Below are positions 1-49,394 of a stretch of DNA of 49,394 nt, piece after piece (the stretch's first letter is position 1; every line of letters begins with the position of its first letter). Where the stretch lies: positions 1 through 49,394 of IMG/VR virus record IMGVR_UViG_3300046001_004180. One strand, 5' to 3'. Below the pieces are notes generated by a model. That model was not told where the DNA came from. It was given only the letters and a program-made list of their open reading frames with translations, and did no database searches. The position numbers and the translations under genes were made by a program. Origin of the DNA: a virus.

Positions 1-1974
1 CTCCTGTTAGTGATATTATAGCCACTAATGTACAAGGGGCTATTGAAGAGATTAATACCTTTATACAAGCTGGTACGGGGGCAGTTGCTAAAACATTACA
101 AGCAAAAAAATAGGGAGCGGGTCAGTGCTACTGATTATTCAACGTTACAACAAGCGATTAACACTGGAGCGAATGAACTTGATTTGTTGGGTGGAGCTTA
201 CACGGTAACGACAGCGCTTTTGTTTAATCAAGCTGGACAAAAGATTAAAAACGGCACATTGATTTTTGATGGAACAACAGCGGCGCGACTAGCGGAGATT
301 TCATCAAACAGGGTGACGTTTGAAAATGTAATATTTGACGGTAACGACAAACAGCCACGGTCTGGAATGGTTTATGTTGCGCCTGGTGTTGATCGTCCGG
401 TTTTCCGTGACTGTACATTTAAAAAAATCAAATGTACAGATTATGGTACAAATGTTTTAAATCAAACATACGCAATTGTAATTAGTCCTTATGCGGTTAC
501 AAATTTTGAAATTGTTGATTGTATTTTTAAAGACCTTATAAAGTATAACGACAACGCAACAAACGTACCGCCAGCACAATTGGAGGGGATCGGTTTTATA
601 GGAGGCGTTTGTTTTATGCCCGAGACAATGTTAGAGCCGACAGACGCGCAGCCGATACCAACGGCGGGAATTATAAGCGGTTGCACTTTTGAGAATATTC
701 AAACGATTTTGGCGGCATCCCTAAGCATTGGAGATCAAGCGACTTACAGTGATGCTGATGCAATCAGAACATACGGCAAAACGGGAGGCGCTGAAATTTT
801 AAATGTGCATGTTTCAAACTGTATTTTTCGCAATGTCTCCAAGCGTGCTTTTAAATTTAGAGCAGCGGGGGCGACGGCTAATGATTGCGAAATTTATGCA
901 GACGGGATGCAATACGGAATGATCGTGCCAATTGATGTTACGAGCAATAGTAAAATTCAGAATATCAGCATTTACGCATCATCATCCAAACCCGTGCAAT
1001 CAGGTGTGAATTGGTCTGTCGGCTCAGACGCTACACAGCGCGAAACACTGATAGATGGGTTATACATATCACATTGCATAGCTGGAGTCGGGTTTTTTTC
1101 TGATCCTACAAACCAGCCATTGAAAAATCTAGTGCTACGTAATGTTTTCATTAATCAGGCGTCGGCTTATGGTATCGTGCAGGCTTCACCGCTTCCGTCA
1201 ACCATGGAAAATATTTTCTTTGAGAATATACAAATTTATGGAAGTGGCAATAACTGTGCGGGTATAGAAACGAACGGGGGGCTAGATGCAAAGTCTGGTG
1301 TGACACTCGGCAATGCGTATATGCGAAATGGGTCTATTAAAATTGGCGGAGTGAATAACAATATTAAAGACGTAACAATTGAAATTGATTCAGCGAGCTA
1401 CGCCGGGGCATCGGCTGGCGAGTATTTATTCAGAGTCGGTGTAAATGGATATGGTGGTTTTCAAAACGTTGATAATATTTTTATTAATGCGTGGAACCTT
1501 GACACTGGATATTTAAGCGCATCTCGGCAAACATTGGGGGTTTTTATCGCTGACAACTCAATGTGGAGCAACATCCGTGTGAAAGTACCAGAGGGATTGA
1601 GCCAGACATATCCTCATATTGAGTTTTGGGGTAATAACTGGTGTTTAGATGGATATACCTACGATGGGGCAGGTATGACGTGGGTCGGTACTACTGTAGC
1701 TGCGGTGCGGTGGACTATGAAAAATTGCGTGCGACTAGGTTCGGGAGCTAGCACTAGCCAGTTTATATATACAAACAATGCTGGCACCGGACTTGGGGTT
1801 ATCGCTGACTTGACGGATTTTAGGCCAACAACAGCATCATCTATCACTATAAATAATGGTTTAGGTGTAGGGAGTCGATTTGTAGTTTCTAACGTTACAT
1901 CAAAAACAAGCAATGTAACGATTGTAGCAAATGGTGGGCTGGCAACGGTAACAAATGCGATTAACTTTCCTTGA
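1..1974 (+). CDS. Tail spike 2 (beta-helix receptor-binding protein), C-terminal part, frameshifted near its start
   Basis: This is the continuation of the gene that starts at 48858 on the circular map. Frame 3 of the first 110 bases matches the spike anchor and hits TAG at 111-113 after a run of seven A. The rest of the protein is in frame 1, from the Asn codon at 109 to the TGA at 1972-1974. With six A, as in the other copy, the full protein is 743 residues. After the anchor come about 600 residues rich in short Asn/Gly/Ile/Val beta-strand repeats, typical of right-handed beta-helix spikes that bind or cleave capsule or O-antigen. I see no named catalytic signature. GCG codons are more common than in neighbouring genes, suggesting an exchanged module. 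An ATG at 28 opens the local frame but gives an N-terminus unlike the anchor, so it is probably not a real start. Confidence 0.85.
104..110 (+). repeat. A7 homopolymer that shifts the frame of tail spike 2
   Basis: Seven A here against six at 49220-49225 in the other copy. With seven, the anchor frame ends QAKK-stop; with six it continues QAKNRER into the beta-helix. The paralogous spike at 46432 reads the same peptide with a broken A run. Confidence 0.9.
154..162 (+). repeat. Short direct repeat GCGATTAAC, left copy
   Basis: It encodes Ala-Ile-Asn at the anchor/beta-helix junction. It is identical to 1957-1965, and the distance of 1803 bases is a multiple of three. The copy at 49269-49277 shows the two repeats fused with everything between them lost. 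Confidence 0.95.
1957..1965 (+). repeat. Short direct repeat GCGATTAAC, right copy
   Basis: It encodes Ala-Ile-Asn just before the last two residues (Phe-Pro) of tail spike 2. Pairing with 154-162 explains the in-frame deletion allele at the right end of the window. Confidence 0.95.
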
Positions 1975-2033
1975 CCGAGCTTAAAAATCACGAACAGAAC
2001 TTACAGCAAGACAGAGGCGAAACAGGTTGTTGC

Positions 2034-2453
2034 ATGATCGTCTCTCTTATAAGACAATTTGAAGGTTGCAAATTAAAATCCTATAAATGTTCTGCTGGAA
2101 TATGGACAATAGGTTATGGGGAGACATTAGGGATTACTGCGGGGATGGTATGGACACTAGAAGAGGCTGAGAGGCATTTAAATAACAGGGTTGAATACTT
2201 CCTACGTAATGTTTATTTAAAATGCCCACAGCTCTTCCTAGAGACTCCTAACCGTGTTGCTGCATGTGTTTCCCTTGCCTATAATATAGGCTTGGGGGCA
2301 TTTGGGGCCTCTTCTGTTTGCAGATACACTAAACAACGTAATTATGAGAAGGCAGCTGCTTCTTTTCTCCTGTGGGATAAGGCAGGAGGAAAGAGGATTA
2401 AAGGGCTTACAATAAGGCGTATGGAAGAAAAGGAAATATATGAAACTGCCTAG
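2034..2453 (+). CDS. Endolysin, GH24 lysozyme (muramidase) with a Glu-Cys-Thr active site
   Basis: This enzyme hydrolyses the MurNAc-GlcNAc bond of peptidoglycan at lysis. The GH24 signature is clear: FEG, nine positions later Cys, six positions later Thr in WTIGYG. The E-(D/C)-T spacing is that of phage lysozymes, with Cys where T4 lysozyme has Asp, as in P1 Lyz. I chose ATG 2034 because it puts the catalytic Glu at residue 10, close to T4 lysozyme, with a weak AGG seven bases upstream. An in-frame TTG at 1971 would overlap the spike stop and add 21 polar residues. There is no signal or SAR segment, so release should depend on the holins at 48221 and 48388. It overlaps the next gene by 14 bases. 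Confidence 0.92.
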   Translation: MIVSLIRQFEGCKLKSYKCSAGIWTIGYGETLGITAGMVWTLEEAERHLNNRVEYFLRNVYLKCPQLFLETPNRVAACVSLAYNIGLGAFGASSVCRYTKQRNYEKAAASFLLWDKAGGKRIKGLTIRRMEEKEIYETA

Positions 2454-2943
2454 CAAGGAACAAATGCTAGATACTATGGGAAGACCTATTACACAGTCAT
2501 TATTCTTAGAGATTGGGTATACAGATACGTCTGTGTTCACTCTAAAGGAATATGATTACGAATATAAGGGCACAACCTACCCGTCATTAAAGAGGCTATA
2601 CCTCGAAGAGGAAGATCCTACGGAATATGATTTTGCTTGTAAATATCTATTAGGATGGAAGCATTGGCAACGTATCCTAGAGAACAAATCAGTACGTGCT
2701 CATATTGATGAATGGCGAGAGGAGCTAGAAGTTAAGCTTCGTTCTCGTGGTGTTAAGGCTCTGATGCTCTCAGCGGTCTCAGGTAACCACCAATCTGCTA
2801 AGTGGATGGCAGATAGAGGGTGGGATATTAGAGCAGCAGGGCGGCCTTCTAAAGCAGAGAAAGAAGGTGAGCTTAAAAAGCAAACCGCCATTATTGATGA
2901 ATACAAGGGTGATGTTCTTAGGTTATTTAAAGGGGGTAGTTGA
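2440..2943 (+). CDS. Terminase small subunit (probable)
   Basis: The protein has 167 residues. The C-terminal half holds a segment typical of phage small terminases: NHQSAKWMADRGWD followed by AGRPSKAEKE, then a charged helix. The small subunit binds viral DNA and presents it to the large subunit for packaging. The N-terminal part (EYDYEYKGTTYPSLKRLYLE) resembles a DNA-binding recognition region where an HTH would be expected, but I cannot verify it. The gene lies 2.4 kb upstream of the large subunit, separated by a structural gene, and overlaps the endolysin. Identification rests on the RGWD...GRPSK motif and position. Confidence 0.7.
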   Translation: MKLPSKEQMLDTMGRPITQSLFLEIGYTDTSVFTLKEYDYEYKGTTYPSLKRLYLEEEDPTEYDFACKYLLGWKHWQRILENKSVRAHIDEWREELEVKLRSRGVKALMLSAVSGNHQSAKWMADRGWDIRAAGRPSKAEKEGELKKQTAIIDEYKGDVLRLFKGGS

Positions 2944-4976
2944 TGTCGTTACACGTAATTGAAGAACTAAACAATCAAACATCCGCGGTTATTGGATCAG
3001 ATGGTAAGATACACACTGCAAGTTATGTATGGGATACGGGAAGCTTAACATGGGTTAGGGCAACAGCATCGGGAGGTGGTGGTGGAGCAGGGGATGCCTC
3101 AGCAGCTAACCAAGCAGCTCAGATTGATTTGGAAACGACAATCCGAGATGATACAGCAATAAACAAAGGGTATCTGAATACCCTAGCCTCAACAGTTGTA
3201 TCCTCCGCTATTACAACCACACCAGAAGGCACAGGAGCAGCTTACTGGCCAGGTTATAAAGGATCTCCTGATACGGGCAGGGCAGGGATAAATATTGACC
3301 CAGGTGGTGCGTTAGTAACACGAGGTGCTGTAACAACCGATGAAGGTACATTTCGAGCTAACTTTGCAAATACATCCTTAGCGGTTTCAATAGGCAGTGT
3401 GTCTGTATCTGGAACTTCTGTAACTGGTGTAGGTTTTACCGATACGTATGATGTAAGCTTAAGTGACTACTTTAAACTAGATGCTGATGGCGAATCTTCA
3501 TGGGTACAAGTAGAAGGCGTTGTAAGCGACACTCTTTTAATCTTGCAGGAGGCATATGTAGGAGGGACCAGCGGTGCTGCATCTAGGGCGCTTGTACGGC
3601 CTGTAACGGGTTCTGGTGGTGCTATTTCTGTTGCATCGGGTCAGCTCACTATGACCACAGGGACAACGAATGCAGCAATCACTCGGATTACAAGGAATGT
3701 AGACGTTGCTCCTATGGTATTCCGTTCGAGAGTTAGCTTCTCACAACGTATAGCTAATCAAACATTTAGGGTTGGTTTAACAGAGTCTTTCACTACATCT
3801 GACCGATGGTTTGCTCGTTTTAAACTAGACGGAACAGTAAATACAACAGCTGTTTGTGAATCGGGAAGAAACCCAACAATAACACCTAGTGCAGCCGAAA
3901 CAGAAAGCACAACAGTTATTCTTCCAGGAGGTGCAACAACCGCTGTTTTGAATGACTACCGTGTAGAGATGCTGACGGAGAAGGTAAACTTCTTTATTAA
4001 CAACATCCTTGTAGCAACCCATGTACGATCTATTCCAGCACAGCATGATGCGTTGGAAGCCTCTGTAACTTGTATTAATGGAACGGGTGCTGCATCAAGT
4101 ACAACGGTAGTTGTAGATTATGTGACAGGTAAGAATCATAATAAGTTAGAAATTGGTGTGATGTCGGATACAGAGCAAATTATTGCTGTTTCCCCTCCTA
4201 TGGCTTCCTATGTTTATGAGCCTACGGCTGGTGTTATTACCATCAATACGGATTTAATGATTATTGATTGTCTACAGCTCCGTTCTTTGTATATACACTG
4301 TACCTCTATGGGCACTACGGGTGTCGTTACTCCAGCTTGGTCTAATGACAACGTCAACTGGATAACCGCTACTCTTCTAACCGAAGCAGGTGCAGCAGCC
4401 ACTACGTTTAATGCTGCGGCCCTCCGTGCTGTTAATGTCCGTGCTAGATACTTCCGCCTACGTCTTACTACGGCTACTACAGCAGGGACCACTACGATAT
4501 ATGTTAACGGTTCTCAGACAGATGCAAGCCCAGTAATAACAACACAAGCTGTTAGTTTAGCCACCAACACACCGACTCTTGCTGCTGGCACTAACCGTGC
4601 TGCTTTTATTGCAGGGGCAGGTATCTGGTACGATGACAGTGCTGTCGTTCTTGCAGGTGCTGCTACTTTCACAGGAACCTCAAGGGACTTAACTGTTACA
4701 GCAACAGCTACAGCAATGGCTAATGCTGCTGCCTATAATAAAGAGGTGAGGGTTTCAGCAGAATCGGATCAATCAGGAACGCTGTGGGTGGAATACTCCA
4801 GAGATAACACAAACTGGAGGCGAATGAAATCATCTGTTACTGCGGCAATTACAGGTGGAGGTCAAATGGCAGAGGTTGTATTCCGACCTTCTTGGCGATA
4901 TATGCGAGTTGGTTTTACAAACGGAGCAACATTGCAAACTCGATTTACTATAAACTCATTATTAGTGGCAAATTAA
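2943..4976 (+). CDS. Large virion surface or fibre-like structural protein, unknown function
   Basis: This 677-residue protein is rich in Thr, Ala, Ser, Val and Gly. It has a flexible glycine run near residue 48 (GGGGGAG) and long stretches of predicted beta strand. Two segments look alike (WSNDNVNWITATL and YSRDNTNWRRMKS, each followed by RYFRLRLTT- or RYMRVGFTN-type strands), suggesting repeated beta-sandwich domains of the kind seen in phage fibres and appendages. No catalytic motif is visible. ATG 2943 is preferred over the in-frame TTG at 2940 because AAAGGGGG lies just upstream; it overlaps the stop of the previous gene. A decoration protein or accessory fibre is equally possible. Confidence 0.6.
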   Translation: MSLHVIEELNNQTSAVIGSDGKIHTASYVWDTGSLTWVRATASGGGGGAGDASAANQAAQIDLETTIRDDTAINKGYLNTLASTVVSSAITTTPEGTGAAYWPGYKGSPDTGRAGINIDPGGALVTRGAVTTDEGTFRANFANTSLAVSIGSVSVSGTSVTGVGFTDTYDVSLSDYFKLDADGESSWVQVEGVVSDTLLILQEAYVGGTSGAASRALVRPVTGSGGAISVASGQLTMTTGTTNAAITRITRNVDVAPMVFRSRVSFSQRIANQTFRVGLTESFTTSDRWFARFKLDGTVNTTAVCESGRNPTITPSAAETESTTVILPGGATTAVLNDYRVEMLTEKVNFFINNILVATHVRSIPAQHDALEASVTCINGTGAASSTTVVVDYVTGKNHNKLEIGVMSDTEQIIAVSPPMASYVYEPTAGVITINTDLMIIDCLQLRSLYIHCTSMGTTGVVTPAWSNDNVNWITATLLTEAGAAATTFNAAALRAVNVRARYFRLRLTTATTAGTTTIYVNGSQTDASPVITTQAVSLATNTPTLAAGTNRAAFIAGAGIWYDDSAVVLAGAATFTGTSRDLTVTATATAMANAAAYNKEVRVSAESDQSGTLWVEYSRDNTNWRRMKSSVTAAITGGGQMAEVVFRPSWRYMRVGFTNGATLQTRFTINSLLVAN

Positions 4977-4977
4977 T

Positions 4978-5124
4978 ATGACTGAATTACCTATCTGCCC
5001 TGTCTGTGGGCAACCTGTTGACATTAATACTGAAGCACACATAACAGAACCGATCTGGCCAAACATGTCAGAATATCTTATAAAACATCACGAATGTCCA
5101 ACCAAGGAAATAATAAATGAGTAA
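4978..5124 (+). CDS. Small zinc-ribbon-like protein, 48 aa
   Basis: This short reading frame starts one base after the previous stop codon. It encodes CPVC near the N-terminus (Cys7, Cys10) and HHEC near the C-terminus (His37, His38, Cys40), a possible Zn site. The end overlaps the next gene by eight bases (ATGAGTAA), which suggests translational coupling. The function is unknown. Its place beside terminase could mean a packaging accessory role, but nothing in the sequence proves it. Confidence 0.55.
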   Translation: MTELPICPVCGQPVDINTEAHITEPIWPNMSEYLIKHHECPTKEIINE

Positions 5125-5353
5125 AGAACGCGTAATCATCTCTCGTCGCTGGAAGAATCCAGAAATCACTGTATATGTAGATGCTTCTGAACTAGGGGCT
5201 AGGATGGATATTGAGCAATATCTTACCAGCCTTTCTGAACAAGTTTCTAATATCTCCCTAATTATCACCAAAGAGCAGTTGTTAAGAAAACTAAAAGATG
5301 CTCACCTCCTTGTTGTTGAAGAGATGAAATCCTCTACACAATACATCGTATAG
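5117..5353 (+). CDS. Hypothetical protein, 78 aa
   Basis: This is a compact protein with a beta-rich first half (RVIISRRWKNPEITVYVDAS) and a helical second half (KEQLLRKLKDAHLLVVEEMK). I do not recognise the family. It overlaps the small zinc-ribbon gene and ends 19 bases before the large terminase, so it is in the packaging operon. Confidence 0.6.
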   Translation: MSKERVIISRRWKNPEITVYVDASELGARMDIEQYLTSLSEQVSNISLIITKEQLLRKLKDAHLLVVEEMKSSTQYIV

Positions 5354-5372
5354 ATTAAAAGAGAAAATCCCT

Positions 5373-6983
5373 ATGGCAGACGATAGTTGGTTAGTTGATG
5401 TAAAGAAGAAACTTGATAAGATGCCAGAAGAAGGCAAAGGCATACGAGAGGCAGCCTTAAATGATTTATACTTCTTTGCTCGTCTTGTCAATCCGGGGTA
5501 TATGTATGGCGATTTACATAAAGAAGCTTTTAAATGGATGGAGGAGTATTCCTTATATGGACAAGGCTCTGTTCAGCTAACCAATAAGCTTCTCCTTCTC
5601 CCTCGTGCCCACCTAAAGAGTCATATGGTGGCTACGTGGGTAGCTTGGGTTATTACACGTAATCCAGAAGTAACAGTGTTATACGTATCAGCTACAGCGA
5701 GTTTGTCTATTGCTCAGTTGTATGCCATTAAGAACATCTTGACATGCCCTTCTTACACCAGATATTTCCCTGAGTATGTACACCCTCAGGAAGGTAAGCG
5801 TGAGAAGTGGAGTCAAGATGCAATTTCAATAGATCACCCTAAACGTAAATCCGAAGGAATCCGAGATGCTACAGTCGCTACCGCAGGTCTTACAACTAAT
5901 ACTACAGGCTGGCATGCCGATATACTTATACCCGATGACTTGGTTGTACCTGAAAACGCTTATACTGCCGATGGACGAGAAAGCGTATCTAAGAAGTCCT
6001 CACAATTTACTTCGATCTTAAATGCAGGTGGGTTCACGATGGCTTGCGGCACTCGTTACCATCCTTCTGACATATATGCTACATGGAAAGCTCAAGAGTT
6101 TGACATCTACAGTGAAGAAGGGGAAATAATTGATCGAGTGCCTGTGTGGGAAATTAAAGAATATGCAGTAGAAGAAGAAGGTAAGTTTCTCTGGCCTAAG
6201 ATGGTGAGGCCATCCGATAAGAAGTTCTTTGGATTTGATGCTCAAGTGTTAGCACGTATCCGTGCACAGTATGAGGACAGGATTCAGTTCTATGCCCAGT
6301 ATTATAATAACCCTAATGATCCCGGATCAAATAGGATTAACCGAGATAGGTTCCAATATTATGATAAGAAGTTTTTAAAACAAGATGGTGGACACTGGTA
6401 TTATAAACGTAATAAGCTTAATGTCTATGCTTCTATTGATTTCGCATTTAGTTTATCTAAGAAGAGTGACAATTCCGCCATTGTTGTTATTGGTGCTGAT
6501 GCAGATGGTTTTATCTATATCCTTGATATTGATTGTTTTAAAAGTGATAAGATAGGAGAGTATTTCTCCCGTATTGCTGCTCTTCATTCTAAATGGGAAT
6601 TCAATAAACTCAGGGCAGAGGTTACCGTAGCACAGACCGTTATTGTACGTGATCTTAAGGATAAGCTTAGAGAAGAGGGATTACGTCTCTCTATTGATGA
6701 GCATCGCCCTACACGTAACGAAGGAACTAAGGAGGAGCGTATTGCTTCTGCATTAGAACATCGTTATGAGAATCAGCAGATATGGCACTTTAAAGGGGGC
6801 TACACTGATGTGTTGGAGGAGGAGCTTATCCTAGCTAGGCCAGCTCACGATGACATCAAGGATGCCCTAGCATCAGCTGTAGAGATTATAGTTAAGCCTA
6901 AACGATCCAACAGATCGGATATGGATGTAGGTAATGTGGTTCAGATTAATTCAAGGTTTGGAGGAATAGCCTTTCGGGGTTAA
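5373..6983 (+). CDS. Terminase large subunit (packaging ATPase and nuclease)
   Basis: The 536-residue packaging motor has ATPase and nuclease halves. The ATPase shows a deviant Walker A at about 77-83 (PRAHLKS) and Walker B at about 184-189 (DILIPDD). The C-terminal RNase H-like nuclease shows Asp356 in NVYASIDFAF, an acidic strand at about 416 (RAEVT) and HDDIKDAL at 492-499, matching the usual triad of acidic metal ligands. Length and domain order fit T7 gp19-like TerL. The protein translocates DNA through the portal encoded immediately downstream and cuts the concatemer. The overlapping end regions of the window are compatible with terminal redundancy. Confidence 0.93.
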   Translation: MADDSWLVDVKKKLDKMPEEGKGIREAALNDLYFFARLVNPGYMYGDLHKEAFKWMEEYSLYGQGSVQLTNKLLLLPRAHLKSHMVATWVAWVITRNPEVTVLYVSATASLSIAQLYAIKNILTCPSYTRYFPEYVHPQEGKREKWSQDAISIDHPKRKSEGIRDATVATAGLTTNTTGWHADILIPDDLVVPENAYTADGRESVSKKSSQFTSILNAGGFTMACGTRYHPSDIYATWKAQEFDIYSEEGEIIDRVPVWEIKEYAVEEEGKFLWPKMVRPSDKKFFGFDAQVLARIRAQYEDRIQFYAQYYNNPNDPGSNRINRDRFQYYDKKFLKQDGGHWYYKRNKLNVYASIDFAFSLSKKSDNSAIVVIGADADGFIYILDIDCFKSDKIGEYFSRIAALHSKWEFNKLRAEVTVAQTVIVRDLKDKLREEGLRLSIDEHRPTRNEGTKEERIASALEHRYENQQIWHFKGGYTDVLEEELILARPAHDDIKDALASAVEIIVKPKRSNRSDMDVGNVVQINSRFGGIAFRG

Positions 6984-6991
6984 AGAGAAAT

Positions 6992-8755
6992 ATGTCAAAA
7001 AAATCATTAGAAGTCAGTGCTAAGATGTTCGGTCAGGATAATATGTCGGCCTATATTGCTAACACATGGGTTACTCACAATAGTGAACGAAGTACAAAAA
7101 GAGCTCAGTGGAAAGAATTAAGAGACTACGTCTTTGCAACAGACACCACCACTACAACAAACAAATCGCTTCCTTGGAAGAATAGCACTACCTTGCCTAA
7201 GCTTTGTCAGATTCGTGACAACTTACATTCCAATTACATCTCAGCATTGTTCCCTAACGATGACTGGCTTAAGTGGGAAGCATACAGTTTAATGGATGGC
7301 ACTAAGAGTAAGGTGAAGGCCATCGAAGCATACATGAGCAACAAGACACGAGAAGGCCACTTCAGGACCGAGATTAGCAAGTTGCTATATGACTACATTG
7401 ATTATGGTAATGTCTTCGCTACGGTTGATTTTGAGGCCTCCTATCGCACTAATACATTAGGGGAACGTGTTATTGATTTCATAGGGCCCAGAGCTAGACG
7501 TATTAGTCCTTTAGATATTGTATTCAATCCGCTATCATCCACATTCAAAGACAGTTGGAAAGTGATCCGTAGCTTGAAATCTATTGGTGAACTTCGTATG
7601 ATGGCAGAAGATGAGCCAGATAATCACTACCTTGTTAAGGCTTTAAAGAATCGTGACAAGCTTATGGCTCACATGAACTCTTATGGTATTGATGAGATGG
7701 ATAAAGCTGATGGCTTCCTTATGGATGGTTTTGGCAACTACTCAACATACCTTCAGAGTGGCTATGTAGAAGTGTTAGAATTCTTTGGAGACATTCATGA
7801 CCAAGAAACAGGTAAGGTATTACGTGGACAGATTGTTACAGTTATTGACCGTATGTATGTTATCCGTAAAGAACCTTTCCCGACATGGTTGGGTGGTGCT
7901 CCAATATACCATACTGGCTGGCGCACTCGCCCTGACAATCTCTGGGCTATGGGTCCTTTGGATAATCTGGTTGGTATGCAATACCGTATTGACCATCTGG
8001 AGAATCTGAAAGCAGATGCTATGGATTTGGCTATCCTTCCTCCTTTGGTTATCTCAGGTGAAGTGGAAGCTTTCAAATATGGCCCAGGTGTAGAAATCCA
8101 TATAGACGAGAATGGCGGGGTCACAGAGCTTGCTAAGAACGTCCAATGGGTGATTCAGTCAGACAATGCTATTCAGCAGCTAGAACAGCGTATGGAGATG
8201 TATGCAGGTGCTCCTCGTGAAGCTATGGGTGTTCGTACTGCTGGTGAGAAGACAGCGTATGAAGTGCAGCAATTGCAGAATGCAGCAGGACGTATTTTCC
8301 AAGAGAAGATCACTACATTCGAGATTGAGTTGTTAGAGAAGATTCTTAATGCTATGTTAGAAACAGCTACACGTAATCTGGATCAGAATGACATTGTACG
8401 TGTTATGGATAATGACATTGGTGTGCAACAGTTCTTGACAATCACTAAAGATGATATAACTGCCTCTGGTAAGCTACGTCCTATTGGTGCTAGGCATTTT
8501 GCTGCTCAAGCACAGCTTATGCAGAATCTCCAAGGACTTGCTAACTCTCCTCTGTATCAAACTGTATCTCCTCATATCAGCTCTAAGAAGCTTGCTACGC
8601 TTGTTGAAGACGTATTAGGCTTAGGACGCTATGAGTTGTTTAAACCTAACGTAGCCGTGTTTGAACAGCAAGAGACACAACGCTTAGTTAATCAAGCACA
8701 AGAAGATTTACAAGTAGAACAAGCTACACCACCACCTTCAGGATTTGCTCAATGA
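6992..8755 (+). CDS. Portal (head-tail connector) protein
   Basis: A 587-residue protein between TerL and the scaffold, the standard portal position. It has the features of T7-like connectors: an N-terminal helical region with LPWKNSTTLPKL, a central domain (FIGPRARRISPLDIVFNPL), the long helix region GPLDNLVGMQYRIDHLENLK, and the crown-side helical segment TAGEKTAYEVQQLQNAAGRIF. It forms the dodecameric ring that docks terminase and later the tail. The gene begins nine bases after TerL with a purine-rich AAAGAGAAAT leader and overlaps the next frame by four bases. Confidence 0.92.
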   Translation: MSKKSLEVSAKMFGQDNMSAYIANTWVTHNSERSTKRAQWKELRDYVFATDTTTTTNKSLPWKNSTTLPKLCQIRDNLHSNYISALFPNDDWLKWEAYSLMDGTKSKVKAIEAYMSNKTREGHFRTEISKLLYDYIDYGNVFATVDFEASYRTNTLGERVIDFIGPRARRISPLDIVFNPLSSTFKDSWKVIRSLKSIGELRMMAEDEPDNHYLVKALKNRDKLMAHMNSYGIDEMDKADGFLMDGFGNYSTYLQSGYVEVLEFFGDIHDQETGKVLRGQIVTVIDRMYVIRKEPFPTWLGGAPIYHTGWRTRPDNLWAMGPLDNLVGMQYRIDHLENLKADAMDLAILPPLVISGEVEAFKYGPGVEIHIDENGGVTELAKNVQWVIQSDNAIQQLEQRMEMYAGAPREAMGVRTAGEKTAYEVQQLQNAAGRIFQEKITTFEIELLEKILNAMLETATRNLDQNDIVRVMDNDIGVQQFLTITKDDITASGKLRPIGARHFAAQAQLMQNLQGLANSPLYQTVSPHISSKKLATLVEDVLGLGRYELFKPNVAVFEQQETQRLVNQAQEDLQVEQATPPPSGFAQ

Positions 8756-8997
8756 CAATTAAAACATCTGTAACTAAAGGCTTAACAGAAGAGGAGGCTG
8801 CTGTAATTAGCAGCACTTTTGATGCTTCTGCTTTACTAAGGGAACGCTATATCAAGCTTCTTGAAGAGAAATCTAAGCTCTCAAGAGACTTATCAGTAAA
8901 TAAAGATTTGTACGTATCTCCTTCTTGGGCATACCTTCAAGCGGACGCTAGAGGCTATGAAAGGGCTATTTTAGAATTTATTTCACTTTTATCGTAA
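8752..8997 (+). CDS. Hypothetical protein, 81 aa
   Basis: A small, mostly helical protein (LRERYIKLLEEKSKLSRDL, YERAILEFISLL) whose ATG overlaps the portal stop (ATGA). It sits where other podoviruses carry a short virion or assembly factor. I do not recognise a family. Confidence 0.6.
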   Translation: MTIKTSVTKGLTEEEAAVISSTFDASALLRERYIKLLEEKSKLSRDLSVNKDLYVSPSWAYLQADARGYERAILEFISLLS

Positions 8998-9183
8998 AAT
9001 AGTGCTTCTTTTTGACAAAAAAAGGGGTATTAGGATATGTCAGCTTTATATAATAGAAATACAGACCTGAACGTAGTGAATGTCTGTCAATAATAAGTAA
9101 TACATTATATAGTTATTATATATAATAATATATATATATATAATAAATATATTATATATAAGTTTAATTAAATAGAAAGAATT
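8998..9183 (+). promoter_or_regulatory. Intergenic regulatory element upstream of scaffold and capsid (copy 1)
   Basis: A non-coding stretch with, in order, GCTTCTTTTTGAC, AAAAAAAGGGGTATTAG, a mini-hairpin (9061-9087), CAATAATAAGTAAT and about 75 bases of almost pure A/T. The same succession occurs at 42999-43125. A location before the most strongly expressed late genes suggests a promoter region, perhaps for the phage sigma factor. I cannot assign -35 and -10 boxes with confidence. Confidence 0.6.
9061..9087 (+). repeat. Mini-hairpin element A (GNA triloop, covarying stem)
   Basis: The outer stem is ACAGAC/GTCTGT. Inside it is CT-GA-AC-GTA-GT-GA-AT: a two-base inner stem AC/GT closed by a GTA triloop and flanked by GA/GA. 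Sister copies are at 43054, 43148, 46201 and 46272. Confidence 0.8.
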
Positions 9184-10005
9184 ATGTCTACCGACACATC
9201 AATGTTTAATAGCAATACGTCTACCCAGACAAATCAAAATCCTGTTAACAGCAATACACAGGTAGCTCCAATTACACCAGACTATAATAACCTGTTAGCG
9301 TCTATTGTAAATGAGCGTGGAGAGCAGAAATATCGTTCAGTTGAAGAAGCGTTCAACGGCTTAAAGAATGCACAAGAATATATTCCTACGTTAAAGCAGC
9401 AAGCTGAGGCGAAAGAACAGGAACTTATTCGTTTGCGTGAAGAAGCGTTACGCTTTAAAACCTTAGAAGAAACGGTAGCTGCTCTCACTTCACAACGTAA
9501 TGATAATGCACAAACCAGTGCCCCTGTCTACGATGAGAATAAACTTGCTGAACTGGTTGATCGTACTCTCTCCCGAAAGCAACAAGAAACTGTTGCCAAG
9601 GAAAACGCTTCATCCGTAGTAGCTACACTCCAGCAATTATTCGGTGCTGATGCAGAAAAGAAGTTCTACGATAAAGCAACAGAAATGGGTATGTCAATGG
9701 CGGAGATGAACGCTCTAGCAGCTAAGTCTCCAAAAGCAGTTTTAACTATGTTAGGTGTTAATAGCCAAGTGACACAAAGATCACCAGCTATCACACAGAC
9801 AGATTTAAATTCTGCTGCGTTCACACAAACGCAAGACACGTTCGTTAAGCGTAACCCTAAATCAGCACTGGTTGGTGCTACAGACTTAGACCTGAAAGAA
9901 TCTTCTAAACGTGCTAAAGACATGGTGGATGAGCTTCATTCAAAAGGTATGTCTGTATCTGACCTGTCTAATCCAAAAGTTTACGCTAAATACTTTAACT
10001 CTTAA
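9184..10005 (+). CDS. Scaffolding (capsid assembly) protein
   Basis: A 273-residue protein just upstream of the major capsid gene. It has a polar Asn/Thr/Gln-rich N-terminus, then the segment LLASIVNERGEQKYRSVEEAFNGL typical of podovirus scaffolds. A long charged coiled-coil follows at about residues 65-105 (QQAEAKEQELIRLREEALRF). The C-terminal part has SSKRAKDMVDELHSKGMSVSDL. It should direct procapsid assembly and leave before DNA packaging. The strong AT-rich control region immediately upstream fits high expression. Confidence 0.88.
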   Translation: MSTDTSMFNSNTSTQTNQNPVNSNTQVAPITPDYNNLLASIVNERGEQKYRSVEEAFNGLKNAQEYIPTLKQQAEAKEQELIRLREEALRFKTLEETVAALTSQRNDNAQTSAPVYDENKLAELVDRTLSRKQQETVAKENASSVVATLQQLFGADAEKKFYDKATEMGMSMAEMNALAAKSPKAVLTMLGVNSQVTQRSPAITQTDLNSAAFTQTQDTFVKRNPKSALVGATDLDLKESSKRAKDMVDELHSKGMSVSDLSNPKVYAKYFNS

Positions 10006-10017
10006 TAGGAAATACAA

Positions 10018-10965
10018 ATGTCCCAATCGCGCAGCAACTCAACAGCTTTCATTGAAAGCGAACAATATTCAAGTTTCATCCTGCAAAACTTGCATGACGG
10101 CTTGCTCCCAGGTGTAATGTATCGTAACGTATCAGACTTCGGCTCTGGCACTACATTACATATCAAAACAGTAGGTACGGTCACTATTCAGGACGGTGCT
10201 GAAGAAGTTCCATTCGATTACACACCAATTGAATCTGGTGAAGTAACCTTGACAATCGCTGACTATGTTGGTGATGCTTGGTATGTCACAGATGATTTGC
10301 GTGAAGATGGTGCTCAAGTAGAAGCTCTTATGTCTGCTCGTCAGGTTGAGTCTACCCGTGCTATTCAAGAAGTCTTTGAAACACGCTTCCTGAAGAAATG
10401 TAATTCTTCGCAAACTAATGCCAATGCCAATTTGATTAATGGTTTTGCTCATCGTATTGCTTCTGCTGCTGTAAACAACGTAGCTGAACTGTCTGCTTTC
10501 ATTAAGATGAAGCTGGCATTCGATAAAGCTAACGTCCCTATGGCAGGTCGTGTTGCTATTGTAGACCCTGTAGTTGGTGCTACATTGGATGGCTTGGTTT
10601 CTATCGGTCGTGATGTTACACCATTTGCTGAGAAGATTCTGGAAAGCGGCTTTGGTCGTGACCACCAGTTCTTGATGAACTTGTATGGCTGGAACATCAT
10701 CACTTCTAACCGTTTGTTTACAGCTGCATCTGGCCAAGGTGATGGTACAACCACTCCTGCCAACTCTGTATCGAATGTGTTCATGTGCGTAGCTGATGAC
10801 AACACTAAGCCTATTATGGCTGCATGGCGTCGTATGCCTAAGGTAGAGGGCGATCGTAATAAAGATTTGCGTCGTGATGAGTTTGTTACCTCTGCTCGTT
10901 GGGGCTTCGGTGCTCAACGTGTTGACACACTGGGTATCTACATCACTTCTGCTGTCAACTCTTAA
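10018..10965 (+). CDS. Major capsid protein (HK97-fold, podovirus type)
   Basis: This 315-residue protein follows the scaffold by 12 bases with AGGA before the ATG. The sequence matches podovirus coat proteins in style: N-terminal arm, a beta-rich E-loop region (TTLHIKTVGTVTIQDGAEEVPFDYTP), spine helix (EALMSARQVESTRAIQEVFETRF), and P- and A-domain segments including FDKANVPMAGRVAIVDPVVG. The C-terminal end (RRDEFVTSARWGFGAQRVDTLG) is typical of capsid subunits of this group. Codon use is regular and highly biased, as expected for an abundant product. Confidence 0.92.
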   Translation: MSQSRSNSTAFIESEQYSSFILQNLHDGLLPGVMYRNVSDFGSGTTLHIKTVGTVTIQDGAEEVPFDYTPIESGEVTLTIADYVGDAWYVTDDLREDGAQVEALMSARQVESTRAIQEVFETRFLKKCNSSQTNANANLINGFAHRIASAAVNNVAELSAFIKMKLAFDKANVPMAGRVAIVDPVVGATLDGLVSIGRDVTPFAEKILESGFGRDHQFLMNLYGWNIITSNRLFTAASGQGDGTTTPANSVSNVFMCVADDNTKPIMAAWRRMPKVEGDRNKDLRRDEFVTSARWGFGAQRVDTLGIYITSAVNS

Positions 10966-10982
10966 TCTAAGGAATATATAAT

Positions 10983-11453
10983 ATGACATATGCAAATAGC
11001 GCAGGTTTGGGCGTATTCAATCAATACGGTACACGAGAAACAGGTCAGTCGATTGGTGTTGAAACCACTAGCGATAGTGAGTTTAAGCTCTCTGTCACCC
11101 TAACTGGTGAATCAGTTAATAACGCTTTTATGCCACCTCTGGTGATCCCTAAGGGCGCTCTTGTGAAAGAAGCTGTATTGCGAGTAGATGAGGTGTTTGT
11201 AATCTCTGCTTCTGGCACTCTGGCTATCGGTGGTACAGCCCCAGGCACTAACGGTATTGTCCTCACCGAAGCTCAGTTGGAAGCTGTAGGCACTAAGCTA
11301 GTGAGTGCTGTTGGTATCGGTACTTGGGCAACTGCCTCGGCTACTGGTACAACTGCTGCTGAGAAGGTAGCTAAAGTGCTTACCGGCACTGCTGGTGCAA
11401 CTGCTGGTAAAGCAACATTGATGGTTACATTCATCAATAAGACAAAAGTTTAA
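10983..11453 (+). CDS. Putative head decoration or head-associated protein
   Basis: A 156-residue beta-rich, Gly/Ala/Thr-rich protein directly after the capsid gene with a good ribosome site (AAGGAATATATAATATG). It lacks recognised motifs; strands such as VNNAFMPPLVIPKGALVKEAVLRVDEVFV suggest a jelly-roll or Ig-like fold. Position between the capsid and a strong terminator suggests co-expression in high amount as an outer decoration or capsid-stabilising protein. That role is inferred only from context. Confidence 0.6.
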   Translation: MTYANSAGLGVFNQYGTRETGQSIGVETTSDSEFKLSVTLTGESVNNAFMPPLVIPKGALVKEAVLRVDEVFVISASGTLAIGGTAPGTNGIVLTEAQLEAVGTKLVSAVGIGTWATASATGTTAAEKVAKVLTGTAGATAGKATLMVTFINKTKV

Positions 11454-11474
11454 TCTAACGTATTAGACACATAT

Positions 11475-11510
11475 AAGGGCTAGGCAATTAAAAAGGCTTA
11501 GCCCTTTTTT
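11475..11510 (+). terminator. Rho-independent terminator after the capsid genes
   Basis: AAGGGCTAGGC (11475-11485) pairs with GCTTAGCCCTT (11496-11506) over 11 positions with one G-T wobble, followed by a T run to 11510. It separates the high-level head genes from the tail genes. Confidence 0.9.
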
Positions 11511-11527
11511 CATTTAGAGAGAAGAAT

Positions 11528-12286
11528 ATGGCAAAGATTACTTTGTTAGAGATGACTCAGAACATCTTAAATGATATGGATTCTGATGAAGTGAATTCAA
11601 TTGACGATACCGTTGAATCACAGCAAGTAGCTAATATTATTAAGGCTTGCTATCGTGAGATGATTTCTAACAGGAATTGGCCTCATCTCCGTAAGCTTGT
11701 TCAGTTTGAATCCTCTGGTGATTTGAGTAAGCCAAATTATCTATTAGCCCCTGCTGGATTAAAAGAGCTTATTACCATCAGTTATGATAAGCGTAGGGTT
11801 GGAGATACACGTACACGCTTAGAAGAGATTAAATATAAAACCCCTGAAGATTTCCTTCGATTTGTCTCAGCACGTAATGGTGATTTAGATAATGTACAGG
11901 AAGTGATTGATTTTAGTGGAACAACATTATTAACATTTAACGATGTAGCCCCCTCTTATTGGACATCCTTTGATGACAATTACATTGTTACTGATTCGTA
12001 TAATGCTGCATTAGATGACACGTTAAAGAAAGTTAAGAATCAATGCTTAGCTTATATTGAGAAGCCTTGGGTTCATACGGATGATGCAATTCCTGATTTG
12101 CCAGAAGAAGCATTCTCTGCGTTAGAAGAAGAAGCTAAGAGCACATGCTTTATTAATCTTAAGCAAATGGCTAATCAGAAGGCAGAGCAAAAAGCAGGAA
12201 GACAGAATAGATGGCTTGCACGCAAAGCATGGCGTACAGCTGGTGGTGTTGAATATGAGAATTACGGAAGAGCTAGTAGAAAATGA
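11528..12286 (+). CDS. Tail tubular protein A (T7 gp11-like)
   Basis: A 252-residue protein. The helical N-terminus (LLEMTQNILNDMDSDEVNSI, VANIIKACYREMISNRNWPH) and the C-terminal helix with IPDLPEEAFSALEEEAKS are hallmarks of the tube A / gatekeeper family in T7-like podoviruses. It forms the dodecameric adaptor between portal and nozzle and provides attachment for fibres or spikes. It is the first gene after the terminator, with a GAGAGAAGAAT leader, and is coupled to the next frame by a four-base overlap. Confidence 0.9.
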   Translation: MAKITLLEMTQNILNDMDSDEVNSIDDTVESQQVANIIKACYREMISNRNWPHLRKLVQFESSGDLSKPNYLLAPAGLKELITISYDKRRVGDTRTRLEEIKYKTPEDFLRFVSARNGDLDNVQEVIDFSGTTLLTFNDVAPSYWTSFDDNYIVTDSYNAALDDTLKKVKNQCLAYIEKPWVHTDDAIPDLPEEAFSALEEEAKSTCFINLKQMANQKAEQKAGRQNRWLARKAWRTAGGVEYENYGRASRK

Positions 12287-12465
12287 CAATACGAATACAT
12301 TCAGGATATCAAGTGAAGCCTCACAAAGAACACCCATCAAGTTATATTGTTGTAACTGATGGTAAGGGAGGTAAAATCCCTGATGTGCTTACAGGGTTGT
12401 TTACAAGCCCTACAATCGCTATACAAACAATTGATAGATATTTAGATTCTAAGAAGAAGGATTGA
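12283..12465 (+). CDS. Hypothetical protein, 60 aa
   Basis: A small basic protein wedged between tail tubes A and B, with an ATGA overlap upstream and one base to the next ATG. The pattern YIVVTDGKGGKIPDVLTGLFTSPTIAIQTIDRYL suggests a small alpha/beta fold. I recognise no family. Confidence 0.6.
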   Translation: MTIRIHSGYQVKPHKEHPSSYIVVTDGKGGKIPDVLTGLFTSPTIAIQTIDRYLDSKKKD

Positions 12466-12466
12466 A

Positions 12467-14668
12467 ATGCCAAAGAACGGGACTAGAGCAGAGGTTAATA
12501 CCTTTGTCAAAGGGCTTATCTCAGAAGCAAGCCCGTTAAACTTTCCAGCTAATGCCTCTTATGACGAGGTGAATTTTGAACTGCATAGAGATGGCAGCAG
12601 GAGCCGTAGGCTTGGTATGGATAGGGAGGTAGGAGGTGTATTAGAAGCTTGCTATACAGCCCTTCCCTCAGCCCTTACAGGCCAGTTTAACACCTTTGTA
12701 TGGAAGAGTGTTGGGGGTAATCCTCTGAAAGAATTCCTTGTTGTGCAGGTTGCTGATGATTTATTTTTCTATGATAATAAGCAGGCAATCCTCTCCACTT
12801 CAGGATCACTATTTCAACATACACTTAGCCTTGCAAACGATAAGGACTATTCTTTATCTGTTGTTGATGGGAAGCTTGTTATTGTATCTGGGCATTATCT
12901 AATTGATGTTCTCACGTATGATGAACTAGCCAATACACTAACCCATTCAACAGGAGCATTATTTGTTAGGGATTTATGGGGTGTAGAAGAAACACATGCC
13001 CTTACTGAAACAGATCCCCTCTATCGTCCAACAGGAACGATTACAGATACACATGCCTATAACCTATTAAACCAATCATGGGCTGTTCCTCGTAAGGATA
13101 AAACAGGTACGCTTGTAAATCCTATTACACAGTATGAATCCGATCTATCCGTATTTCCAAGTAACTCAGAAGAGGTATGGGCAGGATTGCAATATCAACC
13201 TGTTGTAGGTGCTGCTGATCCGTATGAACGGCTTTACACTAATCTGTACGATGAACGTCTTGGGGCAGATTCCACAGTATCTCGTGGTGCCTTTATTATA
13301 AACTTCCTTAATAGAGGTGTTTCTCGGTATGATGCGTATATTTCAAACAGATATAAGTATCCCCTTATGGATTACGGGTCATTAACCCTAACCTATGACT
13401 TAACCACTAAAGGTGCAACAGTTGCCACAGAGTTTGCTGGTAGGATGTGGTATGCAGGATTTAATGGTGTTGCTTCTAATGCCGATAAGCGAAGTCCTGT
13501 TATAAGCAATTATATCTTATTCTCACAACTTGTAAAATCAAAACCTGATATATTCAACTGCTACCAAGCAGGTGACCCTACATCAAGAGAAGGTAATGAA
13601 ATAGTGGATACCGATGGAGGCACAATACGTATTGCTGGTGCTCAGAATATTATTACACTCTCTAATATTGGTTCACACCTTTTAGTATTTGCTGCTAATG
13701 GCATATGGAGTATATCTGGAGGAAGCGATTACGGATTCACTGCTACCAATTATAAAGTAGAAAAACTCTCTTCTTACGGGTGTATTTCACCCTCCTCTGT
13801 TGTAGAGGCTGGTGGTACAATAGCTTTCTGGTCAGAAGATGGAATCTTTAGTGTAGGCAAGAACCAATACGGAGCATTAACTGTTACAAGTTTAACAGAA
13901 GCTACAATACAAACACGTTACGATAGTTGGACACTAGCAGCTAAGGGATCAGCCAAAGGGTTCTTCAACAGTGTTGATAAGAAGATCAGTTGGATTGTTA
14001 AAGAAGGAACACGCTTCTCTTCTGCAATTGTAACTAAAGAGCTTACATTGGATTTATCATTAGGTGCCTTCAGCGAGAATGTAATATCTAATTCAGGAAG
14101 TGCTGTAGAGCTGTTCTCTGGATTCATTACATATTCTGCTACATCACCGGTGGTTAAATATTTATTCATTGATAAATCTGTCACTGATGTAATCACTTTT
14201 GGATTCTCTGAATACAAAGATGCAAGCTTTAGAGATTGGAAATTCAAAGACACAGTAGGTGTTGATGCTAAAGCCTTCCTGTTAACAGGGGCTATTACCG
14301 CAGGAGATTCAGCAGTAGCTAAGCAAACTCCATACCTAACTATGCACTTCACTAACACTGAGCGTACAACAGATTCGGAAGGAGTTCCTGTAGAGCAATC
14401 GTCTTGTTTCATCAGGACACAATGGGACTGGGCTGTTACAGCTGATCCAAATAAATGGAGTAGTCTTAAGCAGGCATATCGTAAACGTCAAGTGGAATTT
14501 ACTATACCTAATGATCTTAGTGCATATAGCGGCTTATTGACAACAGTGAGTAAGAGTAAGTTACGTGGTAAGGGAAAGGCTTTCTCTCTGTATATGGAGA
14601 CAGAGCCGTACAGGGATTGTAAGATATTAGGATGGGTGGTAACATTAAATGGAAATGCAAACACGTAA
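12467..14668 (+). CDS. Tail tubular protein B (T7 gp12-like nozzle)
   Basis: A 733-residue protein with the classical start of tube B proteins (NTFVKGLISEASPLNFPANASYDEVNFELHRDGSR, given here in fragments: EASPLNFP then SRRLGMDRE). Later motifs include FAGRMWYAG, SNIGSHLLVFAANGIWSISG and the C-terminal RKRQVEFTIPNDLS / GKAFSLYMETEP. These beta-propeller-type repeats are typical of the hexameric nozzle that forms the distal tail of short-tailed phages. Spikes probably attach at its junction with tube A. Confidence 0.92.
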   Translation: MPKNGTRAEVNTFVKGLISEASPLNFPANASYDEVNFELHRDGSRSRRLGMDREVGGVLEACYTALPSALTGQFNTFVWKSVGGNPLKEFLVVQVADDLFFYDNKQAILSTSGSLFQHTLSLANDKDYSLSVVDGKLVIVSGHYLIDVLTYDELANTLTHSTGALFVRDLWGVEETHALTETDPLYRPTGTITDTHAYNLLNQSWAVPRKDKTGTLVNPITQYESDLSVFPSNSEEVWAGLQYQPVVGAADPYERLYTNLYDERLGADSTVSRGAFIINFLNRGVSRYDAYISNRYKYPLMDYGSLTLTYDLTTKGATVATEFAGRMWYAGFNGVASNADKRSPVISNYILFSQLVKSKPDIFNCYQAGDPTSREGNEIVDTDGGTIRIAGAQNIITLSNIGSHLLVFAANGIWSISGGSDYGFTATNYKVEKLSSYGCISPSSVVEAGGTIAFWSEDGIFSVGKNQYGALTVTSLTEATIQTRYDSWTLAAKGSAKGFFNSVDKKISWIVKEGTRFSSAIVTKELTLDLSLGAFSENVISNSGSAVELFSGFITYSATSPVVKYLFIDKSVTDVITFGFSEYKDASFRDWKFKDTVGVDAKAFLLTGAITAGDSAVAKQTPYLTMHFTNTERTTDSEGVPVEQSSCFIRTQWDWAVTADPNKWSSLKQAYRKRQVEFTIPNDLSAYSGLLTTVSKSKLRGKGKAFSLYMETEPYRDCKILGWVVTLNGNANT

Positions 14669-14945
14669 GCACCTGTTCTACCAAGACAGTAATTTTATAG
14701 TGGAGATTGAGTTTATAGGCAGAGTGGTGGTGTTACATTGCTCTGTTCTTAATTGGAAACTCTCTGTTATGAAAAAGACATACGAAGTGTTTAGCGAGCT
14801 TAAACAGCTTGCTTCCTCTTCGGGGTGCACTCACTTGGTAACAGCACCAATCCATCCTAAGTTTGCTAAGCTGTTTGGGGGCTCCCAGATAGGAACAATA
14901 TCTGTTGATGATAAAAATTATGAGGTAATCGTATGGGAATTGTAG
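14649..14945 (+). CDS. Small protein in the T7 gp13 position (possible internal virion protein A)
   Basis: This 98-residue protein overlaps the end of tube B by 20 bases and the next gene by 13. The C-terminal half (CTHLVTAPIHPKFAKLFGG) looks like the acetyl-CoA-binding half of a shortened GNAT fold, and T7 gp13 at the same place has GNAT-like ancestry. It may assist assembly of the ejection core. Function is inferred mainly from synteny. A second ATG six bases later is an equally possible start. Confidence 0.55.
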   Translation: MEMQTRKHLFYQDSNFIVEIEFIGRVVVLHCSVLNWKLSVMKKTYEVFSELKQLASSSGCTHLVTAPIHPKFAKLFGGSQIGTISVDDKNYEVIVWEL

Positions 14946-15388
14946 GAGAGTTGCTGTCAGTAGGTGGACAGTATAATGCTATGCAAGATCAGAAAGAAGC
15001 TAATAGGAATGCTGCTGAAGAGGGAAGAAAAATCCAAGGAGAGCAGAAAGCTATTAATGCACAGAAACAAGCTGAAGAACGTAGGAAGATGGTGAGGGAA
15101 GAACGTGTTAGAGCAGCTAGGTTGGAACAGGTATCTGCTAATACAGGAACTACAGGAAGCTCAGGAGAGGCAGGTGCCCTTAGTGGCATGGGTACACAGC
15201 TTGGCGCTAACATCGGTGTTAATCTAGGTTTAGCTGCTGCTGGTGAACGAATTAGTGGATATGCACAGAATGCAGCTGATTTCCAATTAGCTTCTCAACA
15301 AGCAGCAATGAAGGCACAAGAGTGGCGTATGTTTGGAGAAACCTCACAGAAGGTTACATCTTCAGCTAAAAGTTTATTTGGCGGATAA
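14933..15388 (+). CDS. Internal virion protein B (T7 gp14-like)
   Basis: This 151-residue protein shows the usual layout of gp14-type ejection proteins. There is a long Gln/Glu/Arg/Lys-rich helix (EEGRKIQGEQKAINAQKQAEERRKMVREERVR across residues 30-60), a Gly/Ser hinge (TGTTGSSGEAGALSG) and an amphipathic Ala/Gly segment (MGTQLGANIGVNLGLAAAG). In T7 this protein forms the outer-membrane part of the DNA ejection channel. It is followed at once by the two large core proteins. Confidence 0.8.
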   Translation: MGIVGELLSVGGQYNAMQDQKEANRNAAEEGRKIQGEQKAINAQKQAEERRKMVREERVRAARLEQVSANTGTTGSSGEAGALSGMGTQLGANIGVNLGLAAAGERISGYAQNAADFQLASQQAAMKAQEWRMFGETSQKVTSSAKSLFGG

Positions 15389-15397
15389 AAGGATATA

Positions 15398-18300
15398 ATG
15401 GAATTACTACCAGAAGATAGTAGCCAGATAGAGGCTATTGATTTAAGTCAAATGGGAGGAGGGTTGCCAACAACCTCCCCTGTTCCAGAAAGCTCTATTC
15501 GTAACAGAGCAGCTACAAGTGCTATTCTCTCTGGTTCAGATAAGATTATTGCTGATTATAAGCAATTGATTAATGAGGGCACCGAAGGGGATGACACAAC
15601 ACATAATCGTATTATGGAAGGTGTTGCTTCTTCTGAGAAGACAAAGCACATGGGTGCCCTTATGCGTATCCTTGGAAACCCTTCTATCCCTTTAGAAAAG
15701 AAGCGCCCTCTGATGGGCGTTGTAGAGCTTACACCTAAGGTTGATCCTAAGGTTGTATTAGCTTCTTCATCCTTAGAGAAAGGGAGTGAAGGGGAGGATG
15801 TACGTGGAATGACTGCCCGTATTGCATTGGTTGATTCAATGGCAAAGCTTAACAAAGCACAGGAGCAGAATCAAAAGATTATAAATAGTATCTTGGCAGC
15901 CCATCCCGATACGTCAGCCGAAACTGTCGGGGACATGGCTGCTGTAGAGGTTATGCCTTTTGGACGTAACATTATTGGTGCTAAGGTTGCTGGTAAGCTT
16001 GGAGAGCTAACTGGTGCTCCTGTAAGCATTGGTGGATGGGTTAAGAACTTCTTAATGCCTGGAAGCACTAGAGACGAGATTCAAAGAACATTAGAGAGCA
16101 TTCCTGTAGAGAAGCGTTATGAATACTCACAGAAGATTGCAGACAGTATTAAAGAGAGCGCAAGTATCTTCCATTCGGAAAACTATTACGCTCAATACAA
16201 GCAAGCAATTGATTTATTAGATAGCCCGAGACAAACCGATACAGAGATTTGGACATCTAATATGTTCACGCTCTTGGATGCCTTCTGGGTGGGTAGTGAG
16301 ATTAGAGCTGGTGTAGGTGCTCTGAAGGCTTCTAAGGCCGCTGCAACAGCTGCTAAGGAAGAGACGATAGCAGGTAACTTCCATCTTGTTGATGAGCCTG
16401 CAAGCCCTGTAAACCCCTTTGCTGCACGTATTGGTAAAGAGAAGCCAGCCCTTCCTGCACCTAAGGCAGAAGATACAGTTAGACGCATCAAATCTAATTC
16501 TGTTGTACGTAGAGAGAACCCTGTATCTGTTTATTCTGTTGTAGAGCAAACTAATCCAGAACAAGCTCGTTCCCTACATAAAACAATTGTAGAGGGTACA
16601 GATGAGGTGGCTTTTGCTTTAGCAGGTGTATCAAGAGAGCAAGCTATCATAAACAATGTCTATCCACAAGTGGGAACAGAATCAGGAAGTGTTCTTAACA
16701 AAGTGGATCAAAGTATTGTAGATGCTGTAGAAAATACAGGAGCGACACGATATACACCAGAAGAGCTTGTTTCTGCTACAGATACAATCAAGCAAGACTT
16801 CCGTAATGCCACAGGTCTTAAAGCTAATGATGCTATGTCAACCTTCCGTATGGATGGGGATCATATGATTATTGATGCGCATTATGGTACACAAGGTGGT
16901 GCCTTTGTAACCCCTGAGGTGGCTAAGGAACAAGCTAAATACGCATTACGTGGGTATGGTGTACGTGATGACGAGATCGTTGTAATGAAGCGTTCTGGTA
17001 TGGATTATGTAGTTGCTAATGCTGGAGATGTAGCGGCTGGTGATTATATGATTAAGGTGAGTTCTAAGGTTGCTATTAGCGATAACATGGTGACCTCTTG
17101 GAACCCATTAGAAGTGAAATATAATTGGGCAGATAGACTCTCCACCCCTATGGCTGAGTATGCTGGTATCAAAGCTCGTAACTTCATGGACCCAGGTTCT
17201 ATGTTTGATCCTGTTATTACAAGAGCTGCCACGGTAGCTACAGACCAAACTGTCCCTTTTGAAATTGCTTTATTAAAACCTATTAAAGATTTCCGTAATC
17301 AGATGTCTGTATTCAAAGCAGACAGGAAACTGAAGGTTGAAGATTATATTAAAGAGGCCAACCTTAAGGGTATTGCCCATGATAATTTCTCACTAACTGC
17401 CAGAGGCTTCACTGATCCAGAAATAAAAGCTTTAGAATCTTGGAAAGAGATTTGGGATACTAATTTCTATTTAGAGAATTTCGATTTAATCCGTACACTT
17501 AGGTCTCAGAATTTCCAAGTGTTTGATAATCAAGGCACTAAGCTTTTCGGTAAGCCAGTAGCTAAGAATCAAAACATAGGCAGAGTGCTGGATGTACAAA
17601 GTGGTAATGTACGTAATCTGTCTGTCTCTGAAATGGATAGCTTATACAATCAAGGTGGAAGCTATGTAGCGTTACGTAGGCCAATCACTGTTCAAGGGTT
17701 TGAAGTGGAACATATGATGGTGAGGAACACTCCATCAGAACATATGCGTGGATTACGTGATACGGATATGGCATTAAATTATCGAGAAGGCTTCTACCAT
17801 ATTGAATATAGTAAGGGTAGTAAGTTTATTGATAAGATTGATGCTACAGGTAAGCGATCCACTGTTGCTGTAGCTCGTAACACTAAAGATGCTGAGATGT
17901 TCAAGAACAGCCAAACACAGGTTACCGGTGAGCGATATGAAATCCGTGAGGACGTAAAAGGATATTCTAAAGAGGGAGATGGGTATTGGGATGTAAACAA
18001 TGCAAGTGGTCGTATCTCTCAACGTGTTCGTGGAACCCCTTTAAACACTGCTAGTGGCTCTGTTCACTTAGGTCCTGGGGTTTATACAGAAAACCCTATG
18101 GATAGCGCTGTGAGGGCTGCTAAGAGCATTGCTGGACGTACAATGACTCGTCCTATGTTAGAAACAGCTAAGCGTAGGTTTATTGAGCAATATGGGGATA
18201 TGTGGGCACCTAATAAAGTGGGAGGAAGAGATTTCCCTACAAATAAAACCCAGATTGTAGACCCTGTTAGCCATGTAAGCTCACGAACAGCTGATGCTCG

Positions 18301-20068
18301 TTCTACATTTGAATACATCAAGTTCTTAGAACAAGGGTATATCAATACCGCGGATAGCATCTTCCAAGGAGGCATGCACATAATGTCTCAGATGTCTGCT
18401 AAGGCCGGGTTCTCTAAAGGGGAGGAAATTGCTAGTGCCATTGCAACAGGCTCTCCTAGCACATTCCTTAAAGGAACTGTCTTTCAAGCGTATATTGTAG
18501 GGTCTGTTCCTATCCGTCAATGGATTGTTCAGTCATGGCAAGCTACTCGATTACTGGCATACAACCCATTAGGTCTTGTTGCATCAACAGATAGATTCAC
18601 AGGATATATGAGAGAGCTAATAAAACCTGGCTCAGGCTCACAATTGTCCAGAGACTTTATGAAGTTTGTTGATGAAAGTGGTATGGTTGCTGGTGTAGAC
18701 AGAAACAGCTTAGTTAGGGGTATTGGCTTGTCTATGGCAGATTCAAGTTCTGACTTCAAACGTGTCATGGGGAATATTGCATCTTTTCCTCAGACCGTGG
18801 GTTTTGATATCGGTGAAAAGATGAATCAGCTATTCCACTTAGCTGCTGTACATGAGAAATGGACAAGACGTGGTGCTGATTTAACAGATAAAACTGTTAG
18901 AGATTTAGCATTTGCTGAAGCTAGGGATTTGGGTTATGCAATGAATAAGGCTGGTGAGTACGCTTATACAACAGGAAGTGCTTCGGTTCTTCTTCAGTTC
19001 TTACAAATGCCACATAAAGCTCTTAACCAAATGCTCAATAGGAATCTTGACACTGCAACAAAACTGAGAATGGCAGGAATGGATTTGATTATGTTTGGAG
19101 CACCTGTCGGGGCTATTAGTGCTGTTGTAACAGCAGCAGGTGGAGATGGTGGAGATATTCTTCCAGATGATCCGATGATGCGGGATTTGTTTGTGTACGG
19201 AATGACTTCGACATTTACAAATGCTTTGCTTACAAAGCTGGATAGTTCAGGAGAACAAACACGTCTTGATCTAACAGCTCTTGCTAACACCAACATGGAT
19301 GGCTGGACTAAGATGCTATCTGCTCTGGTAGATGGGGAAGGATTTGCTGCATTAGCTGCTAGTCCTGCTGGTCAGCTGTTTGCTATGGAGGGTGTTAATG
19401 GGTCCCGTAGGGATGGACGTATCCCACAAGCCCTAATGACTATGGGAAGATATTTCAATGTTTTTGAAGAGATTGATCCAGAAAATCCTACAGAGTTCAA
19501 AGCAGTTGTTAATGATCTAGCCAAAATCACTTCAGGGTGGACCGCTTTGGATAATGCGCTAATCATGCTTGAATTGCGTAAGAAACAAGATAGGCTTGGT
19601 GTAACTGTGGATAGTTCAGTAACTGTTCCAGAAATAGCAGGAGCATTTATGGGATTTGGAACACTCACCACTAAAGAGCTTTATGAACTCACTCAGAGAC
19701 TATCTAAGGATACAAAGCATACGCAAGAGAGCAGGATGAGGAAGTATAATGCTATTATGGCTCACACAAAAGAAAACCTAAGCCAAGATAACCCTGATAT
19801 TTCAAGAACCCAAAGAACAACAAGTATGCTAATGCGAACATTCAAGGATGACCCAGAGGGGTTGGCTATGGTGCATAAGCAATGGGGAAAAGATATGCTT
19901 GGTAAGGAGCAGGGTTTAGTTCTTCAGATGTGGAAAGGAACTACCTTGCCAGGTTCTACAAAGTTTTTGGATAGCGTACGTATGGCCCCAAACCTAACTG
20001 AAGAACAGAAAGCAATTATGATTCAGCGTTATAAAGATGCACAGCAATTAAATAAAGGAAATAAATAA
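15398..20068 (+). CDS. Very large internal virion protein (T7 gp16-like core/ejection protein)
   Basis: At 1556 residues this is the longest gene in the window. No transglycosylase motif is present here; that activity is in the 21891 gene. The C-terminal third resembles gp16-type ejection proteins, with amphipathic membrane-active helices such as MAGMDLIMFGAPVGAISAVV and FLQMPHKALNQMLNRNLDTATK. The central region is Ser/Thr/Asn-rich and probably extended. It should be packed in the core above the portal and injected to form the channel through the cell envelope. Order differs from T7, where the gp15 homologue comes first; here the 607-residue protein follows. Confidence 0.8.
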   Translation: MELLPEDSSQIEAIDLSQMGGGLPTTSPVPESSIRNRAATSAILSGSDKIIADYKQLINEGTEGDDTTHNRIMEGVASSEKTKHMGALMRILGNPSIPLEKKRPLMGVVELTPKVDPKVVLASSSLEKGSEGEDVRGMTARIALVDSMAKLNKAQEQNQKIINSILAAHPDTSAETVGDMAAVEVMPFGRNIIGAKVAGKLGELTGAPVSIGGWVKNFLMPGSTRDEIQRTLESIPVEKRYEYSQKIADSIKESASIFHSENYYAQYKQAIDLLDSPRQTDTEIWTSNMFTLLDAFWVGSEIRAGVGALKASKAAATAAKEETIAGNFHLVDEPASPVNPFAARIGKEKPALPAPKAEDTVRRIKSNSVVRRENPVSVYSVVEQTNPEQARSLHKTIVEGTDEVAFALAGVSREQAIINNVYPQVGTESGSVLNKVDQSIVDAVENTGATRYTPEELVSATDTIKQDFRNATGLKANDAMSTFRMDGDHMIIDAHYGTQGGAFVTPEVAKEQAKYALRGYGVRDDEIVVMKRSGMDYVVANAGDVAAGDYMIKVSSKVAISDNMVTSWNPLEVKYNWADRLSTPMAEYAGIKARNFMDPGSMFDPVITRAATVATDQTVPFEIALLKPIKDFRNQMSVFKADRKLKVEDYIKEANLKGIAHDNFSLTARGFTDPEIKALESWKEIWDTNFYLENFDLIRTLRSQNFQVFDNQGTKLFGKPVAKNQNIGRVLDVQSGNVRNLSVSEMDSLYNQGGSYVALRRPITVQGFEVEHMMVRNTPSEHMRGLRDTDMALNYREGFYHIEYSKGSKFIDKIDATGKRSTVAVARNTKDAEMFKNSQTQVTGERYEIREDVKGYSKEGDGYWDVNNASGRISQRVRGTPLNTASGSVHLGPGVYTENPMDSAVRAAKSIAGRTMTRPMLETAKRRFIEQYGDMWAPNKVGGRDFPTNKTQIVDPVSHVSSRTADARSTFEYIKFLEQGYINTADSIFQGGMHIMSQMSAKAGFSKGEEIASAIATGSPSTFLKGTVFQAYIVGSVPIRQWIVQSWQATRLLAYNPLGLVASTDRFTGYMRELIKPGSGSQLSRDFMKFVDESGMVAGVDRNSLVRGIGLSMADSSSDFKRVMGNIASFPQTVGFDIGEKMNQLFHLAAVHEKWTRRGADLTDKTVRDLAFAEARDLGYAMNKAGEYAYTTGSASVLLQFLQMPHKALNQMLNRNLDTATKLRMAGMDLIMFGAPVGAISAVVTAAGGDGGDILPDDPMMRDLFVYGMTSTFTNALLTKLDSSGEQTRLDLTALANTNMDGWTKMLSALVDGEGFAALAASPAGQLFAMEGVNGSRRDGRIPQALMTMGRYFNVFEEIDPENPTEFKAVVNDLAKITSGWTALDNALIMLELRKKQDRLGVTVDSSVTVPEIAGAFMGFGTLTTKELYELTQRLSKDTKHTQESRMRKYNAIMAHTKENLSQDNPDISRTQRTTSMLMRTFKDDPEGLAMVHKQWGKDMLGKEQGLVLQMWKGTTLPGSTKFLDSVRMAPNLTEEQKAIMIQRYKDAQQLNKGNK

Positions 20069-21891
20069 TGGCAGAATTTGGAAGACAGGCCACACAGCTT
20101 TCTGACCCGCAAGGGTCGGGAACTGGGCCTATAGCAGCAGTTCAGGAACAAGCCTCTACAATCAGTTTAATGCCTGCTATTGGCTCTTTAGTTGACTTGT
20201 TTGGTAAGGGGTTGGCAGAGAGTAATAAAGCTTCTGCTGAGGCTCGTAAGAAGGCTGTAATTGATGAATATACCAGCAATGAGAAGGTTTATGCTGATGC
20301 CTATCTCGCAGGAGAGTGGAACAGCTCTCATGTAGGGTTAGCTTCTCGTGCCAACTATGCTAGGTTTATAGGAAGCAATTCTGAACTAGGAGAAGAGCTA
20401 AATAAGGCACGCTCTCGTATCTATGGTGGTACGGAGACAGGGGAAGCACAGAAGAAGGAAGATGCTGCTTTCGCTCGACGTGAGAAAGACTTGGCTGGTG
20501 CTGCGAGTATGGGGCTTCCAACTTATCCAGATATGGGGAAGAAAGCGGAAGATGCTGTATTAGAAGCCTATTACACTACAGTACGTGTAAACGAACAGAC
20601 ACGTAAAGATTTACAAGCTTCCTCTGAGAGACGAGCTGTTGCAGCAGAAGGAAGAGCTGTCGTATCTCAAGCAATGTCTGTGGAAGATCATGTAACTAAG
20701 AAGCGTTCTGTTGACGGACTAATAGCTATTGGCTCTGCAAACTTTGATGCCGTAGCTGCATTGGGGGAAGACCTTCAAGCACAGATGGCTAAAGGTATGC
20801 CGTATGAAACAGCCTTTGCTACGTTTAAAGCTAACAAATCACGTATAGAAGCCGGGATGACAGCTATCTCTGCTAGTAATCCCGAACTAGCAGGTCCTTG
20901 GAATAAGATGTTTGCTGATATGTTTAGCACAATTGAGCAGAGACTTGATCCTAAAGCTAAAACAGCAGATGAGGTTACACGACTTACTAACGAGTTTAAC
21001 ACCTTAGTTACTAAACAGAAGCTCGCAACTATAAAGAGTGATCCCGAGATACAGAAGCTTTACGTAGACAATCTCTTATTCGGTGATGCGGTTCTTCTTA
21101 AAATATCGCAATCCCCTGTAATAGAGCGATATATGGCCACCACATCAAAAGGGCTTCCAGCGGAGCAAGTGGTTGGTACAAAGAACGATAAACAGCTATT
21201 CTCTATAACCCAAGAAGCTCTCAAGAACCTAAACAGAGCAGATATTAAAGATAAAGATAAAGCTACTGCCCAAGCAGCCACTCTGGTTAATTCCCTATTG
21301 AAACAGACAGCAGGTATGCAGGGAGAGTTCTCCCCTAATGCCCTTAATCAGGCCAGTACATTCTTTAGCTCCTCTGAGTTTGGTAAGTGGAGTGTAGAAG
21401 GGAAAGCTGATCCGGTAAGTATAGCTAATGCTCAGAAGGTGTTTATGCAGAAGTATGACCCTGCTGTAAAACAAGCCGTTGTGGATGTATTAAACACTAC
21501 ACAATCGAATAACACTAAGATAGGTGATTCTGTTAAGATTGAGATGAAGGGCAATAAGATTGTATTCTCTAACACTCCTACAACAGCTCCAGTACAGCAA
21601 GGGCGTGGTACAGGGTTTGGTACTAACCCTCAGGAGAATAAAGAACAGCTTAATAAAGCTTCTGACGGTATTACGCAACTTGTACGTATGCACGCTCACT
21701 TAGAAGGTACAACAGACTACCCTAAATACTGGGAGGCTAATAAGCATTTGATTCTTCCATCCGTATTCCCTGATCCTTCTCGCCTTAAAGTGGGAGAGAT
21801 TCATAAAGGACAAGATGGTAAGAAGTATAAATACATCGGAGGTAATATGAATGATTTGAAGAATAGCTGGATGCTAATCAAGGAGGAGTGA
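20068..21891 (+). CDS. Internal virion protein (T7 gp15-like position)
   Basis: A 607-residue, largely helical protein beginning at the last base of the previous stop region (TAATG) with AAGGAAATAAAT upstream. Long Ala/Glu/Lys helices (NKASAEARKKAVIDEYTSNE, NRADIKDKDKATAQAATLVN) and repeated helical hairpins suit the tubular gp15-type core protein. It probably assembles with the 1556-residue protein and the transglycosylase as the ejection complex. No enzyme motif is visible. Confidence 0.72.
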   Translation: MAEFGRQATQLSDPQGSGTGPIAAVQEQASTISLMPAIGSLVDLFGKGLAESNKASAEARKKAVIDEYTSNEKVYADAYLAGEWNSSHVGLASRANYARFIGSNSELGEELNKARSRIYGGTETGEAQKKEDAAFARREKDLAGAASMGLPTYPDMGKKAEDAVLEAYYTTVRVNEQTRKDLQASSERRAVAAEGRAVVSQAMSVEDHVTKKRSVDGLIAIGSANFDAVAALGEDLQAQMAKGMPYETAFATFKANKSRIEAGMTAISASNPELAGPWNKMFADMFSTIEQRLDPKAKTADEVTRLTNEFNTLVTKQKLATIKSDPEIQKLYVDNLLFGDAVLLKISQSPVIERYMATTSKGLPAEQVVGTKNDKQLFSITQEALKNLNRADIKDKDKATAQAATLVNSLLKQTAGMQGEFSPNALNQASTFFSSSEFGKWSVEGKADPVSIANAQKVFMQKYDPAVKQAVVDVLNTTQSNNTKIGDSVKIEMKGNKIVFSNTPTTAPVQQGRGTGFGTNPQENKEQLNKASDGITQLVRMHAHLEGTTDYPKYWEANKHLILPSVFPDPSRLKVGEIHKGQDGKKYKYIGGNMNDLKNSWMLIKEE

Positions 21892-23126
21892 TGCCAGCTT
21901 TAGATTTGTTTGGACAAGATTTCTCTAAACCTAAAGCTGAGGTAGTGCAGAAAGTGGAGGAGAAGCAAGCTATCACAGCTTCTTCTTTCTTCGGCACTGC
22001 CTTCAATACAGCAGCCGAGAATGCAAAAGAAGTGACAGAGGGCAGTATTGTGGAGAGAGGGATTAGCAGTGCCCTTTCTTTCTTTGGTGTAGAGTTTAAT
22101 ACCAATAAGCCACCTCCTGCTGTAGAGCCTGTAACACCTCCTAAGGCTAAACCCATCACCGTAGAGAGTTTAATACCTGCAATTGTAAACACAGAGAGTG
22201 GGGGTAATCATGCAGCTGTGAATAAGATTACAGGAGCTAGGGGCATAACACAAATTCTCCCTAAGGTAGGGGCTAAGCCTGGATATGGTGTTAAGCCTTT
22301 ACAGAATCAAACAGAAGGTGAATACATACGCTTCACAACAGACTACCTGAAAGCAATGGTGAAGAAGTTTGATGGAGACGTAGAGAAGGCTGTAGCAGCT
22401 TACAACTATGGCGGTGTGAATGTAGATAAGCTTGTAGATAAGCATGGGGATAGCTGGAAAGATAAGCTCCCTTTAGAAACTAGAAACTATCTGAAGAAGG
22501 TGATGCCAGCTTTGGAAGTTAAGAGAAAAGAGACAGGGCTCCCTTCTTTCTTTGACCCTACCACAGACTATGTAGCTAATAGAAAACTCCCTATTACGGA
22601 TTATAAGACCTTAGAGAAAGAAGGAAAGCTCAAGAATCTCTCAGAAGCTTCTAATCAATTCTTACAAGATAATGCTTTTAAGATATCTACATATGATAAG
22701 AAAGGTTCTGATGTAGCAGGATTTGTCTATCCTAAAGAGGACAGGCTTTATCTAGGTTCTGATGATGCTAATACAGCTGTACATGAAGGAGAGCACATAC
22801 GTCAAGACAATCCAGAAAGTTTACATGATAAGAATATGGAAGCTATGCGTAATGGAAAGATTTCTCCTTCTAAAGCTTTATTTGAATACGCTAAGAAGAA
22901 TCACAGGACAACAGCTGTTTGGGAAGTGTTCAATTCTAGTAATGCCTTTGATGATAATTCTGAGTTCTTTGCAAACCTACAGGCTTTTGATAAACAGAAT
23001 CTAAAAGGGAAGAACTGGGGAGACACAGCTTTCTATAAGAAGCTAGAGAAAGATGTAGGAGAGAAGGAAGCACGTACAATGATGACAGATGCTCTATTAA
23101 CACTGGCAAGGAAAGGAAAACATTAA
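21891..23126 (+). CDS. Virion lytic transglycosylase (SLT) fused to a putative HExxH zinc peptidase domain
   Basis: The first domain (about residues 88-205) is an SLT goose-lysozyme fold. It has catalytic Glu in IVNTESGGNHAAVN, then GARGITQILP and AYNYGG, the three standard motifs. It would open peptidoglycan during genome entry. In T7 this domain is part of gp16; here it is a separate protein. The C-terminal half contains AVHEGEHIRQDN near residue 298 and DNSEFFANLQ near residue 357, the arrangement of an HExxH metallopeptidase with a downstream Glu ligand. Its substrate is unknown; virion self-processing or periplasmic proteins are possible. I chose ATG 21891, which overlaps the previous stop, over GTG 21888; AAGGAGG precedes it closely. 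Confidence 0.85.
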   Translation: MPALDLFGQDFSKPKAEVVQKVEEKQAITASSFFGTAFNTAAENAKEVTEGSIVERGISSALSFFGVEFNTNKPPPAVEPVTPPKAKPITVESLIPAIVNTESGGNHAAVNKITGARGITQILPKVGAKPGYGVKPLQNQTEGEYIRFTTDYLKAMVKKFDGDVEKAVAAYNYGGVNVDKLVDKHGDSWKDKLPLETRNYLKKVMPALEVKRKETGLPSFFDPTTDYVANRKLPITDYKTLEKEGKLKNLSEASNQFLQDNAFKISTYDKKGSDVAGFVYPKEDRLYLGSDDANTAVHEGEHIRQDNPESLHDKNMEAMRNGKISPSKALFEYAKKNHRTTAVWEVFNSSNAFDDNSEFFANLQAFDKQNLKGKNWGDTAFYKKLEKDVGEKEARTMMTDALLTLARKGKH

Positions 23127-23398
23127 TGCCAAAGAAGGGAGAGTTTAAAGCAGGAGCCTCAGCAGATACGATTAGGCAGAGAAAGTATAATTCTAAGCCT
23201 TCTAGTAAGAAGGATAGGGCTTCTAGGAATGCTGCTAGAGGTGAGGCAATGAAGGCAGGGAAGGTGAGGAAGGGAGATGGGAAAGATATTGACCATAAGA
23301 ATTCCAACCCAAGAGACAACCGTAAGGGTAATACACAGGTAATGGCTGCTAGTAAGAATAGGGCACTTAATCAATACGATAAAAGGAAAAAGAAATGA
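23126..23398 (+). CDS. Small basic HNH-like protein
   Basis: A 90-residue, very Lys/Arg-rich protein. The segment DIDHKNSNPRDNRKGNTQVM has the DH...N...N spacing of a minimal HNH (beta-beta-alpha metal) nuclease core. The preceding region is a basic tail. It sits at the end of the ejection module, so it may be carried in the virion. Nuclease activity is likely but unproven; a DNA-condensing role is the alternative. Confidence 0.65.
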   Translation: MPKKGEFKAGASADTIRQRKYNSKPSSKKDRASRNAARGEAMKAGKVRKGDGKDIDHKNSNPRDNRKGNTQVMAASKNRALNQYDKRKKK

Positions 23399-23535
23399 AG
23401 AAAGCAATGAAAGAAGGAATGAAAGAGAAGAAGAGTGGTAAGTCAGGCTCTAAGATGCACGAGAAGAAAGAATCAGGTAAGTTTAAATTCTTTGAGAAGA
23501 AGGGTGAGAAGGCTGCCAGTAAGAGTAAGAAGTAA
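23395..23535 (+). CDS. Lysine-rich 46-residue protein
   Basis: The ATG overlaps the previous stop (ATGA) and the TAA overlaps the next ATG (TAATG), so it is embedded in a coupled operon. Eighteen of 46 residues are Lys, with motifs such as KKGEKAASKSKK. Such polycations bind nucleic acid, and expression with virion proteins hints at a packaged DNA-neutralising peptide. The overlaps on both sides are the main evidence that it is translated. Confidence 0.6.
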   Translation: MKKAMKEGMKEKKSGKSGSKMHEKKESGKFKFFEKKGEKAASKSKK

Positions 23536-24083
23536 TGGCTTCCCTTAACGATGACCAGCATGCTTACTACAACCTAGTAGCAGATGTAGCAGTTAAGAAT
23601 CCTAAGCGTATATTCCTAACCTCTACGGGGATCGCTGGTGGCCCTACATCCTTGTTAGTGAATGGCTCTGTAACCCCTGTGGTCTTCTCAGCAGCACCTC
23701 TTACAGGAATGTGGGCTGTAGCAAACTTAGAGGTTTCTTATACGGTGAATGCTACATTAGTTCCTAGCAACTTCGGAGGAATAGCTACGCTCACTAATGG
23801 ATGTCAGCTTATCTTAATTGATAATGGTGTAGAGGTGGATTTGACAGAAGGAAACTACGTTAAGCAGAATGCTGATTGGTTTTCCTTATCTACAGATTGC
23901 TCTCTCGTAGATTGGAAGGGTACACATTTTACAATGGATGTTCATTTCCCTATCTATCAACAAACCGGTGCTTATATCAAGCTAGATAGTGCTAGAGGTC
24001 AGAAGATAGGCTTTAAGGTTAGTGATAACCTAACAACTGCATTCACGATAGGCAGGGTGTCTTGTAGATATATTGAAGTGTAA
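23535..24083 (+). CDS. Putative structural protein, 182 aa (beta-rich)
   Basis: This is the last gene of the late + strand run. It encodes a beta-strand-rich protein (PTSLLVNGSVTPVVFSAAP, TDCSLVDWKGTHFTMDVHFP) that resembles small virion surface or adhesin-like subunits. I do not recognise the family. The strong terminator starts six bases after its stop codon. Confidence 0.6.
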   Translation: MASLNDDQHAYYNLVADVAVKNPKRIFLTSTGIAGGPTSLLVNGSVTPVVFSAAPLTGMWAVANLEVSYTVNATLVPSNFGGIATLTNGCQLILIDNGVEVDLTEGNYVKQNADWFSLSTDCSLVDWKGTHFTMDVHFPIYQQTGAYIKLDSARGQKIGFKVSDNLTTAFTIGRVSCRYIEV

Positions 24084-24088
24084 ACGAA

Positions 24089-24122
24089 AAAACCCCCAAT
24101 CCAATTAAGGAAAGGGGGTTTT
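24089..24122. terminator. Bidirectional terminator between convergent modules
   Basis: AAAACCCCC (24089-24097) pairs with GGGGGTTTT (24114-24122). A and T runs on either side make it work in both directions. It lies where the late + genes meet the early - genes. Confidence 0.9.
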
Positions 24123-24129
24123 CTTTTAT

Positions 24130-24225
24130 CTAGTTATAATATCCACAGCTAGGGCACCAGTGTCGAGATATATCAAATACATGCCTACACTTTGTACACA
24201 CTGTGTAAATCAGCGGATCGGGCAT
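24130..24225 (-). CDS. 31-residue zinc-ribbon peptide overlapping the RNR gene
   Basis: An out-of-frame ATG inside the last codons of the RNR gene opens a 31-codon frame. It encodes CTKC, then 10 residues later CPSC (VCTKCRHVFDISRHWCPSCG), a clean rubredoxin-like zinc ribbon. No good ribosome site is visible, but overlap with the RNR stop would allow coupling. The two CxxC pairs argue against chance. It could be a small redox or metal-binding partner of the reductase, which is speculation. Confidence 0.45.
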   Translation of the reverse strand: MPDPLIYTVCTKCRHVFDISRHWCPSCGYYN

Positions 24226-26171
24226 GCACCGCTCGAACAGTCATCTTCAATCACAGCATCTATCTCATTAGCCTTATCAAGCTCAATAGGCTGTAACATA
24301 GATACATACTCCTCATACTCTTCCTTCGTTACAACAGCTTGAGGGAGATAGAGGTAACCTAGGTCCTTAGCAGTCTTAGTGGGATCAGCTCGGAACAAGA
24401 AGCTCACACCTACGTACACATCCCAGTTCAACATAAGCCAGTCAATGATTGATGGAACCTCCTCCACTGAATAGCTAATTGTAGCAGATACATTCTGTTG
24501 ACACCAGCTTGTCATCAACATCTTGTAACGCTCTAATTGAGCAACAGCAGATTCAAGATTAACATCCATCCCATTCCACTTATCAAACGGTACATCCTCC
24601 CACTTAACAGGAAAAGTAATCAAGACAGCCTCCTTATCGGAAGGATTCTCAATCACCTTATAGCCAGCAGCACGACAGAGAGGAACTAGCGGGTCATACT
24701 TACCGAAGTTTACACTGTTAAAGATATAGCGACCGAGGGGCTTGTGAACCCCTTCAGTTGTATCCATAACTTTAGACAGTGTTCCTGATGGCTTAATTGT
24801 AGTGACGTTCTTAGGACGGGGTGTCCCAAGTTCGTCAGCCATTCCATAAGCTCCCGCTGTTGCTGTTCGCTGAAGATCGGCATAGTCATATGATCCCAAA
24901 TCTGGTCGTCTAACGATACCAGTAAGACCAACCCCGCATAATCGTAGGAAGTCGTTATTGAGATGCCACGCTTCTTGAAGAACTCCATCAAGCAGGTTGA
25001 CACAGGTTTGGCGATAGTTGGCTCGACTAGCCAGATGTACTGCTCTTCGTAACCCTGCACTGTCTCCTTTGAACTTAGCAACATCCACCTCCGTTAGGTT
25101 ACAGAATGATTTATTACCTAATAAAATCTCAGCACAAGGATTTACTCCTTTGAACCAAGGTGCTCGTTTTGCAGCAGCTTCTCCATTAATAAAACCCGGC
25201 TCACTTCCCCCTGATTCAACCATGAGGTCAAAGATATGGGAAAGCGCTTCCCGTGTAGGCTTTTGTTTAAATAGTAAAGAATTGTTAGACTGTGCTCGTT
25301 GTACATTCTCTTCCCACCAGTTGCGTTTAGCTACAGCAAACTCTTCCCATTCCGCCTCGCCCACCTCAAACAGAGCAATCTCAGCAGATCGTCGGCTTGA
25401 GAGGACAGTGCCGAGCCAATTAACCAGATCAAGAATATCCATACGAGTGAGGAGGGAGTCTGCTCGTTTGTTTAGGAGCTTAGCAATTGCAAGATAGGCT
25501 GTACAAATGCTGTCGTCTCCTGAAGAAATCCAGCCATACCCTTTTAATCGTTCACCAGGAGGACGTATCTGGGAGAAGTCGAGGATGAGCTTCTTAGCAG
25601 GGTAGGGATGAGAAACAAGCTTTCCAACAGACTTACTCCAAGCTTCAGCACTATCCCCAACAGTGATTGTCCAAACCCCTGTTTCTTCATCAAAAGATTC
25701 TGAATTCTCAGTGTCTCCCCCTTTAGCTGTTCGGTAAGAGCGAATCACCTCAATATCAAGGATGGGCTTCTTAAAGCCGGTAAGTTGACCGATAATAGGC
25801 TTAAACCCTACACCACAACCTTGCATCAGTAGCCACAGGACATCTACAACGTCATACACTGTCTCTACATGAGTGAATGAGCAATTAAACTGAGAAGCTT
25901 CTCGTTTCTTTGCCACTTCTGTACCACCAAGCCACAGGGTGCGTCCTGAAACTAACACCTTACGCTCTAACATTAACTGTCGGAGTTCATAAAGCTCTTC
26001 AGAATGAGAAACACCATCTTTAGTTGCCCTATCCCAGAGCCAACCTTGATGACCAATAACACGATCAACAGTTTGTGTAAACGTCTCAAACACCGTGCCT
26101 TTCTCATCTAGTGGTCGATTGTAGGTACGACGGGCGATTAACTTACTACGTAACGATTGTTCTTGCATCAA
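24210..26171 (-). CDS. nrdJ: Class II (adenosylcobalamin-dependent) ribonucleoside-triphosphate reductase, monomeric
   Basis: This enzyme reduces ribonucleotides to deoxyribonucleotides using a B12-generated thiyl radical, without oxygen. All key positions of the Lactobacillus leichmannii type are visible: NCS (Cys97), NPCAEI (radical Cys346 flanked by Asn344 and Glu348), SFCNLTEV (Cys357), and a C-terminal CSSGAC pair (Cys645, Cys650) with the CxxxxC spacing that reloads the active site. Length (653) is close to the monomeric RTPR family but somewhat short. It is the last large gene of the leftward region, coupled to the exonuclease gene. The phage depends on host cobalamin. Confidence 0.95.
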   Translation of the reverse strand: MMQEQSLRSKLIARRTYNRPLDEKGTVFETFTQTVDRVIGHQGWLWDRATKDGVSHSEELYELRQLMLERKVLVSGRTLWLGGTEVAKKREASQFNCSFTHVETVYDVVDVLWLLMQGCGVGFKPIIGQLTGFKKPILDIEVIRSYRTAKGGDTENSESFDEETGVWTITVGDSAEAWSKSVGKLVSHPYPAKKLILDFSQIRPPGERLKGYGWISSGDDSICTAYLAIAKLLNKRADSLLTRMDILDLVNWLGTVLSSRRSAEIALFEVGEAEWEEFAVAKRNWWEENVQRAQSNNSLLFKQKPTREALSHIFDLMVESGGSEPGFINGEAAAKRAPWFKGVNPCAEILLGNKSFCNLTEVDVAKFKGDSAGLRRAVHLASRANYRQTCVNLLDGVLQEAWHLNNDFLRLCGVGLTGIVRRPDLGSYDYADLQRTATAGAYGMADELGTPRPKNVTTIKPSGTLSKVMDTTEGVHKPLGRYIFNSVNFGKYDPLVPLCRAAGYKVIENPSDKEAVLITFPVKWEDVPFDKWNGMDVNLESAVAQLERYKMLMTSWCQQNVSATISYSVEEVPSIIDWLMLNWDVYVGVSFLFRADPTKTAKDLGYLYLPQAVVTKEEYEEYVSMLQPIELDKANEIDAVIEDDCSSGACPIR

Positions 26172-26908
26172 TTATCCTTTGCTAACACTTTATGTTGTTT
26201 GATTGCTGTCTTACTACGGCTCCATGTCTTACATCCTTGACACTGGTAGCGTTGATACTTACAAGCCCCTGTATAAGCAAACCCTCGCTTCTGTAGGTGT
26301 ATCCCTCCACAGGTGGGACAAACCTCACCAAGGCCCTTGTACACCCCTACATTTGGATGATTTGGTATCCAAGGAAGGAGTTTGTAATAAAGCTCTTCAG
26401 TTAGGGCTACGTCTTGGATGTTATATTTCTTCATCATCTCCCAAGCAGCCTTATCCCCATTCATACATCCTATCCACATCTCATGTCCTGCATGTGCTTG
26501 CTTACCACCTAAACCTAGTTGTTGAGCAACAAAATCAAGCTTATTAGAAGCAAATTTAAACTGACGCCTAACGACAGGGAGCAAATCAACTTGTTTGTAT
26601 GTTGATGGAGGAGCCATGCCGTATAAGAGAAACTCACGATTAAGAGTAGGTATGTCAAAGCGTTTTCCATTATAATGTACAACAACATCTGCTTCATCTA
26701 ACATCTTGTGTGCTTTCTCAAGCATACGTTTTGTATACCCATACTGGATAGAATCATAAGTGGTTTCTTCATCCCCTACCCATTTAGCAGAAAAGCAAAG
26801 AAGATATCCAGGTTTGATAATCTGTTTAATAGCTACGTTCTGATCCCACAAGCCCCATACATGGGCTAGAGTAGGTGCGGTTTCTAAATCTAATACTAAT
26901 ATTTTCAT
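26168..26908 (-). CDS. DnaQ-like 3'-5' exonuclease with C-terminal zinc ribbon
   Basis: The N-terminal domain is a DEDDy exonuclease: Asp and Glu in LDLETAPT, Asp in HYNGKRFDIPTLNRE and Y-x3-D in KYNIQDVALTEELY. The last 50 residues form a zinc ribbon (CPTCGG ... YQCQGCKTW). Related proteins are found in phages as stand-alone exonucleases or resolvase-like RNase H-fold nucleases. The DNA polymerase of this phage also has an exonuclease domain, so this one may process recombination or primer ends. It overlaps the RNR start by four bases. Confidence 0.85.
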   Translation of the reverse strand: MKILVLDLETAPTLAHVWGLWDQNVAIKQIIKPGYLLCFSAKWVGDEETTYDSIQYGYTKRMLEKAHKMLDEADVVVHYNGKRFDIPTLNREFLLYGMAPPSTYKQVDLLPVVRRQFKFASNKLDFVAQQLGLGGKQAHAGHEMWIGCMNGDKAAWEMMKKYNIQDVALTEELYYKLLPWIPNHPNVGVYKGLGEVCPTCGGIHLQKRGFAYTGACKYQRYQCQGCKTWSRSKTAIKQHKVLAKDN

Positions 26909-27579
26909 TTATTATCCAGTAAGGCTTGCAAACTAATAGGGAAGTGTTTCTTAACAATAGGGTAGATTAATTCAGCTACATCTCTTGTCTCTTTCTGTGT
27001 ATGAGGATCAAGACGTAAGCCAAGCATCTTAGCGAATGCGCCTAAGGTTCCTGACCAAATCCATTCGGTCATTACGTTCTGAGGTAAGATCATACGGGCT
27101 TGTTCAGGGCAAACACCTGCTAACAGCATTGCCTTATATCTCCTAAGTGCATCACCGGTGCTTTCATACACTTCTTCAGCTACCGATACATCCTCCATAT
27201 ATGGCTCATTCTGGTATAAGATGGTGACGGCCTCTTCACTACTACCTTGTTTCTTATCACTACTCTTACCACGCCATACATCAGGGATGTAAAACTCAGG
27301 CTCATTATCAACATACCGCCTGCTCACCTCATTCCAAGGCATATACTCGTGTTTAACAAGCTGTCTAGCTACAAATATCGGAGCCTTAACACGTACAGAA
27401 ATAAAGCAATGATTGAAAGGCGAGAGGTGTTTATGCTTGGCTAGGTAGTGGATTAGCTTCTCATCAGAAGCACCAACCTCCTCCACTTCCTTATCAAAAC
27501 TCACCCTAGCAGCATTAACTGTAGATAGGTCAGAGCCACAATGGGTAATATATGTCACTTCAATAGGAACTACCTTCAT
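26905..27579 (-). CDS. thyX: Flavin-dependent thymidylate synthase ThyX (variant motif)
   Basis: ThyX makes dTMP from dUMP with FAD and methylene-tetrahydrofolate. Recognition rests on ARVSFDK, ARQLVKHEYMPWNEVSRRYV, EPEFYIPDVWRG and the C-terminal helix ending in YPIVKKHFP. The family signature RHRxxSxxxxS is altered: Lys76-His77-Glu78 replace Arg-His-Arg, while NEVSRRY is intact. Length of 224 is normal. It is coupled by ATGA overlaps to neighbours on both sides in a nucleotide-metabolism block. Confidence 0.92.
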   Translation of the reverse strand: MKVVPIEVTYITHCGSDLSTVNAARVSFDKEVEEVGASDEKLIHYLAKHKHLSPFNHCFISVRVKAPIFVARQLVKHEYMPWNEVSRRYVDNEPEFYIPDVWRGKSSDKKQGSSEEAVTILYQNEPYMEDVSVAEEVYESTGDALRRYKAMLLAGVCPEQARMILPQNVMTEWIWSGTLGAFAKMLGLRLDPHTQKETRDVAELIYPIVKKHFPISLQALLDNK

Positions 27580-27731
27580 ACAATAAATGTCCCTACATAA
27601 ACACTAGAAGCAATAAGCATTAGCTGGTAGAAAGCGTATAGCTTTATACGCTCATCGGTAAGCTCTCGTAAAGAGAGAATACTGAAGATTACAACACACA
27701 TACCAAATACAAACATCATTAGATTAACCAT
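27576..27731 (-). CDS. Small membrane protein, 51 aa
   Basis: It starts inside the end of the pyrophosphohydrolase gene and ends overlapping the thyX ATG. The peptide has a hydrophobic N-terminal segment (LMMFVFGMCVVIFSILS) and a second one (FYQLMLIASSVYVGTFIV) joined by a charged loop, suggesting a two-pass membrane protein. Function is unknown. Confidence 0.55.
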   Translation of the reverse strand: MVNLMMFVFGMCVVIFSILSLRELTDERIKLYAFYQLMLIASSVYVGTFIV

Positions 27732-28086
27732 TATCTTTTCTCCACAAGTCATCCATATCAGGACGGGTTTTCATCATATTAGACAGAAACATAGCACAAC
27801 ACTGAACATGGTCAATATGGGGCAAACCACTCTCAGGGTCTGTGCTTTCTCCCCGCAATATAGCAAATGTATGGCGTAGAAGTGCAGCAATAAGACGAGA
27901 ATAGCTAAGACCATTACGCCAATTATGTGCATCATATTTCTTAGCTCCAAATGTTAATACAGCAGCAAGTCCCTCTAAAGCAATGGGATCAATGAGATCA
28001 AGTCTCACTTTCTCCTTATCAAATTTCATAGCTTCCATAAGACCCTCAAACACTTGCTGTGGTGAAGCCACGTTTAACCGATTCAT
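27724..28086 (-). CDS. dATP/dGTP diphosphohydrolase-like (MazG-type, DUF5664 family)
   Basis: A 120-residue all-helical protein containing the family features RLDLIDPIALEGLAAVLTFG, KKYDAHNWRNG, ALLRHTFAILRGE and DPESGLPHIDHVQCCAMFL. The conserved Glu, His and Asp residues bind metal in MazG-like NTP pyrophosphatases. In phages this family trims dATP or dGTP pools and in some supports modified-base metabolism. No PurZ or other base-modification partner is seen here, so a pool-control role next to RNR and ThyX is more likely. Confidence 0.8.
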   Translation of the reverse strand: MNRLNVASPQQVFEGLMEAMKFDKEKVRLDLIDPIALEGLAAVLTFGAKKYDAHNWRNGLSYSRLIAALLRHTFAILRGESTDPESGLPHIDHVQCCAMFLSNMMKTRPDMDDLWRKDNG

Positions 28087-28300
28087 CTGTAAATCGTTTC
28101 TCTACATCCTTACGATCAACAGGGGGGATATGAGAGAAGTAGCTTAAGATAAGATTGGCTCCCTTAATACTAACTTTCTTAGAAACCTTATCAATATTAC
28201 TTTCTAACAGATTGGACAATATAACTGCTCGATTACGATTACGTAAAGCAACATCATCAATGTCATTAAATAATGAAAATCCTTTATACTCATTTTGCAT
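28046..28300 (-). CDS. Hypothetical protein, 84 aa
   Basis: The peptide starts MQNEYKGFSLFNDIDDVALRN, a pattern I associate with small podovirus proteins of unknown function. The ATG at 28300 lies just inside the end of the HNH gene (ATGCAAAATGA), which is why I prefer it to the upstream ATG at 28333. It overlaps the start of the pyrophosphohydrolase gene by 41 bases, which is unusually long for this operon. Confidence 0.55.
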   Translation of the reverse strand: MQNEYKGFSLFNDIDDVALRNRNRAVILSNLLESNIDKVSKKVSIKGANLILSYFSHIPPVDRKDVEKRFTDESVKRGFTTASV

Positions 28301-28667
28301 TCGCTTTTCTTTCTTTAGCTTGATCTTTTTCAAGACCTGTTTTTATCTTATGACAAGGCTTGCACAACACCTTGAAGTTTTCTTTAGAGCAAAACAACCG
28401 TGCTACAACATCATCCCAAGATGTAAACCCTGTTAAAGGATCAATTACAGGAATGGTGTGATCTACTTGTATCATTTTATCTGGAAATATCTCTCCACAT
28501 ATAGCACATTTACGATGCTTAGCCATACGTCCAGTGAAACGATTAAGATGTACACCTGCTGATGCTTCATCTAATGCGTCTAGCTTAGGTGGGTAGAAAC
28601 GAGAGGAGCTACGTAAAGCCCCTTTCACTACACTGTTAAGCTTTCCTTGTGTCCATTGTTTTCTCAT
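28290..28667 (-). CDS. HNH endonuclease with zinc-finger cysteines
   Basis: A 125-residue protein with CAICGEIF, then QVDHTIPVIDP and VLCKPCHKIKTGLE. That is a Zn-stabilised beta-beta-alpha HNH nuclease: DH supplies the catalytic His, and the last His lies in CHKIKT. The gene is in the replication block after the 5'-3' exonuclease. It may act as the structure-specific or debranching nuclease, the role that T7 gives to endonuclease I, which is absent here. ATG 28667 overlaps the exonuclease stop (ATGA). Confidence 0.85.
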   Translation of the reverse strand: MRKQWTQGKLNSVVKGALRSSSRFYPPKLDALDEASAGVHLNRFTGRMAKHRKCAICGEIFPDKMIQVDHTIPVIDPLTGFTSWDDVVARLFCSKENFKVLCKPCHKIKTGLEKDQAKERKANAK

Positions 28668-29491
28668 ATTGATTGACCCCAAAGGTAAGGAGAGCCATCT
28701 TCTCTAAGCTTTCTTGTCATCCATAATAATCTCCCTTGTTCTAACAACTCTTTATACGCATACATGCCATAGGAAGCCTTGTATGCCCTATACACAGCGT
28801 TCAATCCCTCTTTGTATGTGGTAGTGCCATCCAGTATTTTAAATGCTGCTACAGGACCGCATCCAGCCAAACCTGGGATTGAATCGACAGTATCCCCAGT
28901 GAGACATTGTGAGAGGAAGAACCGTAAACCATCACCTTTGATTTTCTTTCGATCAGTGCTAAGCGCAATTGAACCAAGTTCAGTAACAAGTGCTGGTCCG
29001 AACTGCGGTTGATTTCCCAACTCCCAACCATAATGCCATCCAGCCACACTTCGTAAGTCCTTGTCTCTGGTACAGATAATCGTTTGAACCTCTGGCCCAG
29101 AATAGAAAGGATTCCCATTTAATATCTCCTCAACTCTTGTTTGCTCAATTGCCATCAGGTCATCAGCTTCTAACCCCTCTTGCAATCGCCAATCGTATTT
29201 ACCTTTAATATAAGCAATGATGTTCTTATAATGAACAGGTTTGTTTCCTGCCCTCTCTTTGTAAGGGGTGCGCTTAGCTATATGATAGCGGAAGTTTGCC
29301 TTACCAGTGAGGAACAGGATAGGAGGCTTGGTAGCCCCCACCATGGCACAGATGTTAGCTATTCGATTATCTAGCATATCAGCTGCATAATCAAAAGGGG
29401 GCACACCCTCATGCCCCTCATACTTCCACCCAGCTTCAGCACCAAACCCTATCTCGTACACTAAAACATCAGCATCGAGAAGGGGTTGCAT
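28664..29491 (-). CDS. 5'-3' exonuclease (PolI N-domain / FEN-like)
   Basis: This 275-residue nuclease shows the metal ligands of the family: N-terminal LLDADVLVYEIG, EADDLMAIEQ, TRDKDLRSVAG, then GDTVDSIPGLAGCGPVAAFKIL, the helix-three-turn-helix DNA-binding element. It should degrade host DNA, remove RNA primers and support recombination, as T7 gp6 does. It is preceded by a small membrane protein gene with TAATG overlap and followed by the HNH gene. Confidence 0.9.
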   Translation of the reverse strand: MQPLLDADVLVYEIGFGAEAGWKYEGHEGVPPFDYAADMLDNRIANICAMVGATKPPILFLTGKANFRYHIAKRTPYKERAGNKPVHYKNIIAYIKGKYDWRLQEGLEADDLMAIEQTRVEEILNGNPFYSGPEVQTIICTRDKDLRSVAGWHYGWELGNQPQFGPALVTELGSIALSTDRKKIKGDGLRFFLSQCLTGDTVDSIPGLAGCGPVAAFKILDGTTTYKEGLNAVYRAYKASYGMYAYKELLEQGRLLWMTRKLREDGSPYLWGQSI

Positions 29492-29622
29492 TAATCGCCC
29501 TTATACTCAGAATAAATAGAAAGAGCCATCCAACAAAGTCCCATCAGCATAGTGGGGATTGTGTGACTGTTTGATGCTGCAAGCAACATAGCAATGAGGA
29601 GGTAAAGTTGTGAGTTTTTCAT
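29491..29622 (-). CDS. Small hydrophobic protein, 43 aa
   Basis: Ribosome site AAGGA precedes the ATG by nine bases, and the TAA overlaps the exonuclease ATG (TAATG). The peptide has two hydrophobic stretches (LYLLIAMLLAA and TMLMGLCWMALSIY) and a polar tail, so it is probably membrane-inserted. Function is unknown. Confidence 0.55.
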   Translation of the reverse strand: MKNSQLYLLIAMLLAASNSHTIPTMLMGLCWMALSIYSEYKGD

Positions 29623-29634
29623 AAGATACTGTCC

Positions 29635-30321
29635 TTAATAAGGGTTATCGTCTGACGAATCTTCCTCAGGAGCTTCTTCCTTAGGTGCTTTAGCTTTAGG
29701 GGCTGGAGCTGCCTTACCACCAATTGCTGCCTCAAGCACACTACCCTTGAAATTCAGATTAGCTTTAATCTTATCCTTAATCCAATCAGGAAGAGAATTA
29801 AAGATTTCCATATCAGGAGCATCTGAATCAAACACCTTAACAGGGTTCTTCAAATCTTCCATAGCTGCTGCTTTCTTAGCACTAATAGCTGCTACGTTAG
29901 CTACGTTAGTGTATGTCTTCTCTCCCACTACGTTATTAACGATTGTTACGTTACAAGCCATACCTGCTGCTTGAGCGAAATCTCCATCAAACTTCTCATT
30001 AGGATCGAAAGCATAATAGCGTTGTGTGCTCTTAGCCTTATCTGCAAACAAGCCGTAGAATGGAAGAGTTTCTGAAACCCAACGAGGTTTATCTTTAAGC
30101 TCCTTACCATCCTTATCCACCATGAAGCAATCAGACAGCTCATACGTAAGCATAATCTCTTGTACAGGAGGCTTATCCTTCCCTTTGAAAGGGCGTTGTG
30201 GCTGTAAGCCTAAGTCAATCATTTGCACCAGATAGGAAGCATAGACATCTGGTTCAATCAAAGGTTGTTCTACACGGTCAGAAGAATTACCACCACCAGA
30301 TTTTTTAGCTTGAAATGCCAT
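29635..30321 (-). CDS. Single-stranded DNA-binding protein
   Basis: A 228-residue protein with a beta-rich core (VQEIMLTYELSDCFMVDKDG, RWVSETLPFYGLFADKA), a low-complexity Ala/Pro/Lys linker and an acidic tail ending EEDSSDDNPY. Bacterial and T7 SSBs end in a comparable acidic tip that contacts polymerase and helicase. It lies between DNA polymerase and nuclease genes. The N-terminus FQAKKSGGGN is typical of this phage SSB group. Direct OB-fold evidence would need a structure prediction. Confidence 0.8.
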   Translation of the reverse strand: MAFQAKKSGGGNSSDRVEQPLIEPDVYASYLVQMIDLGLQPQRPFKGKDKPPVQEIMLTYELSDCFMVDKDGKELKDKPRWVSETLPFYGLFADKAKSTQRYYAFDPNEKFDGDFAQAAGMACNVTIVNNVVGEKTYTNVANVAAISAKKAAAMEDLKNPVKVFDSDAPDMEIFNSLPDWIKDKIKANLNFKGSVLEAAIGGKAAPAPKAKAPKEEAPEEDSSDDNPY

Positions 30322-30325
30322 TGTC

Positions 30326-30547
30326 TTATTCCTTAGTAATGAAGTATTTAAAAGATTTAATAATATCTAAATTGATGTGATTATAGCTTCCATCGGCATA
30401 TCCGAGGATTAGAACACCAGAGTTGGCACCGTAGATGTCGAAGTCTTCCATCATCTCGTCTGTGCCATCCTTGTATTCAATATATAGGTGCCGCTTCTCT
30501 ACTACTTCGTTAATAATTTCTACATCATCAATTGTTCTGTCTAACAT
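30326..30547 (-). CDS. Hypothetical protein, 73 aa
   Basis: A small acidic protein (pattern YIEYKDGTDEMMEDFDIYG, then NHINLDIIKSFKYF) located four bases before the SSB gene. It looks like a compact beta protein. I do not recognise it. Confidence 0.55.
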   Translation of the reverse strand: MLDRTIDDVEIINEVVEKRHLYIEYKDGTDEMMEDFDIYGANSGVLILGYADGSYNHINLDIIKSFKYFITKE

Positions 30548-30549
30548 TG

Positions 30550-30705
30550 TTATTCCTTAATTTCGTTAATTTTATTTCGTTCTTGTTGAATCTTAAATCT
30601 AAATTCCGTTATCTGTCGATCAACCTCATCACGTTGTTCCATGAGGAGTTCTAAATGATAACGCAATACGTCAATATACTCTTCCATATCCTTAGTGAAT
30701 TGCAT
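30550..30705 (-). CDS. Small coiled-coil protein, 51 aa
   Basis: A strong ribosome site (AAAGGAATATAA) precedes the ATG at 30705. The peptide is one charged helix (RYHLELLMEQRDEVDRQITE and FKIQQERNKINEIKE) with heptad-like spacing. It sits between the polymerase and the 73-residue gene with only short gaps, so it is in the same operon. Function is unknown. Confidence 0.6.
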   Translation of the reverse strand: MQFTKDMEEYIDVLRYHLELLMEQRDEVDRQITEFRFKIQQERNKINEIKE

Positions 30706-30720
30706 TTATATTCCTTTTTT

Positions 30721-32601
30721 TTAATGAATTGCGTACCAGTTTTTACCTACTTTTGCTTGCCCGATGTGAGGGCAGCTAATTTTAAAAAATCTTCCTGCTG
30801 CTGCAATAGCTTCTTCTGCAAGTTTAGCAACGGTGTCTTTGATTTCGATTTTACACTCCACGGTATACTCATCGTGATACCAGCATACCACGCCATAATC
30901 CACGCCATATACATATCGCTTCTCCATTTCTTTATTGAATAAGATGTAAGCAACTGACATCATAATTGCTTCATCCGATTGTAGCAAGTAAACTAACACT
31001 TGATGCTCACTAGGAACGAGAACAGGTCGGCCATCTAATGCTGTAATATACCCGTTGTAATACTCCATCCTATTGAATTTAGCATTATACCGTTGCTTAG
31101 CTGTTGCCCTCCATCCTTTAACAAGGGAGGTAACAAGGTCTTCTAATCCATCTAAGCCCTTGTATAACATCTCTCTTATACTCTTACCACTCTTACCTGT
31201 GGCTGCTGTTCTCCCTAGCTTATCGTCACCACCCCCAAACAGCAAGCAGTACATTACATTCTTTGCCCTGCGTCTGCTGTCTAGCTCTGCAATACGCATT
31301 GTCATTGAGTGATTATCTGTACCTATATCCTTATCACCATTTACAATAGCATCAATATAGGCTGCTGATCCCATCCTTCCTGCCAACATCCTAATCTGGC
31401 AAGAGTCTGAGTCAGTCCCTACAAGGACAAACCCGTCTTTAGAAGTGAATATCTTACGCATTTGCTTGCCATAGAAGCTGTCGGCTCCTGGGATATTAAC
31501 TATGTTCCTGTGTGTCGCCCTTCCTGTTGCCGCAAGTGTGTTAATTGCACTTGCAATCCTGCCATCCTCACGTATAAGCCCCGTAAGACCTTCAATGCTG
31601 CTTCTTCTGTGTCTACACTGTACTCGTCTAGCAACAAGTCTTCCAACTTTCCCCTCAATGCCATCGAAAGGATCGTCCTTCGAGAGCTTAGGGCTTGTTC
31701 TTTCTCCGTCATCATTTGTATTCCATTCTAATGGCTCCCAACCTTCAGCTAGGAGATAGTCTTTAGTTTCTTGTCCGCTGTCTAAGTCAATTTGCCTTAA
31801 GCTAACACGGCTAAAAGGCCCAGAAACGGGAGAAGCATCAATGTCAATACCACAGCTAATGCACCAATTAACAACGCTTTCGGAAGGCTTCCCAGACTTG
31901 AGGAAGGGCTTTCTGACGTAATTATATATTCCTTCTTTCTTTGTTTCATTTATCTCCAATTTCATGGGAAGATTGGGTGTGAGAACTCTATCAATTCTCC
32001 TAATCCAATTTGTTAATTGAGATATGCAGAATTGCATATGCTCTTGATCTACAAGCCATCCGTATTCTTCCTGCTTCTGAAGATATTCAAATAGCTTAAA
32101 AGACATTAGGAAGGCATTCTTCCAGTTCTTGCCCTTAGCTTCTAGCAATAAAGCATCATAAACTAGGTCAAGGATTTCTACGTCTTCAGTGCAACGATGA
32201 AGCATCTCATCAGAATAATTAGCCCAGTCATCATAATCAGGCTTACCTCTCCCAACTCGATAACCCCAAGCTTTAATACCGTGAGGCCCTGCTTTCTTAT
32301 CAGGACAATTGAATGGAACAAGTCGTTTGGGATTAAGAAGTCGAGACATAATAAGCGTATCAACTTTCTTACCCTTATACTCAAATCCATAGAGTTTCTT
32401 TAACAAAGGCCAATCATAACCAATGCCATTGTGCATTATAAGGACATCCACTGTACCCAAGAACTCCAACATTGCATCTATCTGATGTGGTTTAAACTTG
32501 AATATCTCTTGTGTTTGTCTATCTTTAAATACACCGCACCAGCATTTTGTAGCCTCAGGAAGAAGTCCGTCTGCTTCTAAATCCCCAACAACTATTCTCA
32601 T
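30721..32601 (-). CDS. DNA polymerase, family A (T7 gp5-like) with 3'-5' exonuclease domain
   Basis: The N-terminal exonuclease has GDLEADG (Asp7, Glu9), HNGIGYDWP (Asp63) and CTEDVEIL (Asp139). The palm has motif A VGTDSDSCQIR near 396, motif B RRRAKNVMYCLLFGG near 443-455, and motif C CWYHDEY with His575-Asp576-Glu577. Motif B aligns with that of T7, and Tyr450 corresponds to T7 Tyr526. The length of 626 is a little below T7 gp5 (704). It is the replicative polymerase. The gene overlaps a 65-residue coiled-coil frame upstream. Confidence 0.95.
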   Translation of the reverse strand: MRIVVGDLEADGLLPEATKCWCGVFKDRQTQEIFKFKPHQIDAMLEFLGTVDVLIMHNGIGYDWPLLKKLYGFEYKGKKVDTLIMSRLLNPKRLVPFNCPDKKAGPHGIKAWGYRVGRGKPDYDDWANYSDEMLHRCTEDVEILDLVYDALLLEAKGKNWKNAFLMSFKLFEYLQKQEEYGWLVDQEHMQFCISQLTNWIRRIDRVLTPNLPMKLEINETKKEGIYNYVRKPFLKSGKPSESVVNWCISCGIDIDASPVSGPFSRVSLRQIDLDSGQETKDYLLAEGWEPLEWNTNDDGERTSPKLSKDDPFDGIEGKVGRLVARRVQCRHRRSSIEGLTGLIREDGRIASAINTLAATGRATHRNIVNIPGADSFYGKQMRKIFTSKDGFVLVGTDSDSCQIRMLAGRMGSAAYIDAIVNGDKDIGTDNHSMTMRIAELDSRRRAKNVMYCLLFGGGDDKLGRTAATGKSGKSIREMLYKGLDGLEDLVTSLVKGWRATAKQRYNAKFNRMEYYNGYITALDGRPVLVPSEHQVLVYLLQSDEAIMMSVAYILFNKEMEKRYVYGVDYGVVCWYHDEYTVECKIEIKDTVAKLAEEAIAAAGRFFKISCPHIGQAKVGKNWYAIH

Positions 32602-32795
32602 ATCTTATCTCTATTAACCCTTCGTGATAGCAACGCACAAATCTTACTCTGCTTATCGTTCTCTTCTTTTAATAGCGAGTTAGCAGAACGTAAGACATCA
32701 CTGCTGTGTTTCCAATGCTCCACTTCATTTGTAAGCCTTGCAACACGCACTAACAACATCTCTTTGCTAAATTCTTCTAACGGAATAGATTCCAT
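32598..32795 (-). CDS. Hypothetical coiled-coil protein, 65 aa
   Basis: A helical, charged peptide (LVRVARLTNEVEHWKHSSDV, SLLKEENDKQSKICALLSRR) ending in a four-base overlap with the polymerase ATG, and starting 11 bases after the sigma-factor stop. Translation is probably coupled. No family is recognised. Confidence 0.55.
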   Translation of the reverse strand: MESIPLEEFSKEMLLVRVARLTNEVEHWKHSSDVLRSANSLLKEENDKQSKICALLSRRVNRDKI

Positions 32796-32805
32796 ATAAT
32801 GCCTC

Positions 32806-33267
32806 CTAATTATAAAGGGATTTTAATTCATCTTTAAAGCGTTTGATAACGGATTTACAGGAGCCATGTGTATGGCTAGTGATTTGACTAATCTCTTTAG
32901 CAGAGTATTGATCCCTCAGCCATAAGGTTAGCACCTCTATTTGAACAAGAGACTTAGTGTTGATTAGCTCATAGATTTCAGCAGATAGACGAGAAGGGTA
33001 GTGCTCACAAGGAGTGCCTTCGCTCTCTTCCTCAATAAACTCTGATGTAGAAAACCCTTTCTCATTAGATTTGAAATCTTTCAGAGCATTAACAAGGATT
33101 GTATTAAACCATCGGTCAATGTTATCCCCATCAAAGCTCTTGTAATACTTCAGAGCACGTTCATAAGCATCATGCACTACATCTTCAGCATCCCATTCTG
33201 TTCCTGCTCTGAATGTCATACGCTTGATGTAGCGTCTATAATTATCTTTGTAATGTTGTTCTAGCAT
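32806..33267 (-). CDS. ECF-like sigma-70 family RNA polymerase sigma factor
   Basis: The 153-residue protein has region 2 (about 5-66) with the core signature DAEDVVHDAYERALKYY followed by DRWFNTILVNALKDF. Region 4 (about 95-150) has an HTH: YSAKEISQITSHTHGSCKSVIKRFKDEL. Regions 1 and 3 are missing, as in group 4 (ECF) factors. With no phage RNA polymerase present, it likely redirects host polymerase to middle or late promoters, as phiEco32 does with its own sigma. I start it at ATG 33267, which has GAGAAGATAAT upstream. A longer in-frame reading back to 33363 is the shadow of the zinc-ribbon gene. Confidence 0.85.
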   Translation of the reverse strand: MLEQHYKDNYRRYIKRMTFRAGTEWDAEDVVHDAYERALKYYKSFDGDNIDRWFNTILVNALKDFKSNEKGFSTSEFIEEESEGTPCEHYPSRLSAEIYELINTKSLVQIEVLTLWLRDQYSAKEISQITSHTHGSCKSVIKRFKDELKSLYN

Positions 33268-33280
33268 ATTATCTTCTCGA

Positions 33281-33439
33281 TTAACAAGACTGGTCACAAG
33301 GAGCATCCCCACAGGCAGGGCAGGGGTCACGTCCATAGTTGCACCCTTCTCTTGCAAACCCATCTACTGTCTCCGCACCACAATCAGGACAAACACCGTT
33401 CACTTCCTCGTCTTCAGAACTCCAACCATCTGCACACAT
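33281..33439 (-). CDS. Small zinc-ribbon protein, 52 aa, directly before the sigma factor
   Basis: AGGAG lies seven bases before the ATG. The peptide contains CPDCG and CPACG pairs plus Cys at the C-terminus (GVCPDCGAETVDGF, DPCPACGDAPCDQSC), strongly indicating a zinc protein. It is acidic and small. It ends 13 bases before the sigma-factor ATG, so the two are probably co-translated. It might modulate transcription or be a companion of the sigma factor, but that is only suggested by position. Confidence 0.65.
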   Translation of the reverse strand: MCADGWSSEDEEVNGVCPDCGAETVDGFAREGCNYGRDPCPACGDAPCDQSC

Positions 33440-33448
33440 ATCTATCTC

Positions 33449-33949
33449 CTAAATCTCGTTACGCCAACCTTTGTGGCTTTTTATCGTACCCTTAGCCACT
33501 TGATAAAGATGGGCATGGTTAAGGCCATTTTCTCTTGCAAATTTTCTTACATTCTTTATAAGAACTACCTCATTAGTGGGGGACAGGAAACGATAGACTC
33601 TTTTAGACAAGGAATACTCTTGATTGTATTGATGGGTACACCATTCGAGATTATCCACACTGTTGTTCAGAGTTTTCTCATCCTTATGATTAACTAACGG
33701 TAAGTTTCCAGGGTTGTCCAAGAAGGCAGTAGCAACAAGGCGATGCACACTTGACATGGTTCCTTTTTTATCTTTATAGATATTAACTCCATAATAGATG
33801 TTGTGAGGATGATGACCTATCTTTAACAATACAAGGTCTTTTGGAACCTGTCTTGCCCTTCCTTTGTTATCTCTTAAAGACCTTACATTCCCATCAGAAG
33901 ACACTTCATATAAACCCTCGTAAGATACAACACTTTTCCAATTTTCCAT
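33449..33949 (-). CDS. HNH homing endonuclease (NUMOD4 type), free-standing
   Basis: The N-terminus WKSVVSYEGLYEVSSDGNVRSL is a clear NUMOD4 DNA-binding motif. It is followed by an HNH core (HRLVATAFLDNP, LVNHKDEKTLNNSVDNLEWC) and a C-terminal NUMOD1-like helix region (IKNVRKFARENGLNHAHLYQV). Such genes are selfish elements that cut intergenic or intron target sites and spread by repair. It sits between the primase-helicase and sigma genes without any sign of an intron. An AGGAATGAAATGG leader gives it its own translation start. Confidence 0.9.
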   Translation of the reverse strand: MENWKSVVSYEGLYEVSSDGNVRSLRDNKGRARQVPKDLVLLKIGHHPHNIYYGVNIYKDKKGTMSSVHRLVATAFLDNPGNLPLVNHKDEKTLNNSVDNLEWCTHQYNQEYSLSKRVYRFLSPTNEVVLIKNVRKFARENGLNHAHLYQVAKGTIKSHKGWRNEI

Positions 33950-34020
33950 TTCATTCCTTTTTTAGTTGTGGTACATACTATACCCAATAAAAAGGATAAA
34001 AGAAGCAACTGGGTCTATGT

Positions 34021-35652
34021 TTATTTAATTTCATTGAATAAACCGGTTTTATTGTCATAATACACAACAGTTTTTCCTGAACTACCTGTTGTACGATCTT
34101 CTAATAACAACAGTTCACGTATGTTTCGTTGCTCTTCAGGGAGATTGGGGTCTTTATTCCCACAAATACCAATCATTGCATGACAGCTTCTCATCATTGC
34201 TCGTGATCCAGCGAACTGTTGAGACTGAACAGCCCCTCCTCGTTCATGCGGTGGTCCTTGATCTGGTGCTTTCAGGTGGCAGTATATATGGCAAACAACT
34301 TGCAAGTCCATAGCCAGTTGAGCTAACTCTTGTGACATCTTCTGCAACAAAGTGTTCGCATCAGCAGGGTTATACGCATTACTTAACGTAGTGATTGGAT
34401 CAATAAAGATTGCCTTACATCCCTCGTTAGCAGCTTGTCGTATATCTGCCTTTAGAACATCCCAGCTAAGCTCTTGATAGAGGTTGAGCATAAACAAGCT
34501 GTCTTCTACTAAAGGAACACCCTTATCGAAAGCATCAAAATCAAAAGGAATATTAGGATCATGGAAGATTTTACCAACCATCTTACCAACCACCCCTTGA
34601 AGCGTACGGGCATTACTCTCCTCGGTCTTAACTACAAACACCTTCCACTTATGCTCTTTTATATTCCAAGCAGCCAAGTCATCAAGGAAGGCACTCTTAC
34701 CCATCTTAACACCTGCCCCCCAATAAACACACTCACCAAGTCGTTGACCTCTTGTAAGTTTTGTAAGCCCTTCATATGGATAAGAAAACCCCCATTCTGC
34801 CTCTTTTCTTGCTGCATCAACTACAGAGGAGCCTGACACCAACCTAGTGTTCTTAGGCTTCTGTGCATTAAATGTACAAGCATTGTAAGCAGCTTTATTA
34901 CGTCCTTGCATTAGGCATTCATTAGCATCTTTAGCGGGAAGCTTAGCAACAACTGCATCTGGGATTACCAACATGGTGTCGTCTATAGCTTTCTGCCCTG
35001 CTACATCATTATCAAATACTAATACAACTTCTTTAAAATGCTCACGAATACTCTTGAGACAACGAGAAATATCCCTACTAGCACTTCCTGCACCATGAGG
35101 TAGGCTAACAATAGAAGGATTAAAGGCAGCATAAGCAGTGCCTTTGTTATGATCTTTGAATATCTGATATAACGAGGCTGCGTCAAGTTCACCTTCAGTG
35201 ATGTATAGACGCTTAGCACCAACTGCAATAGCTTGTTGCCAACCAAATAAATCAACATCTTTCTGATCGCCTATGCTCCACATCTGTTTAGATTCGATTA
35301 CACGGGCCTTGTAGCCCACAATATCACCACCCTGTGTGTATGGGTAGTAATGCACCTCCGGTGTCTCTCCGTCCGTCTCAGACACCCCTATCTTGATATT
35401 GAAATACTCAAGAGTTTCTTTTGTAAGCTTACGATCAGGGAGGGCTAAGGTTTGATACTCCGTAATAGCATCAACTTCCTTAGCCATCTCCTCTTTACTC
35501 TTACGTAAACGAACAGGTTTGTAATCAGCAGGTTTATCTTTATACGGATCGGGTATGTATTTATTTGTAGCAAAATCATATCCATCATATGTCCCGTCCT
35601 CTTTAAGGAATATCTGAACACTTCCTATCTTCTCAACACATATACCGGACAT
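34021..35652 (-). CDS. Primase-helicase (TOPRIM plus DnaB-like, T7 gp4-type) with degenerate zinc domain
   Basis: A 543-residue fusion. The primase part has TOPRIM motifs ITEGELDA and VVLVFDNDVAG. The helicase part has Walker A GVKMGKSAF, Walker B-like CKAIFIDPIT, and a C-terminal Arg-finger region (SQQFAGSRAMMRSCHAMIGI). The N-terminal 40 residues keep the beta-ribbon look of the gp4 zinc domain (VQIFLKEDGTYDGYDFATNK), but only Cys5 of the four zinc cysteines remains. AAAGGATATT before ATG 35652 supports this start, so the loss is not due to a wrong start. It unwinds DNA and makes primers at the fork. Confidence 0.93.
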   Translation of the reverse strand: MSGICVEKIGSVQIFLKEDGTYDGYDFATNKYIPDPYKDKPADYKPVRLRKSKEEMAKEVDAITEYQTLALPDRKLTKETLEYFNIKIGVSETDGETPEVHYYPYTQGGDIVGYKARVIESKQMWSIGDQKDVDLFGWQQAIAVGAKRLYITEGELDAASLYQIFKDHNKGTAYAAFNPSIVSLPHGAGSASRDISRCLKSIREHFKEVVLVFDNDVAGQKAIDDTMLVIPDAVVAKLPAKDANECLMQGRNKAAYNACTFNAQKPKNTRLVSGSSVVDAARKEAEWGFSYPYEGLTKLTRGQRLGECVYWGAGVKMGKSAFLDDLAAWNIKEHKWKVFVVKTEESNARTLQGVVGKMVGKIFHDPNIPFDFDAFDKGVPLVEDSLFMLNLYQELSWDVLKADIRQAANEGCKAIFIDPITTLSNAYNPADANTLLQKMSQELAQLAMDLQVVCHIYCHLKAPDQGPPHERGGAVQSQQFAGSRAMMRSCHAMIGICGNKDPNLPEEQRNIRELLLLEDRTTGSSGKTVVYYDNKTGLFNEIK

Positions 35653-35670
35653 AATATCCTTTCTTTATGT

Positions 35671-35877
35671 TCATTTCGCTTCCTCCACTTCATGTACCAA
35701 CTCGGCAAGTTCATTTTTCTTTACGAACGCATCAAAATGGATTGCTGGCATGTATCTGATAAGCATGGAAATGTATAGCGTCTTCTCATGCTTGCGTAAG
35801 TATTGCCCCATAATTGTTAGTTGAAATACTGCTTCTTCCACAATCACTTCGCCACGCTGTTCTTGTGTTAGTTTCAT
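35671..35877 (-). CDS. Hypothetical protein, 68 aa
   Basis: A short helical protein (RGEVIVEEAVFQLTIMGQYL, FVKKNELAELVHEVEEA) coupled to the upstream zinc-finger gene by a four-base overlap. It belongs to a block of three accessory genes. Unknown function. Confidence 0.55.
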   Translation of the reverse strand: MKLTQEQRGEVIVEEAVFQLTIMGQYLRKHEKTLYISMLIRYMPAIHFDAFVKKNELAELVHEVEEAK

Positions 35878-36245
35878 TCTGCACTCCCTTTCAAAGCTCG
35901 TATGTTCTCAGCGCACATTACAAGTATGTCACCCTCTTCGGTGTATTCAGAATGTGCTTCAATCTCTTGTGCAGCCTCCTCAATAGCATCGTTACGAACA
36001 AGGACTGACTCACGCACCAACTGATCGCACTCCTGTTGCAACTTGTCGCGCTCTAGCTGCTCAATGCGGTCTGAATGCTGCGCTAGTGCTGCTGACTCAC
36101 GAAGTCTGATAGCTTTTAGTTCTACCGATTCCATAGTCACAGCATAGTTACATACATGACATAATGGGATTGAAGATGACGCAGGACTTGCTCCTCCCGC
36201 CCCACAGACAGGACATTCGTACCGTATCCTTTTATCGTTGCTCAT
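35874..36245 (-). CDS. Zinc-finger / coiled-coil accessory protein, 123 aa
   Basis: The N-terminus has a four-Cys zinc finger (YECPVCGAGG ... IPLCHVCNY). A long Glu/Arg/Gln coiled coil follows (HSDRIEQLERDKLQQECDQL) and then a Glu-rich C-terminus. Similar proteins occur in the accessory regions of enterobacterial temperate phages. The text of the gene uses more GC-rich codons than the core genes, suggesting transfer. One speculative possibility is that it supplies the zinc finger missing from the primase. Confidence 0.6.
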   Translation of the reverse strand: MSNDKRIRYECPVCGAGGASPASSSIPLCHVCNYAVTMESVELKAIRLRESAALAQHSDRIEQLERDKLQQECDQLVRESVLVRNDAIEEAAQEIEAHSEYTEEGDILVMCAENIRALKGSAE

Positions 36246-36700
36246 GCTTTCTCCTCCACAGTGATTTTGCTGCCTTCAATTTTGCAAAGAATAGAGCTGC
36301 GATATGCAAGGGTCACATCCTCGCCTCTCAGATAGAACATATCTGTCGACCTGATTCTTCCTGATTCTGTCTTATAAGCCCACTGCCACATATCAACAGT
36401 TTTTGGCTTTGGCTTCTTGCGGTATATGGAAGATCGAAACCACTCGCATCCACCGCAGCAGTCGCGCCAAGTGTTTGATGACCCAAGATACTGCCACTCA
36501 ATACTTGGGTCAGCTTTCGCCTCGTCCATCAGTGCTTGATGTGGGTGTGGGTCAGGCTTGATGCGGTATTGACTTGGTGGTAGGCTGAAACTCAGATCAG
36601 TCTCATATATCCATACACCACTACAGTTCTTTTCAATAAGTTTACCCTCTGCCATCGCTTGTACCAGTGACAGGTATAAATGTGCGTTGTCTTTATTCAT
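36242..36700 (-). CDS. Phage accessory protein, 152 aa (lambdoid-type small protein)
   Basis: It contains YLSLVQAMAEGKLIEKNCSG and LPPSQYRIKPDPHPHQALM, a style common in small genes of enterobacterial phages. A repeat of W/C-rich beta segments follows (IEWQYLGSSNTWRDCCGGCE). ATGA overlaps on both sides place it in the amidoligase operon tail. Function is unknown. Base composition differs from that of the flanking genes. Confidence 0.6.
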   Translation of the reverse strand: MNKDNAHLYLSLVQAMAEGKLIEKNCSGVWIYETDLSFSLPPSQYRIKPDPHPHQALMDEAKADPSIEWQYLGSSNTWRDCCGGCEWFRSSIYRKKPKPKTVDMWQWAYKTESGRIRSTDMFYLRGEDVTLAYRSSILCKIEGSKITVEEKA

Positions 36701-37491
36701 TCAATACCCCTAAATTGATAAGGCAGGTCAATAGATAGCGAATAACTTAATGCAATATCCTGAGACATTTTAGGGTAGACAAAGCTCTTAGCTAAATCCC
36801 CTAACACAATCGTCATAAGCTCTTTATGCGTATGCTTCTCATATAACGCCTCTACATCAATAGGTGTCTTATCACGAGAGAATTCACGTATAGCAACAAG
36901 AGCTTTAATCCAGATAGAAAGAACATCTGTGTCTAATGTCCCTCGCATACCTCTAAACTCTAGGCTTCCAAACTTACAGGTAGCATAGATATTAAGAGCT
37001 GCATACCTCACTGCATCTTGTACAATATTCCTAAAACCATCTCTGATTCTGAACAAATTATAGAAATTACCAATAACCCCCTCAGCATCCCTAGCACGTA
37101 AGCAAAAGCGGTTTCCTTTACGCTCTTTACCACAGAAAGACATAAGAGGTTCTTCAAGAAGCAGGTATGTATAAAGGAAGCTCAAATATTCATTATACGT
37201 TAAATCTGTTACATTAACATGCACATGAACAGATGTTCTGAAAGAGAAATCAAGCAAACTACCTGCATCAGAAAGTTCTTGCTTTAATCCTATGATAGCG
37301 GCAATGGCTTCATTTTGCTCTAACGGTTTGGCTAAGATATATTCCTTATTCTCTCCACGTAAAGAACCATCAACTGTTGTACTCCATAATGGATTAGCTG
37401 AAGTGATTAGGTTTGTCCCTTCCACCTCAATCTCTACACCTACATCGCCCTCAACTGGAGCTATTCTCAATATCTCATGCAGCTTTTTCAT
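36697..37491 (-). CDS. Amidoligase (COOH-NH2 ligase, glutamine-synthetase-like fold)
   Basis: A 264-residue enzyme with the amidoligase signature: GVEIEVEG (metal-binding acidic strand), VDGSLRGENKEYIL, SVHVHVNV (His pair) and FGSLEFRGMRGTLDTD (Arg and Glu on the last core strand). The family forms amide or peptide bonds using ATP. It is the second ligase of the cluster and is paired with the type-2 ligase at 38079-38873. Its substrate is unknown: cell-wall peptides, a phage peptide or small molecules are possible. The start overlaps the 200-residue gene upstream by 17 bases. Confidence 0.85.
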   Translation of the reverse strand: MKKLHEILRIAPVEGDVGVEIEVEGTNLITSANPLWSTTVDGSLRGENKEYILAKPLEQNEAIAAIIGLKQELSDAGSLLDFSFRTSVHVHVNVTDLTYNEYLSFLYTYLLLEEPLMSFCGKERKGNRFCLRARDAEGVIGNFYNLFRIRDGFRNIVQDAVRYAALNIYATCKFGSLEFRGMRGTLDTDVLSIWIKALVAIREFSRDKTPIDVEALYEKHTHKELMTIVLGDLAKSFVYPKMSQDIALSYSLSIDLPYQFRGIE

Positions 37492-38077
37492 CTGTATTCC
37501 TAAATAGTTTAGCTAAATGCCTATGCCCTTCATTAAACTGTATATCTGCTACAGTTCCCCTAACAAGCATACGGCTCTTACCTACATTCACATTCTTGTA
37601 ATACACAGCACCAGATTCGTGTATGGCAAATTGTTTATCAAATGCACATATGCCACCAAAGGTTTTAACCTGAGTGCAAGCTTGCTTGAATGTAGGATAG
37701 GTGTCTAAGATTGCCTTACCTACCTCAGGGGATGTTAAAGCCCTAACCCCTGCCATAAGAGCTTGAACATCCACCTTGAAATCTATATTAGGGAGGGAAA
37801 CAGTTGTATTCCCTCTATTCAATCCCATAAAGAACTTACGAAAGGGATTACGTGTAAGGTATGCACAATACAGCCCTATGTTGACATACCCAAGCCTACG
37901 TAATGGAGAGGAGAACGCTTTTAATGTAAACACCGCCTCTCCTGTTTTCTGTGTAAGAAGGTCAGTGTATAACACCAACCCCTTAGGTGTAACTGTTTGT
38001 ATATATACAGGCTTATTCTTATACATTACAACACAGTTTACAAAATCTCTTACTAAATCTTTGTATGGAATTTCCAT
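37475..38077 (-). CDS. Conserved protein of the amidoligase cluster, 200 aa
   Basis: It lies between two amidoligase genes with one base to the upstream stop and a 17-base overlap downstream. The protein mixes beta strands and helices (YIQTVTPKGLVLYTDLL, NIDFKVDVQALMAGVRAL, GGICAFDKQFAIHESGAVYY). I do not recognise a catalytic motif. Its position suggests it is either the modified substrate, a carrier or a structural partner of the ligases. Confidence 0.65.
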   Translation of the reverse strand: MEIPYKDLVRDFVNCVVMYKNKPVYIQTVTPKGLVLYTDLLTQKTGEAVFTLKAFSSPLRRLGYVNIGLYCAYLTRNPFRKFFMGLNRGNTTVSLPNIDFKVDVQALMAGVRALTSPEVGKAILDTYPTFKQACTQVKTFGGICAFDKQFAIHESGAVYYKNVNVGKSRMLVRGTVADIQFNEGHRHLAKLFRNTDEKAA

Positions 38078-38078
38078 A

Positions 38079-38873
38079 TTATCCTCGGCATATCTCTAGT
38101 TTTTCCGATTTAATTATGGACATAGCAGCTTTTACATCACTATTATTAATGATGTCTTGTATGTCCCCGTATTTCTCAGAGAGGATGTTGCCTTCCATAA
38201 CAGAGGTAACAGCTTTCTGTGTGGCACGATATACCCATGCCATTAATTCTTTGCTATTCAACCAAGCGTTAGAGAGAGTGCGATACTCCACACCATAGCT
38301 CTTAGGGCGATATGCACCTGCCTTGCCATACATTGTACGACGACGTGTATTGTCATCATAGATTAAACTAGGCAATCCAAGATAGAAATCACATTGACGA
38401 GCGATAAGCTCACAGTCATTGAGATGACTAGCATCTAGGATGTCCTTACCATCTGCCCATCCGATATGTACATGCCCACTAGCGGTACGCATAGGGAGAT
38501 TACCATCAGGACGGGGGTTTGCTAAGCTATTCCATGCGTTAAAATCAGGGTCGCATCCAAGCTCTAAGGCTTCCTTAGGTTGAGATGAAAGATATTCCAA
38601 GGAGAAATCTGCTACAGGGGTAGCCACCACTTCATACGTAGGAACCATCGCCTTAATCGTAGCAAACACTTGCTGTACATTAAGAACAAACTCTTCTTCT
38701 GAATGAGCAGGGTCAATATTAAACTCCAGTGCCATACCGTCCACCTGAACAGCTCCATAAGGAACCTTCTGAGGATTCTTCTTATCCCCTTTAATCAGGT
38801 TATGAGCTGAAAGGAACACACCATTTTGTTTAACAAAGATTTCTGGATCGCAACCAACTAAGATTTTAGACAT
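38079..38873 (-). CDS. phiEco32-like COOH-NH2 ligase, type 2
   Basis: This 264-residue protein has an almost textbook set of motifs: LVGCDPEIFVKQNG, VQVDGMALEFNIDPA, TASGHVHIGWADG, RRTMYGKAGAYRPKSYGVEYRTLS. The acidic and His residues bind Mg-ATP and the Arg/Tyr end closes the active site, as in the glutamine-synthetase fold. In phiEco32 and relatives it occurs with the same ATP-grasp, GAT-II and hydrolase partners. The reaction is presumed to be ATP-dependent amide formation. Confidence 0.93.
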   Translation of the reverse strand: MSKILVGCDPEIFVKQNGVFLSAHNLIKGDKKNPQKVPYGAVQVDGMALEFNIDPAHSEEEFVLNVQQVFATIKAMVPTYEVVATPVADFSLEYLSSQPKEALELGCDPDFNAWNSLANPRPDGNLPMRTASGHVHIGWADGKDILDASHLNDCELIARQCDFYLGLPSLIYDDNTRRRTMYGKAGAYRPKSYGVEYRTLSNAWLNSKELMAWVYRATQKAVTSVMEGNILSEKYGDIQDIINNSDVKAAMSIIKSEKLEICRG

Positions 38874-38900
38874 TTTAAAGCTCCATTTATTTAAGATTTA

Positions 38901-39308
38901 TTACATTAATATTTCTGGTATTTCAACTTCATAACCCAACTTACTAGCTACATAGCAGCGCATTGCTGCGATTAATGCAGTTTCCCCGTTACTAAAGCAG
39001 TCTGAACCATCTTCTTCAAAGAGTTTATCTCGAAAGTAGGCAGACCACAGGCCCTGCACTATGTTATTGGGGTCAGTTGGGTCAACTTGGACACTAATAC
39101 CCTCACGCTCAATGATCGGGCCACCTTGCGCCCAACTGGTAGATGGGTGCCACGGCATCCACAAGTCCCAATGGTCTGGTAGCTCTTCACCATCTTCAGT
39201 GCGGCCTCGCACCTCCAGTCCACCTCCATGGTTAAAACTTATCTTACGGTTGTCACACTTCGCCACTGCCCAATCAAGCGCAGCGCCTTTCAGTTCTGAT
39301 GTTTTCAT
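38901..39308 (-). CDS. DUF2591 (NinX-type) phage accessory protein
   Basis: A 135-residue protein beginning MKTSELKGAALDWAVAKC, with PSTSWAQGGPIIEREGI and a C-terminal ALIAAMRCYVASKLGYEVEI. These are strong family features of the DUF2591/NinX proteins common in lambdoid enterobacterial phages. It interrupts the amidoligase cluster and has more GC-rich codons, so it is probably a recent insertion. ATG 39308 overlaps the GAT-II stop (ATGA); a longer reading to 39365 is inside the GAT-II gene. Confidence 0.85.
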   Translation of the reverse strand: MKTSELKGAALDWAVAKCDNRKISFNHGGGLEVRGRTEDGEELPDHWDLWMPWHPSTSWAQGGPIIEREGISVQVDPTDPNNIVQGLWSAYFRDKLFEEDGSDCFSNGETALIAAMRCYVASKLGYEVEIPEILM

Positions 39309-40606
39309 TTTAGATTCACATACTGCGTTATAAGACGATCTGTTGCACAAGATGAACAAAGGCACTCACCTCCTGTTGTAAAACGATTTGCTCTGTTAGG
39401 GTCAAGCTCATCATTACAATATGCACATATTGAATAGAGCTTTCTCCAATCACTTTCTGAGCGAGGGTAGCCATTAGCATCCTCATACGTAACATTACCA
39501 ACACGTTTAACTGTCCAAGGATTAACCTTGTAATAGCTTCCCTTGTTAGATACGGATACGTGGCTTCCTATGTCACATACCACTTCATCACCAATAGCTT
39601 TTTCTAAAGCTTTATCCTCAGCTCGTAAGTAGCAACGAATACTAACAAACGGATTTGCTGGATCAAAAAGAACAATGAAGGTAGCACCGTTAATGTCCTT
39701 TTCTGATGACAAGATTTCTAAGCGCAAATTCTTGGATTTTACGTAGTTGTAATCTACAGCTACTACCAATGTCTTTTTTACCTCACCTACGACAGGAGGA
39801 TTAGTGGTAACTTGTGTCGTAGGGGGTGTAAAATGATTAACATGCACCGGTGCAATATACACAGGAGCAGCACATCGCTTGGTTACAGGCTTAGACATAA
39901 TGCCTTTGTCTGCTATATGCACTGAATGATGCACATCTACATCGGTAAGGAATATCGGTGTATGTTTAATACCATTACGCCCCAATGCACCCTCTAACAT
40001 CCAAGGTTCTGATGCCCAGAACAACACTTGAGCATCCTCAGAACGACACATATATAATGGACGTTCTTTGTTACGTAGGAAGTTTAATGTCTGTTCAAGC
40101 TTATCCCACCACACTAAGCTCCAAGCATTAGCAGGAAAGCCTAATTTGCTAATAGCATCTTGAACACCCTTCTCCTCTATATGGTGATAGAGATTTTCAC
40201 TATCCACTTTATAATCAGAGGCATTCATCAGGGCATGCTTTGATGATAGCGTGCCATTGTGTACACCCACCAATGTATCAAACTCAAAAGGATGAGCACT
40301 GGCACGTGTTACACCACCCATGGTGGCATAGCGATTATGCCCGATAAGCACCTTATTACTCTGATCTAAGGCTTTATTATATTTGTTGCTATACAACAGA
40401 GCAAAAGGATCACCAAGCTCTTTAACCACCTTTACATTGCTTGTATGAGCATTTACAAATGCAACACCTGTACTATCTTCTCCACGTAGAGAATCTAATA
40501 CAAGAAGTTGACTCATTACTTTACGGTGAATTGGTAGAAGGTTACCAGCCATACCTGTAATTCCGCAAATGATAAAATCTCCATTTTTCCTAATGACAAA
40601 AGTCAT
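39305..40606 (-). CDS. Class II (Ntn) glutamine amidotransferase, phiEco32-type cluster
   Basis: GAT-II enzymes release ammonia from glutamine with an N-terminal Cys. Conserved pieces are CGITGMAG (nucleophile), LDSLRGEDSTGVAF, GHNRYATMGG, SAHPF and GVHNGTL. About 200 extra residues follow the Ntn domain, ending in a zinc-like CAYCND ... CLCSSC pair. The annotated ATG at 40606 places the Cys at residue 14, has no ribosome site and lies in a hairpin (AATGACTTTTGTCATT). An ATT at 40570, with GGAG eight bases upstream, would make it Cys2. Propeptide removal, as in Bacillus PurF, is the alternative. Confidence 0.9.
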   Translation of the reverse strand: MTFVIRKNGDFIICGITGMAGNLLPIHRKVMSQLLVLDSLRGEDSTGVAFVNAHTSNVKVVKELGDPFALLYSNKYNKALDQSNKVLIGHNRYATMGGVTRASAHPFEFDTLVGVHNGTLSSKHALMNASDYKVDSENLYHHIEEKGVQDAISKLGFPANAWSLVWWDKLEQTLNFLRNKERPLYMCRSEDAQVLFWASEPWMLEGALGRNGIKHTPIFLTDVDVHHSVHIADKGIMSKPVTKRCAAPVYIAPVHVNHFTPPTTQVTTNPPVVGEVKKTLVVAVDYNYVKSKNLRLEILSSEKDINGATFIVLFDPANPFVSIRCYLRAEDKALEKAIGDEVVCDIGSHVSVSNKGSYYKVNPWTVKRVGNVTYEDANGYPRSESDWRKLYSICAYCNDELDPNRANRFTTGGECLCSSCATDRLITQYVNLK

Positions 40607-40613
40607 TAATTAA

Positions 40614-41300
40614 TTAATTACGTAATTTCTTTACAATTGCCTTAGCCACATCATCTGTGAGCACAGGGCCGCTATTAGCCTCTAAGATAAGCACCTTACC
40701 ACGCTTATTAGCAAGCACATCAAACCCTACAAAGTCGATATTGAGAGCCTTAGCTGCCTTTAAAGCCATTGAATCAATATCCTCAAAGCCTCGCTTGAGC
40801 ATCTTAGTAAACTCCCAATCGCCATTGTCATCTATATCTTTACGATAACGCCCGATAACAGCCCCTTGGAATACAACCACACGGTATTCGCATTTGTGAT
40901 GGAAATACTTAGTGTATAAAGGGCATTCAGGAAGCTCTTCTCCCTGATATACATACGTCATACCCTTGTTAGCTTTCCCTGCAAGCTTCTCACGGCATAC
41001 AACAACATCCCATTCAACCGTATCAGCAGGGTTTGTTGTCCATTCTACAGTGGGAATATTGGCAGCATTCAGAGCTTTGAATGTCTCCACCTTATCTATA
41101 CATGCTAGAATCGAATTGGAGAGGTTTAAACGCCTCTTGTGGGCTGTTCCAGCACTACACCCATAGGAGAGTAGCAGGTCATACTCTGTGAAGTCTCTAC
41201 GCCCCGTTAAAGAGATGTTATTAGCATCTGCTCCTAATGCCTTAGCAAGAGCCTTAGCACTCTTGTTGCAGTGCTTTGAATACATTACACAGATTTTCAT
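40614..41300 (-). CDS. ATP-grasp ligase of the amidoligase cluster
   Basis: A 228-residue enzyme with the ATP-grasp C-terminal core: KYFHHKCEYRVVVFQGAVIG and FVGFDVLANKRGKVLILEANSGP, where Asp, Glu and Asn bind Mg-ATP. The N-terminal domain begins KICVMYSKHCNKSAKALAKAL. ATP-grasp enzymes join a carboxylate to an amine through an acyl phosphate. It is coupled to the hydrolase gene upstream (stop and start meet at 41300) and followed by the amidotransferase, so ammonia or an amino group may be handed from one to the other. Confidence 0.88.
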   Translation of the reverse strand: MKICVMYSKHCNKSAKALAKALGADANNISLTGRRDFTEYDLLLSYGCSAGTAHKRRLNLSNSILACIDKVETFKALNAANIPTVEWTTNPADTVEWDVVVCREKLAGKANKGMTYVYQGEELPECPLYTKYFHHKCEYRVVVFQGAVIGRYRKDIDDNGDWEFTKMLKRGFEDIDSMALKAAKALNIDFVGFDVLANKRGKVLILEANSGPVLTDDVAKAIVKKLRN

Positions 41301-41920
41301 CAGCTCATCCCCAGTTTTCGTGATAGCAACTCTTTAAAATACTTAGTCATACCTGCATACTCACCACCCATCATTTCAGGGTGAGGCTGAAAGCATAAGC
41401 TCTTGGTGTGCTCATAGAACACCACCTCAATATCCTCAGTTGAGACATCCTTCTTAGCCACTTGCCCATCCATCCACTCCCTAGTACCACCAAGGGTGCT
41501 AGAAGCCACTAGGAAGCCCTTAGGAGAGGGCATCATCATCTGGTGGTGGGTACTACTCACCCACACTGTCTCGCCTGTCTCAAGGTCTGTAATCGAATGA
41601 GAACGTGTATGCTCAGATACATGCTGATACATACGTCCACCAGACATAACATTAAGGAACTGTGCTCCACGGCAGATACCCACCATTGGGATGCCCTTAT
41701 CTAGGGCACTCTTGAACACCATAGCTTCAATCTGATCTCGCTTCCATGAGCTATATGTATGCTTGTGAGGAGAATCACCATACAATGAAGGGGTTACATC
41801 TTCACCACCAGTGAAGCAAACCAAATCTGCATTAGCAAACGTATCTGTAACAGCAAAACCTATCTCCAAGAACAGGCGCTTGTATGCCCCATCACGATTT
41901 ACAATATATACATTTTTCAT
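41300..41920 (-). CDS. Class I glutamine amidotransferase-like / gamma-glutamyl hydrolase (peptidase C26)
   Basis: The 206-residue protein has the class I triad: nucleophile Cys in VGICRGAQFLNVMSGG, and His-x-Glu in CFQPHPEMMGG. ADLVCFTGGEDVTPSLYG near the start and SSTHHQMM are typical of C26 gamma-glutamyl hydrolases that cleave gamma-linked peptides. In this cluster it could trim or recycle the product of the ligases. It shares an ATGA overlap with the upstream gene. Confidence 0.9.
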   Translation of the reverse strand: MKNVYIVNRDGAYKRLFLEIGFAVTDTFANADLVCFTGGEDVTPSLYGDSPHKHTYSSWKRDQIEAMVFKSALDKGIPMVGICRGAQFLNVMSGGRMYQHVSEHTRSHSITDLETGETVWVSSTHHQMMMPSPKGFLVASSTLGGTREWMDGQVAKKDVSTEDIEVVFYEHTKSLCFQPHPEMMGGEYAGMTKYFKELLSRKLGMS

Positions 41921-42963
41921 TTTGCTTCCTTTATCATTGATTCAAATTTATCAGCAGCAGCATATAGCTGTTCATTGGTAAGAAATGGAGCACTGTCTCC
42001 AAATCTTAATTTCTCCCTCATTCCACTAAACCCTTTTACAAACTCATAAAAAGAGATTGTGGTTTTTGCTGTAGGGGACTCTATGTAATTAAACACGCTA
42101 TAATAATGGCTGTCTTGCGTAAAGGGCTTATTCTTTTTATCTAAGACATATCCCTTTTTAAAGAAAAGGGCAAGATTAGCTACACACATCCCACGGTGTA
42201 ACGCTTGATGCCCACCACCAAAGGCATTAAATATTATCTTATCCTTATCTCTACGGATGCACATCATCCCAAACATGATAGCGGTGTGTCCGCTATAGCC
42301 CTTATCCAACATCTCCTTGAACATATCAAGAAGGGCGGATTGCCACTCCCTACCCATACGTAAGGCAATACATGCAGCAGCAATACGATGCTTAGAACGT
42401 GTTACATTCATCAACACCTCACGCTTAACTCCTACATCGTATTTCTTAGTGATGAAGCAGCCCCTCCAAGGGCTTTTGTTCAAGATGTAATCAACATACA
42501 GCTTAAACGCTGCTTTATGCTCTGGAATCACCTTGCGTTCATCAAATGACAATCCATAAACAAGCTCCTTAACTGGAGATTCTTTCTTATATCCCAATGA
42601 CGCATGACAAGCAGCACCTAAATCTAGTTTACGTGTTCCATCATTGAATGTAAAAGCATAGGAGCAGCATCCTCCTGTCTTACCCTTGCTTCTAGCATGT
42701 AGCTCCGATCTAAGGGTTTTATACACCTTAATACGTGGGGGTTTAGGAGCTTTCTTGACTTCCCCTTTACCTTTTACAAGGGAGAGGCTTGAGGGTCTAT
42801 AGTAATAGGTATTGGAAAGGGTGATACTTCCATTTATCGAGATATGTTTAACCTCATACGTATTCCCATCATTAATGTATTTATCCATATATACAGCATA
42901 ATGGTGGTCATCTTTACCTATAACGTGTACAAAATCACCAACTTTAATTTGGTTATCAGCCAT
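41917..42963 (-). CDS. Unknown protein opening the amidoligase operon, 348 aa
   Basis: The first 65 residues look like an SH3-like beta barrel (KVGDFVHVIGKDDHHYAVYM ... YEVKHISINGSITL). A Pro/Lys linker (KGEVKKAPKPPRIK) and a larger domain rich in Cys, His and Arg follow, with CIALRMGREWQSALLDMF and FGGGHQALHRGMCVANLAL. I do not recognise the family. As first gene of the operon, coupled to the hydrolase, it is a candidate for the scaffold or substrate of the modification. AAGGAGCTAGTT upstream is a good ribosome site. Confidence 0.7.
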   Translation of the reverse strand: MADNQIKVGDFVHVIGKDDHHYAVYMDKYINDGNTYEVKHISINGSITLSNTYYYRPSSLSLVKGKGEVKKAPKPPRIKVYKTLRSELHARSKGKTGGCCSYAFTFNDGTRKLDLGAACHASLGYKKESPVKELVYGLSFDERKVIPEHKAAFKLYVDYILNKSPWRGCFITKKYDVGVKREVLMNVTRSKHRIAAACIALRMGREWQSALLDMFKEMLDKGYSGHTAIMFGMMCIRRDKDKIIFNAFGGGHQALHRGMCVANLALFFKKGYVLDKKNKPFTQDSHYYSVFNYIESPTAKTTISFYEFVKGFSGMREKLRFGDSAPFLTNEQLYAAADKFESMIKEAK

Positions 42964-42998
42964 AACTAGCTCCTTAAATATTTATTTATAAAAACATG

Positions 42999-43125
42999 CT
43001 TCTTTTCCCTTAAAAAAGGGGTATTAGAGAGTATTTGCATTACGTATATATATACAGAGCTGAGTGAAACGAATCTCTGTCAATAATAAGTAAATCATAT
43101 ATATATATATATATATATACTCTAT
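42999..43125. promoter_or_regulatory. Intergenic regulatory element (copy 2) upstream of the amidoligase operon
   Basis: On the + strand it repeats the order seen at 8998-9183: GCTTCTTTT, AAAAAAGGGGTATTAG, mini-hairpin B (43054-43080), CAATAATAAGTAAAT and an AT dinucleotide run. Here the downstream operon lies on the - strand, so the element points away from it, unlike copy 1. Confidence 0.6.
43054..43080 (+). repeat. Mini-hairpin element B
   Basis: Outer stem ACAGAG/CTCTGT (C-G of copy A swapped to G-C), inner GA-GT-GAA-AC-GA. Both stems change in a compensating way relative to copy A. Confidence 0.8.
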
Positions 43126-43141
43126 AACATACGTTACTAGA

Positions 43142-43369
43142 TTACTTCAGACCTGAGCGAAGCGAATGTCTGTCTAAATGGTTGACATTATAACGATAGT
43201 CTCCTAGCGTACTAGGATAGATAACCATCTGCTTTTCATAATCTACAGCATGTAGAAATACAGAATCACGCAAGCGGGCTACACTACTCAAGAATTTCTT
43301 GGCAGTGGAATATACAAGGTTATATTTATAACCGTCATTGTGCTGGAATACAGCGTCGATACGTGCCAT
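43142..43369 (-). CDS. Hypothetical protein, 75 aa
   Basis: ATG 43369 has a very good ribosome site (AGGAG, six-base spacer), so the longer frame to 43402 is not needed. The peptide begins MARIDAVFQHNDGYKYNLVY and ends in DRHSLRSGLK, which is encoded by mini-hairpin C. A small early gene of unknown function. No motif is seen. Confidence 0.65.
   Translation of the reverse strand: MARIDAVFQHNDGYKYNLVYSTAKKFLSSVARLRDSVFLHAVDYEKQMVIYPSTLGDYRYNVNHLDRHSLRSGLK
43148..43172 (+). repeat. Mini-hairpin element C
   Basis: CAGAC/GTCTG stem around CT-GA-GC-GAA-GC-GA-AT. The core GCGAAGC is a known, unusually stable DNA mini-hairpin. It lies within the 3' end of the 75-residue gene. Confidence 0.8.
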
Positions 43370-43429
43370 ACGTGGCTCCTGATTCGTGATAGCGCGGGGC
43401 AAATAAAAATGCCCCTCGCATGTAGCTTG

Positions 43430-43624
43430 TTAAGAGAACACACCAGATGATTGTAATGTCTTGAGTGTACGTGTTGATACATTAGCTGTCCATCCACGTC
43501 CCTCCTTGATTACACCAACCCCTTTATCAAGGGCATTGATACAAGCCTGCACTGTTACAGATTCAAGACGTGCACTAGGGCACACCTTAGCATTGGCTAA
43601 GGCTAAACGAATTGCGGTATTCAT
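43430..43624 (-). CDS. Hypothetical early protein, 64 aa
   Basis: AAGGAG lies six bases before ATG 43624. The peptide (NTAIRLALANAKVCPSARLE ... GVIKEGRGWTANVSTRTLKT) looks like a small helical protein with a beta hairpin. I recognise no family. It is one of a set of short genes read first from the leftward promoters, a place where phages keep host-takeover proteins. Confidence 0.65.
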   Translation of the reverse strand: MNTAIRLALANAKVCPSARLESVTVQACINALDKGVGVIKEGRGWTANVSTRTLKTLQSSGVFS

Positions 43625-43699
43625 ATACAGCTCCTTGGTTATTCCATGCGATAGTGCATGCCAATGCCCTCTATAAATAAAGGGCATTAGCCTACATTA

Positions 43700-44230
43700 T
43701 TACGCTTGCTTAACATCCATTTCAGCAATGATTGCCATGATACTCTCGGCTGTAATGCCTGCTTTCAATACAGCACGCAATACATCCGCTTGTGCGATAT
43801 TAGCCTTGCCTGCTTTCTTCAATGTCGCGGTCATATATGTTGTTACCGCATCAAGAGAGAACTCCTTCTTCTCTACTTCAATGTTACGTGAAGCCCAAGA
43901 CCAAAGGTTATTCAATGGATCATCAAGGAATTTGACAGATGCCTCAGCCTTGCCATCATAGGTTTTCTTATCCTTCTTTCCAAACTGAGCATCCGCTTCA
44001 GTGAAGTGAAAGCCAGAGAACTCCTTGAAATAAAGGACGGCAGTTTTCTTGTTCATTGGAGTGAGGGCATCAATGAACCGATTGACATATCCAATGTCAC
44101 CACTGGCATGCAACGCCTCGAGGATAGAACGAGAGAGTTCAAGCACAATCGTACGTGTTGTCTTTTCAGACGCAACAAGGGATTCCAATTGCTTGGCATA
44201 AGTTACATCATAGGCTAATTTGTTAAACAT
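43700..44230 (-). CDS. Conserved podovirus early protein, 176 aa
   Basis: The start MFNKLAYDVTYAKQLESLVA at 44230 has GGAG seven bases upstream. Further conserved-looking parts are SEKTTRTIVLELSRSILEAL, GDIGYVNRFIDALTPMNKKT and NNLWSWASRNIEVEKKEF. I recall similar early proteins of unknown function in T7-like phages of enterobacteria. It is mostly helical. No catalytic motif is visible. Confidence 0.65.
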   Translation of the reverse strand: MFNKLAYDVTYAKQLESLVASEKTTRTIVLELSRSILEALHASGDIGYVNRFIDALTPMNKKTAVLYFKEFSGFHFTEADAQFGKKDKKTYDGKAEASVKFLDDPLNNLWSWASRNIEVEKKEFSLDAVTTYMTATLKKAGKANIAQADVLRAVLKAGITAESIMAIIAEMDVKQA

Positions 44231-44309
44231 AATAGGCTCCATTAATAAGGGAACAGTGCGACATTGCACTACATAAAGCATTCAATAGAATGCCTTATAG
44301 ATTGAAATG

Positions 44310-44432
44310 TCATTTAATGAAAAGAATTTGCAAGGCTTGTTGTAATGTATAGCCTTGCATCTTTAGATAGACAGCAGCAGTATTGCTACCGCTAAATGCT
44401 TGTATCTTCTTGGCGATTAATTGTTTAGTCAT
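44310..44432 (-). CDS. Small early protein, 40 aa
   Basis: Its ATG overlaps the stop of the upstream gene (AAATGACT), a sign of coupled translation. The peptide TKQLIAKKIQAFSGSNTAAV ... MQGYTLQQALQILFIK is helical and basic. Size and place suit a host-takeover peptide, but nothing more can be said. Confidence 0.5.
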   Translation of the reverse strand: MTKQLIAKKIQAFSGSNTAAVYLKMQGYTLQQALQILFIK

Positions 44433-44617
44433 TTCCAATACTCTATAAAGTCATCGAGTATTTGCAAAGCTACATCGTACGATAGATTGTAATGACTAGC
44501 AATTACAACGGTGTCTGTTAGCATTTCTACGCAATACGTGCCATTAGCTTGGACAAACAACTTTGCACCATAAAGATGCGCCCCGTTATAGAACTCTTTG
44601 TTGCGAATATTTTTCAT
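44429..44617 (-). CDS. Hypothetical early protein, 62 aa
   Basis: AAGGAG precedes ATG 44617 by eight bases; the longer frame to 44650 lacks such a site. The peptide (MKNIRNKEFYNGAHLYGAKL ... VALQILDDFIEYWK) is a small alpha/beta protein. Unknown function. Confidence 0.6.
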   Translation of the reverse strand: MKNIRNKEFYNGAHLYGAKLFVQANGTYCVEMLTDTVVIASHYNLSYDVALQILDDFIEYWK

Positions 44618-45000
44618 TTTAATATCTCCTTGGTTAAAATAATACGCCAAGATAATCTGTCACATTATCTAAGCTTATCATCTTGTCTTACATCACAATC
44701 AAGTGAAGCAAGTGATAAGGGCAAGCCATTAAGACATTGATGTTAGGACGTTTAAAATCGTGATAGCTTCTCTCCTATATAACCCCAGCTATTCAAGGAT
44801 AAAGGGAGGAAAGAAACTTAGACGTAATAAAGCATGTAACATCGTGCGTTATACGGAATGGCGTTGCCAATAGATTGTTAAAGAAAGTAAATTGAATTGT
44901 AATTAAATGATTGCATTGTTTTGTGCAACCTAACCCTATACATTTTCTATTCATCCGACAATTAAGCAAGGGATAATATGTATTCTGTTTATGAGGGTAG

Positions 45001-45047
45001 TTCTTTATCATCTGAACATAGCTCAGTGGATAGATAAAGAAGCACCA
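45001..45047 (+). ncRNA. tRNA-like fragment or minihelix ending in CCA
   Basis: TTCTTTATC (45001-45009) pairs perfectly with GATAAAGAA (45033-45041), followed by GCACCA. The loop contains TAGCTCAGTGGATA, the D-arm consensus of bacterial tRNAs. Anticodon and T arms are missing, so it is not a working tRNA. It is probably a remnant or a mimic. Confidence 0.4.
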
Positions 45048-45132
45048 CGACAATAAACATTGTCAATTATATCTTGCTCAATGATGAACAAAAGCCTTAT
45101 AGGTAATTCAATTTAAATTTTTAAAGAACATC

Positions 45133-45158
45133 CAGATAGAATATTATTATAGGTATTT
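45133..45158. repeat. 26-base inverted repeat, left arm
   Basis: The arm starts CAGATAGAATATTATTATAG and is the perfect reverse complement of 45501-45526. The two arms enclose one complete gene. AATTTTTAAAGA occurs close outside both arms (45116-45127 and 45527-45538). Confidence 0.95.
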
Positions 45159-45169
45159 AGTGGCGGGCA

Positions 45170-45475
45170 TTATGTTGCGGAGCTATTGATTAATTTATAC
45201 AAGGCTTTTGCTTCTTTGTAACTATCGCAAGGGATAGCGAGAAAAGGGAAGTCATTTACATCTTTTAATTCGATTATAAATTCTTTGTTCGAATTCATAT
45301 CAGTGATATTCACTGTAAATAAACTGTTATGTTCGTTCTTAATTCTAAACAGAACAAGAGGAGTGATCTCAGGTATTACATTTACCAACGGTAAAGACAA
45401 TACACGTGATGTTTTTATAGTTTCTAAATTAGAAACTAAACCCGTCAATGGGTTAGGTGTTTTATTATGAGGCAT
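45170..45475 (-). CDS. Hypothetical protein, 101 aa, enclosed by inverted repeats
   Basis: ATG 45475 has a strong ribosome site (AAAGGAAAACATA); the longer frame to 45574 crosses the inverted repeat and is unlikely. The peptide has beta strands (VLFRIKNEHNSLFTVNITDM, NKEFIIELKDVNDFPFLAIP) and a final helix (SYKEAKALYKLINSS). The function is unknown. The whole gene, with its ribosome site, lies between perfect 26-base arms, making it the first gene of the leftward early region and a discrete cassette. Confidence 0.65.
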   Translation of the reverse strand: MPHNKTPNPLTGLVSNLETIKTSRVLSLPLVNVIPEITPLVLFRIKNEHNSLFTVNITDMNSNKEFIIELKDVNDFPFLAIPCDSYKEAKALYKLINSSAT

Positions 45476-45500
45476 TATGTTTTCCTTTGAAGAGAAAAGA

Positions 45501-45526
45501 AAATACCTATAATAATATTCTATCTG
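45501..45526. repeat. 26-base inverted repeat, right arm
   Basis: Reverse complement of 45133-45158 with no mismatch. Read on the - strand it contains TATTATAGG about 40 bases before the gene start and could double as a promoter -10 region. Confidence 0.95.
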
Positions 45527-45592
45527 AATTTTTAAAGAGGGATACAAACTGAATAGAACGCTATGCCTATCCATCCCTTACAACATGCCTAC

Positions 45593-45621
45593 ATTATTAC
45601 ATACTTCTTTACATCTGTCAA
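45593..45621 (-). promoter_or_regulatory. Leftward sigma-70 promoter P1
   Basis: On the - strand: TTGACA, 17 bases, AATAAT, then about 110 bases to the first early gene. The -35 box is perfect. Confidence 0.8.
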
Positions 45622-45691
45622 GCTTTATATTCATCTACGTTCTATTTGCTGCCCTTGGGCTAAACAATCTACTTGCCTGATGAATGATTAC

Positions 45692-45720
45692 ATCTTAATC
45701 CTATATCAAAACAAAGTCAA
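45692..45720 (-). promoter_or_regulatory. Leftward sigma-70 promoter P3
   Basis: On the - strand: TTGACT, 17 bases, TAAGAT. Upstream AAATAATCC resembles the AAATATCCC upstream of P2. Confidence 0.65.
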
Positions 45721-45770
45721 GGATTATTTACATCTATTTATGTGATCGGTGAATTGATTGCATGAATGAG

Positions 45771-45799
45771 ATATTAAAGCATGATAGCTTACAAGTCAA
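45771..45799 (-). promoter_or_regulatory. Leftward sigma-70 promoter P2
   Basis: On the - strand: TTGACT, 17 bases, TAATAT. The start point would fall in ATTGCATGAATG (45757-45768), which recurs at 45989-46000 and could be an operator. Confidence 0.78.
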
Positions 45800-45857
45800 G
45801 GGATATTTAAAGGGATATAGGATAGATTAGGACATGCTATGTCGTAGTGATAATAGA

Positions 45858-45890
45858 TAACATATAGATATATCTAAGTTATATATGTTA
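45858..45890. repeat. Nested palindrome, possible operator
   Basis: TAACATATA (45858-45866) is the reverse complement of TATATGTTA (45882-45890). Between them lies the 10-base palindrome AGATATATCT (45866-45875). Confidence 0.55.
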
Positions 45891-45891
45891 C

Positions 45892-45919
45892 GTCCCTTGC
45901 GGGACAATGGCCGATAGGC
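45892..45919 (+). repeat. Double hairpin, copy 1
   Basis: GTCCC-TTGC-GGGAC followed after four bases by GCC-GATA-GGC. The same arrangement with altered pairs is at 46324-46352. Confidence 0.7.
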
Positions 45920-45945
45920 GGAAACATAGAGCCAGCTTGGTTATG

Positions 45946-45975
45946 CTCAGGCTTATGCCTCAGTATTAAGCTCAG
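45946..45975 (+). repeat. CTCAG iterons, cluster 1
   Basis: CTCAGG at 45946, CTCAGT at 45959 and 45971, with start-to-start steps of 13 and 12 bases. Same period as cluster 2. Confidence 0.65.
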
Positions 45976-46056
45976 TATATATGTGAACATTGCATGAATG
46001 TAAGCTAGGGATTGTATTTCACCCCTTATCTAATACACCACATATCTAGTGTTATA

Positions 46057-46114
46057 CTTAGGTAATACACCTCAGGAATAAATCTCAGGCTTAATCTCAG
46101 GGATTATGCTCAGG
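46057..46114 (+). repeat. CTCAGG iterons, cluster 2
   Basis: CTTAGG at 46057, then CTCAGG at 46071, 46084, 46096 and 46109, with steps of 14, 13, 12 and 13 bases. A further single copy is at 46294. Such arrays are typical of replication-initiator or regulator binding sites. Confidence 0.75.
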
Positions 46115-46156
46115 GGTATAGCAGGGGTTGAGCTAGGTGATACTGTATGCACTGCA

Positions 46157-46229
46157 CCTAAAAAATATCTGCAATAAATTCTTACAATTTAGAGCAACAA
46201 GTGAACGAAGTGAATCCTAAAAAATATCT
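46157..46229 (+). repeat. 14-base direct repeat CCTAAAAAATATCT, two copies
   Basis: Identical at 46157-46170 and 46216-46229. Similarity extends about 18 bases further, each copy ending in ACAAT. Mini-hairpin D lies just before the second copy. Confidence 0.8.
46201..46215 (+). repeat. Mini-hairpin element D
   Basis: GT-GA-AC-GAA-GT-GA-AT: inner stem AC/GT with GAA triloop and GA/GA flanks. No outer stem. Confidence 0.65.
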
Positions 46230-46271
46230 AGCAAAAATTATGACAATAGGCTCCCTCTTATGCTAGTGGTA

Positions 46272-46295
46272 AGCTAACTGAACGGAGTGAAAGCT
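46272..46295 (+). repeat. Mini-hairpin element E
   Basis: Outer AGCT/AGCT, core CT-GA-AC-GGA-GT-GA. The GGA triloop keeps the GNA rule. It runs directly into a CTCAGG iteron. Confidence 0.7.
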
Positions 46296-46323
46296 CAGGA
46301 TAAGATGAGCATAATGTATTTAC

Positions 46324-46352
46324 GTCCTTCGGACAATTGTGCCGTAAGGCAC
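46324..46352 (+). repeat. Double hairpin, copy 2
   Basis: GTCC-TTC-GGAC, then GTGCC-GTAA-GGCAC. Flanked like copy 1 by TTACGTCC and GGACAAT. The changes between copies preserve pairing. Confidence 0.7.
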
Positions 46353-46431
46353 GTAATAGATTTATTAACGTATTAGGTATATATATATATATATATATGT
46401 CTACGACATAACAATAACAATAAGGAATAAC

Positions 46432-48165
46432 ATGGCTAAAGTGCCTTTAACAGATTTAGTTAATACATATGATGTAACAGCGATTAATGCTAACTTCGCT
46501 AAGATTGAAGCAGCATTTGAAGATGAGGTGTTATTTCGAGATAACCCAATAGGTGCTAATACAATTGAGAGTGATATTGATTTAAATGGGAAGAAGTTAT
46601 ACAATCTTCCAGCCCCTACCTTAAACAGTCAAGCAGCTAGGTTACAGGATGTACAGAATGCTATCGCTGGTGGTGATGCCAATCTCATTACGTTCACACA
46701 AGCTGGCACTGGAGCTGTTGTTAGGACATTGCAAGCTAAGAATAGGGATACTGTAAGTGTTAAGGATTTTGGAGCTGTTGGTGATGGGGTAGCAAATGAT
46801 ACTGTTTCACTCCAAGCTGCCTCTACCGCGGCATTGGCGCTTGGTAAATCCTTACACATCCCATCCGGCACTTATCTCTACTCTTCGTGGACAGGGCTGG
46901 TGGGCAGTGGCATAACTATTTTTGGTGATGGATCAAGTAATACCATTCTAAAATACACAGGAATAGGTGACGCACTTGTTTTGGGTACACCTGCCACATT
47001 TTCACAAGGTGTAAATATCTCTGGTTTCACGGTAGAGGGGAATTCAAACGTAAATAGAATTATTGTTGCTACGGCTCTTGCACGCTGCCAATGGACGGAC
47101 ATTAACGTCAGGGAGGCTAAGTCGGCATCAGGCATTGGGTTTGTTTTTCAGGGTTGCATGCTTAATCGGTTTGATTCGCTAGTTTGTTCGACCGACCGCC
47201 AAGCAATGATAAATCCTCCCTATGAAGCGTTTAATATTGAGTCCCTTTCACCGCATGGGAACTCAGCAAATAACACATTCACTAACCTATACGCCGAAGG
47301 TTCTGGTCGGGTTGCGTCAACTATTGAGGTTGGGTTACGCATTTCTGGAGGAACCCAGAATGTATTTATTGGCGGTTCCCCTGAAAGCTGCGGAACCTGG
47401 GGGGTGTTGATTGCAGCTAGTTCTGGCAATAACACATTTATAGGTGTTGGCATGGAGAATCTGGACGCTACGGGTGGGGATTGCGCAGACGCGGGTGTAT
47501 CAACCAGATATATAAACTGCTACTCGTCACACAAATTTATTCTGCAAGGCCGATCATGTGCTGTCGAGGGCGGGTACTATGAACGCATACAGATTGACTC
47601 ACTCTCATATCGAAACTCTGTATCTGACGTTGTTGTAAATCAATGGGCTACGGGTGCTGGCGGGTTATTTGACAGTGGCATCGGAACTCAAACTAAGAAT
47701 ATCTATGACGCTGATTTGTCGGCATTTATTAGTGAGGTATATCCTAGGTTTCTCGCTTATGCACCATCGGTCGCCGCAAACCAGACGGGTGCAGGAGCAC
47801 AAGCAACAATAGGATTTATTGAGGTTTTTGACGATAACAATAACTTTGCAGGCAATACATTCACAGCGCCGATAACAGGCCGTTACCAATTGAACGCATC
47901 AGTTTCGCTCGATGCTTTATCCACTGCCGCAACTTTGACAACGATTCGTATTATTACAAGCAACCGTACATATGTTCAGCAAAAAGGTGTCAACCCGAAA
48001 GCAGGAGGGTTGCAAGATGCCATATCAATAGCGGTGGTTGCTGATATGGATGCTGGAGATACAGCAACAGTGACTATTCAAGTTGAAGGGATGGCTGGAA
48101 ACACTGTTTCAGTCATCGGGAATGGCACAACTATGTGGACAACATTTTCTGGTAGTCTCGGATAG
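46432..48165 (+). CDS. Tail spike 1: anchor, pectate-lyase-like beta-helix and C1q-like C-terminal domain
   Basis: A 577-residue spike. Residues 1-100 are the particle anchor, similar to the start of tail spike 2 (LYNLPAPTLNSQAARLQDVQ and QAGTGAVVRTLQAKNR). VSVKDFGAVGDGVANDTVSL is the entry motif of pectate-lyase-type right-handed beta-helix depolymerases. The last 130 residues (ATIGFIEVFDDNNNFAGNTF, TAPITGRYQLNASVSL) form a C1q/TNF-like jelly roll, used for trimerisation or binding. It probably degrades capsule or O-antigen. AAGGA precedes the ATG by seven bases. Codon style changes after the anchor, indicating module exchange. Confidence 0.9.
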   Translation: MAKVPLTDLVNTYDVTAINANFAKIEAAFEDEVLFRDNPIGANTIESDIDLNGKKLYNLPAPTLNSQAARLQDVQNAIAGGDANLITFTQAGTGAVVRTLQAKNRDTVSVKDFGAVGDGVANDTVSLQAASTAALALGKSLHIPSGTYLYSSWTGLVGSGITIFGDGSSNTILKYTGIGDALVLGTPATFSQGVNISGFTVEGNSNVNRIIVATALARCQWTDINVREAKSASGIGFVFQGCMLNRFDSLVCSTDRQAMINPPYEAFNIESLSPHGNSANNTFTNLYAEGSGRVASTIEVGLRISGGTQNVFIGGSPESCGTWGVLIAASSGNNTFIGVGMENLDATGGDCADAGVSTRYINCYSSHKFILQGRSCAVEGGYYERIQIDSLSYRNSVSDVVVNQWATGAGGLFDSGIGTQTKNIYDADLSAFISEVYPRFLAYAPSVAANQTGAGAQATIGFIEVFDDNNNFAGNTFTAPITGRYQLNASVSLDALSTAATLTTIRIITSNRTYVQQKGVNPKAGGLQDAISIAVVADMDAGDTATVTIQVEGMAGNTVSVIGNGTTMWTTFSGSLG

Positions 48166-48220
48166 AGCTTTCTTGCGTGGAAATTATTATAGATAAAACA
48201 TACAGAAACCGAAAGATATT

Positions 48221-48391
48221 ATGCCAGAAATTAATAACGAAGAACAAAAAGAAATATTTAAGGAGGCTATCTCTGAATGGCTTGATAAGCAATTTGCAGC
48301 ATTTGGTAAGTGGACATTTGCTGGACTGGCTAGTGCTGGATTAGTGGCATTAGTTTATTTTATTCTCAACTCACAAGGATGGCATAAATGA
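48221..48391 (+). CDS. Small one-pass membrane protein, holin-like, 56 aa
   Basis: A charged N-terminal half (EEQKEIFKEAISEWLDKQF) is followed by one membrane segment (WTFAGLASAGLVALVYFIL) and a short tail. Size and layout resemble the T7 gp17.5 type holin. The stop overlaps the next ATG (ATGA). A 55-base leader with AATTATTATAGATAAA before the gene may contain a promoter. Confidence 0.7.
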   Translation: MPEINNEEQKEIFKEAISEWLDKQFAAFGKWTFAGLASAGLVALVYFILNSQGWHK

Positions 48392-48861
48392 TTGAAAGCA
48401 TTGCCCTGGTAGGAGGAGGGCTTTTACGTCTTCTTCCTGAACTCCTCTCCTTCTTTAATAAGAAGACAGATAATAAGCATGAGCTAGAAATGCTAGAGAA
48501 ACAATTCCAGCTAGAACAATCTCGTAATGCTGCACAGATGGAACAGGTTATACAAGTTCAGGAAGGAGCTACAGATGTTGCCCTTACTAACGCGTACAAG
48601 GAAGCTCTAAGAGGGCAAATGCAGAAGGTGGGGGTTAAGTGGGTTGATGCGTTAAACTTTGCTGTACGTCCTATATATGCTTATACGGCATTGGTTTTGT
48701 ATTACGCGTTCAAGGCCTCTCTGTTCGTAGTGGCTATGCAGCAATCTGGTGGGGTATGGGAGAAGGTGTTGCTATGCTACACACCAGAAGACTTCGCTCT
48801 TCTGTCAGGGATTACGTCATTCTACTTCGTAGGTCGTGTTATAGATAAAGGAAACAAATGA
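48388..48861 (+). CDS. Holin-like membrane protein (3TM-holin type), 157 aa
   Basis: An N-terminal hydrophobic helix (IALVGGGLLRLLPELLSFF) is followed by a long Gln/Glu helix (KHELEMLEKQFQLEQSRNAA). Then comes VDALNFAVRPIYAYTALVLYYAF, the family-type RP motif within a membrane segment, and a final membrane segment (FALLSGITSFYFVGRVI). This matches the phage 3TM holin group. It lies next to the 56-residue protein and one gene before the endolysin on the circular map, forming a lysis cassette with spike 2 in between. Confidence 0.72.
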   Translation: MIESIALVGGGLLRLLPELLSFFNKKTDNKHELEMLEKQFQLEQSRNAAQMEQVIQVQEGATDVALTNAYKEALRGQMQKVGVKWVDALNFAVRPIYAYTALVLYYAFKASLFVVAMQQSGGVWEKVLLCYTPEDFALLSGITSFYFVGRVIDKGNK

Positions 48862-49286
48862 GTAAGATTGTATTAGGGAATATAAGTGGTGGACATAATC
48901 TCCAGAAGATTAACGACAACTTCGATAAGATTGAAGCTGAGTTTACTAATAAAGTGGTATATCGAGATGAGACAGGTAGCCTTTCTGTTGCCCTAGATGC
49001 TAACGGTCAGCAAATATATAACCTCCCTGCACCCACTACACTAAACTCAGCAGCACGTCAGCAGGACGTATTAGATGCTGTTGCAGGGGCTAGGACAGCT
49101 GCTCTTACCTCGTTCGCTCCTGTTAGTGATATTATAGCCACTAATGTACAAGGGGCTATTGAAGAGATTAATACCTTTATACAAGCTGGTACGGGGGCAG
49201 TTGCTAAAACATTACAAGCAAAAAATAGGGAGCGGGTCAGTGCTACTGATTATTCAACGTTACAACAAGCGATTAACTTTCCTTGA
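48858..49286 (+). CDS. Tail spike 2, N-terminal anchor (deletion allele ends after 142 aa)
   Basis: The start overlaps the holin-like gene; AAAGGAAACAA precedes the ATG. The anchor matches that of tail spike 1 (HNLQKINDNFDKIEAEF, IYNLPAPTTLNSAARQQDVL, FIQAGTGAVAKTLQAKNRER). In this copy the A tract has six A and the beta-helix of about 600 residues is missing: the anchor joins directly to the last two codons, ending AINFP. Joining this start to the full-length copy at 1-1974 gives a 743-residue spike. The 142-residue stub could still occupy the attachment site. Confidence 0.88.
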   Translation: MSKIVLGNISGGHNLQKINDNFDKIEAEFTNKVVYRDETGSLSVALDANGQQIYNLPAPTTLNSAARQQDVLDAVAGARTAALTSFAPVSDIIATNVQGAIEEINTFIQAGTGAVAKTLQAKNRERVSATDYSTLQQAINFP

Positions 49287-49394
49287 CCGAGCTTAAAAAT
49301 CACGAACAGAACTTACAGCAAGACAGAGGCGAAACAGGTTGTTGCATGATCGTCTCTCTTATAAGACAATTTGAAGGTTGCAAATTAAAATCCT
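49117..49394 (+). repeat. Terminal overlap with the window start
   Basis: It matches 1-162 and then 1966-2082 by eye, except for one A fewer in the homopolymer and the absence of 1803 bases. Shows that the molecule is circularly permuted or terminally redundant and that two alleles were captured. The tail end covers the beginning of the endolysin gene. Confidence 0.93.

Follow-up and report, generated by a model that had tools for sequence, protein, structure and literature searches.

Overlapping ends of a Zobellviridae-like phage contig differ by an in-frame deletion of a tail-spike domain

The two ends of the IMG/VR record IMGVR_UViG_3300046001_004180 repeat one another, except that the copy at the right end lacks 1803 bp of a tail-spike gene. 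The question raised by this locus is whether the difference records two alleles present together in one phage population or an artefact of assembly. The DNA analysed, called the window below, was the entire record of 49,394 bp. The features on which the argument depends are listed here; all are on the plus strand.

1 to 113, plus strand: left (full-length) copy of spike 2, 3' portion of its anchor in frame 3, with the TAG at 111-113 arising from the A7 run
104 to 110, plus strand: A7 run (A6 in the right copy), a one-base frameshift between anchor and helix
154 to 162, plus strand: upstream GCGATTAAC repeat, codons A-I-N
163 to 1956, plus strand: spike domain absent in the right copy (1803 bp counting one repeat copy), 64% identity to the spike of locus L090
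1957 to 1965, plus strand: downstream GCGATTAAC repeat, codons A-I-N of the conserved C-terminus NAINFP
1966 to 1974, plus strand: final spike-2 codons and stop (F-P-stop), present in both copies
1971 to 2453, plus strand: endolysin (phage lysozyme), intact, directly downstream of spike 2
46432 to 48165, plus strand: spike 1, 577 aa, intact, with homologous anchor and pectate-lyase-like helix (PF12708)
48858 to 49286, plus strand: spike-2 deletion allele, a 142-aa anchor stub (MSKIVLGN...STLQQAINFP, stop), placed in the anchor family by profile
49117 to 49394, plus strand: stretch overlapping the left end, identical to 1957-2082 over its final 126 bases

As judged from its genes, the phage appears to be a Zobellviridae-like podovirus, with a genome of roughly 49 kb and two tail spikes whose anchors are paralogous. 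Among named phage records, the closest had portals 60-66% identical to its own over 99%, and several of these records are classified as Zobellviridae; portal and terminase together were closest to members of that family (podoviruses related to PA11, CW02, CVT22, ICP2, and GP100), and the gene order (spike, lysis, phrog_8035 gene, terminase, portal) is that of the Zobellviridae relatives. Megablast of positions 28000-49394 against named phages gave no match. A 678-aa ORF (2940-4976) between the phrog_8035 gene and the terminase matched F5/8 type C weakly and may encode another protein of the virion or one for host binding. An intergenic element of about 130 bp is present in two copies that are 77% identical (8990-9180 and 42980-43140), one in the structural arm and the other in the oppositely transcribed arm; it carries the block CTGTCAATAATAAGTAA and a long AT tract besides a hairpin around GCTTCTTTT...AAAAAAGGGGTATTAG, had no Rfam match, and possibly represents a pair of regulatory or replication elements. 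The gene-poor part of the early region also contains an inverted repeat of about 30 bp (45127-45158 and 45501-45532) with arms about 340 bp apart.

Alignment of the two ends base by base bore out the first-pass annotation, which had described the right end as the left end minus 1803 bases between two repeats. Positions 49117-49277 matched 1-162 with one gap and no mismatch, and 49269-49394 matched 1957-2082 at 126 of 126 bases. The segment missing from the right copy is 1803 bp, or 601 codons, between the GCGATTAAC sequences at 154-162 and 1957-1965; a third copy stands at 49269-49277, and in the frame used each of the three falls on codon boundaries and encodes A-I-N. That the loss of 601 codons keeps the frame and the stop codon and leaves a stub of 142 residues, as had also been claimed, agrees with the ORF at 48858-49286. 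The endolysin ORF begins within the spike-2 stop region, its probable ATG being at 2035. Modelling of the stub fold gave nothing interpretable beyond helices, and a scan with the stub sequence found no close relative.

The repeats have their source in A-I-N codons of the first helix cap and of the conserved C-terminus. There are 14 direct repeats of at least 9 bp in the spike-2 gene, where about 10 are expected, and 3 that span at least 1500 bp, against 0.6 expected. Two of these three long-span repeats lie in frame, so little can be made of the preserved reading frame; without selection the probability of an in-frame deletion is one in three or better, and the outcome is thus weak evidence of selection. 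The 9-bp repeat at the junction extends into an imperfect 24-bp match, as is usual where slippage has caused a deletion. The reverse event, in which the helix would have been inserted and 9 bp of target duplicated, was considered and rejected: the spike of L090 has the same helix and the same NAINFP, and the 1803 bp encode no transposase.

The first-pass annotation had set a full gene against a stub. The stub is as described; the left copy, however, proved to be frameshifted by the A7 run, which had gone unnoticed. Its anchor frame reads GCA AAA AAA TAG and ends after 123 aa with the helix in another frame, and the 28-1974 ORF returned by the ORF finder begins in the wrong frame. Since the left copy is frameshifted by A7 and the right copy has lost the helix, neither encodes a working spike 2 as assembled, and the phage as assembled would make only the short particle-binding stub of spike 2. 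The site homologous to AAA AAT of the right copy reads AAG AAT in spike 1, which indicates that A6 is the ancestral phase. The extra A, within 110 bp of the contig end, may be an error of the contig tip; the full allele would then be intact. The slippery heptamer A AAA AAA, immediately before the TAG in the left copy, occurs only in the A7 copy. Programmed −1 frameshifting at A7 was rejected, as the downstream RNA folded no better than shuffled sequences (z +0.85, folding without pseudoknots). That the population keeps a stock of armed, silent, and stub alleles as a switch, with the A6/A7 run turning the helix on and off, the heptamer now and then permitting a −1 shift that yields the full-length protein, and repeat slippage excising the helix in frame, strikes us as very improbable.

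The state of the gene before the deletion can be read from the spike of L090, which belongs to another phage type. This 755-aa protein has a different, unrelated anchor and a C-terminal end of GGLATVVNAINFP followed by the stop; it shows 64% identity to the spike-2 helix over 623 residues and shares its end, NAINFP and stop. As L090 carries the same helix and the same end, the full-length form is old and the stub derived. Differences between the two fall at codon positions 1, 2, and 3 in numbers of 178, 111, and 405, from which it follows that the helix has been maintained as a protein under purifying selection. The combination in L090 (253-2520) of the same helix and C-terminus with an unrelated anchor is also a case of whole-spike module exchange between phage groups. 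Compared with L090, 11 residues (NAVGNGVADDT) immediately ahead of the first helix cap are absent from the spike-2 copy in the window.

The helix domain had no sequence match in Pfam, PHROG, or PDB, and the patterns used found no relatives of it in host genomes of the GTDB set. A structure model of low confidence (pLDDT 59, two-sequence alignment) showed a series of repeated strands preceded by a single cap helix (residues 13-22), and it is at this helix that the deletion cuts. The best fold matches of this model, with low TM-scores, were PL6 alginate lyases, which are beta-helices, and phage tailspikes. The model supports, but does not prove, that the missing domain is a beta-helical spike; from its likely fold and its position, spike 2 is presumed to bind or cut a surface polysaccharide.

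The part of spike 2 that remains belongs to a family of anchors, each an N-terminal domain of about 85 aa with the pattern MxKIxL...INxNFxxIE...VLYRDNPxGEPN...LDxNG, which both the stub and spike 1 fit. Iterated profile search collected 35 genes of this family, the stub and spike 1 among them with E about 1e-28, and the anchors of spikes 1 and 2 are 40% identical over 135 aa. Family members in relatives range in length from 110 to 991 aa; those in Zobellviridae relatives include short ones of 110, 198, 199, 214, 217, 243, and 262 aa. As such short members exist, for example in PQ867841, the family tolerates genes reduced to the anchor and perhaps even profits from them. The suggestion that the stub serves to keep the spike complex intact is unneeded, for spike 1 has its own homologous anchor and so does not obviously hang on spike 2. 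In the Zobellviridae phage GP100, halo-forming activity and a pectate-lyase spike have been described (PMC10715155).

How the contig came to end where it does bears on whether the deletion and the full-length copy were both present in the sample. In a simulated assembly graph with k=127, the deletion and full alleles rejoined at a node spanning 49269-49395. The contig stop at 49394 is the last word private to the deletion path, one base short of this node, and the right end thus reaches 126 bp into the shared downstream sequence. That the contig ends at the k=127 rejoining point, with 127 being the simulated value, suggests that both paths were in the graph. The left contig end is not on a k-mer boundary. 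For comparison of ends, relatives were fetched by their portal genes. Some relatives have exactly matching contig ends and so form circles; the overlaps measure 127, 127, 123, and 55 bp, sizes that resemble the word lengths of short-read assemblers. In G003 and G005 the end overlaps were imperfect, like that of the analysed contig. Of the noncircular relatives, 4 of 6 ended within 1.5 kb of a spike gene (P about 0.02 on the assumption that 20% of the genome lies that close, for a small sample and a post hoc comparison), as if spike variation broke phage assemblies. Zobellviridae-like IMG/VR contigs that end in or next to spike genes are G002, G005, G008, and G009 (loci L012, L034, L070, and L057, respectively). 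Exact-pattern scans with the anchor border and with the downstream junction, over viral contigs in a collection that may omit near-identical records, found no further contig of the same species showing either junction.

These observations have to be weighed against a chimera made during library amplification, by template switching between short repeats in PCR or multiple displacement, and later built into one end of the contig, in a population that was uniformly full length and with A7 as a tip error. The junction does lie on a short direct repeat, as is typical of such chimeras, both anomalies are at contig tips, and the deletion was absent from the independent contigs scanned. A rare chimera, however, would normally be dropped as a low-coverage path, whereas this junction is part of an otherwise intact 49-kb contig ending beside the point where the k=127 paths rejoin, and its outcome is precisely in frame; we hold the chimera to be unlikely, though not so unlikely as to be set aside lightly. 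Both forms might instead be real, inactive alleles in which the deletion and A7 arose separately under selection against making spike 2, its helix being costly or useless on the current host. In favour of this are the anchor-only proteins of 142 and 123 aa given by the two assembled copies and a remaining helix frame that is intact over 623 residues, because of which the frameshift would be recent; but a single homopolymer base within 110 bp of a contig end is a typical assembly error, and we regard a pair of inactive alleles as quite improbable.

The overlap could also reflect a direct terminal repeat physically present in virion DNA, with copies that differ, an idea to which we give hardly any credence. 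Both copies of a terminal repeat derive from a single concatemer junction, and a stable 1.8-kb difference between them is not expected; relatives close elsewhere, with overlaps that equal assembly word lengths. Some relatives' GenBank records do begin similarly far upstream of the portal, at about 4.4 kb, but the portal here is 7 kb from the end.

The reading we consider probable, with some reserve, is that slippage made a spike-2-null allele with spike 1 intact and that the sampled population contained both alleles. In part of that population the entire presumed beta-helix of spike 2 would have been lost in frame through slippage or illegitimate recombination between the two 9-bp repeats, which lie within the imperfect 24-bp repeat; either process would suffice for the loss. 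The product would be the anchor-only protein of 142 aa beside an intact spike 1; the other assembled copy would keep the helix and, through the A6-to-A7 frameshift, yield only the 123-aa anchor. We infer that phage with the deletion would lose recognition of the polysaccharide targeted by spike 2 and grow on hosts served by spike 1. What survives of the first-pass interpretation is the in-frame loss of the helix, the retention of anchor and stop, and the fork-like contig ends; the contrast of an armed with a disarmed allele gives way to two disarmed forms, unless the extra A is a tip error, and a role in keeping a complex together need not be assumed.

Loss of one of two spikes has parallels. 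Klebsiella viruses of the KP32 and KP34 groups include forms with 'first RBP truncated' or 'second RBP truncated' (Latka et al. 2019, PMC6872550); the truncated RBP was proposed to serve as a docking site, and such loss of the enzymatic domain to occur when one host serotype dominates (PMC6872550). Those phages resemble the present one in having two RBP genes, one without the enzymatic domain and with the N-terminal attachment part kept. There, however, the differences are between phages and the arrangement is an anchor plus a branch, whereas here the two forms are in one assembly of a Zobellviridae-like phage, the exact junction is visible, and spikes 1 and 2 are both on homologous (paralogous) anchors. 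Anchor-branch attachment goes through a T4 gp10-like domain or a conserved peptide; Pfam and PHROGs detected no such domain here. G7C-like phages, as cited in PMC6872550, have a gp66 orthologue without the enzymatic domain; the likeness, so far as that citation describes them, is a particle-binding part kept without its enzymatic part, and the difference is that they keep T4 gp10-like branching domains for the second spike, of which none was detected in the stub.

Closer in family is T4S1-k141_502596 (PQ867841, Zobellviridae), in which a 110-aa anchor-only protein (ORF65) and a 533-aa spike (ORF69) with homologous anchors are encoded around the lysis genes; there the first gene is the short one, a longer copy of it is not known, and it differs in its last 24 residues. 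A KP32 phage from which RBP2 had been removed by engineering was viable and grew on the RBP1 host only (PMC13082707). It shows that losing one of two spikes can leave a viable virion with a narrower host range, but it was engineered and comes from another family with another anchor system. The literature searched contained no direct precedent for spontaneous deletion of a depolymerase domain within a population, a result limited by the search and no proof of novelty. The finding is a further instance of the known loss of one of two spikes, seen within one assembly.

Truncated spikes that retain their anchors have so far been inferred by comparing different phages. The contig ends also carry a warning, that spike genes break phage assemblies and that public contigs may combine spike alleles of different strains. 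If the alleles coexist, this record catches the loss of a spike in progress, by a short-repeat deletion that keeps anchor, frame, and stop, and host-range contraction by spike shedding would become testable in one sample.

Follow-up and report, generated by a model that had tools for sequence, protein, structure and literature searches.

The window analysed here, a stretch of 49,394 nucleotides, comes from the genome of a Zobellviridae-like podovirus and carries an operon that is a phage amidoligase, or "putative peptidoglycan modification", cassette of a previously described kind, in a non-standard arrangement whose sole ATP-grasp is divergent and lies upstream of GAT-II. The cassette type was already known; what is added is that the lead protein and the small protein between the two ligases (INT) are fixed parts of it, not private to this phage, and that GAT-II probably often starts at ATT or ATC.

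Gene content and conservation of the operon

The single coupled operon proposed in the earlier note at 36697-42963 is real and correctly located. In the ORF list, all named genes are carried by the minus strand, each overlapping or nearly overlapping its neighbour, and the coupled run goes on past 36697 through ORFs of 152, 123 and 68 aa to a primase/helicase, which places the cassette in the early/replication region. The features are as follows:

34021..35652, minus strand: primase/helicase, constant neighbour of the cassette (PHROG 239, E 1e-147; position)
35671..36700, minus strand: three small ORFs (152, 123 and 68 aa), at the site of the downstream ATP-grasp in relatives
36697..37491, minus strand: LIG2, Amidoligase_2 (PF12224), 264 aa (Pfam 34.0 bits, cut-off 22)
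37475..38077, minus strand: INT, 200 aa, SH3/Tudor-like barrel with a helical and beta-hairpin part (profile, model, fold comparison)
38079..38873, minus strand: LIG1, 264 aa, COOH-NH2 ligase of PF14395, a family defined as GS-like
38901..39308 (ORF 38901-39365), minus strand: NinX-like passenger (Phage_P22_NinX 75.3 bits, E 6e-21)
39305..40570, minus strand: GAT-II, 421 aa from the proposed ATT start (GATase_6 49.7 bits)
40568..40570, minus strand: proposed ATT start of GAT-II, with GGAG seven bases upstream
40614..41300, minus strand: ATP-grasp ligase of 228 aa, RimK-like and of the divergent 'upstream' type (RimK model of Pfam at 25.0 bits against a cut-off of 21)
41300..41920, minus strand: protein of 206 aa in the Peptidase C26 family, resembling gamma-glutamyl hydrolases (Pfam 84.3 bits)
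41917..42963, minus strand: lead protein, 348 aa, SH3-like N-terminal domain and a domain with C119, R202, E206 and H252 (profile, alignment, AlphaFold2)

The Pfam scores for Peptidase_C26, RimK, GATase_6, COOH-NH2_lig and Amidoligase_2 all exceed the curated cut-offs, and the PF14395 ligase, the PF12224 amidoligase, GAT-II and the ATP-grasp, each above its own, stand in one operon. All the genes first listed (C26, ATP-grasp, GAT-II, two ligases and two further proteins) are there, but an eighth ORF, the NinX-like one, had been overlooked; its start is probably the ATG at position 39308, which overlaps the stop codon of GAT-II, and such genes are rare (4 of 90 loci) and keep to no one position. 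Calling the system 'complete' holds for its seven parts, but the ATP-grasp usually found downstream of LIG2 is absent, as it is from 12 other loci that also rely on upstream-position types only. The ATP-grasp of the window groups with these other upstream-position enzymes and matches a RimK-family NCBIfam model, while its R2K scores fall below the Pfam cut-offs (R2K_3, 18.4 versus 26.3 bits; R2K_2, 15.6 versus 26.2 bits). The three small ORFs have no homologue in other cassette loci, and the 123-aa one, whose CPVC...CHVC motif suggested a LysW-like carrier, was dropped as present in this phage only. No gamma-glutamyl cyclotransferase gene was found among the ten ORFs from the lead to the 123-aa ORF. 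Such genes lie in or beside the cassettes of CW02, KG853, RIO-1, Bas93, phiM6 and Vp_R1; this component varies across the family and was not counted as defining, C26 standing in the window's cassette instead.

The same gene order was found in about 90 loci (a few being the same phage present in two collections), and the arrangement is therefore far beyond chance. The parts stand in fixed order beside the primase, with all seven in 64 of the 68 well-covered loci and the ATP-grasp in every one of the 68. LIG1 was detected in 316 phage records, and the cassette occurs in hundreds, including phages of laboratory E. coli and P. aeruginosa. It may be dispensable, because a relative (L118) with a primase 49% identical shows no cassette within 5.6 kb upstream of that gene. 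Bacterial genome contigs with a full cassette resemble phage contigs inside metagenome bins, and the neighbour genes of weaker cellular LIG1 homologues are uninformative.

Disrupted active sites in relatives, which the earlier note regarded as telling against the system, were not seen, and active sites are intact across relatives. The C83/H180/E182 triad of the C26 protein is intact in the window and invariant in 77 of 77 sequences, the ExExE and HxH motifs of LIG2 are invariant in 85 of 85, and LIG1 keeps many invariant residues across 88. The relatives of C26 are gamma-glutamyl hydrolases, and its nearest solved structures are Lin1909, chains named 'probable glutamine amidotransferase', and PuuD. 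Profile-to-profile comparison of the cassette families gave no shared origin.

The lead protein and INT

Homologues of the lead and of INT are detectable by profile searches, single sequences being insufficient: single-sequence scans of viral contigs with either protein gave no matches, nor did tblastn with INT in phages, while the lead family was found in 75 of the 90 loci by iterated profile and INT in 86 by profile search. Both also have homologues in phiEco32-like, phiM6 and RIO-1 cassettes, and INT in LUZ24-like phages too. Among Pfam, NCBIfam and PDB sequence profiles, the lead has no relative, and INT has none save for small SH3-like models, matched weakly and over short stretches. PDB fold comparisons (Foldseek, VIA-align) concern mainly the SH3-like N-terminal parts of the two proteins, and returned nothing beyond generic SH3-like matches for the N-terminal domain of either. 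The lead matches no PDB fold, its fold matches being confined to phage proteins of the same kind; the GS-like ligase PafA (4bjr_B) aligned to it over 164 residues with a Z of 4.9 and an rmsd of 4.4, a similarity that was not taken as evidence. Profile-profile comparison of the lead with LIG1 or LIG2 gave no similarity.

The lead (AlphaFold2 model, mean pLDDT 84.7) had been put forward as a scaffold or substrate, for which it now appears a poor candidate. It belongs to a cassette-wide family, and because its second domain holds, in Zobellvirid-type members, an enzyme-like set of residues, with Cys and Arg invariant and His and Glu nearly so, its sequence makes a putative thiol enzyme likelier than an inert scaffold. 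Catalysis is only putative because the Glu and His are lost in phiEco32-like and LUZ24-like relatives, in alignments that are weak. C119 is a clear target for mutation.

The same proposal fares better for INT, whose predicted structure has a mean pLDDT of 92.7. Its barrel is SH3/Tudor-like by fold comparison and bears no catalytic signature, so that a putative adaptor is the better guess from the model; an adaptor role is still reasonable, but nothing substrate-like was found. Such a signature, for example a conserved C-terminal residue, was found in none of the cassette families, and the acceptor could be encoded elsewhere. With the lead and INT as fixed parts, a complete parts list becomes available for rebuilding the pathway.

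The translation start of GAT-II

The N-terminal Cys nucleophile of class II glutamine amidotransferases is conserved in GAT-II, as are four C-terminal Cys forming a zinc-ribbon-like motif, and this nucleophile is exposed if translation begins at the ATT at 40570. In 24 of 80 cassettes, the window included, the catalytic Cys comes right after an ATT or ATC and not after a standard start codon. All 24 cases have a Shine-Dalgarno at proper spacing, versus 24% of control sites, and in 18 of them the frame ahead of the Cys, back to the preceding stop, is free of canonical starts. Judging from these sequence features, the probable start of GAT-II is the ATT at 40570-40568, immediately ahead of the catalytic Cys, and not the ATG at 40606. 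That the ATG is used instead, with a short propeptide cleaved to expose the Cys, is very unlikely: some PurF enzymes do expose their catalytic Cys by propeptide removal, and the window has this in-frame ATG 12 codons before the ATT, but the ATG lacks a Shine-Dalgarno, and both the 18 cases and the consistent spacing in all 24 argue against it. The output of GAT-II is probably tuned by start-codon strength, AUU or AUC having been used repeatedly. Because of these ATT/ATC starts, the active-site Cys is missing from some public GAT-II annotations, and genes annotated without their nucleophile would be cloned inactive.

The possible pathway and its relation to known cassettes

There is about an even chance that the cassette is the Zobellviridae version of the known set, a cytoplasmic, ATP-driven pathway joining amino-acid-like units by amide bonds, probably gamma-glutamyl or isopeptide, early in infection. 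By analogy with family chemistry, glutamine would be the source from which GAT-II releases ammonia or a gamma-glutamyl unit, the two GS-like ligases and the RimK-like ATP-grasp would form successive amide bonds, and the C26 protein would trim gamma-glutamyl groups; INT may hold the enzymes together, and the lead, as a thiol enzyme, may process the product or transfer it to a target. The least certain step is the last, in which the product would change an envelope precursor, a protein or a small metabolite of the host in the phage's favour. This pathway is supported by the enzyme families, synteny and co-occurrence, the intact active sites, the gamma-glutamyl theme, and the early timing in PSA-HP1, a RIO1-like relative whose cassette genes are 'expressed immediately' (PMC7082346).

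As to the target, peptidoglycan modification, by which the ligases would give wall precursors in the cytoplasm side chains with unusual linkages and so change the wall, blocking superinfecting phages or preparing lysis, is conceivable though doubtful. Wall stem peptides contain gamma-glutamyl bonds, and the exclusion of superinfecting phages would agree with the immediate-early expression seen in PSA-HP1. The hypothesis is a published one (Iyer 2009, Hardies 2013), stated in PMC5498523, PMC11945000 and PMC10580990, but the literature found reports no experiment. The cassette also has no wall-specific or export protein, and in most of its families no membrane or export segment is apparent (hydrophobic stretches do occur in some members of the ATP-grasp and LIG2 families), therefore only new wall precursors would be reachable.

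Protein tagging is somewhat unlikely; here glutamyl or peptide units would be attached to a host or phage protein chosen by INT or the lead, much as RimK acts on ribosomal protein S6. The RimK-like character of the ATP-grasp and the early expression in PSA-HP1 are consistent with it, and the SH3-like modules of INT and the lead, together with the four-Cys motif of GAT-II, are typical docking parts. Protein modification has been proposed for phage R2K ATP-grasps (PMC4431377), but the R2K_3 score of the window's enzyme is under the cut-off, and the tag or acceptor protein expected of a pupylation-like system, with its conserved terminus, was not found in the cassette.

A further tentative suggestion, of rather low probability, is that the product is a soluble gamma-glutamyl compound, either similar to glutathione or a gamma-glutamyl amine, which serves nitrogen or redox metabolism or acts against host defence. 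A GCS-like ligase, an ATP-grasp and a gamma-glutamyl cyclotransferase mirror glutathione chemistry, and a glutaredoxin adjoins the RIO-1 cassette, but the ATP-grasp scores as RimK-like and not as glutathione synthetase. For phage ZRK32 a part in nitrogen metabolism has been suggested, on growth data and not chemistry (PMC10945688), and a search with defence-system models, which exclude counter-defence, gave nothing convincing. DNA hypermodification was set aside, no modification enzyme being recognised among the scanned proteins. In a bolder and quite unlikely scheme, the lead would represent a class of thiol enzymes not yet described and, with INT, would turn the three ligases into a conjugation system tagging a host target early, GAT-II being throttled by repeatedly evolved AUU/AUC starts that respond to initiation factor 3.

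The earlier note rightly described the phiEco32-type set as known by genomics, and it is genomics only, but the set extends beyond phiEco32-like phages: Hardies 2013, as cited in PMC5498523 and PMC11945000, treats it as a conserved 'peptidoglycan modification' set in phiRIO-1, PA11, LUZ24, tf and CW02, and PMC5498523 lists the phiRIO-1 / PSA-HP1 cassette also for PA11, CW02, phiEco32 and LUZ24. The phiRIO-1 / PSA-HP1 cassette shares with the window GAT-II, the PF14395 ligase, the PF12224 amidoligase, an ATP-grasp, an INT-like small protein between the ligases, the adjoining primase/helicase and a lead homologue, which in RIO-1 has no His at the position aligned with that of the window's lead. 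The window differs in having C26 in place of gamma-glutamyl cyclotransferase, an ATP-grasp upstream of GAT-II, and the NinX insert. In phiEco32-like (Bas93, 3H10_20, LAh_6) and LUZ24-like (KG853) phages, LIG1, INT, LIG2, GAT-II and ATP-grasp are likewise found beside the primase, but C26 is absent, GAT-II has moved downstream of LIG2, and two divergent proteins occupy the lead position. The Zobellviridae TC6/PA11, CVT22, KpnP_VR7901, CW02 and oyster phages carry the downstream ATP-grasp, unlike the window, and have the same order of lead, C26, GAT-II, LIG1, INT and LIG2, with LIG1 proteins 52-63% identical to that of the window.

Organization and conservation of the cassette

The operon described in the earlier note lies within 36697-42963 of the window on the minus strand, and the genes named there are real, but the coding genes number eight rather than seven. 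Window proteins score above the curated Pfam cut-offs for Peptidase_C26, RimK, GATase_6, COOH-NH2_lig (LIG1) and Amidoligase_2 (LIG2); genes overlap by 1-17 bases or elsewhere leave short gaps, and the run extends via three small ORFs up to a primase/helicase. One gene had been overlooked:

38901-39308, minus strand: NinX-like gene (Pfam match), between GAT-II and LIG1

This gene is rare and variably placed (4/90 loci by iterated profiles; besides the window, 3/89 other loci, at positions differing from that in the window), and is therefore a mobile passenger. At 35874-36245 lies an ORF specific to this lineage, whose 123-aa product bears a zinc-ribbon-like motif, CPVC...CHVC, at its N-terminus. 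The 49.4-kb virus record also encodes TerL, a major head protein, tail proteins, ribonucleotide reductase, thymidylate synthase, a polymerase and a sigma factor. A search of 50,697 phage records gave no match at the DNA level; since LIG1 shares 52-63% identity with Zobellviridae proteins, the phage is called Zobellviridae-like from protein sequence.

Scanning viral contigs with a LIG1 profile yielded 371 relatives, and 80 loci were retained; parts were counted over 90 loci with iterated profiles seeded from window proteins only, a few loci being duplicated (one phage present in two collections). The lead family occurs in 75 of these 90 loci, C26 in 77, ATP-grasp in 84, GAT-II in 89, LIG1 in 88, INT (the 200-aa protein between the ligases) in 86 and LIG2 in 85, most commonly in the order lead, C26, GAT-II, LIG1, INT, LIG2, ATP-grasp, primase. 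Where loci carry the primase and a C26 or lead end, all seven parts are present in 64/68 and ATP-grasp in 68/68. The earlier note counts disrupted active sites in relatives, together with operon loss that has no effect, against the system; in the relatives the catalytic residues are intact: the C26 catalytic triad is kept in 77/77, the LIG2 ExExE and HxH motifs in 85/85, and the GAT-II Cys in 65 of the 66 alignment rows reaching that position. The cassette may be accessory, since it was not seen in the 5.6 kb covered upstream of the primase in a related locus (L118, 1-7290) whose primase is 49% identical to that of the window; numerous small ORFs together with a sigma-like gene stand where it would be. 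ATP-grasps placed before GAT-II and after LIG2 form separate groups with few exchanges, the window having only the upstream type (exact placement unsure owing to long branches), and one ATP-grasp, whichever the type, seems to suffice.

The lead and INT proteins

No relatives of the 348-aa lead protein were found in Pfam, NCBIfam or PDB. In Zobellvirid-type members, Cys119 (73/73) and Arg202 (74/74) are invariant, and His252 (74/75) and Glu206 (71/74) nearly so; the AlphaFold2 model (mean pLDDT 84.7) combines an N-terminal SH3-like domain with a mixed one bearing all four residues. These residues point to an enzyme and disfavour the scaffold role previously suggested: the lead is probably a thiol enzyme, and its family likely a new enzyme family. 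Structure searches among viral proteins matched CVT22, CW02, phiEco32-like GAP52, Proteus 3H10_20 and RIO-1 proteins, while profiles recovered homologues in CW02, WD615, phiM6 and RIO-1; the homologues they gave in LAh_6 and 3H10_20 are weaker. In weak alignments, lead-position proteins of phiEco32-like and LUZ24-like phages retain the Cys in a 'C-aromatic-G' motif and mostly the Arg, not the Glu and His; by sequence, the LUZ24-like pair are candidate rather than established lead homologues.

INT always lies between the two ligases in all lineages examined, including phiEco32-like, LUZ24-like, RIO-1 and phiM6 phages. Its predicted structure (mean pLDDT 92.7) resembles Tudor/SH3 barrels in its N-terminal part (Z 5-6), a generic likeness, and the family alignment holds no invariants of catalytic look, the most conserved residues being G63 (86/86) and R76 (84/86); we infer an adaptor or substrate-holding role. 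In Poriferisphaera phage ZRK32, genes were reported as 'nitrogen metabolism' (PMC10945688); its INT (OP650935.1, 13994-14545) and that of LUZ24-like phages share 40.6% identity, and these genes are therefore an amidoligase cassette.

Start codon and tail of the GAT-II gene

The GAT-II Cys nucleophile must be N-terminal. The codon preceding it in 80 genes is ATG in 45, ATT in 18, ATC in 6 and TTG in 7, and the window has:

40568-40570, minus strand: apparent ATT start of GAT-II (ATT/ATC likewise in 23 related loci, e.g. L006, L025, L066, L085)

A Shine-Dalgarno sequence of at least 4 bases with proper spacing precedes 24/24 ATT/ATC genes vs 24% of control positions, and in 18/24 the stretch from the upstream stop to the Cys lacks ATG, GTG and TTG; in comparison genes, ATT/ATC occurs in 0/74 (LIG1) and 1/76 (C26). 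The ATT/ATC state underwent at least 15 changes over well-supported branches of the LIG1 tree, which does not track the recombining intergenic regions. ATT/ATC appears to be used repeatedly as a start codon, with many independent switches. Because an ATG also lies upstream in the window, the case there rests on relatives. In Klebsiella phage KpnP_VR7901 (L006, 4669-4720) the annotated start is 17 codons downstream of the ATT and the Cys is lost; in Pseudomonas phage O4 (L196, 1941-3143) ATC precedes the Cys, and 400 aa are annotated vs 437 in its relative TC6. In E. coli, infC and pcnB start at AUU, and IF3 represses these starts. The GAT-II C-terminus (window ~39341-39425) forms an invariant CxxC...CxxC zinc-ribbon-like tail in 87 or 88 of 88 sequences.

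Proposed chemistry and described cassettes

From family chemistry, the cassette would perform glutamine-fed, ATP-driven successive amide bond formation, accompanied by gamma-glutamyl trimming, a theme that gamma-glutamyl cyclotransferase genes beside several related cassettes fit. In Sinorhizobium phage phiM6 (L093) the annotated cassette includes C26 as well as gamma-glutamyl cyclotransferase, and its glutamine amidotransferase genes number two (5410-6552 and 10328-11434). Most cassette families have no obvious membrane segments. Any target and any benefit to the phage are guesswork; three readings of the target (wall precursor, protein or small molecule) carry about equal weight.

PMC5498523, citing Iyer and Hardies, describes a 'peptidoglycan modification cassette' as conserved in phiRIO-1, PSA-HP1, phiEco32, 7-11, PA11, tf, MR299-2, LUZ24, PaP3 and CW02, hypothesized there to alter wall side chains and so prevent superinfection (also in PMC11945000 and PMC10580990). 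In PSA-HP1 its genes are 'expressed immediately' after infection, ahead of takeover and DNA metabolism genes (PMC7082346). No report of the product was found in this literature, where Iyer 2009 and Hardies 2013 are represented by citing papers. This kind of cassette is thus already described, and the additions made here are a better parts list, a likely new enzyme family and an unexpected non-standard start codon.
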